Origin: a virus
Strand: one strand, 5' to 3'
Length of the DNA stretch: 41,069 nucleotides
Virus record (IMG/VR): IMGVR_UViG_3300044617_001060
Location: 1 to 41,069 of that record
The notes beneath the pieces are model-generated. The model ran no database searches, had not been told where the DNA came from, and saw nothing but the letters and a program-made list of their open reading frames with translations. Shown one piece after another: positions 1 through 41,069 of the stretch. The position numbers and the translations under genes are program-made. The first letter of the stretch is position 1; every line of letters begins with the position of its first letter.

Positions 1-140
1 CACGAGGCGAGCCACCCCCACGGGGGGAATGAGCTGACCGCGATGTCGATACCCTGGGCTCAAAGTTGCGCTCCGGAAATCGTCGTCAACTCCAGCACCA
101 CCAGAGCTCCAGCACCCACTCGTCATCCCCGTCATCATCG
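1..140. other. Left-end non-coding segment after TerL
   Basis: These 140 bases lie beyond the terminase large subunit stop and hold no convincing gene. A C-run followed by a G-run (15-26) could form a small hairpin, but there is no T-run and the loop would be tight. In T7-like phages the genome end follows TerL and carries a direct terminal repeat. The first bases here do not match the last bases of the window by eye, so any terminal repeat is either present once or outside the window. Confidence 0.4.
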
Positions 141-1823
141 TCACGCCGCACCGTGCCCCGTGCGCGCCCAGGTACGCCCCTTTGGCCTCGTGCGCCGCAG
201 TACACCATCGACGAACTTCTTGAGCTCTCGATCACGGGCCTCCTCTCTCGAGGTATTCAAGGCCTTCTCGACATCCACGGACATCACGTTCACCCAGTGC
301 ATCACGGCCATCGCCAGCGCATCCAGTCTATCGTCGTGCACCAAGCACCCTTTGAGCCTGGTGATCCTGGTGAGCTGGTAGAACAGCCGATACAGGTGCG
401 CCGTCTCGGCATCCTTGCCAGCGACGGAGTCATAGTCCTTCTGGATCAGAGCGCGGCTCACGATCAAACGGTGAGCCGTCATCACGGGTTCCAGGGTGTC
501 GATGATGCGCAGCTCCTTCTGCTTGCTCGACTTCACCTCTTCGATGCCGCACGGGTACACTCGGTACACCACGGGCTTCAACAGTTGAGCGAACATGCCA
601 CCGCCAAAGTTCTCCTCCACCAGGATCTTCTGGACCTTGAACCGCTCAGCGATGCGCGCCAAGTTCTCCATGGTGTCCTCGCCGTAGCCCTTGAAGCCGC
701 CGGCGTCCAGCAAGAAGAGCTGGCCGTGCATCATGGCGACCACAGCGTACCCGGTCTCGTCGCGTCCCTTGCCACCTGGGTCGACCGCCATGACGACCCC
801 GGTATACTTGGTGAACCTCGCTTCGCTGATGGTCAGCGCGTTGTACCAACGGTCGCCTCGTAGACCGACGTTCGGCAGGTCTCCTGCTGCGCGCTCGGGC
901 GATGCGCCCCAGATGACCTTCTCGGGACCCATCTCGTTGTCGAGTGGGTACACCAACAGGTCGCTGAGCTTGAGCGGGTACAGGTCACCGTCGCTCAAGC
1001 GGGTGTCCAACATGAACTGCAGAGCGAACCCGGCGCGCCCGTACGACAGTTCACGGGCAGCGATGTCCAGGTCGGTGAATCGTCCGGGCTCCACTGAGGT
1101 GCCCCAGAGCGAATCGTCCGCCGAGGCAATCCAGGGTGACAGCCTGCCGGCGTACGTCTCGCGCTGCTTGGGGTCGGGGAACCGGATGGGCCAGATGCGC
1201 ACATCGTACCCACGCTCGGGCAACAGCCGGTAGACGGAGTCTTCGGTCTGAGGCGTGCCCAGGTAGATGATGCGACCACCGGGCTTGATGAGCGCGTCGA
1301 ACTCCTTGATGCGCTCGGCCAGCTTCTCGCGCTGGAGAACGGTCTCGGAGTTGTTCGGGACTTCGATGTCGTCCGCGATCAAGATGTCGGCGCGCATACC
1401 GGTTGCCTGGCCAAAGATGCCCACGGAGGTAACCGAGGCGGTCTGGCTTGCCCGAGCTGGGCCAACGTCGAAGCAGATCATCGACTTGCGCTGACCGTCC
1501 CGTGGACGGAGGTGTTGCAGCGCGGGGACTTCGTCGATGAGCCTCAACAGGAACTGCGTGAACGCGTCGGATCGTTGCTTGGACGCGCTGACCACCACAA
1601 CATTGAGTTGGGGGTTGCAGTACAAGACCCAGAGGCAGAACGCCGCGGTGATCCAGGACTTGGAAGCACCGCGGAACGCCTGGACCATGGCGCGGCTTGG
1701 GCCGTGCTGCAGATACCAGGCCATGTCGCACTGGAGTGCGGTTGGGTCGGTGAGCTTCAGGTGTCGCCAGATGACACACAGAAACAGCCTGAAGTCCTTC
1801 TTGAAGGGGTCGTCGGCACTCAT
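141..1823 (-). CDS. terL: Terminase large subunit (T7 gp19-like)
   Basis: A 560-residue packaging ATPase and nuclease that pumps DNA into the prohead through the portal and cuts concatemers. The Walker A-type loop is RGASKS (51-56), matching the RGVGKS-type loop of T7 gp19. The Walker B region ILIADD ends at 151-152, and a coupling motif LGTP lies at 188-191. The C-terminal RNase H-like nuclease shows VDPGGKG with the acidic residue at 348 and a later HDDRLDALA segment near 500. Its ATG overlaps the TerS stop as ATGA, which indicates translational coupling. Length is close to T7 gp19 (586). It is the last gene of the late operon. Confidence 0.96.
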   Translation of the reverse strand: MSADDPFKKDFRLFLCVIWRHLKLTDPTALQCDMAWYLQHGPSRAMVQAFRGASKSWITAAFCLWVLYCNPQLNVVVVSASKQRSDAFTQFLLRLIDEVPALQHLRPRDGQRKSMICFDVGPARASQTASVTSVGIFGQATGMRADILIADDIEVPNNSETVLQREKLAERIKEFDALIKPGGRIIYLGTPQTEDSVYRLLPERGYDVRIWPIRFPDPKQRETYAGRLSPWIASADDSLWGTSVEPGRFTDLDIAARELSYGRAGFALQFMLDTRLSDGDLYPLKLSDLLVYPLDNEMGPEKVIWGASPERAAGDLPNVGLRGDRWYNALTISEARFTKYTGVVMAVDPGGKGRDETGYAVVAMMHGQLFLLDAGGFKGYGEDTMENLARIAERFKVQKILVEENFGGGMFAQLLKPVVYRVYPCGIEEVKSSKQKELRIIDTLEPVMTAHRLIVSRALIQKDYDSVAGKDAETAHLYRLFYQLTRITRLKGCLVHDDRLDALAMAVMHWVNVMSVDVEKALNTSREEARDRELKKFVDGVLRRTRPKGRTWARTGHGAA

Positions 1824-2062
1824 GCGGTCTTCACCCCCGGCTTGAACGTCGCCAGGACGTCCCGGAGTTGACCGAGGTCTGCCGAGCTGGTTGGGAGTGC
1901 CTGGATGTTGTTCTGGCGGAGCATGTCGCGCGCCACGGCCATCATGGCCGGCGACGCTTCACCGCTCTTGACGGCTTTCAGGAGCTGGCTGATGAGCGCG
2001 GTGTGCAGCTCCCTCAGCATCTCCAGGTCGCTGCCGGTGGGCTTGTTACTTGGTTCGTCCAT
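1820..2062 (-). CDS. terS: Terminase small subunit (T7 gp18-like)
   Basis: An 80-residue protein directly upstream of TerL and sharing an ATGA overlap with it. It is mostly helical, with a central LKAVKSGEASPAMMAVARD segment followed by MLRQNNI. This is the pattern seen in T7-family small terminases, which recognise the concatemer and hand DNA to TerL. The start is chosen because GAGGTG sits just before the ATG. The gene overlaps the end of the upstream small membrane protein by 17 bases. T7 gp18 is 89 residues, so length fits. The assignment rests on position and helix pattern rather than a catalytic motif. Confidence 0.85.
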   Translation of the reverse strand: MDEPSNKPTGSDLEMLRELHTALISQLLKAVKSGEASPAMMAVARDMLRQNNIQALPTSSADLGQLRDVLATFKPGVKTA

Positions 2063-2285
2063 AGTTCACCTCGAGTCTGCCGCGGATGAACGCGACGTCC
2101 TCGGATACCTGGTTCAGCTTGGATTCGATGCGCTCGGCGTACGCGTCCATCTCCGCCGCCTTGCGCTCGAGCTGGTCGATCTTCTGGGCGTGGGTGTTCT
2201 GCACGATGAACGGTGAACCCAGGGCCACCACGAGTGCCAACAGGACACCCGCGGTCTCGATGTTCTTGCGATACTTCTCGGGCAT
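2046..2285 (-). CDS. Small membrane protein with coiled coil, possible lysis protein
   Basis: A 79-residue protein with one hydrophobic helix at about 11-30 followed by a charged heptad-rich region (about 34-68) that should form a coiled coil. It sits between tail fibre and TerS, where T7 has its holin (gp17.5) and near its Rz-like gp18.5. One N-terminal TM plus a periplasmic coiled coil is the i-spanin layout, and small holins can look similar. The sequence cannot decide between them. It starts two bases after the tail fibre stop, behind a GGGG-type ribosome site. The same CTGGGGTAAAC leader precedes the SGNH gene at 20701. Confidence 0.6.
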   Translation of the reverse strand: MPEKYRKNIETAGVLLALVVALGSPFIVQNTHAQKIDQLERKAAEMDAYAERIESKLNQVSEDVAFIRGRLEVNYGRTK

Positions 2286-2288
2286 GGT

Positions 2289-3587
2289 TTACCCCAGCTT
2301 GATGATGGTGACCTTGAGAGAGACGTGACCAGACAGCCCGGTCTCGGTGTTCTTCTCCCAGTAGTTGCCTCCGGACGTGACACTCTTCGCCTGGACGCTG
2401 AACCTTGCGCCACCAGAGCCGATGGACAGAGGAGCCTCCAGCGACATGACCTGAGCGTCACCGCTCGAGGCGGTTACAAAGATGGACTCGTACACCGAGG
2501 CAGGCAGCGGCGTGCCGGTTGCGACGGTGCCGCTGACGTAGTTCAGACGCACTTGGCTCTTGCGAGCCGAGCTGGTCCCCCACAGAAACTGCTCCACGCG
2601 GATGATGTAAGTGCCCTCTCCCAACTCGAACTCGGCCGACGACGGGATCGTGGCCCAGCTTGGGAGACTGCCAGGGAGAGCGAGAGCGATGCCCCCGCTT
2701 ACGGCGGCCCACGAGGTGGTGAGCGTGCTGTCGGCTGTTGCAGTGCGGGTGAGCACGACGCGGTCCATCGACCGAAGCACGTTCGTCAGGTTCTCACCGC
2801 TGAGCACCGGGAGTGCCGCGGTAGACCCGCTCGCGGGGGAGATCAACGTGGGCAGGTTGCCCACGTTGGTGCCGGCGTTCAGGTACGCCGCGCTCCCGAG
2901 ACCCAACGCGCTCTTCACGTCGTTGGGGGTGATGAGCTCGTACGCGCTCGCACCGCTGTTCGTGCGCAAGAAGTAACCGCCGCGCGCGCTGATGTCGGGG
3001 AGCTGGTTGCTGCCCACGCTCAACAGGGTGCGCATCTCGGCCGCCGTCTTGAGCTCGTACGCCGGCCCACCAGAGGTGGTCGTGACGATGAAGCGGTTGT
3101 TGACCGGGGTGGGGATGGGGGTGTTGCCCAGCAACGCCTGGACTTGGGCCACGGTCTTCGTGGTCCACTCGTAGCCCGCGCCGTCGACCTGGGAGACCGC
3201 GAACACGTTCGCAGCTCCAGGCTCAGGCAGGCTGGTCGTCGCCGACCCACCGGTGCCCGAGAGGTTCAGGCCGTCGATGCGCTCTTCGACCTCCTCGAGC
3301 TTGTACAGCGTCTGGAGGAACGCGTTGTTCAAGTCGCTCGCCAGAATAGCCGAGGAGTCATTGAACTCGACGTACTGCTCGGAGACATCGGTGTCGCGCT
3401 TGATGAGCACTTCGTCGCCGCTGTCCGGGACGGTGGTCGTGGTGACCGTGGTTCCAGAGACGGCAAACGTCGTGTCCTCGGTGCCGTCGATGAACACGCG
3501 GACGTGGTCGTTGCTGAGTACGGGGAACGTGATCTCAAAGGTGTCGTCACTGGCGTCGCCGGTGTACGTCACATAGCTTTCAGCCAT
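2289..3587 (-). CDS. Tail fibre protein (T7 gp17 N-terminal type)
   Basis: A 432-residue protein whose first about 130 residues match the T7-type fibre attachment domain: an opening YTGDAS segment, a FPVLSNDHVRVFIDG segment, and a later SDLNNAF with a KLEEVEERI heptad. This domain docks the fibre on the tail. A repeat-like middle (about 150-260) follows, with units such as PAYELKTAAEMRTLLSVGS and SAYELITPNDVKSALGLGS that alternate beta and turn. The C-terminal half is beta-rich and probably carries the receptor-binding tip. No enzymatic depolymerase motif is visible. It is preceded by two tandem hairpins, and GGAG lies upstream of its ATG. It is shorter than T7 gp17 (553). Confidence 0.9.
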   Translation of the reverse strand: MAESYVTYTGDASDDTFEITFPVLSNDHVRVFIDGTEDTTFAVSGTTVTTTTVPDSGDEVLIKRDTDVSEQYVEFNDSSAILASDLNNAFLQTLYKLEEVEERIDGLNLSGTGGSATTSLPEPGAANVFAVSQVDGAGYEWTTKTVAQVQALLGNTPIPTPVNNRFIVTTTSGGPAYELKTAAEMRTLLSVGSNQLPDISARGGYFLRTNSGASAYELITPNDVKSALGLGSAAYLNAGTNVGNLPTLISPASGSTAALPVLSGENLTNVLRSMDRVVLTRTATADSTLTTSWAAVSGGIALALPGSLPSWATIPSSAEFELGEGTYIIRVEQFLWGTSSARKSQVRLNYVSGTVATGTPLPASVYESIFVTASSGDAQVMSLEAPLSIGSGGARFSVQAKSVTSGGNYWEKNTETGLSGHVSLKVTIIKLG

Positions 3588-3608
3588 GGTTTCACTCCAA
3601 AGGGTTGA

Positions 3609-3654
3609 TTCACCGAACGGTGAAAGCGGTGCACCAAGTGTCCCCGGTGCACCG
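3609..3654 (-). promoter_or_regulatory. Two tandem intergenic hairpins before the tail fibre gene
   Basis: The 74-base gap between the giant virion protein and tail fibre contains two perfect inverted repeats. The first, in transcription order, is CGGTGCACC with a 10-base spacer (arms 3646-3654 and 3627-3635). The second is TTCACCG/CGGTGAA with a 2-base spacer (3609-3624). A short pyrimidine tract lies between them. They could be a leaky terminator, an RNase III processing site as in T7, or part of a phage promoter. The sequence cannot decide. Related hairpins precede other genes at the early end. Confidence 0.55.
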
Positions 3655-3661
3655 TTGTGGT

Positions 3662-6600
3662 TTACATCTCGCTCAGCCGCCGAAGAACAGCCACGGTGGA
3701 CTGTCCCTGGGCACTGGCGACTCTCATCTCTTTGGCCGCTGCCTTGATCTCCGGGAACTCCCGGAGCATCTCGATGCGCGCCTTGCGCTGGTACGCCGCG
3801 ATGATGTTGCGTACGCGGACGACCTTGGGGTTGTCGTTATCCGACGAGTTGACCGGGTCGGGCAGGGTGTCCCAGACGGGCTTGTTGACCAAGGCCTCCA
3901 GGGCCTGGTGTATGGTCTTGCCCTGGATGGTCACCTTGCCGACGCGCTCGAACATGACGTCGTACGCCTCACGGCCGTTCTTGCGAACGCTGCGGAGGTC
4001 GATGCCCTCCCACGTCGTTGCCGGCGGGTGGAAGCCAAAGCGCAACGAGGCGAGCTCGTTGAACACCTTGTCGCCCACGTTGCGCGACAGACCGACGGGA
4101 GACATGAACGTACCCCAGCGATCCGCAGTGGACCCGCTCGCGTCATTCCAACCGAGCCACCCCGCGTTCGGGGTGACGGGTTCGCCGAGCAGGTTGCGCC
4201 GAGGAGGGACCTCGTCGGACATGCCGGGAAGACGACGGCGGATGCCGTCCAGGACGCCGCGGGTCTCCTTGAGCGTCGGGTCGTCCCCGAACGCCTGGTC
4301 GTACCGCGCGAGCGCGGCGGGCACGAGCGACCCAGCCCGATTGCTCAGGATCTTGGTCGCCTGCGCGCCGGTGGGGTTGTTGAGCAGAGTCATCAACTCC
4401 TGCACGCCCGTGAGGTACGTCTTGCTCGTCAGGTTTCGAGCGAAGGACCAGATGGCCTTGGTGGCTACGCCCTCGGTCTCTCCACGGCGCATGTACGCCA
4501 TGCTCTCGGACGCGTCGGCCACGATGCCGAAGATCGAGGAGAACGGGTCGAACCGACGGAACTCCAGGTACTTGGTGGTGCCGTCTTCGTCCTTGATGAC
4601 GAAGCTGTACGGACGCCACCCGGTCGCCTGGAGAACCTGCTTCTCCTCGAGGTTCTCAGGACCGCCGCCGGTGATGAGACCGTTGGCCGCGAGCCACGTC
4701 GCGTACCCCGTGATCCCGAACGCGGCGACCATCTCGCCGCGATGGCGGAGAACCTCGTCCGCGGTGCGCACCTCGCCGTGCTTGGCCATGTGCGCCTCTT
4801 CCATCAGCCCGAGGAACGGGACGTGACGGCCGGCGGCATGGAGCATGTTCACGGGGGCCTTCAGGAACGGCAGGAACAGATGCAGCCAGGGGTTCTTGGC
4901 GCGCAACCGATCCAGCCCCGGCCCGAGGTTGCCCAGCATCTCCTGGGTGAAGTTGACGCTCTGGGCGTACTTCACTGCCTCGAGATGCAGGAACTTGTCG
5001 GGGTCGGTGGGGTCCAGAGCCGCACGACCGTAGTCGTCGTACGCCTCGGTGATCTTCTTCTCGAGCGCAGCCGCAGCCACCAGAGGCTTCTGCGCCTGGG
5101 GGACCGCGGCGTTCTGCCAGACTTCCACGTCGACCTCGTCCATCATCTTCATGCGGATGAAGGCCTGGTAGTTGAGCTGGGACCAGAACTCTTCGGCGGC
5201 CTGGTTCAGGACGAACGGGACGCGCACGAGGCGGCCCCAGCCGTCGATGGCCTGCTTCACGACAGGCGTCTGAGCCCACGAACCGAAGTTGTCACTCTTG
5301 ATGACTCCCATCGACTCGGAAGCAGTTGTAGCCTGGAGGGTGTTGATCTCGGTCTTGATCGTTCTCAGGACCGATCGGACGCCCCTGAAGCCCTTCTGGC
5401 CTGCAGGAGGGGCAATGGCGACGGAGTACGCCATGTCCTTGAAGGCATGCGCGACCCCGGTCATCAGCCTCCAGCTGTTCTTCACTTCTGACAAACCGTT
5501 CCCGCGCGCGGCTTCCACCAGGGAACCGAGCATACGGGCCATGGGCTGGTAGAAGGTCTGGATCCCGCCGCTCAGGGTGTTGATGCCCAGCGTCGGGATA
5601 CCGCTCAGGATCGAAGCCTTCCAGTGCTCCAGGAACACGTCGAGCATCCCGTAGGTCGCAGCGTTCCGGGCGCGCTGGACGGTCTTGGGGAGCTGGCCGG
5701 TCTTGGAGCCGGCCGTGATGACCTGGGCAACCCTCTGGATGCGCGCCTGTTGAGCAGGGGTAAGCCCCTGAGCAGGCGGTGGCGCAGGCAGTGCGGGGTT
5801 CGTGCCAGGGGCAGCCCCAGCAGGATTGCCCCCACTTGGCTGTGGAGGCGCGCTGGGCGATCCTGGAGCCGCGGGGGCACTGGGAGTGGGCTGAGCCGGC
5901 GACGCGCCAGGAGCGATCGTAGGGCCACCGGCGGGGGCCGGGGCTGCTCCTGGGGTTGGTTGCGTAGTTGGCGTCGTCGTGCCGGCGGCCGCGGCGTTAC
6001 CCTTGGGGGCCTTGGCCTTCTTCGCGGGCTTGGGGGAGGTCTTCACGATCTTGCCAAGCTGAGCGTCGACGACCGTCTCGGCGGTCCTGGCGAACGCGTC
6101 TGCCAGCGCACGGTCGCCCTCCTGGCGCGCCTTGTTGGCGAGCTCGGTGTACTGCCGCGCGTTGTCGGTGTTCAAACCAGCCAGCATGTCCTTGAGACCC
6201 TGGACCTTGGCCTCGTCCATGTCACCGACGGCGATGTTGCCCGAGGTCACCGCGACGGCCGCGGCGCGCTGGGTGCGTGCTCTCAGCTCACCGACGTGGC
6301 TGAAGGAAGACAAAGCATCCATGACGCGCTTGAGGTCGCCCTCGTCGGTCGGGACGCCCTGCATGGCCTTCAGGTCCACGGCGCGCGCGGAGTCAGCCAG
6401 TTCACGGGCGAGCGCGTTCTCCATGATGCGCAGTCCGACGATCTTGGCGGCCAGAGAGTCGGTCTGCTTTGCGTTCGCCTCGAGCCAGGAGATGAACTCC
6501 TTGGGGCGCATGGCCAGGTCGTTGGCCATGACCTTGATGTCATCGAGAGTCAGCAGGTTCTTGATGTGCTGCGCGCGCGAGCCGCCAAAGGCGGGCTCAA

Positions 6601-9600
6601 AGTCACGGAGCAGACCAACAACGTCAGCGTCCTCGAAGATGCGACCCTTGTTGATGTGCGGGCGCATGGCGTAGACGGCCGCGGTGGGTTCGTCGAGTCC
6701 GTTTGCACGGGCCTCCTCGAACGCCTCCTTGATCCGTTGCACCATCTTCGGCCCGTCACCGGGGTCATCCAGGTACGGGTGGTCCCAGGCCCACGGGGGC
6801 AAGAGACCGATCTTCTGATCGGCGAACCGACGGTCCTTGGGATGGACCCAGTCAGGATCTCCCTGAGCGGGGATGCTGCCGTCTGCACGGCGCATGTGCT
6901 TGCCGGAGTTGACCCAACTGTTCTGACCACGGGTCTCCGTCGTGAGCGCGGGGATGGCGTCACGAGAGAACATCGACGCGTGCGTCAACCAGGCACGCTC
7001 TTCGCCCTTGGGGCCGAAGGTCGAACCGTCCGCCCCGTGACCGAAGACATCGTGGACGAACCGGAACACGTCGTTGACCGTGACTTCATACGGCTTGCCT
7101 TCGGAGTCCATGATGACTTCGCCGGTCTTGGCGAGCAGCGGGTTGTCAAGCTCGCCACCAGACCCAGTCCCGAAGGACGTGGTCTCGTCGTTGTTGGTCT
7201 TGAAGACGTACAGCCGGCGGTTGGTCTCCAGGTCTTCGATCATGGCCTGGGAAGACGCGTAGCTGAACTTGCCGGCGTCGGGAACCATCCTCAGGCCCTT
7301 GGACTTCAGGAACTCGTACTGGGACATGGTCTCGGTGGCCAAGGCGCGGTACGCCGCGACCACCTGGGGGTTGGTGGGGTCGTGCTGCATCTCGTCGAAA
7401 GCATCGGCGAGACGCTTGGAGAGCTCCTGGTCGAACTGGGGCTTCTCTCCACCGCGCACTTTGGGGGCACTGGGGAACGATGCGGTGTACTCGTCCTTGA
7501 GGGTCGAGGCGATCTTCGACGCCTTGGGAGGAGTCGTCGACGGCTTCGTGCGCAAGGGGTTGGCACGGTTCCAGTCGGAGCCGAGCATGCGGTCGAACAC
7601 ATCGCGCTGCGAGTCGGTGAGTGTGTTCGTGAGCGGGGACTTGACGAGGTGCTCGTAGATCGAGGTCATCCAGTCCTTGAGCGCAGCGAACACGCCGACC
7701 AGGTCAGACGTCGGAGCCTTGCCCGTGCTCAAGTACGTCTCGAAGCCTCGGGCGAACATCTCCTCTTCGCGGACGGTCCACTTGTTGGGGTCGACCACGC
7801 CGAAAGCCTTGGCGGCCTTGTCGTGCAGCTCGGGAGCAAGCTCGGCGGCCTGCCGACGCCAGATGTGGCTGGCCTCGTGCAGGAAGGTGGACTTGTCGAA
7901 GCTGGTGGATGGGTCGGCGTTCTTGAACAGAGTGACCATGGCGCGCCCGTCGTCCATGAACTGGACCTGCCCGCGCGCGCCCTGGCTCAGTCGGTCTGAT
8001 CCCCCAGCTCCTCCAGGAACTGCGGATCCTGCTCGGCGACCACCTCCCACAGCTCCTGCAGTTGGCTGTCGGACATCGAACTCGATTCGGGGTCCGGTTC
8101 GAGAGGCGGTTCGTTCACGCCGGAGGGCGGTGATTTCTTCAGGGGTTCGTCCATTGATGACATCTCCTGCGGCGTCGGCGAAGTCATCGAACTCGATGCG
8201 CTGCGCTCCCATCCGCTTGTACAGATCCTTCTCGTGATACCAGAGGATGGCCTGTGCGGCGGCCATGTTGACCTTCTTGCCGTGCTTCTGCTCGGTGATC
8301 TCCAGCGCACGCTTCATCGCCGTGCGCATGGCTTCACGCTCTTTGGAGTTGCGCGGAGCAGCCGCCGCCCCTTCTTCCAGGACGCGCATGCGGTTGGCCC
8401 AGCGATCGACGGCGTTGCCGTCCTCGAAGCCGCGGGCCTCGAAGTCCTTCTGGAGCTTGGTGTACACGGTCTGCCGGTACGCCTCGTCCTTCTTCAGCTT
8501 GGCAAGGTCGACCCCGGCGAGCTGTTCAGGAGTGGCCTCCGCGAACACCTCGTCAATCTGTTTGACCTGGCGCGCCATGGCCTTCTTCTTTGCTGCCTTG
8601 GTTGGCACAAGAGAGCCACGGAGCCGATTCCAGGTACGCGCCCACCAAAGGTCCATGGTGAGACCGGAGGCGTGCCCGTCCATGTTCGCCAGGAAGAGAC
8701 CGACCTTCGGCCCCAGCATCGACGACCCAGGGAGCTTGGCGTTGACGCCTTCGCCGTTGGGCTTCTTGATGCCGTCGCGCACCATTTCACCGACGGTGCG
8801 TTCATTGCGGAACATCTTCCGCATCTCCTCGAAGCCTACCGTGTCCAACAGGTTCTGCACCTTGCGGACGTTCGCCTGGATGGCGGCGATGTTCTTGCCC
8901 GAGAGCTTCGCGCTGTCGGGATCGAACTTTCCGGTTGCTTTGTAACCCTCGAAGAGTGAAAGTGCACCTTCAATGTTCTGGTGCACGTTGTTGCCCTGGC
9001 TGGCGATGGCCAAGGCGACCTTGAACAGGTACTTGTCGGGAGTGTCGCCCGCCTCACCCAACGTGGGGTGCTTGGCGGACAGCGTGGTGAACATCTCCTC
9101 CACACGGTTGTTGTACCAGTCGGGGGACTGCTTGCCCAGGGGCTGCTCGAGAGCGAACGCAAGCTCATCCGACAGGGCCTGCGCTGTCTCCTCCATGGTC
9201 TTCGGGGAGAAGTCGCTGGCCTTGTACTTGCGCACCGCGGCCTGCCTCTGCTGGAGAGCTTCCTGGAGATCCAGGGTGCGCACACGGCCGCCCTTGCCCG
9301 AGGGCGTGACGGTGAGCCTGTCCTGGCCGCTAAACACGGGGGACGATCTCAGGATCTGCTTCAGCGCGTTGGGGTCGATGGTGCCATCCTCGCGGACGGT
9401 GAGACCAGCGACGGCCTTCTTGTACACGTCCTCGAGGCTCTTGCCGGAGTGCACAGCCAACGTGGCGAACATTCGGTCGGTCACGTCCATCATCTTGCCG
9501 GCGTCATCGCCGTACGCCCCAGCCAACGCTTCGGAGAGCTGGGTGCGGACAGGTCCGCTGCGGTCGAACTTGGGACGCTCCCAGAGCTTACCCTGCACCA

Positions 9601-10603
9601 GGGCCTCGGCGTCATCGGGAGAGAGCTTGCCCTCTTCAGCCAGACGCTTCGCATCCTGGCGAAGGATGTCGAATCGACGAGGGTCGATCGGTGCGTCAGG
9701 ATTGCCGCGGATTGCGTTGAGACCCTTGTGCGCCCCGTAGAAGACGCCCTCGAGTGCGCCGTCGAACAGCACACCAGCGAACGCCCCCTCGACCGCGCCA
9801 CGCAGCTTCTGGAGAGCCCAGTGGTCATCGGGGTTATTGGCGAAGGCCTTGGCCCACCAGTTGTCCTCGTCGAGCGCGCCCATGTCGACAGCCATGTCGG
9901 TGAGCGTGCCGTCGAAGCGCCCTTGGGCGACCAGGTCCATGGCGAACATGCCGGCGGCCTGCTTGGAGAAGAAGTTGGACGTCAGTGCGCGCTTGCCGAT
10001 CTCGGAGAACGAGGCAGCCCCGGACGCCGCCGTGCCCGCCGCGCGCGCGGTGTACGCCGCACGCGTCATGGCAAAGCCGCGTGTAGCAGAGCCCGCCGCG
10101 CCCATCAGCATCACCGGAGCGGCCAGACCGCGAAGACCGATGCGGCCGAAGATGGTGCGGCTGCCGACGCCGAGCTCGTCGATCATGTTCTTGTCGAACA
10201 GGGTATCATCCTCGAAGAGGTCACCGCCAAGCTCTTCGATGCCCTGGTCCAGCGTGTCGTTGATGCCCACGCCGAAGTCCATGATGGCCTGGGGAGCCAT
10301 CAACGCCAGCTCCGCGCCGACATCGGCGACGGTCTGGAGACCTTCGTTGTCCGGGCTGTACGCGCTCTGCGCGGTCAGGATGTCGCCCAGGCCACCGGGC
10401 ATGTACTCTTCGCCGTGGACGGCCTTGTTGATCTTGTTGGCGATGGCACGCCGCACGACGTACGCGGTGTTGTTTGTGGCAGCGGTGTGCCGCTGTGTGT
10501 TGGCGACCCGCTTGAGACGCTCGCGTTCGGAGCGTTCGTACTCGGACTCGCCGGGGAGTTTCCCGGAATAGACATCGCCGACGATGTCTCTGGATTCTTC
10601 CAT
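3662..10603 (-). CDS. Giant internal virion / ejection protein at gp16 position, with metallopeptidase motif
   Basis: A 2313-residue protein in the place of T7 gp16 (1318 residues), which forms the ejection conduit. Two bases after a good AGGAG comes ACAC and the chosen ATG at 10603; coding-quality sequence begins there. Residues about 160-300 contain alanine/glycine-rich hydrophobic stretches. A zinc metallopeptidase motif HEASH lies at 909-913, followed by a REEEMFARGFETYL segment, a combination typical of phage polyvalent-protein metallopeptidases. A second histidine motif HDVFGH starts at 1184. An alanine/proline/glycine linker spans about 1520-1620, and the long C-terminal part has aromatic and hydrophobic helices. 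I saw no lysozyme-type transglycosylase signature like that of T7 gp16. A coding-like alternative frame lies inside (7987-8154). Confidence 0.85.
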   Translation of the reverse strand: MEESRDIVGDVYSGKLPGESEYERSERERLKRVANTQRHTAATNNTAYVVRRAIANKINKAVHGEEYMPGGLGDILTAQSAYSPDNEGLQTVADVGAELALMAPQAIMDFGVGINDTLDQGIEELGGDLFEDDTLFDKNMIDELGVGSRTIFGRIGLRGLAAPVMLMGAAGSATRGFAMTRAAYTARAAGTAASGAASFSEIGKRALTSNFFSKQAAGMFAMDLVAQGRFDGTLTDMAVDMGALDEDNWWAKAFANNPDDHWALQKLRGAVEGAFAGVLFDGALEGVFYGAHKGLNAIRGNPDAPIDPRRFDILRQDAKRLAEEGKLSPDDAEALVQGKLWERPKFDRSGPVRTQLSEALAGAYGDDAGKMMDVTDRMFATLAVHSGKSLEDVYKKAVAGLTVREDGTIDPNALKQILRSSPVFSGQDRLTVTPSGKGGRVRTLDLQEALQQRQAAVRKYKASDFSPKTMEETAQALSDELAFALEQPLGKQSPDWYNNRVEEMFTTLSAKHPTLGEAGDTPDKYLFKVALAIASQGNNVHQNIEGALSLFEGYKATGKFDPDSAKLSGKNIAAIQANVRKVQNLLDTVGFEEMRKMFRNERTVGEMVRDGIKKPNGEGVNAKLPGSSMLGPKVGLFLANMDGHASGLTMDLWWARTWNRLRGSLVPTKAAKKKAMARQVKQIDEVFAEATPEQLAGVDLAKLKKDEAYRQTVYTKLQKDFEARGFEDGNAVDRWANRMRVLEEGAAAAPRNSKEREAMRTAMKRALEITEQKHGKKVNMAAAQAILWYHEKDLYKRMGAQRIEFDDFADAAGDVINGRTPEEITALRRERTASRTGPRIEFDVRQPTAGAVGGGRRAGSAVPGGAGGSDRLSQGARGQVQFMDDGRAMVTLFKNADPSTSFDKSTFLHEASHIWRRQAAELAPELHDKAAKAFGVVDPNKWTVREEEMFARGFETYLSTGKAPTSDLVGVFAALKDWMTSIYEHLVKSPLTNTLTDSQRDVFDRMLGSDWNRANPLRTKPSTTPPKASKIASTLKDEYTASFPSAPKVRGGEKPQFDQELSKRLADAFDEMQHDPTNPQVVAAYRALATETMSQYEFLKSKGLRMVPDAGKFSYASSQAMIEDLETNRRLYVFKTNNDETTSFGTGSGGELDNPLLAKTGEVIMDSEGKPYEVTVNDVFRFVHDVFGHGADGSTFGPKGEERAWLTHASMFSRDAIPALTTETRGQNSWVNSGKHMRRADGSIPAQGDPDWVHPKDRRFADQKIGLLPPWAWDHPYLDDPGDGPKMVQRIKEAFEEARANGLDEPTAAVYAMRPHINKGRIFEDADVVGLLRDFEPAFGGSRAQHIKNLLTLDDIKVMANDLAMRPKEFISWLEANAKQTDSLAAKIVGLRIMENALARELADSARAVDLKAMQGVPTDEGDLKRVMDALSSFSHVGELRARTQRAAAVAVTSGNIAVGDMDEAKVQGLKDMLAGLNTDNARQYTELANKARQEGDRALADAFARTAETVVDAQLGKIVKTSPKPAKKAKAPKGNAAAAGTTTPTTQPTPGAAPAPAGGPTIAPGASPAQPTPSAPAAPGSPSAPPQPSGGNPAGAAPGTNPALPAPPPAQGLTPAQQARIQRVAQVITAGSKTGQLPKTVQRARNAATYGMLDVFLEHWKASILSGIPTLGINTLSGGIQTFYQPMARMLGSLVEAARGNGLSEVKNSWRLMTGVAHAFKDMAYSVAIAPPAGQKGFRGVRSVLRTIKTEINTLQATTASESMGVIKSDNFGSWAQTPVVKQAIDGWGRLVRVPFVLNQAAEEFWSQLNYQAFIRMKMMDEVDVEVWQNAAVPQAQKPLVAAAALEKKITEAYDDYGRAALDPTDPDKFLHLEAVKYAQSVNFTQEMLGNLGPGLDRLRAKNPWLHLFLPFLKAPVNMLHAAGRHVPFLGLMEEAHMAKHGEVRTADEVLRHRGEMVAAFGITGYATWLAANGLITGGGPENLEEKQVLQATGWRPYSFVIKDEDGTTKYLEFRRFDPFSSIFGIVADASESMAYMRRGETEGVATKAIWSFARNLTSKTYLTGVQELMTLLNNPTGAQATKILSNRAGSLVPAALARYDQAFGDDPTLKETRGVLDGIRRRLPGMSDEVPPRRNLLGEPVTPNAGWLGWNDASGSTADRWGTFMSPVGLSRNVGDKVFNELASLRFGFHPPATTWEGIDLRSVRKNGREAYDVMFERVGKVTIQGKTIHQALEALVNKPVWDTLPDPVNSSDNDNPKVVRVRNIIAAYQRKARIEMLREFPEIKAAAKEMRVASAQGQSTVAVLRRLSEM
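7987..8154 (-). CDS. Nested out-of-frame coding segment inside the giant virion gene
   Basis: A 55-codon frame, offset from the giant gene, starts with ATG at 8154. AGGAG lies 9 bases upstream, and TGA ends it at 7987. Its codons are strongly G/C-ending (runs such as CTG CAG GAG CTG TGG GAG GTG GTC GCC GAG CAG). The main frame across the same bases is rich in A/T-ending Gly, Arg and Ala codons and reads as a loose linker. The product is acidic, proline-rich at first, then probably helical (segment QLQELWEVVAEQDPQFLEEL). Either this is an overprinted gene, or two compensating single-base shifts near 8130-8154 and 7990-8014 displaced the true frame. If the second, its end joins well to the main-frame residues before the metallopeptidase. 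Confidence 0.45.
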   Translation of the reverse strand: MDEPLKKSPPSGVNEPPLEPDPESSSMSDSQLQELWEVVAEQDPQFLEELGDQTD

Positions 10604-10610
10604 GTGTCTC

Positions 10611-13043
10611 CTACTTTCCTGAGAGGACCTTGTTGAGGTCGTCCCTTTGTTTGCCTGCAACTTCCTGCACCGACTTGGCCGCCTGGAGAAGCTCGGCCGC
10701 TGTCGGGATACGCACGGGATAACCCATGCTCCGGTGGCCCAGCACCTTGAGCCCCGCAGCCTCCAGCGTCGCGATGTACTCATCCAATGGGACGCCCTCT
10801 ATTGGGCGTCTCCATAAACGCGTGCCGTCTTGGCTTTCGATAATGAGCAGCAGGTCGGGGTCGGCGCGGTACTTGTGCCACCCGGCGATGCGCTTGGAGG
10901 TCTCCTGGGACTCTTCGGCTTCCTCGACGCGCGCCTTGGACCAGGCGTCGTAGTTGCCGCCCAAGGCGACTTTGGCCATCGAGTCGAGGAACGCGTCCTC
11001 GCGGTAGTCCGGGTAGTTGACGGCCTCTGCCCGCATGAAGTCCACGAACGCGGGGAAGTCTGCTGGCGTACCAAGACCACGGGCCATCTCGTCGAGCGTC
11101 TTGCGGCCTTTGCTCCGGAGCTCCTTCAGGGAGCCGAACATCTTGAAGCCGGCCGTCATGGGGACCGGGGTTGATCCGGGACCTTGGTGAACTGCCGGCC
11201 CATTCGGGGTGAACGTGAAGGACGTTGGCTGGGTGAGCACGCCGGCGTCGTCGACGACCCTGCGCTGAAGCATGAGTCCCGCTTCGTACCGCTCGTCCGC
11301 GGCCTGTGCTTCCTTGGACTCTGTGGCCTTCTTCAGGTACGGCCTTAGCGCAGTCTGCGCGGCCGATGCAAGCTCATCTGCGAGCTGATCGGGAGGGAGG
11401 TCGCTTGGGATGCGTGAGGCCGCGATGTTGAAGGCCATGGACGACTTTGCCAAGGCCTCGAAGTACAGCGGGTCGACATACGTCTGCATGTCGCCGTTGG
11501 CGTCCTCGCGTTCGGTGGTGAGCGTGTTCTTCAGCGTCTGCCGCATGAAGTCCGCCTGGTCATCCTGCAGATCCGCACCGAGCTCCCTGCTTCGATGGAT
11601 GAACCCGACAATGATGCCCTTCTGGGTCCCCACCGTGAGGCTCGGGATCTCCTTCAAGGTCTTGATGAGCTCCGGCAGGCTGGTGGCGTATAGGGCCGCT
11701 TCTTGAGCTCTGCCAAACGAATCCAGGTCATCCTCAGTGACCCGGTTCACCGGGTTCACAAGGTCTGCGTAGTCGCCCAGGGTCTTAGTGGCGGCGGCCA
11801 CGTTGTAGCTCTGGTCCATCACGAGCAAAGCCGCCACGACGTCCTGTTCGATCTTATCGAGAGGCTCACCATTGTGCACCCGCTCCATACCGTTGCCGAG
11901 CACGTCGCGGTACGCTTCCTGCTCACCGGCCTTGACAACCGATTCCCAGGTCAGCGCAAGCTGCGCTTGGATTTCAGGAGAGAACGTCGAGAGAGCGGCG
12001 AACACGTCCTTCTCGGTGAATGGCTTGCCCGTCTTCTTCGAGTTGAGCCACGCCACAGAGACAGCCTCTTTCGCCTCGTTCACCTTGCGCGCGTAGGTGC
12101 GCTGTTCCGCGGAGTACGCCTCTTCCTCTTCCCGGCGGATGTTGTTGGCGATGGTGTCCTTCACGCGCTCGACGGTGCCGGCTCCCAGGGTCTCCTGGAG
12201 GGACTTGCCGTCCAGAACGATCGTGTCCATGATCTCCTGCATGTCGTCGATGGAGCGACCATTAGACGTGGTCAACGCTTGGGTGAGAGCACCCAGAATC
12301 TCGGTCGGCTGGAAGCCGTGGGCTCTTGCAGCGGCCAGGCGTGTGTTGATCGTCTCGGCGACCTTAGCGGCCGGGGTGGTCCCGGCGACCTCAGCGGTCG
12401 ACGGGGGTCCGACGACCTCAGCGGCCGGCGTGGACCCGGCGAGCGTGGATCCGGCGAGCGTGTTGGAGAGCTCAGCGATCAAGCCCTGCCGGCCCATCGC
12501 GGCGCGCTCGTTTGCACGGCGCGTCAGGTGCTCTCCGATGAACTGACCACGGAACCGGTCGAAGCTCTCGCCCACCGCGCGCAGCTCATCAGGACGCAGG
12601 TCCTTCATGTACGGGTCGAGCTTCTGGCTGAGCCAGCGGTCGACCGCCTCGGGGTTGTCGTCCGCGCGCACGGGGTCGGTCTCGTACTCCTGGGCGACCG
12701 TGTTGGTCAACGCCGTGAACTCTTCGCGCCTCACGAGCTGGCGCATGAACGAGGCCTTCCAGGGGTTCGACTCTGCGTCGATCTGGCCAGACTCGACCGC
12801 TGCGTTGAACTCGCGCATCGACTTGAGCTGGAGCTTGCGGAAGTCTGACTCAGCCTCCAGGGCCGCGGTGTTGCGCTTGTTCGCCATGTAGTCCGAGGAG
12901 AACTGCTGGAGCTCCGGCTTGAAACGCGAGAGCGCGCCGGCAAGCTGAAGCACGCTGTCGCCCGCCCCGGCGTCCCCGCGGACTTCTCCGGGAGCGAACA
13001 TATCGACCGGCCGTGCAGCCGGGCTGAGGGATACTCTGCTCAT
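10611..13043 (-). CDS. Internal virion protein (T7 gp15-like)
   Basis: An 810-residue, largely helical protein between gp14- and gp16-like genes, the position and size of T7 gp15 (747 residues), which is part of the ejectosome that crosses the periplasm. Sequence features fit: long charged helices, an N-terminal GALSRFKPELQQF segment typical of this family, and no catalytic motif. Its ATG overlaps the upstream TAA as TAATG, indicating coupling. Residues about 195-230 are a low-complexity Ala/Pro/Thr/Val stretch encoded by 27-base tandem repeats (12360-12462), probably a flexible surface loop. The stop lies 7 bases before the gp16-position start. Confidence 0.88.
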   Translation of the reverse strand: MSRVSLSPAARPVDMFAPGEVRGDAGAGDSVLQLAGALSRFKPELQQFSSDYMANKRNTAALEAESDFRKLQLKSMREFNAAVESGQIDAESNPWKASFMRQLVRREEFTALTNTVAQEYETDPVRADDNPEAVDRWLSQKLDPYMKDLRPDELRAVGESFDRFRGQFIGEHLTRRANERAAMGRQGLIAELSNTLAGSTLAGSTPAAEVVGPPSTAEVAGTTPAAKVAETINTRLAAARAHGFQPTEILGALTQALTTSNGRSIDDMQEIMDTIVLDGKSLQETLGAGTVERVKDTIANNIRREEEEAYSAEQRTYARKVNEAKEAVSVAWLNSKKTGKPFTEKDVFAALSTFSPEIQAQLALTWESVVKAGEQEAYRDVLGNGMERVHNGEPLDKIEQDVVAALLVMDQSYNVAAATKTLGDYADLVNPVNRVTEDDLDSFGRAQEAALYATSLPELIKTLKEIPSLTVGTQKGIIVGFIHRSRELGADLQDDQADFMRQTLKNTLTTEREDANGDMQTYVDPLYFEALAKSSMAFNIAASRIPSDLPPDQLADELASAAQTALRPYLKKATESKEAQAADERYEAGLMLQRRVVDDAGVLTQPTSFTFTPNGPAVHQGPGSTPVPMTAGFKMFGSLKELRSKGRKTLDEMARGLGTPADFPAFVDFMRAEAVNYPDYREDAFLDSMAKVALGGNYDAWSKARVEEAEESQETSKRIAGWHKYRADPDLLLIIESQDGTRLWRRPIEGVPLDEYIATLEAAGLKVLGHRSMGYPVRIPTAAELLQAAKSVQEVAGKQRDDLNKVLSGK
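12360..12462. repeat. 27-base imperfect tandem repeats within the gp15-like gene
   Basis: Three consecutive 27-base units (12360-12386, 12387-12413, 12414-12440) each begin GACCT(T/C)AGCGG. They are followed by two shorter 15-base-type units starting GAGCGTG. They encode 9-residue Ala/Val/Gly/Pro/Thr repeats in the gp15-like protein. Being a multiple of three, copy number could vary without breaking the frame. Confidence 0.85.
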
Positions 13044-13699
13044 TATCTGCTCCAGAAGGTGGCCCGCTCGTCGGGGGTCATGCCTTGGTTGAACTGGTTG
13101 AACCCGCCGAACAGGTCGCCGCCAAGCCCGACCAGCAACGCCGAGGTCGAGGGACCGCTGACCTTGTTGGGCGCGGCCTGGGCCAGACGACTCTGGAAGC
13201 CCGCCGCCATGGACTGACGTTCGGCGACGCCCTGCTGGCGACGCCACTTGATGTTCCTGTCGAGGATGTACGCGTCGGTGTACTCGAGAGACCTGTAGGT
13301 GTCGATGAGGCCCTTGACGCTGTTGCCGCTGACCCCGCGCGCGGACGTTACCGCGGTAGCCGTGCCGATGTTCGCGGCGTTACCCTTGGCCAACCGGTCT
13401 GCCTCGATGGTCGTCGCGGCGAACTCCTGGTCGTCGCGGATGGCGAGCTGTCCCAGGTTGAAGCGGTACTCGTTGGCGGCGGCGTCCCCGACCGCTCTGT
13501 AGCGTTCGTTCTGGACGCGCTGCTGTTCGGCGGCCTGCTGGGCTTGGCCGTAGTACGCCATGCCGGTGGTGGCTGCGCTGATGGCGGTGCCAGCGATGGC
13601 CAGGTTCGCGCTAAGCGCGGCTGATGCCGCCGCTGCTGCGGTCGCACTCCCCGCTGCCGCCGTAGCCCCGCCCATCATGGCGGCAGTGACGATGCACAT
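13043..13699 (-). CDS. Internal virion protein (T7 gp14-like)
   Basis: A 218-residue protein with an alanine/glycine-rich hydrophobic N-terminus (about 5-50) and a charged helical remainder. T7 gp14 (196 residues) has the same plan and forms the outer-membrane pore during ejection. The start is ATG at 13699 because GGAG lies a few bases before it and the hydrophobic segment begins right after. It overlaps the upstream gp13-like frame by 89 bases and couples downstream by TAATG. Order gp13-gp14-gp15-gp16 supports the call more than any single motif. Confidence 0.87.
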   Translation of the reverse strand: MCIVTAAMMGGATAAAGSATAAAAASAALSANLAIAGTAISAATTGMAYYGQAQQAAEQQRVQNERYRAVGDAAANEYRFNLGQLAIRDDQEFAATTIEADRLAKGNAANIGTATAVTSARGVSGNSVKGLIDTYRSLEYTDAYILDRNIKWRRQQGVAERQSMAAGFQSRLAQAAPNKVSGPSTSALLVGLGGDLFGGFNQFNQGMTPDERATFWSR

Positions 13700-14138
13700 A
13701 GGTGAACTCCTTGAACGGTGCCCCAAGGGGGCCGAGGGGTGCCTCGTCCTTGAACTCCGCACCCAGGTAGGTGAGCCAGTCGATGCTGGCGGTGTTCTCG
13801 ACGGACACGAAGTTGTAGAGGGTCCCGTACGTCCAGGACCAACGATCCAGAAGGTCTCTGGCTGCGCGCGCAACGGCCTTGCCGCTGTCGGAGAACCGAG
13901 GTGTGCCAACCATCCACACAGCGGCCCGGCCGTCGTCTCCGGGGACGACCCCGAAGATCCCAACGGGGACACCGCCGCGGCGGATGGCGTAGACCTCACG
14001 GCTGAGTGCCGCGCTCATGTCAAGCGCGATGTCGGGGTTCAAGCCAGAGGCGAGAACCGCTTCGACCTTGTCGATCTCTCTGAGACTACGCCCCACGACA
14101 TTCAAGTCGCGGGGCGTTGCAAGGGTGTAGTACGTCAT
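13611..14138 (-). CDS. Internal virion protein (T7 gp13-like, acetyltransferase fold)
   Basis: A 175-residue protein following tail tube B with an ATGA overlap. The central region reads like a GNAT beta-strand pair (VPVGIFGVVP then AAVWMVGTPRF, about 58-86), followed by helices. T7 gp13 (138 residues) and relatives share this look and are needed for internal core assembly. Catalytic activity is not implied. The last about 30 residues overlap the next gene and are basic and glycine-rich, so the functional end may be earlier. Confidence 0.75.
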   Translation of the reverse strand: MTYYTLATPRDLNVVGRSLREIDKVEAVLASGLNPDIALDMSAALSREVYAIRRGGVPVGIFGVVPGDDGRAAVWMVGTPRFSDSGKAVARAARDLLDRWSWTYGTLYNFVSVENTASIDWLTYLGAEFKDEAPLGPLGAPFKEFTYVHRHCRHDGRGYGGSGECDRSSGGISRA

Positions 14139-16819
14139 AGCGAAGAGCTCTCCATCGTGACCGATCCGTCCCAGTCGGCCGAGACGAACCAAAGAGGCCA
14201 CCAGGTTTCGGATGTGATCTCAACACGAGAGGCCTCGGCCTTGTTGAGCACAGAGCACGAGGCACGTCCGTCGATGGGCTGAGAGCCCACGGGCCAGCCG
14301 ACCTTCCACGGGTGCACCACTTTGACTGCGTCTTCGCGGTGCTCGCGGATGGTCTTGAGGTTGAAGGGGCCGGCAAAGCTGTAGTTGACATTCCACATCG
14401 TGACCTGCACGCGCGCGGCGCGCACCGCAGCAAGCCCGCCCGTGGCGTCCTGCTTGGTCACCAAGGCCTGGCCGAAGCGGTAACGGCTCTCGTAGGTGAA
14501 CCCCGCGAGCATGGGCTTCGAGGTCCAATCACCCGTCAGTGAGGTGATCTCGGTTCCCGTCTTGATGACGCGGTTGGTGCTCAGGTCGATGACGACGGAC
14601 GAGGCTGTCGGAGTCCACGGGTAGGCGACCGTCGTGATGTTGGTCGCTGAGTCGTAGCTCGCCGTCGCCTTGTCACGCCCGTCTTCGGTGGACGCGAAGC
14701 CCACCAGTGCGCCCGACATCGCTGAGCTGTTGGACGAGCTCACGTCGGGGAAGATCACGTCGATGCCGATGCCACCACCGCCACCAGGTTCGTCGACCGG
14801 TGAGTCAGGAACACCGCTGGGCGGGTCGCCGGGGACCGGTTCATCAGGCCCACCGCCGCCTTCGTCGGGATCCGTCGGATCTCCGCCGCCACCGGTCCCG
14901 CCGCCCCCGCCACCACCGCCTCCGGTGATGCGCACGAAGCGCGTGTTGACCGAGGCTGTACCGAAGGCGACCTTGCGATCCAGGTGCACCGGCCAGTCGC
15001 TGTCGACTGTCTTGGTGTTGGCCGGGATCTCGAGGGTCTCGATGGTCACGCCGTCGTCACGCTGCATCAGGAGCATCAGTGTACTGCCGACGACCTCGTG
15101 GCTGATGATGCGATTCCCGAAGCCCCACACTCCCCAGCTTGCGATGACGCGCGAGCCGTTGGGTGTGTCGAACCACTTGTAGACGAAGAGGTACGACGGT
15201 GCACCGGCGGTGCGAACGAACAGCACCTGCTCGGACGGGCTGGAGCTCATGTACACCGGTGTGCCGGTCATCAACTGCGGGATGGCCGCGCTGATGATCT
15301 GGCCGTTCTTCAGGCGACTCGAGCCGTTCACGGTGTACTCGCGCATCGCGGTGTACCCGCCGGTCTCGTTCGCCAGGAACATCTTGTCTTCGTTCACCAC
15401 CGGTCGGCACACGTCGTCCACTTCGTACGACGAGGCCAAAGGTGCGCTGAAGTTCGCCGGGGTCACCGCTTGGTCGCCGCCGACCACGAGCTGTGCCTTG
15501 TTCCCGATCAGGAACAGGGACTCAGCGAACGATACCAGGTGCTTCAGGTTGAGCACCGTGTCTTCGCTGAGTCGACCGGGCGTGAGATCCACGTCGATGG
15601 GGTCCGAGTCAATGACCTGGGACGCAGAGCTTCGCCAGGTGTTGAACAGGTCAGCAGAGCGCGTAGCGAACACGGATCCCTTGTAGGCGAGCCACAGTCG
15701 GTTCTGGAACACCGCAGCCGAAGCCAGCGATGATCCGATGAACCCAGGAATCGGGACGGTGTCGTCGTCCCCGGCCACGCGCTCGGGCCAGGTGGCCTCG
15801 GTGAACTCGAAGTACACCTGGCCGGGAGTGCCGGTCACCGACCCCGAGAGGTTGTCGACCTTGCGCTCCAGAACGTGCGGGAGGGTCGTCGCGTCCAGGG
15901 CGTACGTTGACCCAGGAGCTCGGCACTCGGTCCAAAGCCCACGGGCCTCGCCGCTGTCGGTTCGGTCGGTGGTGTACTGGACCCAGTAGTCGTCCTCGGA
16001 CTCGCCTGGGTTTCCAAGGATCTTGCAGATGTAGTCGTCGGGGGCGGTCGGAGGGAGGCGGTCAAACGCTTCGGCACTGTGCTGCACCATTCCCAGGCCC
16101 GCGCCTGCAAGGGAGTCGTAGGCCTCGAGATCGAACGCTGCGCCGTCTTCCACCGTGCGCGCGATGGTGAACCACGATGCGCCTGTGGTGTGCGTGATGG
16201 TGTACGTCCCCGTGATCGTGGCGTGGGCATTGAGCATGGCCACGAGCTGCTGGGCGATGTACGAAGTCTGCAGTGTGCTCACGTCGGCCGGGGCACACAG
16301 GAACTTGACGCTGTTCGCGCCCAGGGTCAGCTTGTACTCCGCGCCATAGGAGCCCTGTTTCACCCAGACCACCGCGGTAGAGTTGGCAATCGTGGTGGAC
16401 GTGGTGGACGAGGCGCGCGTGGTGATCCTTCGGTTCAGGATCATCCATGTGTCGGCAAGACTGACACTCAGCAAGTCCTTGGAGGGCGTCGAGGTGTTCA
16501 GGTACTGCATCGTCTCGGGTTCGGCGATGACGGGGTACTCGGTTCCCTCGAAGCCCACGACGCGCAACCGTGCACCGTCGTACATCAGGTGGTACTTCTC
16601 GGTGGAGTCTCTCGAGACCCACGAGGTCCACATGCGCGCGGGGTGATTGATGTTCGACAGTGTGCGGACGTGATCGGTGCCCAGACGCCGGCCCAGGCCG
16701 TAGGTCTGATGGGACACCATGTTGAACTGGTAGTCCGCGTGCGTTGGCAAGCGGAGCTCGGGAGCCTGCTGGCTCATCCCCTGGACCATCGAGGGGATGA
16801 TGGAGTTGACGTGAGGCAT
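14135..16819 (-). CDS. Tail tubular protein B (T7 gp12-like nozzle)
   Basis: An 894-residue beta-rich protein starting at the ATG at 16819 behind AGGAG. The opening residues (SIIPSMVQGMSQQAPELRLP) are the hallmark of gp12 family proteins (NLGGGVSQQP-type). It forms the lower tail nozzle that seals DNA and holds the fibres. T7 gp12 is 794 residues. The extra length is largely a low-complexity insert at about 630-688 made of glycine runs, aspartate and proline, which is unusual for a structural tail protein. ATGA overlap with the gp13-like gene; stop-to-start gap of 7 bases from tail tube A. Confidence 0.95.
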   Translation of the reverse strand: MPHVNSIIPSMVQGMSQQAPELRLPTHADYQFNMVSHQTYGLGRRLGTDHVRTLSNINHPARMWTSWVSRDSTEKYHLMYDGARLRVVGFEGTEYPVIAEPETMQYLNTSTPSKDLLSVSLADTWMILNRRITTRASSTTSTTIANSTAVVWVKQGSYGAEYKLTLGANSVKFLCAPADVSTLQTSYIAQQLVAMLNAHATITGTYTITHTTGASWFTIARTVEDGAAFDLEAYDSLAGAGLGMVQHSAEAFDRLPPTAPDDYICKILGNPGESEDDYWVQYTTDRTDSGEARGLWTECRAPGSTYALDATTLPHVLERKVDNLSGSVTGTPGQVYFEFTEATWPERVAGDDDTVPIPGFIGSSLASAAVFQNRLWLAYKGSVFATRSADLFNTWRSSASQVIDSDPIDVDLTPGRLSEDTVLNLKHLVSFAESLFLIGNKAQLVVGGDQAVTPANFSAPLASSYEVDDVCRPVVNEDKMFLANETGGYTAMREYTVNGSSRLKNGQIISAAIPQLMTGTPVYMSSSPSEQVLFVRTAGAPSYLFVYKWFDTPNGSRVIASWGVWGFGNRIISHEVVGSTLMLLMQRDDGVTIETLEIPANTKTVDSDWPVHLDRKVAFGTASVNTRFVRITGGGGGGGGGTGGGGDPTDPDEGGGGPDEPVPGDPPSGVPDSPVDEPGGGGGIGIDVIFPDVSSSNSSAMSGALVGFASTEDGRDKATASYDSATNITTVAYPWTPTASSVVIDLSTNRVIKTGTEITSLTGDWTSKPMLAGFTYESRYRFGQALVTKQDATGGLAAVRAARVQVTMWNVNYSFAGPFNLKTIREHREDAVKVVHPWKVGWPVGSQPIDGRASCSVLNKAEASRVEITSETWWPLWFVSADWDGSVTMESSSL
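14755..14935. repeat. Glycine/proline/aspartate low-complexity insert in tail tube B
   Basis: The coding strand here is dense in GGN and CCN codons and encodes polyglycine runs joined by D/P/E-rich pieces (about residues 630-688 of tail tube B). It looks like a flexible linker. Sequence on both sides is ordinary beta-type protein. Confidence 0.8.
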
Positions 16820-16826
16820 GGCTCTC

Positions 16827-17414
16827 CTATCCGGGGAAGTACATCGACCGACGATCAGCAACCAGAGACATCTCTGCGTTGTTGAACACGTTGGGCCGAC
16901 GGGTGTCGGTGAAGTCGTGGCTGAACGTCTTGAAGGCTTCCGCCTCCTCCATGGACGCCGGCATGACGTCGCGTCCCGTGATGTGCGAGAGGTACACCCG
17001 TGCGGCCTTGAGCGCGATGTAGTGCCGCGCCGTCTCGGGGATCTCATCCCACTCCAGGATGCGGACGAGCTTGATGAGCTTGACGTTGGCCGTCCACACG
17101 AACGTCTGGTTGTACCGGTCGTACAGACGCTGGCCTCGGAGCACGGGGTCTGCCTTGTTCTGCAAGGAGGACATATCGACCTTGAAGCGCACGGCGTTCG
17201 ACGGGAACGTGATGTAGCCGTCGGTGTCCTTGGTGAGCGTGTAGTTGGTCTCGGTGTTGAAGGACCAGCCAGGGAGCTGCACCTCGGTGGAGACGCGCTC
17301 GAGTGTGCTGACTGCAACGCCGACCTCTTCGGGCCGCGGTTCGTTCAGGGTGTTGACGGGGGCGATCTTCGCCGCCAGGAGCATGGCGTTGACCGCGGAC
17401 AGCTTGGTGAGCAT
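16827..17414 (-). CDS. Tail tubular protein A (T7 gp11-like)
   Basis: A 195-residue protein, the same length as T7 gp11 (196), forming the adaptor ring between portal and nozzle. Visible family features are the start LSAVNAMLLAAKIAPVNTL, the middle NTETNYTL and GYITFP segments, and the helical KAARVYLSHITG portion. The start at 17414 follows AAGGAG with 6 bases spacing; an in-frame ATG 33 bases upstream lies inside the terminator and is rejected. It is the first gene downstream of the intrinsic terminator. Confidence 0.95.
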   Translation of the reverse strand: MLTKLSAVNAMLLAAKIAPVNTLNEPRPEEVGVAVSTLERVSTEVQLPGWSFNTETNYTLTKDTDGYITFPSNAVRFKVDMSSLQNKADPVLRGQRLYDRYNQTFVWTANVKLIKLVRILEWDEIPETARHYIALKAARVYLSHITGRDVMPASMEEAEAFKTFSHDFTDTRRPNVFNNAEMSLVADRRSMYFPG

Positions 17415-17434
17415 GTGCTCTCCTTGTGAGGTGG

Positions 17435-17465
17435 AAAAGTACCCCACCCCATTTCTGGAGTGGGG
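17435..17465 (-). terminator. Intrinsic terminator after the capsid genes
   Basis: On the minus strand, CCCCACTCCA and TGGGGTGGGG (17465-17456 and 17451-17442) pair over 10 bases, with one G.U, around a GAAA tetraloop. A short ACTTTTCC tail follows. This sits between the decoration protein and tail tube A, the same region where T7 has T-phi after gene 10. It would lower expression of the tail genes relative to capsid. Confidence 0.9.
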
Positions 17466-17530
17466 TTGAAAGGCTGAGAGACCTCCCCATGATGATCGTG
17501 CGTGAGCAGAGGATCAGGAGGTGTGTTCGG
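17466..17530. other. Gap between capsid decoration gene and terminator
   Basis: Sixty-five bases with no gene. I see no T7-like promoter or other structure besides the adjoining terminator. Confidence 0.5.
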
Positions 17531-18100
17531 TTAGCTGGGGTCGCCGAGGGGGACCCAGGTCACCAGGACGGTGCCGCTCACCTTGAGCGTGATGGTGCCG
17601 CTGTACTCGGTCGAGCTGAACAGGTTGAGGTAGAGGTCGATGGGGGTCGACGTACCGTCAGAGACGAGCCAGGTGCCCTTGGGCTTGCCCGTTGCCGTGA
17701 TGACGCCGGAAGCGGCCGTGTAGGCCGCAGTGGCCATCACGTTCTCTTCCGTGGTCGTGGGGGCCGCGTCCGCAACCACCTTGGTGACCGTACCGACGGA
17801 AACGTGGAAGCCCGTGTCAGCGACCACTTCAGGGATGGCAATCGTGAGGTTCGAGACCGCGCCCAGAAGGGCGATGGATCCCTCGGGGAGATCGAGGATC
17901 TTCAGCGCACCGGTGCTGTACGCACCCGCGCCGGAGCCGGCTTTGGTGAACGTCACAGAGGCGTCCACGTTGATGAGCGACTGCCGGATGGGGGCGTCGA
18001 AGTGCTGGGCGACCCCCGCGGCGACGGGGACGTCGGCGCAGTTGCGGAGTTTGTGGAAGTCCGGGCGGCCAGCGTACTGGGTGTTGTTGAGGTCAGGCAT
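17531..18100 (-). CDS. Probable capsid decoration / minor head protein
   Basis: A 189-residue, small-residue-rich beta protein right after the major capsid gene and before the terminator. It has no catalytic residues. The first about 55 residues contain charged and aromatic residues; the rest alternates Thr, Val, Gly and Ala strands, ending in a VSGTVLVTW strand. Its position at the strongly expressed capsid unit suggests a virion surface protein, as for head decoration proteins in related phages. The start has AAAGGAACC upstream. A small hairpin (AGGTC/GACCT, loop CGCT) lies in the 36-base gap to the capsid gene. Family membership is not recognised. Confidence 0.6.
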   Translation of the reverse strand: MPDLNNTQYAGRPDFHKLRNCADVPVAAGVAQHFDAPIRQSLINVDASVTFTKAGSGAGAYSTGALKILDLPEGSIALLGAVSNLTIAIPEVVADTGFHVSVGTVTKVVADAAPTTTEENVMATAAYTAASGVITATGKPKGTWLVSDGTSTPIDLYLNLFSSTEYSGTITLKVSGTVLVTWVPLGDPS

Positions 18101-18136
18101 GGGTGTGTGGTTCCTTTGAGGAGGTCCGCTGACCTA

Positions 18137-19207
18137 TTAGGCCGACGGCGTGAGGTTGTTCTGGTCGGTGATGGACCCGGTCGTGATCTCGCACGCGCAC
18201 TCGGGACGGAGCACGCCGTGACCGCAGGCGTACTTGGAGACCATGAGGGTCGCCTGGTGACGGACGGAGTAGTCCATCTCGGTCTCGACGCCCAAGAGCT
18301 GGACGGTGCCGACGGCTTCGGCCTGCCACACGAGTGCGACAGTCTTCGAGAAGTCGCCGTTGTAGTTGTTGCCGCCGGTGACCGAGGTCGTGAGGTCAGC
18401 CACCGAAGTGCTGGGAACATGCAACGACTTCACGATGCCGATGTTGGCGATCATGGGCAGGTACGCCGCAGCGATGTTGCCCATACCACCAATATCCCGA
18501 TTCATCAGCGGGTTGACGTGGTTGTTCGTCGCGGTGGTGGAGAGCCCGTACTGGACGAGCAAGTAGTACTGCGCCGGGCGAACCGCGCAGTAGCGGCCGG
18601 CCTGGGGGCAGTTCTTGCTGTCCATGATCTCAGCGCACTTGAAGATCATGGAGGCGAGCTGGGCCGCGTTGTCGCCGGCGTTGGTGTGGTTCAGGTCATC
18701 GTTCCAGGTGTTACCGGAGCCGAGCTCCGAGCTGCGCGCACCGCTGGAGCCGAAGGTCGGGTAGCGGGTGTCGTTCAGCACGAAGGTCGTACGCGCCGCG
18801 CGCGCGATGACACGGGCGAGCGTGGTGTCCTTGGTGTACGCGAGCGCACGGCCGATCTCCGTGGAGTACGGGGCGCGCACGTCGTAGTGGTTCATGGCCT
18901 CGTCGATGTTGGCGATGCTGGTCGAGGCCTGCAGGAGGCCGTCGATGGTCAGCACGCGCTCGGCGTGGTTGATCTGGGAGCCGATGATCTCAGCACCCGG
19001 AGTGTGGTACGACGCCGAGACGTTGCCGATGTGGGGGAACTGAGCGGACTTGCCACCCGAGATTGCCCGCACGCGCGTCATGCGCTCGAAGATGGCCTCC
19101 TGGGCGAAGGTGGTCATCACCTCGCCGGAGAACAGCTTGAGGAAGAGAGCCCGCTTGTCCGCACCCTGGTTGGTTGCGCCGGGACGGATCACATTGAGGT
19201 CAGACAT
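18137..19207 (-). CDS. Major capsid protein (T7 gp10-like)
   Basis: A 356-residue HK97-fold capsid protein, close to T7 gp10A (345). Family marks include an ALFLKLFSGEVMTTFAQ opening, the GKSAQFP segment, VLTIDGLLQAS, the IDEAMNHYDVR segment and a RPAQYYLLVQYG portion. It follows the scaffold module and precedes the decoration gene. AGGA lies about 10 bases before the ATG. No obvious gp10B-type frameshift extension was seen: the stop is followed by the next gene's leader. Confidence 0.96.
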   Translation of the reverse strand: MSDLNVIRPGATNQGADKRALFLKLFSGEVMTTFAQEAIFERMTRVRAISGGKSAQFPHIGNVSASYHTPGAEIIGSQINHAERVLTIDGLLQASTSIANIDEAMNHYDVRAPYSTEIGRALAYTKDTTLARVIARAARTTFVLNDTRYPTFGSSGARSSELGSGNTWNDDLNHTNAGDNAAQLASMIFKCAEIMDSKNCPQAGRYCAVRPAQYYLLVQYGLSTTATNNHVNPLMNRDIGGMGNIAAAYLPMIANIGIVKSLHVPSTSVADLTTSVTGGNNYNGDFSKTVALVWQAEAVGTVQLLGVETEMDYSVRHQATLMVSKYACGHGVLRPECACEITTGSITDQNNLTPSA

Positions 19208-19225
19208 TGTTGAAGATTCCTGAAG

Positions 19226-20701
19226 TTACGCTTCCCAAGAGAGTGAACGCTCGAGTCCCGGAAAGCGTTGCCCCGGCCTGCGCCGGAGAGGGACAAGGGC
19301 GGAAGATGTTGAAGAGGCGTTGCCTGAGTCTGCGATCAGGTCGGCAAGGCGAAGCGCGACAGCGGTGTAGCTCTCGTCGGTTTGCGCGATTGCGCCAACC
19401 GCCAAGTGTGCGCTGCCGCTGACGTTGTTGGCGTCGTACCGCGGCACAAGGCCGCTGCCAAACTTGTCGGTCAGCTCTTTGATGGTGACGACGTCGTGGA
19501 TGTCCAAGGACGCCACATCGGTCGGGTTCTCTGCCGCGAGCTCAGCAGCCACCTGGCGGTATGCCGCCTGCGTGTCGTTGGTGCCGTAGCCCAACGGGTG
19601 GTCAACCTGGAGAACGAAGCGAAGAACATTGCCTGGGTAGAGCTCTGTGTCTCCCCAAGCAGTCCGAACCCGGCTGATTATCGAAGCAAGGTTGGACTTG
19701 AACGTGGCAGCGGACACCGTCAGGTAGTCGTTGGCCCCGATGATGATCCAGCACAAGACGTGGTTGCTGCCGATACCCTGTTGAGAGCACATACAGTCGC
19801 GGTAGTGCTGGAGCTTTGTGGTGCCCATTGCCGACAGGTACGAATCCAGCTCGGCGGCCTTGGAGCCGCCCACGCCGTAGAACGTCTGGAACCCCCAGCC
19901 GGCCGTGGCGTTCTTGCGCACGACGCGCTGGAACGAAGCCATGAACGGATAGGTTGTGGCCAGCGTGTTGGTGCCGAACCACCGAGCAATCAAGCCCTGG
20001 GCGTTGGGCGCGGAGTACCCGGTCGGCCAGTCCGCGGTGAACGGAACAGCGGTGAGCACTGTTGACGGCTGCCCGTGTGTCGTCAACGCCACGAAAGATT
20101 GGTGACCTCCCGTGGCGTTGAGAAGCTGCACGTTCTGGTCGATCAAGACCGGAGCGTCTGCTGTGGTCCACTTGGCGGCCCAGACCTGGTACTGAAGCTG
20201 GTGAGTGGCGTCTTGTGAGTATCCCACCGCGTTCGTGTCGTACAGGCGCATGCCGAACGTACCAGCAGGGTTGGCCGTGGGGCTCGCGGTGGAGACCCAG
20301 TAGACCTCCTCAATGACCTGGTTGCGGTTTCCGCTGGAGTTTCCGGTGTCGAACGACGTGGACCATACGCCGGAGATTCCGGCTGGAGCAGCACCAGCTC
20401 GCGCGTCAAGGGCACTCCCTCGGTACGCGTTGTACCGAATCGTGTCACTGTTGGTGCCGTCAGAAGTGCCTCCAGGGCCGTGTCCCAGTCCTTGGCCCTG
20501 CGACTCGCCACAACCGAACAAGCCGGTTGAGTAGCATGCGTCGGGGTACATCCGCGCCAAGAGACGACGCAGTCCGGTGTCCCACCCAGCCGCCTGGTAC
20601 AGGCCGTTGCTGTCCGACATGAGCACGACGTCCACCAGGCGCGTGCGGCTTCGATTCAAGAAGTCACGGACGATCCCGAGGTTTCGTGTGTAGGTGGGCA
20701 T
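19226..20701 (-). CDS. SGNH/GDSL hydrolase-like virion-associated protein
   Basis: A 491-residue protein between scaffold module and major capsid. The N-terminus has block I of SGNH hydrolases as VVLMSDSNG (Ser 31), with the usual glycine of GDS replaced by Ser. Block III is GAND (Asn 324). A late AHLA with His 432 could be block V, although the usual Asp three residues earlier is absent; D423 is a possible substitute. A beta-rich insertion (about 115-270) separates blocks I and III. If active it would remove acyl or acetyl groups from host surface polysaccharide. It might otherwise be a structural relic. The gene sits in the capsid operon, with 18 bases to the capsid start, so the product is probably made in large amounts and may be a capsid-associated protein. 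Confidence 0.7.
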   Translation of the reverse strand: MPTYTRNLGIVRDFLNRSRTRLVDVVLMSDSNGLYQAAGWDTGLRRLLARMYPDACYSTGLFGCGESQGQGLGHGPGGTSDGTNSDTIRYNAYRGSALDARAGAAPAGISGVWSTSFDTGNSSGNRNQVIEEVYWVSTASPTANPAGTFGMRLYDTNAVGYSQDATHQLQYQVWAAKWTTADAPVLIDQNVQLLNATGGHQSFVALTTHGQPSTVLTAVPFTADWPTGYSAPNAQGLIARWFGTNTLATTYPFMASFQRVVRKNATAGWGFQTFYGVGGSKAAELDSYLSAMGTTKLQHYRDCMCSQQGIGSNHVLCWIIIGANDYLTVSAATFKSNLASIISRVRTAWGDTELYPGNVLRFVLQVDHPLGYGTNDTQAAYRQVAAELAAENPTDVASLDIHDVVTIKELTDKFGSGLVPRYDANNVSGSAHLAVGAIAQTDESYTAVALRLADLIADSGNASSTSSALVPLRRRPGQRFPGLERSLSWEA

Positions 20702-20704
20702 AGT

Positions 20705-20998
20705 TTACCCCAGCAACCAGGCAACCACCGTTGCGCCGTTGGTGGTGATGTTGACCCGCATCTCGGGGAGCAGCACCACGGAGAAGATGCCGTCGGCGGT
20801 GGCCGGCGCGGTGAGCAGGTCAACCCAGGACGCGCTCGGGTCCAGGCGGCCCTGGAGTTGCACGGAGTACGTCCCAGAGCCGACTTCCACCTGGAACAGG
20901 CCGATCTTCTCGCCGTCTGATCCGGGGATTGTGATTGAAGTCTGCCCACCGGTAGAAACGGTTGACGGGCAGATGGTGTAGGTCTTTGCAGGCTGCAT
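20705..20998 (-). CDS. Small beta-rich probable virion protein, copy 2
   Basis: A 97-residue protein that resembles its upstream neighbour. Both share a FxVE(V/I) strand, a middle W(V/S)DL segment and a final strand ending MR(V/I)xxTxG before an aliphatic C-terminus. The spacing to the SGNH gene is only 3 bases. No membrane segment, no catalytic motif. In this capsid-module context a small head decoration or fibre-type protein is plausible. I do not recognise a named family. Confidence 0.55.
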   Translation of the reverse strand: MQPAKTYTICPSTVSTGGQTSITIPGSDGEKIGLFQVEVGSGTYSVQLQGRLDPSASWVDLLTAPATADGIFSVVLLPEMRVNITTNGATVVAWLLG

Positions 20999-20999
20999 G

Positions 21000-21269
21000 T
21001 TACCTCCAGACCACGCACTTGGCTGTGCCAGTGCCGGTCGTTTGGATGCGCATCGCGGAGTGAACGGGCAGCGTCCAGTTACCGCTCAACGCCGTGATGA
21101 ACAGGTCAGACCACGCGAGAGTGGGAGGTGTCCCGCCCATCCCGCTGGTGTCTGGCTTGAACTGGATCGTGCACACGCACGCTCCGGTGATCTCGACGCT
21201 GAACTGCCCAGTCTCCCCCGGCGATGCGCCGAAGGTCGACGTGGACGTGGTGATCTCGGTCGCTGCCAT
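21000..21269 (-). CDS. Small beta-rich probable virion protein, copy 1
   Basis: An 89-residue protein, apparently a diverged tandem paralogue of the next gene (shared FSVEI strand, WSDLFI and MRIQTTGTG). It has three cysteines (in ACVCTI and the final KCVVW). It begins 3 bases after the lipoprotein-like gene, with GGAG upstream, and ends one base before the next start. Position in the capsid operon suggests a structural role; function unknown. Confidence 0.55.
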   Translation of the reverse strand: MAATEITTSTSTFGASPGETGQFSVEITGACVCTIQFKPDTSGMGGTPPTLAWSDLFITALSGNWTLPVHSAMRIQTTGTGTAKCVVWR

Positions 21270-21272
21270 GGA

Positions 21273-21890
21273 TCACTTCTCCAGACGCTTCTCGATGAAG
21301 TTGTACACGTTGTCGTTCATCACGCCCAGGATCGTGCCCTTGTTGCGCTTGAGTGCGCCAACCAGTTCGGCGTCCTTGGACTTGGCGGCCTCGAGAGCGT
21401 CAACGATGTTGCCCAGGTCACGACGCCGGCGGAGCTCGCCGACAGCCAACGCGACCAACGGCCCGCCCACCAGGAGCAAGCCGTTCCACGGCGGAGGCAC
21501 GAGGGTCGCCGCCGTGGCCATGGAGCCAGCGATGTTCGCGGTGCCGTCGGGGTTGACCGAGTTGGCCAAGAGCTGCTCGGCCACCTCGGCGGCCTGCTTC
21601 ATCTTGGCCGCGGTCTTCACGGCCTCGGCGTACTTGGCGCGTTCCTTCAGGAGATCCGGGTCTTCCGGGCTCTCGAGGAGCGCGTCGTCAGCTTCCTGGA
21701 GCTTCTGGTTGGCGTCCGCGCTGTAGGTGTCGGCGCGCTGCTTGGTGTCATTGATGGCCGTCTTGTACGCATCGAGCTGCTCCGGACTCATGGGTGCGGA
21801 GCATGCCGGGATGGTGAACCCGATGGCAACCAACAGGGCGGTGATGAGAATCGAAGTGCGGATCAGCCGCACGAAGATGTCTTTGGTCAT
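21273..21890 (-). CDS. Membrane protein with lipobox-like signal and C-terminal hydrophobic segment
   Basis: A 205-residue protein. The N-terminus has basic residues, a hydrophobic core and a FTIPACS segment with Cys at about 30, which resembles a lipoprotein signal. A long charged alpha-helical region (about 35-105) follows, likely a coiled coil. A second hydrophobic stretch lies at about 130-152 (WNGLLLVGGPLVALAVG), then an RRRR patch and a charged tail. It overlaps the scaffold stop by 4 bases. Such a protein could act in lysis (spanin-like) or be a host-membrane effector. The signal and TM placement are seen; the role is inference. It is unusual to find it between scaffold and capsid genes. 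Confidence 0.65.
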   Translation of the reverse strand: MTKDIFVRLIRTSILITALLVAIGFTIPACSAPMSPEQLDAYKTAINDTKQRADTYSADANQKLQEADDALLESPEDPDLLKERAKYAEAVKTAAKMKQAAEVAEQLLANSVNPDGTANIAGSMATAATLVPPPWNGLLLVGGPLVALAVGELRRRRDLGNIVDALEAAKSKDAELVGALKRNKGTILGVMNDNVYNFIEKRLEK

Positions 21891-22549
21891 TTCAGCTCCG
21901 GGGAGATGGCGAGCCGGCGCACCACGTCATCGCGGTACGCGGGGTCAACCGAATACTTGGGATCCTGCATGGCCGCGATCAACTCAGCGTTGCTGCGGAA
22001 CGGAACAGGACCAGCGACACCACGCGTGCCGCCATTGAGAGAACCGTTGGTGCCGTACGCCTGGGTGAACCGGGCGTGCAAGCCGCGCACGGCGGACTGC
22101 ACTGCGCCGAGGTCACCCTCGCTCACGGTCTTGTTGAACTGGGCGCGCTCTTCCGCACTGAGCGCAGTCGCGGCCCACGCGCTCATCTTGGTGAACTCTT
22201 CCTTGCCTCCGACGGCGGAGTAGACCGAGTTGACCGCCTGTTCCTGGAGGGCCTGCTGGCCCCGCACGAACTGGACGGCGAGATGGGGCGGGATGCCCTT
22301 GGACTCGATCTTCTTGAGGCTGGCCTCGGACAGCTCGCCCGCGGTGCCAACTTCGTTGGCGAGCTCGGCGATGTCAGCGTCGCTGATGATCGGAGAGGTT
22401 GGCGTAGGAGTCGGGGCGGGCGTGGGATCCGGAGTCGGCACGGGTGCCGGAGTGGGCGTGGGATCCGGAGTCGGCACGGGTGCCGGCGTCGGGACGGCAT
22501 CGGGTTCGGGCAGAGACAAAGGCGAAGATGTGGTCGGCTTCTTAGCCAC
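21887..22549 (-). CDS. Scaffolding (capsid assembly) protein, T7 gp9-like
   Basis: A 220-residue acidic protein between portal and capsid modules. The N-terminal 50 residues are an extended Pro/Thr/Val/Asp repeat (PTPDPTPTPAP type). The middle is helical with ELANEVGTAGELSEASLKKIE and a GGKEEFTKMSAWA segment, the pattern of the gp9 assembly-protein family, and the C-terminus is basic/helical. It would build the procapsid and then exit. GTG start at 22549, inside the portal stop region (8-base overlap), with AAGGA upstream. T7 gp9 is 307 residues. Confidence 0.9.
   Translation of the reverse strand: MAKKPTTSSPLSLPEPDAVPTPAPVPTPDPTPTPAPVPTPDPTPAPTPTPTSPIISDADIAELANEVGTAGELSEASLKKIESKGIPPHLAVQFVRGQQALQEQAVNSVYSAVGGKEEFTKMSAWAATALSAEERAQFNKTVSEGDLGAVQSAVRGLHARFTQAYGTNGSLNGGTRGVAGPVPFRSNAELIAAMQDPKYSVDPAYRDDVVRRLAISPELK
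22418..22486. repeat. 33-base direct repeat (36-base period) in the scaffold gene
   Basis: A 33-base unit beginning GGGCGTGGGATCCGGAGTCG is present exactly twice, at 22418-22450 and 22454-22486, with degenerate relatives on both sides. It encodes the Pro/Thr/Val/Asp repeats of the scaffold N-terminus. Exact identity suggests a recent duplication; the period keeps the frame. Confidence 0.9.
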
Positions 22550-24095
22550 TCATGGGTCCTTGTGTGGGGGCCAGTGCCTGGTCGGACATGGCCTTGATGG
22601 CGGGACCACCGAGCTTCTCAACCATCTGCTGCTGAGCGGCCTGCTGCTGAGCAGCGGCGATCTCTTCATCAGACTTGACGAGGCCGGTGATGTCCAAGTC
22701 GAGACCCACGGCGCGACGCCGCAGGTATTCAGACACGTTGACAAACTGAAGCACGTCAGGCCCGAAGGTCTGCAGTGCACCGCCCAGGAACGCGTCCATC
22801 CGAGCGAGCTCGTGTGAACGGCCCAGGGCGTCGATGCCGGTGATGATCGTGGGCTCCACCGACTTCTCAGGGAGAGCCGGGAAGTCGTCGTCTCTCTGGA
22901 GCTGGCGCATGGCGACGCGCACAAGCTGGAGCTGGAACTCACGAGAGAGAACCGAGTACACACCACCCAGGGCGTCCTCGAGCTCGCCCGCCATGTAGCG
23001 GATCTCTTCAGCCGTCACGCGCTCGCCGTTACGGCGCACCGCGGAGTTGAGGAGGAACGCATACGCCAGGCGGGTGTTGATGTCGTCCAGGGTGGACTTG
23101 GCAATCTGGAAGTCCAGGGACTTCTCAGAGCTGATGACCGTGATGTCGCCCTCGACACCGTCGATGATTGCGCCCTCTTCGGCTTCCTCGATTGCCTCGG
23201 CACTCGTCATGGCAGCGGGGCTGCGCAAGAACAGAACCTTGGCGGCAACCGCGGCGAGTCGAATGATGGAGCGCGACAGGCTCTCGGAGGCGATCAGGTC
23301 ACCGATGTACTCTTCGCAGTGACCGCGGCCGTAGTCCTCGCCGTCGATGCGGGTCCACCGCAGAGCGATCCAGGGACAGTCACCCGATCCATAGGAGCTG
23401 CGGTTGAACTCAACTCCCAGGACCTCCTGAGAGACGATCCAGGTCTCGCCTTCCTTGCGGACGTAGGTGTACAGCTCCTGGTCTTCGGTGTCGGTGCCCG
23501 CACGCATGCGCGCACGGATGTCCGCCACGACCTGCTCTGGGAGGTTCTCCAGGGCGACCTTCTCGCGGACCACGATGCGCATCAGCGTGCCTTCGGTGTC
23601 GCGCTCGACCACATACTGGTCAAGCGGGAACACCCGGCAGTTGCGCTTGTCGAGATGCACGAGCACGTTGCCAGCCACGATGAGCTGGCGGAACATCTCG
23701 TACCCCGTGATGCGGACACCCATGGTCTCGATCTTGCGGTCGATGTACTCTTCGGCGCGGGACAAGGCCTGCTCGAAGACGGCGCGCTCTTCACCGAGCT
23801 GCTCTTGCAGCTTGGTGCTGAGCACGAGACGGTGGAATCGGCGCGAAGGGGGAAGTAGGGTCAGTAGGAGCTTGGAAGCAAGACTGTTGACCCCCCTCGC
23901 GCCGATCGACTGAAACGGCTTGTAGAGCTCGGAGGAACCCGTATGCCCATCCGGCGGGAGCAGTGCCGGAATGGTGAGACGTGCGCAGTCACGAGCGCGC
24001 CGCAGAAACGGGTCCCGGCGGGACTCCATCTTGCGGTACGCGGTGCACGCATGGCCTTCGGGGTTCAGCGTTGAAGGCGTGATTGTGTAGTTCAT
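22542..24095 (-). CDS. Head-tail connector / portal protein (T7 gp8-like)
   Basis: A 517-residue portal (T7 gp8 is 536). Typical elements are visible: AYRKMESRRDPFLRRARDCA, then LTIPALLPPDGH, PFQSIGARGVNSLASKLLLTLLPP, and a late helical RRNGERVTAEEIRYMAGELE. It makes the dodecameric ring for DNA passage, packaging with TerL and attachment of tail tube A. The ATG overlaps the upstream gene stop (ATGA), and its own end overlaps the GTG start of the scaffold. Confidence 0.96.
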   Translation of the reverse strand: MNYTITPSTLNPEGHACTAYRKMESRRDPFLRRARDCARLTIPALLPPDGHTGSSELYKPFQSIGARGVNSLASKLLLTLLPPSRRFHRLVLSTKLQEQLGEERAVFEQALSRAEEYIDRKIETMGVRITGYEMFRQLIVAGNVLVHLDKRNCRVFPLDQYVVERDTEGTLMRIVVREKVALENLPEQVVADIRARMRAGTDTEDQELYTYVRKEGETWIVSQEVLGVEFNRSSYGSGDCPWIALRWTRIDGEDYGRGHCEEYIGDLIASESLSRSIIRLAAVAAKVLFLRSPAAMTSAEAIEEAEEGAIIDGVEGDITVISSEKSLDFQIAKSTLDDINTRLAYAFLLNSAVRRNGERVTAEEIRYMAGELEDALGGVYSVLSREFQLQLVRVAMRQLQRDDDFPALPEKSVEPTIITGIDALGRSHELARMDAFLGGALQTFGPDVLQFVNVSEYLRRRAVGLDLDITGLVKSDEEIAAAQQQAAQQQMVEKLGGPAIKAMSDQALAPTQGPMSG

Positions 24096-24307
24096 CGAAG
24101 CGCCAGTGAGTTGAGACCGGCTTGAGCAGAGCTCTGGCCGACCGGAATGAGTAGATCACGTCGAAGAGTCTCGAGGCCGACGGGGTTCACCGCGCGATTG
24201 CGGCGCACCGAAGTCTGCCTCTGGGTCACGTCCTCACCCGGAGACGGGGGCGGAGGGGGAGGCGTTACCGGCTGGGGCATGGACGGCAGGTTGGGCTTCA
24301 AGCACAT
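24092..24307 (-). CDS. Small gp7.3-like virion/tail assembly protein
   Basis: A 71-residue protein directly before the portal and coupled to it by ATGA. It has a polyproline stretch (about 16-22), then RRNRAV, and ends with LRRDLLIP and GLNSLA. Many T7-like phages carry a short protein here (T7 gp7.3) that ends in a similar LR-dLxIP-GLNI pattern and takes part in tail/host-range assembly. The match is by position and C-terminal pattern only. ATG at 24307 has GAGG 8 bases upstream. Overlaps the preceding small gene by 74 bases. Confidence 0.6.
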   Translation of the reverse strand: MCLKPNLPSMPQPVTPPPPPPSPGEDVTQRQTSVRRNRAVNPVGLETLRRDLLIPVGQSSAQAGLNSLALR

Positions 24308-24497
24308 GGACGAGCCTCGTGTTGTTGGTCTGCTCGGCGAGCCGACGCAGGTAGTCAATCACCTTTGCTTGCCCCGCGGCAAACATGAGCTGATCTCGGG
24401 ACGCGCCGGGGGCCACCACAGGCCCAGGGAAGATGTCGAGCAGATGTCGAACAAGTGAGACAGGAACTTCGTGAGAGGGTGGGCGGCTTCGCCCCAT
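24234..24497 (-). CDS. Unknown 87-residue protein before the portal module
   Basis: A small protein with a good ribosome site (AGGAG, 7 bases before ATG 24497). The middle has FAAGQAKVIDYLRRLAEQ, a helix with a pattern common in phage proteins upstream of portals, while the C-terminus is Pro/Ala/Ser-rich and overlaps the next gene. There is no catalytic motif or membrane segment. Function unknown; location suggests a small assembly helper. Confidence 0.6.
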   Translation of the reverse strand: MGRSRPPSHEVPVSLVRHLLDIFPGPVVAPGASRDQLMFAAGQAKVIDYLRRLAEQTNNTRLVHVLEAQPAVHAPAGNASPSAPVSG

Positions 24498-24521
24498 GCG
24501 GTTCTCCTAGGTTTGCCCCCA

Positions 24522-24938
24522 CTACCTCGGGTAGACCGGGGAAGGGAGTTGATCGGGTGGGACCATGCGGATCAGGTCGGCGTCGAAGGTGCCCTGGGGG
24601 CCGGCGTACTCCCACACGGGTTTACGCAGCGCACCAAGCACACACGTCTCGAGGGTGGCCCCTCTGGATGACCTCCAGCCCGGCAAGGCGAAGCCCATGT
24701 CGCATCGGAGCAGCCAAGCCAGGTCACGGGTCATCGCGGCCAGCCAACGCCGCTCCGGGTCTTTCCACTCAAGTGGTGCCACGAGGTCGAGCTCGTCAGG
24801 GCTGCAGACGTGGAAGCCCATCGCTCTCAGGACGGCCGTGGCCTTGCGGAACATCGGCCGGTTCTCTTTGGGGTATCCGGTCATCGGACCCAACAGGTAC
24901 ACGGACGATCCAAGTGCGTTCGGTGTGAAGCCGTTCAT
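24522..24938 (-). CDS. DUF4406 / nucleoside deoxyribosyltransferase-like protein
   Basis: A 138-residue protein with a clear N-terminal YLLGPMTGYP segment, FRKATAVLRAMGFHVCSPDELD, a MTRDLAWLLRCDMGFALPGW portion and SRGATLET. These are the hallmarks of DUF4406, related to nucleoside 2-deoxyribosyltransferases that cleave or exchange bases of deoxynucleosides. The order GPM, CD, LPGW, S-GA--E follows the family fold. Probable role is nucleotide metabolism, consistent with the adjacent MazG-type gene and ThyX. Start has GGAGG just before ATG; 10 bases from the previous stop. Confidence 0.8.
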   Translation of the reverse strand: MNGFTPNALGSSVYLLGPMTGYPKENRPMFRKATAVLRAMGFHVCSPDELDLVAPLEWKDPERRWLAAMTRDLAWLLRCDMGFALPGWRSSRGATLETCVLGALRKPVWEYAGPQGTFDADLIRMVPPDQLPSPVYPR

Positions 24939-24948
24939 GGACCTCCGT

Positions 24949-25659
24949 TCACAGGGGGAGAAGCTCGCAGGGCCTGTCGGCGGAGATGCGGCCGACGCCC
25001 ACGACGCGGATCATCAGGCCGTACTCGGCAGCCGCCCGGCGGGCTTCGTTGTACTGCTCCAGCTCGGCCTCAGCCTGCGCGCGGTTTGAGAAGGTTCCCC
25101 CGGTTCGGACCATACAAGGCCACGCGTGGTCGATGAGCACCTTGCTCGGAAGGGAGTACCAGGCACTCTTATGCGGCGCGACAAGCAGCCAGGGATACTC
25201 GCTCACCCCAGTGGTAACCAACCACGCCGTCCGCGCATCGGGATCGGCGACCGCGGGCTCCGTTACAGGCGACGGGGCCGGCGCGGACTGCATCGGCAAG
25301 AAGCTCACCAGGTCATTCAGCTCCGCCGGCAGATTGCCGCGCTTCACCATCTCCTCGGTGTGGATCATCGCGTGGATGTTCCACGCTGCCGCGGCCAGGT
25401 GGTCCTCGTCGCGGTGCCCCTCGAGGAACTTGTTGATGTGCCGCTTGGCAGAGTCGGCGTATCTCGACAGGGGCTGGCCCTTCTCCCAGTTGCGGTCACC
25501 GTACTTCACCGCGCCGTTCTCGAGGTGCCTTGCCAGGCGCGCCTCGAAGATCGGACTGATGAGGTCGTACCGCCCCTTGCCCGTGCGCGTGTCGCGACGG
25601 CTGCCGGTGGTGAACTCTTCGCGCTTGCCAGAATCCTTCACTTCAGTGAACTCGCTCAT
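24949..25659 (-). CDS. dATP/dGTP diphosphohydrolase-like (MazG-type, DUF5664) protein
   Basis: A 236-residue protein. The N-terminal domain has KGRYDLISPIFEARLARHLE, GAVKYGDRNWEKG (about 49-61), YADSAKRHINKFLEG and DEDHLAAAAWNIHAMI, the usual pattern of the DUF5664 / dATP-dGTP diphosphohydrolase N-terminal family. The acidic and His residues would hold metal and triphosphate. The C-terminal about 100 residues are a distinct domain with several Trp and a long helix rich in E/A (SNRAQAEAELEQYNEARRAA). Likely cleans or adjusts dNTP pools. ATG at 25659 overlaps the exonuclease stop as ATGA; AGGAG is upstream. Family members occur in phages that use 2-aminoadenine, but the partner genes are not seen here. 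Confidence 0.75.
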   Translation of the reverse strand: MSEFTEVKDSGKREEFTTGSRRDTRTGKGRYDLISPIFEARLARHLENGAVKYGDRNWEKGQPLSRYADSAKRHINKFLEGHRDEDHLAAAAWNIHAMIHTEEMVKRGNLPAELNDLVSFLPMQSAPAPSPVTEPAVADPDARTAWLVTTGVSEYPWLLVAPHKSAWYSLPSKVLIDHAWPCMVRTGGTFSNRAQAEAELEQYNEARRAAAEYGLMIRVVGVGRISADRPCELLPL

Positions 25660-26450
25660 GCGTTCTCCTTGGTGTACAGGTGTGCTGGGTTCTCGGGACA
25701 CCACAGCCGCTTGATCTTCTTCTCTTTGCTGTCCCAGTCCGTCAGGCGCAAGATGCGCGCGACGCGTGCCTGCACGAGAGCGTCTTCCTCACACAGCCCC
25801 CTGGACTCGAAGGCCTCGACCACCCCGTCCCACCCGCGTGCGACGTACTTCGCAGCGCGCTTGGGGCCGATCCCTGGACAACCAGGGTAGTTGTCCGTCG
25901 AGTCGCCGGTGATGGTCTGCGTCAGGAAGAACTCGTGCGCTTGCTGCTCGGTGATGACGAAGAGACCGGCGTCGACCTTCATGTCGTTGAGATGCAGACC
26001 GGGGATCTGCTTCATGTCCTTGTCACACGACACGAGCACAGGCTCATCGCCCCGCGCGTTGTAGTGATCCTGGAGGATGCCGAGCACGTCGTCTGCCTCG
26101 AGCGTCGGATACCACCTGGAGGTGTACTCTTCCTCCAGGTACACCCGGAGCTCCTTCAGGAACGGCACGGGATCTCGGACACCGCGGGGTGCCTTGTAAG
26201 GTTCCCAGATGTCGTGCCTGAAGTACCGCCTGCTCGGGTCGCTGAAGCAGAGGATGAGCTCGTGCTTTCGGTGACCCACGATGCAGTGGTTGACCAGCGT
26301 CTCGATGCGCGTCTTGGCGTTATGCACCGCGTCACTCAGGTCACCGCCGCGGGAGGTTGTTCCGTCTCCCCAATCGACGCTGCGGGCGGATGCGTTGCAT
26401 GACTGGTTGAGCACCAGGTCTCCGTCGATCAGGACGATTCGCTTCTTCAT
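25656..26450 (-). CDS. 5'-3' exonuclease (T7 gp6-like, FEN family)
   Basis: A 264-residue flap/5' exonuclease. Acidic metal ligands appear as IDGDLVLNQ (D9, D11), then LEADDVLG, VSCDKDMKQ and TGDSTDNYPG. The H3TH element PGIGPKRAAKYV binds DNA. It removes RNA primers and resects DNA for concatemer formation. T7 gp6 is 300 residues. The ATG start at 26450 lies inside the endonuclease VII-type frame (110-base overlap). Confidence 0.93.
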   Translation of the reverse strand: MKKRIVLIDGDLVLNQSCNASARSVDWGDGTTSRGGDLSDAVHNAKTRIETLVNHCIVGHRKHELILCFSDPSRRYFRHDIWEPYKAPRGVRDPVPFLKELRVYLEEEYTSRWYPTLEADDVLGILQDHYNARGDEPVLVSCDKDMKQIPGLHLNDMKVDAGLFVITEQQAHEFFLTQTITGDSTDNYPGCPGIGPKRAAKYVARGWDGVVEAFESRGLCEEDALVQARVARILRLTDWDSKEKKIKRLWCPENPAHLYTKENA

Positions 26451-26697
26451 ACGTTCCTTTCACATAGGCAAGCATGCGTCGCATGCCGGCCTCGTTGTCG
26501 CCCAGTTGTGCGAGCGCGCTGTTGCACGATCGACACAGCGGACCCCGCACGCGGCCAGTCTCGTGACAATGGTCGCAGCAGATGTCCTTCCGTTTACCGC
26601 AGCTCGCACACGGGAGACGCCGCAGTGTCTTCCACTGCTCGAGCGTGAGTCCGTACTTGGAGGCGTTGTACCTCTGCTTGCGGCGGACCTCTTTCAG
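26341..26697 (-). CDS. Recombination endonuclease VII-like protein, start uncertain
   Basis: The frame encodes a T4 endonuclease VII-type HNH/His-Me domain. Counting from the proposed CTG at 26697, it has YGLTLEQWKTLRRLPC, a C30-x2-C33 pair, CDHCHETGRVRG (D42, H43), and C55-x2-C58 with N59. The family resolves branched DNA, and some members are mobile. There is no ATG, GTG or TTG between the polymerase stop (26694) and the domain. A CTG at 26697, a start further upstream inside the polymerase gene, or a frameshift from the polymerase are all possible. The 3' end overlaps the exonuclease by 110 bases with a basic tail of doubtful function. Confidence 0.7.
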   Translation of the reverse strand: MKEVRRKQRYNASKYGLTLEQWKTLRRLPCASCGKRKDICCDHCHETGRVRGPLCRSCNSALAQLGDNEAGMRRMLAYVKGTYEEANRPDRRRPGAQPVMQRIRPQRRLGRRNNLPRR

Positions 26698-28703
26698 TGA
26701 GTCTCGGCCCAGTTTGCACCTACCTTGAACTCGCCCGTGAGCGGGCACTTGAAGTTCCACTGGCGGCCTGCCTCGGCAATCGCCCACTGGAAGGTCTCTC
26801 CGACAAGCTGCGCGTGCTGCGGCTTACACTCGACCTGGATCTCGTCGTGGACGTGGGCCACCAAGGCGAAGTCACGACCAGACACGAGGCCAAGCTCGCT
26901 CAGCCTGCGATACCAGAGAACCGTGGCCTTCTTGACCAGCAGCGCGCCGGCACTCTGGAGCAGCGTGTTGAGCGCGGCGTTGCTCTTGCGTACGTGGAGA
27001 CGACGGCCGTCCAGGCCAATCAGGTAGTCGCGCTTTGCGGGGATGCGCTTCTTCCAGTTGCCGATGATACTCTCGAGCAGGTCGAGGAGCTTGTCGTATC
27101 CCTGGATGTTCTTCTCGACGCGCTTCGAGGCGTACCTGCCGCGCTTGTAGTTTGCAAGGCCTTGGGGGTCGATCAGCTCTCGCTTCTCGCCAAGGATGCC
27201 GTAGTCGATCAGCGTCTTCACGTCGTCGGGATCGACGTCAGCAGCCTGAGCAGCAGCCTCGTGCTCGTCGTCCAACCGCTTCAGAGCTTCGCCGACCGTG
27301 ATGAACCAAGCACCATACAGCTTGCCGTAGATCCCCGTCTTCGAGCAGTTGCGGCCGTCCTTGCCGGGAGGGAGACCAAAGGCTTCCTGGTTGTGCGTGT
27401 GCACGTCGCCGGTCGTGACGACCTTGACGTACGCTCCGCCATCCATCGGTGCCAGATAGTGACCGAAGCACCTGAGCTCAAGCCCCGATGCGTCTGCGCC
27501 AACCAGCACCATACCTGGGCTGGGTTCCATCAGCTCACGGAACTCTTGACCGAACGGCGAGCCCACGCGCGGGAGCTGCGCCATGTTCGGGCGCATGTGA
27601 GTGCACCGGCCGGTGACTGCACCGTTGGTGTTCACGTCTCCGTGCACGCGGCCCCTGCACTGAACCTTCATCAACGCCTGGTTGCCCTCGGCGAGCTGAC
27701 CGATGCGCTTCTGGATCATGTAGTACCGGGCGAGCGTCTTGGCCTGGGGGTACGGGAGGCCTTCCAGGATGTCGTCGGACACCTCGGCCGCCCCGCTCGC
27801 GGTGAACGATGCAGGGTTCCACCCCAGCCGCTTCAGGCGTTCGCACACCTGCTGACGGGAGCCGGGGTTGAAGGGGATCTCTTTGCGCTTGTTGGGGCCG
27901 CGCTCGATCGGGCCTCGGTTGTTACTCTCCCACCCATCCCACGCTGCCGCCTTGGTGGGGTACCTGTTCTCGGGGATGTCCTCCCCGACGTACCAGTACT
28001 CCGGCGTCTTCATCTCCTCCCACTCGGAAGGGAACGCCTCAGCCAGCTCCACGCGGATCTTCTCGCGCTCATCGCAGAGCTGTGCGTACAGCTTGCCAGC
28101 TTTGGTCATGTTGATCTGGAAGCCGCGCCTGCTCATCTCCGCGATGATCTCAGCAAACGAGTGCTCGAGCTCCATGCACTCAGTCGACCACTGCTTGGCC
28201 GCGATGTGCGCCTGGAGGACGTCGCTCACCAAGGTGTCCTGGACGCAGTAGTCTTCCATCTCCTGAGACCAGGCGTCCCAGTTGGCTGTCTTGCCGAAGT
28301 CGCCTTTGTAGACCCCGAGTCTCCAGCCCCAGGCCTCGAGGCTGTGGGAACCGTACAATCGAGGTGGCATCGTGCGCCCGCGCGTCGTGCGCGAGAACGC
28401 GAAGTCGAGCTCCTTCAGGTTGGTGAAGATCACGCGCGACTCGATCAAGGTGTCGCGGTATCCCGCGGGCCGCTTCAGCAGGTCGACGCCGGTGACCTTC
28501 TTGATGACCGGGAAATCGAAGTTCACGACGTTGTGCCCGTTCAACATCTCATCCACGCTGAACAGCAGACTGGCCAACGTGCACGCTTCCGCGTTCCCTC
28601 GTCCACGATGGAGCACCTCAGTGCCCCGGCGGATCACAAAGCAGTGGATGGTCGTGATGTCTTCCAACTCGAGCGCGTTCGTCTCGATGTCAACGCTCAA
28701 CAT
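26694..28703 (-). CDS. DNA polymerase I-type (T7 gp5-like)
   Basis: A 669-residue replicative polymerase (T7 gp5 is 704). The proofreading domain is intact: DIE (D5, E7), NFDF (D63) and YCVQD (Y152, D156). Polymerase motif A is VGADASGLELR (D404), motif B is RNCSKTGIYGKLYGAW (K455, Y459) and motif C is AHVHDEIQ (H619, D620, E621). The Tyr at 459 in the O helix is the T7-type residue that accepts ribose-modified analogues. The ATG overlaps the primase-helicase stop (TGATG). Proofreading motifs and the A-family layout argue against a specialised 2-aminoadenine polymerase. Confidence 0.97.
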   Translation of the reverse strand: MLSVDIETNALELEDITTIHCFVIRRGTEVLHRGRGNAEACTLASLLFSVDEMLNGHNVVNFDFPVIKKVTGVDLLKRPAGYRDTLIESRVIFTNLKELDFAFSRTTRGRTMPPRLYGSHSLEAWGWRLGVYKGDFGKTANWDAWSQEMEDYCVQDTLVSDVLQAHIAAKQWSTECMELEHSFAEIIAEMSRRGFQINMTKAGKLYAQLCDEREKIRVELAEAFPSEWEEMKTPEYWYVGEDIPENRYPTKAAAWDGWESNNRGPIERGPNKRKEIPFNPGSRQQVCERLKRLGWNPASFTASGAAEVSDDILEGLPYPQAKTLARYYMIQKRIGQLAEGNQALMKVQCRGRVHGDVNTNGAVTGRCTHMRPNMAQLPRVGSPFGQEFRELMEPSPGMVLVGADASGLELRCFGHYLAPMDGGAYVKVVTTGDVHTHNQEAFGLPPGKDGRNCSKTGIYGKLYGAWFITVGEALKRLDDEHEAAAQAADVDPDDVKTLIDYGILGEKRELIDPQGLANYKRGRYASKRVEKNIQGYDKLLDLLESIIGNWKKRIPAKRDYLIGLDGRRLHVRKSNAALNTLLQSAGALLVKKATVLWYRRLSELGLVSGRDFALVAHVHDEIQVECKPQHAQLVGETFQWAIAEAGRQWNFKCPLTGEFKVGANWAETH

Positions 28704-30343
28704 CAGAACGGACTCCCTTCTTCCGGCTTGGTGAACGCCTCAGGCGTGTCGGTCGTCTCGGTCAGAATCCCGCTCTCGGGGTCATAGCGCACCGAGCACG
28801 CCAGGCCCAACCGGCCCGTCTTGCGCGCCTTGAGCACACGGAGCCTGGAGATGTTCGAGTGCTTCTCACTCTGCTGGTTGCGCTCCACGGCGATGATGTC
28901 GAAGGCCACCTGTCCGATGGCTCCCGATCCACGGAGATCATTCAGGCAGACGCGTCCGCCTTCGTTGTGGTTCTCTTTGGTGCGCTTGATGTGACTGACG
29001 ATCACGCAGCGCACGTTGGTCTCCTTCACGAGATCCCGCAGCGCGTACATCATGGCGTCGATCTCTTTGCGCTCGTCGTCGCCGCCGTGGTCACCGACCA
29101 CCAGCATCGAGATGTGGTCCAACACCAACGTGGTGCACCCGCATCCCTTCACCAGGAAGCGCATCTTGTTGATGAGCCTCTTGTAGTCGATGGCCCCCGC
29201 GCCGTCATACAGGAACCAGCGTCCCGTGCCCAGCGTCTTATCGAACGCGTCCTTGCGCTCCTCGATGGGGAACTCGTCGGGGGTCTCGTGCATGCGCTTG
29301 CCTGCCGCCAGACCCATGAAGCCAAGCGCGGTACGCTGCACGCTCTCCTCGAGCGCGATGTACCCGACCCTCTCCTTGGAGCCGACGATCCCGTGCACGA
29401 AGTGATACGCCGTCTGCCTCACGAACTCAGACTTGCCAATGCCAGAGCCGCCGCAGAACAGCACGATCTCTCCGCACCGTGCTCCTCGGAGCTTGGCGTT
29501 CAAGCCAGGCCACGGGTAGGGCAGTGGTTCGCTGGTGTCCTTGGCGGACGTGATCTCCCAGAGCTGATCCCCAGCCAGCACGCCGTCCGGGCGGTACTCG
29601 CGGGCGGACCAGATGGAGTCCACCAACTCGCGCGTGCGGCCAGCCAGGAGCATCGCGTTCGCGTCCTTGAGTGGCAGCCGGGCGATCTTCGCCTTGCCTG
29701 GGCTCAGGATCTCGGCGCACTCGACGGCCGCGGCGTTGCCCTCGGCGTCGTTGTCGAACATGAACACGACCTCATCGAACTGCTCGAGCCACTCGAGGTT
29801 CGCCTTGATTGCCAGGTGCGCCCCCTGAGCCCCGCTCGGCACAGACACGACGGGCCACTTGTGGTCTTGGACCTGGGAGACCGAGGCCGCGTCGATCTCA
29901 CCTTCGGTGATGACGACCTTGCGTCCGGAGTCGCGCCAGAGATGCCGGCCGAACAACATGCGCGCGCCGTTCTTCATGCGCCACACGAAGTTCTTGTCCT
30001 TGTCGCGGGTCTTCTGGGCCACCAGTGTGCCCTGCTCGTCGAAGAACTGCGCGACGTGCACCCACTCGCCGCCGACCTGGGCCACGCCGTACTTCCAGAA
30101 CTCCGCGGTGGCCTGGGTCAACCCGCGCGTCGGGAGTGCCCGGTACTCAGGGACGATGGCGGGGATGCTCTTGGCCTTGGACTCGCGCTGCTCAGTCTCC
30201 ATCGGTCGTCCTCCGTTGCGGTGCTTTGCGCACGAGAAGCAGTATGTGTGGCCATCAGTGAACACCCCGCACGCGTCGGATGACCCGCAATCGGGGCACG
30301 CTTTGTGCGTCACGAAGTCGGAGCTCTCTCTGCGCATGGTCAC
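28703..30343 (-). CDS. Primase-helicase (T7 gp4-like)
   Basis: A 546-residue fusion. The zinc-binding domain has C16-x2-C19 and C35-x2-C38. TOPRIM acidic residues are TEGEID (E147, D151) and DND (D197, D199). The RecA-type helicase has GGSGIGKS (298-305), a Walker B-type TLVLDHIS and the DLRGSGAIGQVAFD motif. The C-terminus is short (EEGSPF), as in T7 where an acidic tail contacts the polymerase. T7 gp4 is 566 residues. Start may be GTG at 30343 or ATG at 30337; both fit the upstream GTGAG. A tRNA-like fold and tRNA-Asn precede it. Confidence 0.96.
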   Translation of the reverse strand: MTMRRESSDFVTHKACPDCGSSDACGVFTDGHTYCFSCAKHRNGGRPMETEQRESKAKSIPAIVPEYRALPTRGLTQATAEFWKYGVAQVGGEWVHVAQFFDEQGTLVAQKTRDKDKNFVWRMKNGARMLFGRHLWRDSGRKVVITEGEIDAASVSQVQDHKWPVVSVPSGAQGAHLAIKANLEWLEQFDEVVFMFDNDAEGNAAAVECAEILSPGKAKIARLPLKDANAMLLAGRTRELVDSIWSAREYRPDGVLAGDQLWEITSAKDTSEPLPYPWPGLNAKLRGARCGEIVLFCGGSGIGKSEFVRQTAYHFVHGIVGSKERVGYIALEESVQRTALGFMGLAAGKRMHETPDEFPIEERKDAFDKTLGTGRWFLYDGAGAIDYKRLINKMRFLVKGCGCTTLVLDHISMLVVGDHGGDDERKEIDAMMYALRDLVKETNVRCVIVSHIKRTKENHNEGGRVCLNDLRGSGAIGQVAFDIIAVERNQQSEKHSNISRLRVLKARKTGRLGLACSVRYDPESGILTETTDTPEAFTKPEEGSPF

Positions 30344-30363
30344 TCACTTTCAGTTGACAGAAA

Positions 30364-30418
30364 GCCCGGCGCGGGAGCGCATCCGCTTATTGACGGCGGA
30401 CTACCCCCGACACCGGGC
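30364..30418 (-). other. tRNA-like three-way fold beside tRNA-Asn
   Basis: Fifty-five bases on the minus strand can form a 7-bp closing stem (GCCCGGT with GCCGGGC, one U.G), a 5-bp stem TCCGC/GCGGA with a 9-base loop, and a 3-bp stem GCG/CGC. The strand between the first two stems contains GGGGGTAG, as in a D loop, but no D stem. There is no TTCGA T-arm. It starts only a few bases after the tRNA. It might be a decayed tRNA, a tRNA mimic or a processing hairpin. The pairing is seen; any role is unknown. Confidence 0.35.
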
Positions 30419-30422
30419 AAAG

Positions 30423-30494
30423 GACACCGTGTGGGGATCGAACCCACATTCTCCCCGTAACAGCGGGAAGGCCTACCACTTAGCTGAACGGTGC
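30423..30494 (-). tRNA. tRNA-Asn (anticodon GUU)
   Basis: A full cloverleaf on the minus strand. Acceptor GCACCGT pairs with ACGGTGT, with a G.U at the first pair. The D loop has AAGTGGTA. The anticodon loop CTGTTAC gives GUU. The T arm GTGGG-TTCGATC-CCCAC is perfect. The anticodon stem has a G-G mismatch at 31:39, and the D stem starts with an A-C mispair. CCA is not encoded; the strand continues with CTTTGCC. It lies between RusA and primase-helicase. Confidence 0.88.
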
Positions 30495-30497
30495 CAA

Positions 30498-30863
30498 TCA
30501 ATCCAGCTTGACGCTCACCTTGATCTCACCCGACGCGCCCCAACGCTTGCGCACACGCAGGTCCACCACGAGCGAGTCGTCCTTGAAGACGATCCCGTTC
30601 ATGGCGTCCAACACGGCCTTCGCGTAGTTGTCGACATCGGGCTTGGGGTGCGACAGCTTCGTCGTCTTCGGCTCCGGGCAGGTGATGAACAGGTCCACCA
30701 CCACGGGGCTGTCGAAGACGGGAGTGTTGACCATCTGCGCGGCGACCAACTCGCGCAGGTTGTCCTTGAAGGATCGGTAGGGTTCCGCCGTGTACGCGTG
30801 GCCACTGCGCGTGAAGCGCGGGCGCGACGCGGGAACCGGGTCGATAGGGATACTGAAGTTCAT
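30498..30863 (-). CDS. rusA: RusA-type Holliday junction resolvase
   Basis: A 121-residue endonuclease, the usual RusA size. Conserved features are the PVPASRPRFTRSGHAY opening, the KPDVDNYAKAVLDAMNG motif (K74, D76, D78, N79, K82, D86) and FKDDS (D95, D96). Acidic residues hold Mg2+ and cut four-way junctions symmetrically. In T7 that work is done by gp3, which is absent here. The gene follows SSB by 11 bases and ends three bases before the tRNA. Confidence 0.9.
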   Translation of the reverse strand: MNFSIPIDPVPASRPRFTRSGHAYTAEPYRSFKDNLRELVAAQMVNTPVFDSPVVVDLFITCPEPKTTKLSHPKPDVDNYAKAVLDAMNGIVFKDDSLVVDLRVRKRWGASGEIKVSVKLD

Positions 30864-30874
30864 GTTGTGTCCGA

Positions 30875-31546
30875 TCAGAAGGGGATGTCTTCAGACGACG
30901 GAGTCGGCGTCTGACCAGCGGGTGCGCTGGATCCGGCGGGCGCACCCCCGTCAAAGGTCCCGCTGTCGTCGGAGTCGAAGCCGTAGCTGGAGGCTGTGCC
31001 ACTGCCGTACTCCACGAGATCCACGATCTTCACGGCGTTGAGCCACAGCTTCACGCCGTACTCGCCGCCGCGGCCCGCACCCTTGCCGAGTGCCCACGGC
31101 GTGATCCCGCCCGCGACGCGCACCCGTGATCCCTTGCTGACGTTGGGCATGTCGATCTTGGTGCCGACGGCGTTGAACGCGTCGGGGACCCGTGCCGGCG
31201 TCTTCTGCTTGGTGACCTTGTCGGTGATGCTGCCGTTCGCCTTGCACGAGAAGATCACGCGGCCGGTCTCTTTGCCGTCGACCTCTTCGAGCCGGTACGG
31301 CTTGAGCAGACGCCAGTCCGCCGCGGTCTTCGCGGTCGCCCCGGCCTCGGCGGCGAGCCGCTTGGCCTCGGGGATGAGCGCGTCGATCTGGGCGATCAGC
31401 GCGATCGTGTCGGCGGCCTTGCCGTCGCAGGCGACCTGGACGACATAGGTGTCATGCTTCTGGCTGGGCTTGTTCAGGGAGCAGAACTCCACAACTTCGC
31501 CGAGGGGAGTGTTATACCGAGGGGCTTTGTTCTTCGTCGTCGTCAT
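30875..31546 (-). CDS. Single-stranded DNA-binding protein (T7 gp2.5-like)
   Basis: A 223-residue protein with an OB-like beta core (GVVEFCSL, TYVVQVACDG, GRVIFSCKANG, GVKLWLNAVKIVDLVEYG) and a disordered Gly/Ser/Ala/Pro tail ending SSEDIPF. The acidic end with terminal Phe is the partner-binding tail of gp2.5 and of bacterial SSB. It coats ssDNA and recruits polymerase and primase-helicase. T7 gp2.5 is 232 residues. Start ATG 31546 with GAGG upstream; it overlaps the previous gene by 35 bases. Position before RusA and primase matches T7 gene order. Confidence 0.9.
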   Translation of the reverse strand: MTTTKNKAPRYNTPLGEVVEFCSLNKPSQKHDTYVVQVACDGKAADTIALIAQIDALIPEAKRLAAEAGATAKTAADWRLLKPYRLEEVDGKETGRVIFSCKANGSITDKVTKQKTPARVPDAFNAVGTKIDMPNVSKGSRVRVAGGITPWALGKGAGRGGEYGVKLWLNAVKIVDLVEYGSGTASSYGFDSDDSGTFDGGAPAGSSAPAGQTPTPSSEDIPF

Positions 31547-31895
31547 CTGCGATGTCCTCAATGGCGGCGTGAATGGCCGCCGCGGTGTCATCTCCATAAC
31601 CCAACACGATCGTCACCGTACGGTGAGCACCTTCGCGGTGGGTGGGGAGCGGGAAAGTTCCTGTGACCAACGGTGCCCCCGAGAGCACTGCCGCATGGAG
31701 GAGCTTCCCCATGTGGTAGTCCAGGGCCGTCTTGTGTGCGATCAAGCCCTCGACGAGCTTTGCGTTCTCTTGGTCGATCTCTTCGTCCGTCAACTCCAGC
31801 CGCGCCTCGCCGCGGGTTATCAGGGAGCGCGCCGGAGCGCGCACCGTGGCCCGCTTGGCGGTCTTCGCCTTCGGGGGCTTGGGTTTGTCAGTCAA
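31512..31895 (-). CDS. Unknown basic/acidic protein with TTG start
   Basis: A 127-residue protein. The N-terminus is very basic (LTDKPKPPKAKTAKRATVRAP), the middle helical (RLELTDEEIDQENAKLVEGL) and the C-terminus acidic (EDIADDDDEEQSPSV). TTG at 31895 is chosen because AGGAGGAG lies 5 bases upstream and no ATG is suitably placed; it overlaps the previous stop by 8 bases. Acidic tails mimic DNA in some phage proteins, and the basic start could bind nucleic acid. No family recognised. Confidence 0.65.
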   Translation of the reverse strand: MTDKPKPPKAKTAKRATVRAPARSLITRGEARLELTDEEIDQENAKLVEGLIAHKTALDYHMGKLLHAAVLSGAPLVTGTFPLPTHREGAHRTVTIVLGYGDDTAAAIHAAIEDIADDDDEEQSPSV

Positions 31896-32175
31896 TGATC
31901 TCCTCCTGGAGGTACTGGCGCAGAGCACGCAGCTCCACGACGTCAGCCTCGCACCTCTTGACGATGTTGCCGGCCGTGGTCATCACGGTTCCGGGGTGGG
32001 CCTTCAGACGCTTGCAGGTGGCAAGGAACACCAAGGCAGTCGCCGCCACCTGCAGCTCGGCGTCGTGGTTCTGGAGCCTGTCGATCAGGGAGAACGCGAC
32101 TTGTGCCGCGCGCGCCGGGTCGACCAGCCCCAACAGCTCGGGGCGAACCTTCTGTTCAACCGGTCGGTTTGTCAT
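31888..32175 (-). CDS. Unknown helical protein
   Basis: A 95-residue all-helical protein with repeated Ala/Leu-rich segments (ARAAQVAFSLIDRLQNHDAELQVAATALVFLATCKRLK read in parts). No catalytic or metal-binding motif. It overlaps its upstream neighbour by 20 bases and its downstream neighbour by 8, so it is part of one tight operon. Function unknown. Confidence 0.7.
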   Translation of the reverse strand: MTNRPVEQKVRPELLGLVDPARAAQVAFSLIDRLQNHDAELQVAATALVFLATCKRLKAHPGTVMTTAGNIVKRCEADVVELRALRQYLQEEIID

Positions 32176-32443
32176 GCAGCTTCCTGAGAGTGGTTTGGGC
32201 GTTCGAGAAGACGCGCGCCTTAAGGGCCATGCACGCGTCCTCGAGAGCCATGATGTTCTGCGTCAGGTCCACGCGGTCCCCGACGAACACTCCGTCCTTG
32301 AAGCCCACCAGGGTGAACCGGACACGGAGGTTGCCCACGCGTATGGCCGCGGCGTGCACTTCAATGCGCTTGCCGTCCGCGCTGAGGGCGTGCTCTGCGC
32401 TGAGCATCGGTATGATCTCGGACTCGAGGGTTTCATCAGGCAT
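32156..32443 (-). CDS. Unknown small protein
   Basis: A 95-residue protein beginning MPDETLESE. It has beta-type segments (KRIEVHAAAIRVGN, VRFTLVGFKDGVFVGDRVDL) then a helix (LEDACMALKARVFSNAQTTLRKLH). Start at 32443 is backed by GGAG 8 bases upstream; sequence further upstream does not look coding. No family recognised. Confidence 0.7.
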   Translation of the reverse strand: MPDETLESEIIPMLSAEHALSADGKRIEVHAAAIRVGNLRVRFTLVGFKDGVFVGDRVDLTQNIMALEDACMALKARVFSNAQTTLRKLHDKPTG

Positions 32444-32498
32444 CGGTGGTCTCCTCACACTATGGGGGTGAACGGTTGGGCGAGCCGGTGATCCGGTT

Positions 32499-33683
32499 TC
32501 ACTGGGTCTTGGAGTGGACTTCGGCGATCTTGGAGGCCACCTGGGAGGCCCAGTCAGCGATGTGCACACCGTCCGGGCAGCGCAATGCCTTTCGGATATC
32601 ATTCAAGGCTTGGGTGTACCGCAGGTTGTCGGCATGCAACAGAGAACGCATGTTGCGAGAGAACGTGCTCTCCCCCGTGTTCACCGCGCGGTCCAAAGCG
32701 CGCGCCTGTTCGCGTTCGCCCATCAGCCCGCGCACCCAGTGCAGGGTGTCGACGCCCTGGGGGCAGTCGGTCGCGGAGCGGATCCCGAGCAGGGTGACGG
32801 AGTTGTGTATGGAGGCCGCGTTGCTGGTCTGAGTGAGATAGTTGACGGCCTTGGTCGTCTCCTCCCGGTCGATCTGGAGACTGTTCATCTCCGCGCGCTG
32901 CTTCAGGTCCAGGACGAAGTCCCGGAGCGAAGCCCCAACAGGCGCACCCAGGTCACCTCGCAGGTTGCGGATCAACGCAGCGCAGTCGTGGGCCTGCACC
33001 TTGAACGAATCGCGCGCCAACTTGGCGGCGTTCAGCTCGGCCTTCAGGTATTCCACCGCAGCCAGCGGGCAATCACCCGCCTTCAGGTTCAGGATGTTGC
33101 GGATCCCCGTGGCCATCTTGGTGAGCTTGGCGCGCTCTTCGCCAGTGGTGGTGCACTGCTCCTGGACGGCCTTGATGACGCTCTCGCCGGTCACACATCC
33201 GACGATCTGGCGGATCTCCCCGAGCACCTTGCCCTGTGCGGCGATCGTGTCGTCGCGGTAGGCGATCTGCCCCTTGAGACGCTCGATCTCCTCGGTGTAC
33301 TTCGCCTCCTTGCCCTCGAGAATCGTGGCGCGCTCGTGCGCCCGTTGCGCCGCCTTGAGCCGGTTGTCCGCGGTGTCCTGGAGCTCCTTGATCTTGTTCA
33401 GGATGGACGACGGTCCCGTGTAGCTGTCGAAGCCAAGCTGGCTGGAGAGCTGCACCAGGAAGCGCACACCGCACGAGTCGCCGATCATCTCGTTGGTCTC
33501 CTTGATCTTCTTGTTGGCGATCATTCGCGCGCCCTCGGCGATCTTGAGGCGCGTGTCCATGTCCTTGAGCTCGGAGGTGAGCTGGTCGATGCGCTTGCAC
33601 TGCCACTCACGGAGACGCTCGTTCTCCGCAAAGGTCTGCTCAGCGATCTCGAGGCCGTCACGAAGTTCTTTCAGTTCGCTCAT
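32499..33683 (-). CDS. Long coiled-coil protein of unknown function
   Basis: A 394-residue protein made mostly of charged heptads, especially residues 1-60 and 85-160 (LKELRDGLEIAEQTFAENER, ERLKGQIAYRDDTIAAQGK as examples). Five Cys are spaced singly, each followed shortly by short loops (CGVR, CVTG, CPLA, CAAL, CPQG, CPDG), suggesting a repeated module ending in helices. It lies directly after the RNA polymerase and has an AAAGGA ribosome site. It could be a scaffold or an interacting protein of the early-to-middle switch. No named family recognised. Confidence 0.7.
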   Translation of the reverse strand: MSELKELRDGLEIAEQTFAENERLREWQCKRIDQLTSELKDMDTRLKIAEGARMIANKKIKETNEMIGDSCGVRFLVQLSSQLGFDSYTGPSSILNKIKELQDTADNRLKAAQRAHERATILEGKEAKYTEEIERLKGQIAYRDDTIAAQGKVLGEIRQIVGCVTGESVIKAVQEQCTTTGEERAKLTKMATGIRNILNLKAGDCPLAAVEYLKAELNAAKLARDSFKVQAHDCAALIRNLRGDLGAPVGASLRDFVLDLKQRAEMNSLQIDREETTKAVNYLTQTSNAASIHNSVTLLGIRSATDCPQGVDTLHWVRGLMGEREQARALDRAVNTGESTFSRNMRSLLHADNLRYTQALNDIRKALRCPDGVHIADWASQVASKIAEVHSKTQ

Positions 33684-33695
33684 ATGTTTCCTTTG

Positions 33696-36200
33696 TTAGG
33701 CAAACGCGTACACACTATCACGGACGCACTCGAGGTTGAGCGTGCCCTTGGCCGGCGGAGGATCAACCACCACACGGCCACCTTCGGTCACGTCCGCCAC
33801 AAAGCGGGCCATGACATCGTCCGAGCTGTACATCCGCACGAACACGTCGCGCAAACGTGAGCTCAGCAAGTCCATGGAGCCGGCGTGCGCTCCGAACGAA
33901 TCGTGCACCACCATCACGTCTTCGATCCCGCACTCCCGGAATAGCTCCACCACCAGGATGTGCAGCATCGCCGCATCCAGGCTGTGGATCCAGTTGGGAG
34001 CCAAGCCCTGGGCCTGGCGACGTGAGTCGATCTTCGGGGAGTCGCTGTACATCATCAGCTTCGTCACCTTGTCACCCAGCTTGGTCTCCACTCGGCGAGA
34101 GGTCACCGACGGGTAAGCCTGGGTAACACGCCACCCCGACGGCGTCGTCCACCGCACGGGGAGCTGGTGCTTGGAAGCTGCACCCGCCAGCTTGCGGGTC
34201 CACTCCATCACTGCGCGCGGCCCGGCCACCACGTTGCCCATGGCGCGCCACATGATCTTGGCGAGCCAGCGGCACGCCGTGCGCTTGCGGCGTCCCCACG
34301 GGTGAGCCACACCGGTGCGGGTGTTCTCGTCGACCCACTGGGAGATGTACTCTTCCACGGCGCGCACCGTTCCACCGTACGGCATAATCATCGTGGGCCG
34401 CTTGGCGCACCCGCGCTTGATTCCGTACCTCAGCCACGTCGAGGCCATCTGTAGTTCCTCGAACGCTGCACCAACCACACCGCCCACGTTGCTGTCGGCG
34501 TCGTGCCCGGCAACCGCCGCGGTCAGCTTGGGGTCCTGGAGGATCTCGCCCACCAGCCTGGTGGTCTCGAGCGCGACGGCGTTGTAGATGTCCGCCGGTT
34601 TCTCTTTGGGCACGAGGTTCACCATCGAACCGGCGACCTCGTCCTGGCTGAGGGCAGACAGGTGCTGGATCCCGTTGCACGAACCGTCCACCGTAACGGG
34701 CAGGGTGGATTTATAGTGCTCAGGGTCACCGCTGTCGATGGCCTGAGCGAGCTCGATGCACGCGGCCAAGAACTGCACGGCGGTGTCCTTGATGTCCCAC
34801 CAGTCGCGCATGTTGTCGAGCGGTGCGCGGCCGACCCGCAAGACGCGCTCAATGTTCTCGTCCACCCACGCAAGGCGTTCGTCGATCGACACCTTGTCCA
34901 CGCCGGCGCAGTTGGCCGCGTGGATCTTGAGCCACCGAAGACCTCCCTTGCCGAGGGGCAAGGCGCGCTCGAAGCGGAGCAGCCCCTTGGCAAGGTCGCT
35001 GCCTTGCGGGGTCAGGTACTGAGGAGTGGCGTAGACGCGGCCCCTGAAGTCCAGGTTGTGCGGGTAGTACAACGTCCGGTCACCCAGTGTGCGACACACA
35101 CTCAGGATCTGCACGGCCAACAGACGCTGGCCGCTGTTGCGCAGGCGAGCGAACATGATCTCTCGGTTGCGGAACTTCCACTCGGAGATCACGCCGATGT
35201 CGGTGGACGTCGGCTTCTCGAGCAACGGCGGATCGGTGCGTACCGCGGCACACGGGATCGACGACCCCGAATCCCACAGGAACTGGACGACATCGAGCAC
35301 GCGCTTGTTGATCCTCCAGGGCACCGTGCCCAAGAGGTTCACGGCGTCGAACGGGATCGGACATTCATCGCGCGTCAGGTCCTCGCGCATCCCACCACAC
35401 GGCCGGTACAACGGACGCCGAAGCTCGGGCGTGAGATACCCACCGTCGTTCAGAGTCTCGTACGGTTTGGCAGGGCAGAGCATGGGCAGACGATTGGGCT
35501 CCATGAGCTCACAGTTGCGGTGCTGGTTGTCGATCCACTGCCGGAGCATCTCGGTCTGCTTCAGCACATACACCGAAGACCCGAACCGCTTCTGGCGCGT
35601 CTCCGACATCTCGACCTGGACCATCCCGGTCTTGTCGACGATGATGTTGAGCAGAGCCATGCCGACGTGGAGCTTCAGGTGCTCCTCCCACTTCTCCCAG
35701 GTGACCTTGTACAACTCGCACGCGTGCATCATCACGCGCTTTCGGTAGTCCGGCTTGTAGTTGAGCGGGCTGCTCTGGACGTGCCGGTCCATGCGCTGGT
35801 ACAAGGGCTTGTTCTGCTGCTCGAAGGCGCAGAGGCGCATGTGCGACTCGACGTGGTTGCCGATGGCCAAGGCCACCGACTGGATGGACCTGTCTCGGGA
35901 CAGCCCGGACATCACCACGCGCAGCGCAATCAGGGCCAACGCGTCTGCGTCGTCAGCCGCGGCGAACGCGACCGATGCAGAAGCGGAGCGGCCAGGCTTG
36001 CGCCGTGACTCGCGGATGAAGTCGATGATGCCCCGGCTGACGGGGTCGATCATCGTCCGAATCAGGTACATCTCGGGATCTCCGAGACTCTCGAGGCCTT
36101 TGGTACGAAAGCGGTGCAGACGTTCGCGGTACTTTGCGACGCCACCCGCGGCACACTGGTGCTCGAGAGCGAGCTGTTGATCGACAGTGTTCTGTTCCAT
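33696..36200 (-). CDS. Single-subunit DNA-directed RNA polymerase (T7 gp1-like)
   Basis: An 834-residue enzyme (T7 gp1 is 883) that transcribes middle and late genes. Catalytic motif A is VTVDGSCNGIQHLSAL (D505), motif B is KRPTMIMPYGG (K600, Y608) and motif C is VVHDSFGAHAG (D767). The specificity-loop region about 690-722 precedes GLAPNWIHSLDAAML. The C-terminus YAFA corresponds to the FAFA foot of T7. The N-terminal region is shorter than in T7. Because the specificity loop differs, its promoters would differ from T7 ones; none were recognised by eye. Integrase and ThyX are just upstream. Confidence 0.97.
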   Translation of the reverse strand: MEQNTVDQQLALEHQCAAGGVAKYRERLHRFRTKGLESLGDPEMYLIRTMIDPVSRGIIDFIRESRRKPGRSASASVAFAAADDADALALIALRVVMSGLSRDRSIQSVALAIGNHVESHMRLCAFEQQNKPLYQRMDRHVQSSPLNYKPDYRKRVMMHACELYKVTWEKWEEHLKLHVGMALLNIIVDKTGMVQVEMSETRQKRFGSSVYVLKQTEMLRQWIDNQHRNCELMEPNRLPMLCPAKPYETLNDGGYLTPELRRPLYRPCGGMREDLTRDECPIPFDAVNLLGTVPWRINKRVLDVVQFLWDSGSSIPCAAVRTDPPLLEKPTSTDIGVISEWKFRNREIMFARLRNSGQRLLAVQILSVCRTLGDRTLYYPHNLDFRGRVYATPQYLTPQGSDLAKGLLRFERALPLGKGGLRWLKIHAANCAGVDKVSIDERLAWVDENIERVLRVGRAPLDNMRDWWDIKDTAVQFLAACIELAQAIDSGDPEHYKSTLPVTVDGSCNGIQHLSALSQDEVAGSMVNLVPKEKPADIYNAVALETTRLVGEILQDPKLTAAVAGHDADSNVGGVVGAAFEELQMASTWLRYGIKRGCAKRPTMIMPYGGTVRAVEEYISQWVDENTRTGVAHPWGRRKRTACRWLAKIMWRAMGNVVAGPRAVMEWTRKLAGAASKHQLPVRWTTPSGWRVTQAYPSVTSRRVETKLGDKVTKLMMYSDSPKIDSRRQAQGLAPNWIHSLDAAMLHILVVELFRECGIEDVMVVHDSFGAHAGSMDLLSSRLRDVFVRMYSSDDVMARFVADVTEGGRVVVDPPPAKGTLNLECVRDSVYAFA

Positions 36201-36218
36201 GGTCCTCCTGGTGCTTTG

Positions 36219-36557
36219 TTAGGGAGACGAGCGTGGGGTCAGGTTGATGACCTCGACCATGCGTCCGTCCCGCTTTGGAACGCGGTACTTGACCTGGGCG
36301 TACCACCTCATGCCCTCCGCCGACTCCAGCATCACACGCACATACGCGACGTACGCGCGCACCTCGGTGATCTTGGCAAACGCCTGCTCTGCGCTGCTGC
36401 GGCCGGAGCAAACGGAGACCGCCACTCGGTCGCCGATGCGCAAGGTCTGCCCCAGGGCGTCCCTCAGCACCGCCGGCGCGTTGCCATCCAGGTTCTCCAT
36501 CAGGATCTCTTGGTCGGGACCGAACCAGAACTTCAGCTTGGGCAGTTCTTCGATCAT
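36219..36557 (-). CDS. Unknown protein upstream of RNA polymerase
   Basis: A 112-residue protein with alternating beta segments (KLKFWFGPDQEILM, TLRIGDRVAVSVC, KITEVRAYVAYVRVML, RWYAQVKYRVPKR). The all-beta look resembles a small barrel, perhaps SH3- or OB-like, but I cannot place it. AGGAG lies 7 bases before the ATG. 18 bases separate it from the RNA polymerase. A candidate early regulatory or host-takeover protein by position only. Confidence 0.7.
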   Translation of the reverse strand: MIEELPKLKFWFGPDQEILMENLDGNAPAVLRDALGQTLRIGDRVAVSVCSGRSSAEQAFAKITEVRAYVAYVRVMLESAEGMRWYAQVKYRVPKRDGRMVEVINLTPRSSP

Positions 36558-36606
36558 GCTGTTCTCCTAAAGTGGGCACGATCACATCGGTCGTGTTATC
36601 ATGCAG

Positions 36607-37413
36607 TCAGGCCTGGTGTTCGCGGTACGCGAGGCACCCCTCGCACACGCCCTTGTGATCGGCCGGGTATCGGTCGCACTCGGTGCACTTCGGTACACGC
36701 TTCTCTCCCGGACCACACCGCAGAGCACGCCAAGCCTCGGGGCACCACTTCATCATCCCGACGACCATGTCGATGGCCGCCGCCAGCTCCTGGATCTCGC
36801 GCTGAGCGTGGCCCCCAGTGCGCAAGGCACACACGCGAGCCAACGCCGGCAACGTGAAGCTGCCGACCAGGTTCGTCATCGTGGACACGGGCAACACCGC
36901 ACGCGCTTGTTCGGGGCACACCCCGAGCTCCAGCAGACGGCGGTACGACGTCAGCGCGCGGTTGCACGCGTCCATGTACTCGTTGTCCGCGGCCTTAGAG
37001 GCGACACGATCAAGCGCACCCGCGCTGCCCTGCTTGATGTTCTCACCGCGCCCACGCCACACGGGTGAACGGCTCTTGCCCCAGCACGTCGGCACGCTGT
37101 CGACGTACCGGCGACTCTCTTCGTTCCACACGATGCCGACGTTGGAGCGCATGATCTGGCGCGCGGTGAAGATGGGGACGTACAAGCGCAACCGGCACGA
37201 GGCGTGCGCCAACGGCGTCCAGTGGTTGTGACGGACGAGGTAGCGCACCAGGCGTGCGACGTCTTCGTCGGTGCGCCCGGACGCGCGGTCGGACGACACC
37301 CAGGCGGACTCAGCGATCGTGCGGTCGCTGCCGAAATGAGACAGCCCCTGGACGACCTCACCGGTCGCTAGCTCGACAGTCAGTGTCTCGGGGCAAACGG
37401 TTGTGAACGCCAT
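36607..37413 (-). CDS. thyX: Flavin-dependent thymidylate synthase ThyX, variant motif, C-terminal Cys4 finger
   Basis: A 268-residue protein. The ThyX core is recognisable: YLVRHNHWTPLAHA (about 58-71), FTARQIMRSN (82-91), NEESRRY (97-103) and RTGGHAQREIQELA. The usual RHR that binds FAD/dUMP is RSN here (89-91), and the spacing to SRRY is one residue longer. ThyX makes dTMP from dUMP with FAD, NADPH and methylene-THF. The last about 30 residues have CTEC and CEGC, a Cys4 finger not part of ordinary ThyX. The start at 37413 follows GGAG; an ATG 27 bases upstream lacks such a site. Likely raises dTTP supply for replication. Confidence 0.88.
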   Translation of the reverse strand: MAFTTVCPETLTVELATGEVVQGLSHFGSDRTIAESAWVSSDRASGRTDEDVARLVRYLVRHNHWTPLAHASCRLRLYVPIFTARQIMRSNVGIVWNEESRRYVDSVPTCWGKSRSPVWRGRGENIKQGSAGALDRVASKAADNEYMDACNRALTSYRRLLELGVCPEQARAVLPVSTMTNLVGSFTLPALARVCALRTGGHAQREIQELAAAIDMVVGMMKWCPEAWRALRCGPGEKRVPKCTECDRYPADHKGVCEGCLAYREHQA

Positions 37414-37429
37414 GTTGGTTCTCCAGAAA

Positions 37430-37699
37430 TCACCAGCCAAACTTCATCTTGCACATCCACGTCATGCACCCCGCGGCCCAGCCTACCGCGAAGATGAAGC
37501 CCACGACGAGCGCGGTGCCGGCCTTGTCGGCCGCGGTCATCGGGGCGTTTCGTTGCGCGAGATCAGCCCTCAAGTTCTGCTCAGCTTCCTTCCGGAAGTT
37601 GAGCTCCCTCACCAGGCGGTGGCACTCTCGGTCTGCGCTGCGGTACATCCCCTCGAGGATGCAGTAGTTGTTCGTGATCTTGTCGAGTGTCTCGATCAT
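37430..37699 (-). CDS. Small C-tail membrane protein
   Basis: An 89-residue protein with a charged helical N-terminal half (about 1-55) and one TM segment near the end (TALVVGFIFAVGWAAGC). It ends with MCKMKFGW. AGGAG precedes the ATG. Early expression with one TM could mean superinfection exclusion, inhibition of a host membrane process, or a lysis factor. The sequence does not decide. Confidence 0.65.
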   Translation of the reverse strand: MIETLDKITNNYCILEGMYRSADRECHRLVRELNFRKEAEQNLRADLAQRNAPMTAADKAGTALVVGFIFAVGWAAGCMTWMCKMKFGW

Positions 37700-37707
37700 G
37701 GGGTCTC

Positions 37708-38124
37708 CTATTTCACTTGGTGCACGAGGGTGACGGCGTCCGGGTCTGCCAAGACCGCGTGGTGCGCTGCGATGACCTGAGCGCGCAGTGGTTCATCGTA
37801 GCCGATGGCGGTGTCCTGCTCGACGGCAACGCAGCGCGCCAACACAAGCGACGCCCGCTTGAGGGACGTCAACTCGGCGGTGACCCTGGCCAGCTCAGCG
37901 TACAGCTTCTCGCGGTCTGCCGGGGTTGTCGTGTCGACTTCGGGGTCCTCCAGGATGCGCATCCTCGTCTTGGCCTTGGCGACCCTGGCCAGGTCTCGCT
38001 CTCCGTCCCGGTAGCCCCGGACGTAGTCGGGCCAGTCTTCGGGTCGGATGCCCGCAGTGCGGCTGTACGCCCGGTCGTAGGCGTCCTCGAAGCCGCTTTG
38101 GTACGGCGTGCGTTCTTCAGGCAT
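37708..38124 (-). CDS. Unknown helical protein downstream of attP-like region
   Basis: A 138-residue protein. N-terminal YQSGFEDAYDRAYSRTAG and DYVRGYRDGERD segments resemble short phage proteins with repeated GxxDGxxD-type helices. The middle is a helix rich in E/A/R/L and the C-terminus is helical. Start at 38124 has GGGAGAACGC before ATG. First gene after the 267-base non-coding region, so probably the first gene of the unit that leads to ThyX and RNA polymerase. Function unknown. Confidence 0.7.
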   Translation of the reverse strand: MPEERTPYQSGFEDAYDRAYSRTAGIRPEDWPDYVRGYRDGERDLARVAKAKTRMRILEDPEVDTTTPADREKLYAELARVTAELTSLKRASLVLARCVAVEQDTAIGYDEPLRAQVIAAHHAVLADPDAVTLVHQVK

Positions 38125-38145
38125 GCGTTCTCCCTGTACTGGTGT

Positions 38146-38172
38146 GCGGTGAATAGCTTCAGTATTCACCGC
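38146..38172 (-). promoter_or_regulatory. Perfect 10-bp hairpin in the leader of the 138-residue gene
   Basis: GCGGTGAATA and TATTCACCGC (38146-38155 and 38163-38172) flank a 7-base loop, 21 bases before the start codon at 38124. It resembles the other early hairpins by its CGGTG/CACCG arms. It could be an operator, RNase III site or attenuator. No T-run follows. Confidence 0.55.
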
Positions 38173-38232
38173 AAGCCTGTGTGCTTACAGTGTACACCCA
38201 ATGTACACCATAGATACAATATCTCCTACACA

Positions 38233-38345
38233 GGTTAATCAGGTAGACCAGGTTTACCCAGTCTACCCGTTCTCTTCGTTCACTGAGTGCACTTGAGCAA
38301 TACCGGACACTACCAGTCTACCTGGTTCACTTCAGGTGAACTGGT
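38233..38345. repeat. Repeat cluster of CAGGTAGAC-type elements
   Basis: On the plus strand, CAGGTTAAT, CAGGTAGAC, CAGGTTTAC and CCAGTCTAC follow one another with 9-base steps. Further on come CAGTCTACC (about 38314) and CAGGTGAAC. The copies in reverse orientation match one another at about 14 of 17 positions (AACCAGGTAGACTGGTA, GAACGGGTAGACTGGGT, AATCAGGTAGACCAGGT). They are arranged as one direct and two inverted copies, which suits binding by a recombinase arm domain. Confidence 0.65.
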
Positions 38346-38391
38346 CTTCTCACACTGTGGAGGTCAACTCGACGTCGTGTCGAGAATCCGA

Positions 38392-39375
38392 CTACACTGT
38401 CGTCGACTCCAGTGCTTTCGCCGCATCCAGCAGGTTCTTCGGCGAAATGTGGGCGTACCTCAGCGTCATGCTGTACGACTTGTGCCCGAGCCACTGCTGG
38501 ACCACATTCAGGGGAATCCCCCGTTGGACCAGTCGAGAAGCGCAGGTGTGCCGGAGCGCGTGGAGAACGTCGTGCTCCCCGTTCAAGCCGCAGACCTTGC
38601 GGACGACAGCCCACCTCCGGTGAGCAGTGACCTTGGTGTACCCGAACCCCCGGCCGTCGAGCTGCGAAATGACGGTACGCACCCGTGCGGTCGCGGGCAC
38701 TGAGCGGGGCTGTCCGTTCTTGGTCGTCGGGAACGTGACGTACGTCCCGTCGAAGGTCCACGGTTCACGCGTGCCCAGGGCTTCACCCAGGCGAGCACCC
38801 GTGTCGATCAGGAACGCGACGAGCAGTTGGAAGCGGTCGTCGCACGCTTGCAAGATGCGTGCCTCTTCGGCCTCGGTGTACCAGCGTAGGCGGCCGGTGG
38901 ACTCTCGCTCGCGCGGCATACGCGGTGCCCTGGGGATGGCCCCGCGGTCCTCGGCGAGCCGCATCATGCGGCCGAGTGCCGAGAGATACCGGTTCACCGT
39001 GGAGCCCTTGAGGCCTTGGCTCTTCAGGGTATCGACCATCGCCGAAATGTCTGCGACGGTCAGCGAAGCGGGGTCCCGGTCTGGCCCCAGCAGATCCACG
39101 ATGCGGTCGGCGATGTACGCGACGTTCTCGTGGTTCTGCTTGCCACGCCAGACCGATGCCTCGGTCTCGTCCCTGAGCCGGGCCATAGTCCACGAGGTGG
39201 ACCCGCGAAATGCCGATGCGACGACGGCGTCGGGCTTCAGCCCCTGCTCCAGGCGGACCAAGGCGTACGCTTGCCACTGGGCGGCCTCGGTGAGCGAGGT
39301 GAACCTGCGTCGGTAGCGTTTGCCTCCGTGGGTCAGGTCCACCAGGTGGGTCCCAGACGATGTGGTGCGGATCAT
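38392..39375 (-). CDS. int: Tyrosine integrase
   Basis: A 327-residue site-specific recombinase. Catalytic set is complete: R195 (DTGARLGEAL), K219 (TTKNGQ), H272-x2-R275 (LHALRHTCASRL), H298 (WLGHKS) and Y307 (LRYAH). An N-terminal arm-binding-like part (1-55) with GGKRYRRRFTSL precedes an SAM-like core-binding domain (about 65-150). It would join attP to a host attB. The ATG overlaps the upstream stop (ATGA), so it is coupled to the small gene before it. Directly upstream, in transcription order, of the probable attP. No excisionase recognised, although the small upstream gene is a candidate. Confidence 0.95.
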   Translation of the reverse strand: MIRTTSSGTHLVDLTHGGKRYRRRFTSLTEAAQWQAYALVRLEQGLKPDAVVASAFRGSTSWTMARLRDETEASVWRGKQNHENVAYIADRIVDLLGPDRDPASLTVADISAMVDTLKSQGLKGSTVNRYLSALGRMMRLAEDRGAIPRAPRMPRERESTGRLRWYTEAEEARILQACDDRFQLLVAFLIDTGARLGEALGTREPWTFDGTYVTFPTTKNGQPRSVPATARVRTVISQLDGRGFGYTKVTAHRRWAVVRKVCGLNGEHDVLHALRHTCASRLVQRGIPLNVVQQWLGHKSYSMTLRYAHISPKNLLDAAKALESTTV

Positions 39376-39590
39376 GTGCGGTCTACCTCCTCGATGCCGG
39401 GACGGCGAGACACGACGGGCCGGTGCTTGCGGAGCAGGCGGTACGCGGCGGCCTTGGTCTTCTGGTAGTCCCCTTCCCAGAGGGTGTGGTCGCCGATGTC
39501 CGGGCTCTCCAGGACGACGGAAGGAACCCACCTTTGCTCTCCCAGGGAGAAGGTGCATCGGGTGATTCGCAGAATGATCTTGAGCTTCAT
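39372..39590 (-). CDS. Small basic protein coupled to integrase, excisionase candidate
   Basis: A 72-residue basic protein. N-terminal strands (KLKIILRITRCTF, SVVLES) are followed by a helix with KTKAAAYRLLRKH and an arginine-rich end. It overlaps the stop of the previous gene and the integrase start by ATGA on both sides. Small basic proteins directly before integrase are often excisionases, but no winged-helix pattern is clear. Function is unknown; the excisionase idea rests on size, charge and position. Confidence 0.65.
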   Translation of the reverse strand: MKLKIILRITRCTFSLGEQRWVPSVVLESPDIGDHTLWEGDYQKTKAAAYRLLRKHRPVVSRRPGIEEVDRT

Positions 39591-39754
39591 GGTGTCCTCC
39601 TGGAGTCTCCGAGCACTCCGGCCGAAATGCGATACCACAAGCCGTTGGCCTCGACCCACCAGCGGCTGTTGTTCTTGGTGAACGTGTACGACTCGCCTGC
39701 CTTCAGGACGACTGGCGGCTTGCCTGGGCCGTTGACGACGCGGGTTGTGGTCAT
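39587..39754 (-). CDS. Small unknown protein
   Basis: A 55-residue protein starting MTTTRVVNGPGKPPVVL. A beta-type pattern with KAGESYTFTKNNSRWWVEANGLWYRIS follows. The start context CGCACCATGACC is the same as for two other early genes. It begins 11 bases after the previous stop and ends in an ATGA overlap. A strand-rich small protein, family unknown. Confidence 0.65.
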   Translation of the reverse strand: MTTTRVVNGPGKPPVVLKAGESYTFTKNNSRWWVEANGLWYRISAGVLGDSRRTP

Positions 39755-39765
39755 GGTGCGGCGGG

Positions 39766-39966
39766 TCACGAGAGCACCTCGTCCACCACCTGGCGGAGCT
39801 GCACGAGTACGCACTCAGGCCGGTGCTTGACGCCACCAACGCCCGCTTCCCACCATCCGCCACAGCACGCGCAGTACACGTTGCCGTCGGTGTCCTCTCG
39901 CCGAGGTTCATCGTTCAGCAGCTCCTGCACAAGCGAGAGCAGCCGGTTCTCCTGGTCCTTGGTCAT
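39766..39966 (-). CDS. Small protein with Cys motif
   Basis: A 66-residue protein. The N-terminal helix LLSLVQELLNDEP is followed by VYCACCGGWWE and HRPEC, giving C-x-C-C ... H-x3-C, which suggests a zinc site. A C-terminal helix ends the protein. GGAGG lies 8 bases before the ATG. Function unknown; early position allows a host-interacting role. Confidence 0.7.
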   Translation of the reverse strand: MTKDQENRLLSLVQELLNDEPRREDTDGNVYCACCGGWWEAGVGGVKHRPECVLVQLRQVVDEVLS

Positions 39967-40073
39967 GTGAATATCCTCCGATTATGCAACGACCTCACCA
40001 CGAGGCCGTAAAGCCCTCAGGAGCCGTCGGGCTGCTGGGGGCGGTGTTGGGTGGGCTTTGGCCCAAGAATCGC
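39967..40073. other. Early intergenic segment with small hairpin
   Basis: On the minus strand it has GGGC-CAAA-GCCC and, close to the next gene, TGCATAAT, which resembles a -10 box but lacks a well spaced -35. Possibly a weak terminator followed by a weak promoter. Nothing else seen. Confidence 0.3.
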
Positions 40074-40592
40074 TCAGGAGCAATCGTGGAGCCCGTGGCG
40101 GGCACGCTGAGCGTACTTGGTCCGCCGGGTGACCAGACGGGCTTCCTTCTGCTCCGCAGACTCCCCTGCACGGGCGGTACGGCGGCGGGCGGCGTCGCGG
40201 TCGCGGGCGTCCCCCGCCTGGGAGGCGACCGGGGTGGCCCTCTCGACCTCCTCGTCCGACACGCCGATGTCGGTGAACGTCCGAGCATCCAGGCGGACGG
40301 CGGTCACGGTGCGGCCGGTGAGCGGGTCGCGGGTTTTGTACTGGCCCCGCTCTTCACGCAGAGCGGCTTTGACGGCGTCGGCCGTGCAGTACTTCAGCCA
40401 GGTTTCATCCAGGGTCTTGCCGGCGTCCAGGCGGCGTCTGCCGGCCTCAGTCAGGTGCACCCAGGCGGCCCCGAGATAGTCGGGTGCCTGCTTCGCACCG
40501 ACAACCAGGGCAGCAGAGGCCTGGATCAGGGCGAGGTTGGCGGTCAGGAACAGAGAGATCACGGTAACGGCGGGGCCAGATACGCTGGTCAT
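40074..40592 (-). CDS. Unknown protein with hydrophobic N-terminus and Arg/Ala-rich tail
   Basis: A 172-residue protein. Residues about 8-31 are hydrophobic (VISLFLTANLALIQASAALVVG), perhaps a membrane segment or helix. The middle has a helical YLGAAWVHLTEAGRRRLDAGKTLDETWLK read in parts, similar to phage host-interaction proteins, and the C-terminal 50 residues are rich in Arg, Asp and Ala. Its leader shows GGAGTTTGCACC, nearly the same as that of the next upstream gene. Function unknown. Confidence 0.65.
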   Translation of the reverse strand: MTSVSGPAVTVISLFLTANLALIQASAALVVGAKQAPDYLGAAWVHLTEAGRRRLDAGKTLDETWLKYCTADAVKAALREERGQYKTRDPLTGRTVTAVRLDARTFTDIGVSDEEVERATPVASQAGDARDRDAARRRTARAGESAEQKEARLVTRRTKYAQRARHGLHDCS

Positions 40593-40615
40593 GGTGCAAA
40601 CTCCGAACAGGCGAA

Positions 40616-40669
40616 GCCGTCCACAGTGGACGGGGAAAGCGGGTGCACCGACGTTGGCCGGTGTACCGC
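40616..40669 (-). promoter_or_regulatory. Hairpin pair in the early leader
   Basis: The 83-base gap has a 11-12 base inverted repeat (40639-40650 and 40659-40669, one bulge, arms GCGGTACACCG / CGGTGCACCCGC) and a palindrome CCGTCCAC-a-GTGGACGG at 40617-40633. They precede the 172-residue gene. T7 early transcripts are cut by RNase III at such hairpins, and they may also terminate. A CTTTCCCCG stretch follows the first. Confidence 0.55.
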
Positions 40670-40675
40670 TGGTGG

Positions 40676-40945
40676 TCAGGTGGTGATGTTGAAGTACACC
40701 GCCAGATACCCATCCCGCGGTGAGATGCAGTTGCTGGAGTACTTCAGGTCCTTGGACTTGAGCACGGCCGTCACGGTGTCCCGGATCACCTCCCAGTCCT
40801 GAGAGGCGATGCCGGTGTTGTAGGGCAGCTCAATGATGAGCGTCGTACCAGTGCAGGTGGCGACTGCCTCGAAGTCCCGCAGACGCTTGTCCAGGTTGCG
40901 TTCGATGCTTGCCCGCAGGCGGGCTCCGATCACGGTGTTGGTCAT
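40676..40945 (-). CDS. First early gene, unknown protein
   Basis: An 89-residue protein starting MTNTVIGARLRASIE. A helix about 4-25 is followed by beta strands (TTLIIELPYN, YLAVYFNITT). The start at 40945 is chosen because GGAG with the CGCACCATGACC context precedes it; a further upstream ATG has no ribosome site. It is the first gene from the right end and may be a host-takeover factor. Family unknown. Confidence 0.65.
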   Translation of the reverse strand: MTNTVIGARLRASIERNLDKRLRDFEAVATCTGTTLIIELPYNTGIASQDWEVIRDTVTAVLKSKDLKYSSNCISPRDGYLAVYFNITT

Positions 40946-41069
40946 GGTGCGAACTCCTGCAAACTGAGGTGAACCCGGTGCACGTTGCACGCGGGGAAGC
41001 CGGTGCCTGCCTTGTCAGGCAAGCACCAGGGGATCACGGGGTCTGGGCCGTCAGCACGCCGCAGGTCAC
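40946..41069. other. Right-end leader with strong hairpin
   Basis: The first transcribed end of the genome. An 11-bp stem with one G.U (41002-41012 and 41017-41027) and a 4-base loop stands upstream of the first gene. In T7 this end has the terminal repeat and three host promoters. I do not see a clear sigma70 promoter in this G+C-rich stretch, so it may be truncated or use a distant one. Confidence 0.45.

Follow-up and report, generated by a model that had tools for sequence, protein, structure and literature searches.

The window analysed here, a stretch of 41,069 nucleotides, is the 41-kb viral contig IMGVR_UViG_3300044617_001060 from IMG/VR. Its genes encode a T7-like RNA polymerase, a DNA polymerase, a primase/helicase, a portal, a major head protein and a large terminase. 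The nearest match of the terminase is at 56%, which leaves the phage without a close relative in the collections. Neither a nucleotide search for relatives of the contig nor a search with the C-terminal part of its giant gene found any. This giant gene occupies the gp16 position as an ORF of 2373 codons (3662-10783, minus strand) and is the longest gene of the phage. Over its first ~60 codons (10603-10783, minus strand) the ORF is not in phase and shares sequence with the end of the gene upstream of it (10611-13247); as evidenced by codon phase and an AGGAG followed by an ATG, the true start is probably located at about 10603 and not at 10783. So delimited (3662-10603, minus strand), the gene encodes a giant polyvalent-type virion protein, the C-terminal part of which matches PHROG 6651, 'internal virion protein'. 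The protein also matches PHROG 9880, and its Pfam search for large-polyvalent-protein (LPD) domains returned zero families above cut-off. Two other proteins of the contig have no PHROG match, the 878-aa protein adjoining the giant gene (10611-13247, minus strand) and a 491-aa protein beside the major head gene (19226-20701, minus strand).

Wholly within the giant ORF lies a second ORF with its own start, ribosome-binding site and stop (7987-8154, minus strand). Its frame is +1 with respect to that of the giant gene, and its product, of 55 aa, is MDEPLKKSPPSGVNEPPLEPDPESSSMSDSQLQELWEVVAEQDPQFLEELGDQTD*. Read directly from the sequence, a Shine-Dalgarno (SD)-like AGGAG (8164-8168, minus strand) precedes the ATG by 9 nt and the frame closes with a TGA, just as the first-pass annotation had described an embedded ATG with AGGAG upstream and a stop. 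The run of five C that it had pointed out at 8010-8014 is likewise present; on the coding strand (minus) it is a run of five G within the nested gene, near its end. The nested product is strongly acidic with a net charge of -13, and a low-confidence prediction from the single sequence (mean pLDDT 67) gives it a C-terminal hairpin of two helices. The peptide has neither a hydrophobic signal nor a cysteine and thus lacks the signal peptide and lipobox of an Rz1-like protein. No homologue was found among viral contigs, phages and retrieved loci, and searches of Pfam and PHROGs gave no match. Comparison with the other nested peptides described below yielded a best p of 0.045 in ten tests, which is not significant.

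In the main frame the nested stretch reads as a Gly/Arg/Ala-rich linker that joins a conserved helical domain to an HExxH metallopeptidase-like domain. The helical domain (the 'QAILWYHEKDLY' block; 8156-8700, minus strand) lies immediately 5' of the nested gene, ends in QAILWYHEKDLYKRMG...DFADAAG and is homologous to the giant proteins of loci L002-L008, L009 and L015. The metallopeptidase-like domain ('LSQGARGQ...STFLHEASH'; 7574-7995, minus strand) was recognized by motif and homology; the DNA for its first residues includes the nested stop codon. It is common to the giant proteins of BPP-1, HU1, Jess A and many prophages. Main-frame homology is therefore found on each side, in agreement with the earlier description of both flanks as coded in the main frame. 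The reading that two separate genes meet here was rejected, as no stop interrupts the main frame and the ORF is a single fused one in most relatives; in L074 the giant ORF is split, but at a point distant from the nested stretch.

Polyvalent proteins of phages and conjugative elements are multi-domain proteins with a zincin-like MPTase (Iyer et al. 2017, PMC5512222). The host gene in the window resembles them in being giant and multi-domain with an HExxH metallopeptidase-like domain; its very long product, with the LHEASH motif and homology to giant phage proteins, can be counted among them. Motif and context suggest that the metallopeptidase-like domain belongs to the zincin MPTases of that study.

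An exact 13-bp direct repeat, ATCGAGTTCGATG, is located at 8074-8086 and 8185-8197 (minus strand), 111 bp or 37 codons apart. Both copies encode IEFD in the main frame and one of them lies within the nested gene. About 0.04 such matches are expected by chance. A tandem duplication with the 111-bp spacing was rejected as the origin of the repeat, as the remainder of the unit fails to align.

Codon usage was tested against a null in which the synonymous codons of the main frame were randomized by the genome's own usage (20,000 recodings), a procedure that controls for composition, conditional on the present main-frame protein. The embedded-minus-main codon score is +26.5 nats compared with -14.8 ± 5.2 under the null, and none of the 20,000 recodings reached it. 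Across the nested codons the main-frame GC3 is 0.375, while the null has a mean of 0.77 and a minimum, over all 20,000, of 0.54; the main frame thus does turn to A/T-ending codons here, as had been noticed in the first place. Counting against a nested gene, a Gly/Ala/Arg-rich main frame in GC-rich genomes tends toward an open, GC3-rich +1 frame. In a three-frame Viterbi codon segmentation start and stop codons were scored as neutral, and at each of four switch penalties (6, 8, 10 and 12) the +1 segment came out as exactly 8154-7990. It thus begins with the ATG and ends with the last sense codon, although the model was blind to these signals. ATG or GTG codons with an SD-like site make up 0.34% of the +1-frame codons of the giant gene (8/2373), so that a chance landing of a segment edge on such a start is unlikely. 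Codon tests and blind segmentation together confirm the coding-like frame that the first-pass annotation had placed out of frame at 7987-8154 in the gp16-position giant gene. Another frame is also preferred, at low switch penalties, in a Pro/Ala-rich linker of the giant protein (5772-5978, minus strand), where the signal appears to reflect composition only.

Locus L125 carries a nested ORF of 61 aa just before the same metallopeptidase domain. Searching with its main-frame protein we found relatives, most of them with a nested ORF at this position. The search for the nested family itself gave 39 loci, three of which are cut at a contig end, and in 39/39 a long main-frame ORF contains the small one in its +1 frame. 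The start ATG is kept, and nearly all of the 39 have an AGGAG-type site before it. Within the overlap, substitutions are distributed as 29/27/44% over nested codon positions 1/2/3, nested position 3 being main position 1; in the upstream flank, which is coded in the main frame alone, 54% of substitutions fall on main position 3. Mean amino acid identity across the overlap is 60% for the nested and 47% for the main-frame peptides. By this sequence conservation the L125-type nested ORF is proven to be conserved as a gene. The model predicted for its product (mean pLDDT 76) shows a helical hairpin and a flexible tail, and a structure search of a viral library with this model gave no match at E≤0.001. 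The family resembles the window ORF in its pre-metallopeptidase position, +1 frame, similar size, predicted helices and AGGAG-ATG start, but shares no sequence similarity with the window peptide. In L323, L325-L327, L330, L331 and L334 the L125-type gene is lengthened to 113-144 aa.

Retrieved loci were screened for SD-started nested ORFs that outscore the main frame in codon usage and have flanks well coded in the main frame. Among long ORFs, with 1200 codons or more (438,000 codons), there were 29 of them, 29/29 in the +1 frame; this count includes near-duplicates and corresponds, by eye, to roughly fifteen independent families. With 25.2 nats the nested ORF of the window is among the stronger cases. 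Seven more were obtained from ORFs of 250-1200 codons (184,000 codons). Two of these, L232 and L286, are fragments of giant genes, and others look, on inspection, like misassigned main frames. The phase switch in L198 was judged to be the end of an upstream gene and not a nested gene.

For pairs of nested ORFs from divergent giant genes we compared the similarity of the nested and of the main-frame peptides over the same DNA with 5000 shuffles. In three pairs the nested peptides are significantly similar and the main-frame peptides are not. The nested similarity of L009-L111 was reached by 0/5000 shuffles and the main-frame similarity by 2361; the corresponding numbers are 0 and 2360 for L232-L253 and 0 and 4967 for L230-L250. 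L338-L341 and L015-L337 are similar in both frames. Purifying selection on the nested frame is thus seen for other nested genes of the class, in the L125 family as well as in other pairs. Complete genomes carrying such ORFs include Limnohabitans phage DC33, Podoviridae ctQRb9 and ctEw122, Myoviridae ct7L0027 and Synechococcus phage MinM2, and at each of these sites the giant CDS alone is annotated. Six of the nested peptides (L111, L125, L156, L288, L325 and L009) have no free-standing relatives in the phage collection. That of L015 gave a single weak match (E 0.3), under a feature that a Bradyrhizobium phage record labels peptidase T.

The nested ORFs recur at particular domain junctions. The QAVLWYxEKRLY block of the helical domain is directly followed by a +1 nested ORF in the window, as is its homologue in L009, L015, L111, L271, L280 and L281. 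In the window and in L125, L147, L271, L281, L286 and L288 the nested stop is no more than a few codons away from the metallopeptidase motif, and the peptides that end there are mutually unrelated. L271 has the same order as the window, from domain to nested ORF to metallopeptidase, with a nested ORF that lacks a clear SD site. Counting against a nested gene in the window, many giant proteins, among them those of BPP-1, HU1 and UFJF_PfDIW6, have the same metallopeptidase domain and no nested ORF.

Three options had been offered for the frame switch: an overprinted small acidic protein, a programmed frameshift giving a shortened virion protein, or two compensating indels. The first is the best supported, because the edges of the segment match the SD-ATG and the stop and because the architecture recurs as conserved genes; the indels are unlikely and the frameshift is superfluous. 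We consider it likely that the small ORF in the window is a genuine overprinted gene with a translation start of its own. Ribosomes would initiate within the giant mRNA at the ATG at 8154, using the AGGAG 9 nt before it, translate 55 codons in the +1 frame and terminate at 7989-7987, where the metallopeptidase-like domain begins. In the main frame the same DNA would provide a flexible Gly/Arg/Ala linker between the two domains, and because such a linker is loosely constrained in sequence, the small gene can dominate codon choice. The five-G run at 8010-8014 is not needed for this explanation. Because no relative of the peptide was found and the phage has no close relative, we infer translation, function and selection for the window ORF.

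Two compensating single-base indels, either sequencing or assembly errors or real mutations, would instead make the embedded peptide a true part of the giant protein. Taken alone, the codon-phase signature fits such a pair of indels, and a homopolymer run lies at 8010-8014. HU1 and its relatives also have an acidic in-line stretch before 'DQT' that is vaguely similar to the embedded peptide. This in-line similarity was tried and is not significant; among the retrieved relatives the main frame has no significant match to the embedded sequence; the presence of that sequence in line had been named as fatal to the idea of a nested gene. Moreover, the weak main-frame similarity to L002 passes the start of the nested ORF and continues to about residue 897, roughly 20 codons into it, which fits a stretch that codes in two frames better than an indel at the ATG. 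Indels would give no reason for blind boundaries that fall exactly on the SD-ATG and on the stop, and conserved nested genes at the same type of junction elsewhere would be a coincidence. We regard this explanation as improbable.

More doubtful still is programmed frameshifting, which would produce a truncated giant protein or fuse the N-terminus of the nested peptide to the metallopeptidase part. The five-G run near the end of the nested ORF could serve it, and in the window the nested frame is open 5' of the ATG. However, the SD-ATG is sufficient by itself, and an unsystematic look noticed no slippery site common to the unrelated cases. Many members of the L125 family, from several subgroups, have TAA as the nested-frame codon just before the ATG. 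Entry from upstream is impossible there, and the protein of these subgroups can only arise by internal initiation. Least probable of all, a non-functional ORF, be it a composition artefact of GC-rich, low-complexity linkers or the decaying remnant of a gene absorbed in the fusion of two genes, would be in keeping with a peptide that has no homologue, but is hard to reconcile with the synonymous null (0/20,000), with an intact start, SD and stop, with a codon phase that a remnant is expected to lose and with the purifying selection in other members of the class.

The proposed overprinted gene has a counterpart in the Rz/Rz1 spanin pair of phage lambda, in which Rz1 is fully nested in the +1 frame of Rz with its own SD and start, and acts as a lipoprotein together with Rz in lysis. 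In both cases a small +1 gene with its own SD and start lies fully inside a larger phage gene. The window differs in that the host gene encodes a giant multi-domain virion protein and that the nested product, without a lipobox, is encoded in an interdomain linker. Genes nested in a different frame are known in phages, usually as isolated cases. Small proteins translated separately within a larger gene are described for the intragenic antitoxins of Rpn toxins (PMC10327210); these are reported to be C-terminal domains of the host protein, whereas the window ORF encodes an unrelated protein in another frame. Compared with the polyvalent proteins described so far (PMC5512222), nested small genes form an additional layer: searched by term, that paper mentions neither overlapping genes nor frameshifts, and it uses 'nested' for a hairpin fold only. 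The literature covered, which largely excludes subscription journals, holds no report of nested genes in polyvalent proteins, and their novelty is provisional.

As for its role, the product is most likely a small accessory protein, helical and co-produced with the giant virion protein, an assignment we make with low confidence. Judging by position only, it might assist or regulate the adjacent metallopeptidase, or else DNA delivery or ejection; a helical adaptor or regulator would be a similar guess. Looking beyond this phage, we lean slightly towards the view that giant polyvalent phage genes contain widespread unannotated small +1 genes at domain junctions, including an exchangeable pre-metallopeptidase slot that holds unrelated proteins, and that these supply co-produced accessory factors such as peptidase regulators, ejection partners or anti-defence peptides. 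In the loci compared here, nested +1 genes constitute a recurrent, conserved class within the largest genes of many phages, hidden by annotation in the records checked. They provide a set of specific small phage proteins for testing and account for the odd codon usage that linkers of giant phage proteins can show. With unrelated small genes in the pre-metallopeptidase slot, gene birth or capture inside other genes becomes directly testable.

Some giant genes hold more than one such ORF. In L004 one giant ORF of 3697 codons has four or more +1 nested candidates, among them one that reaches up to 161 codons. In L267 (1078-1263) and L269 (3177-3362) a second +1 ORF of 61 aa has its ATG directly after the L125-type stop, forming tandem nested genes.
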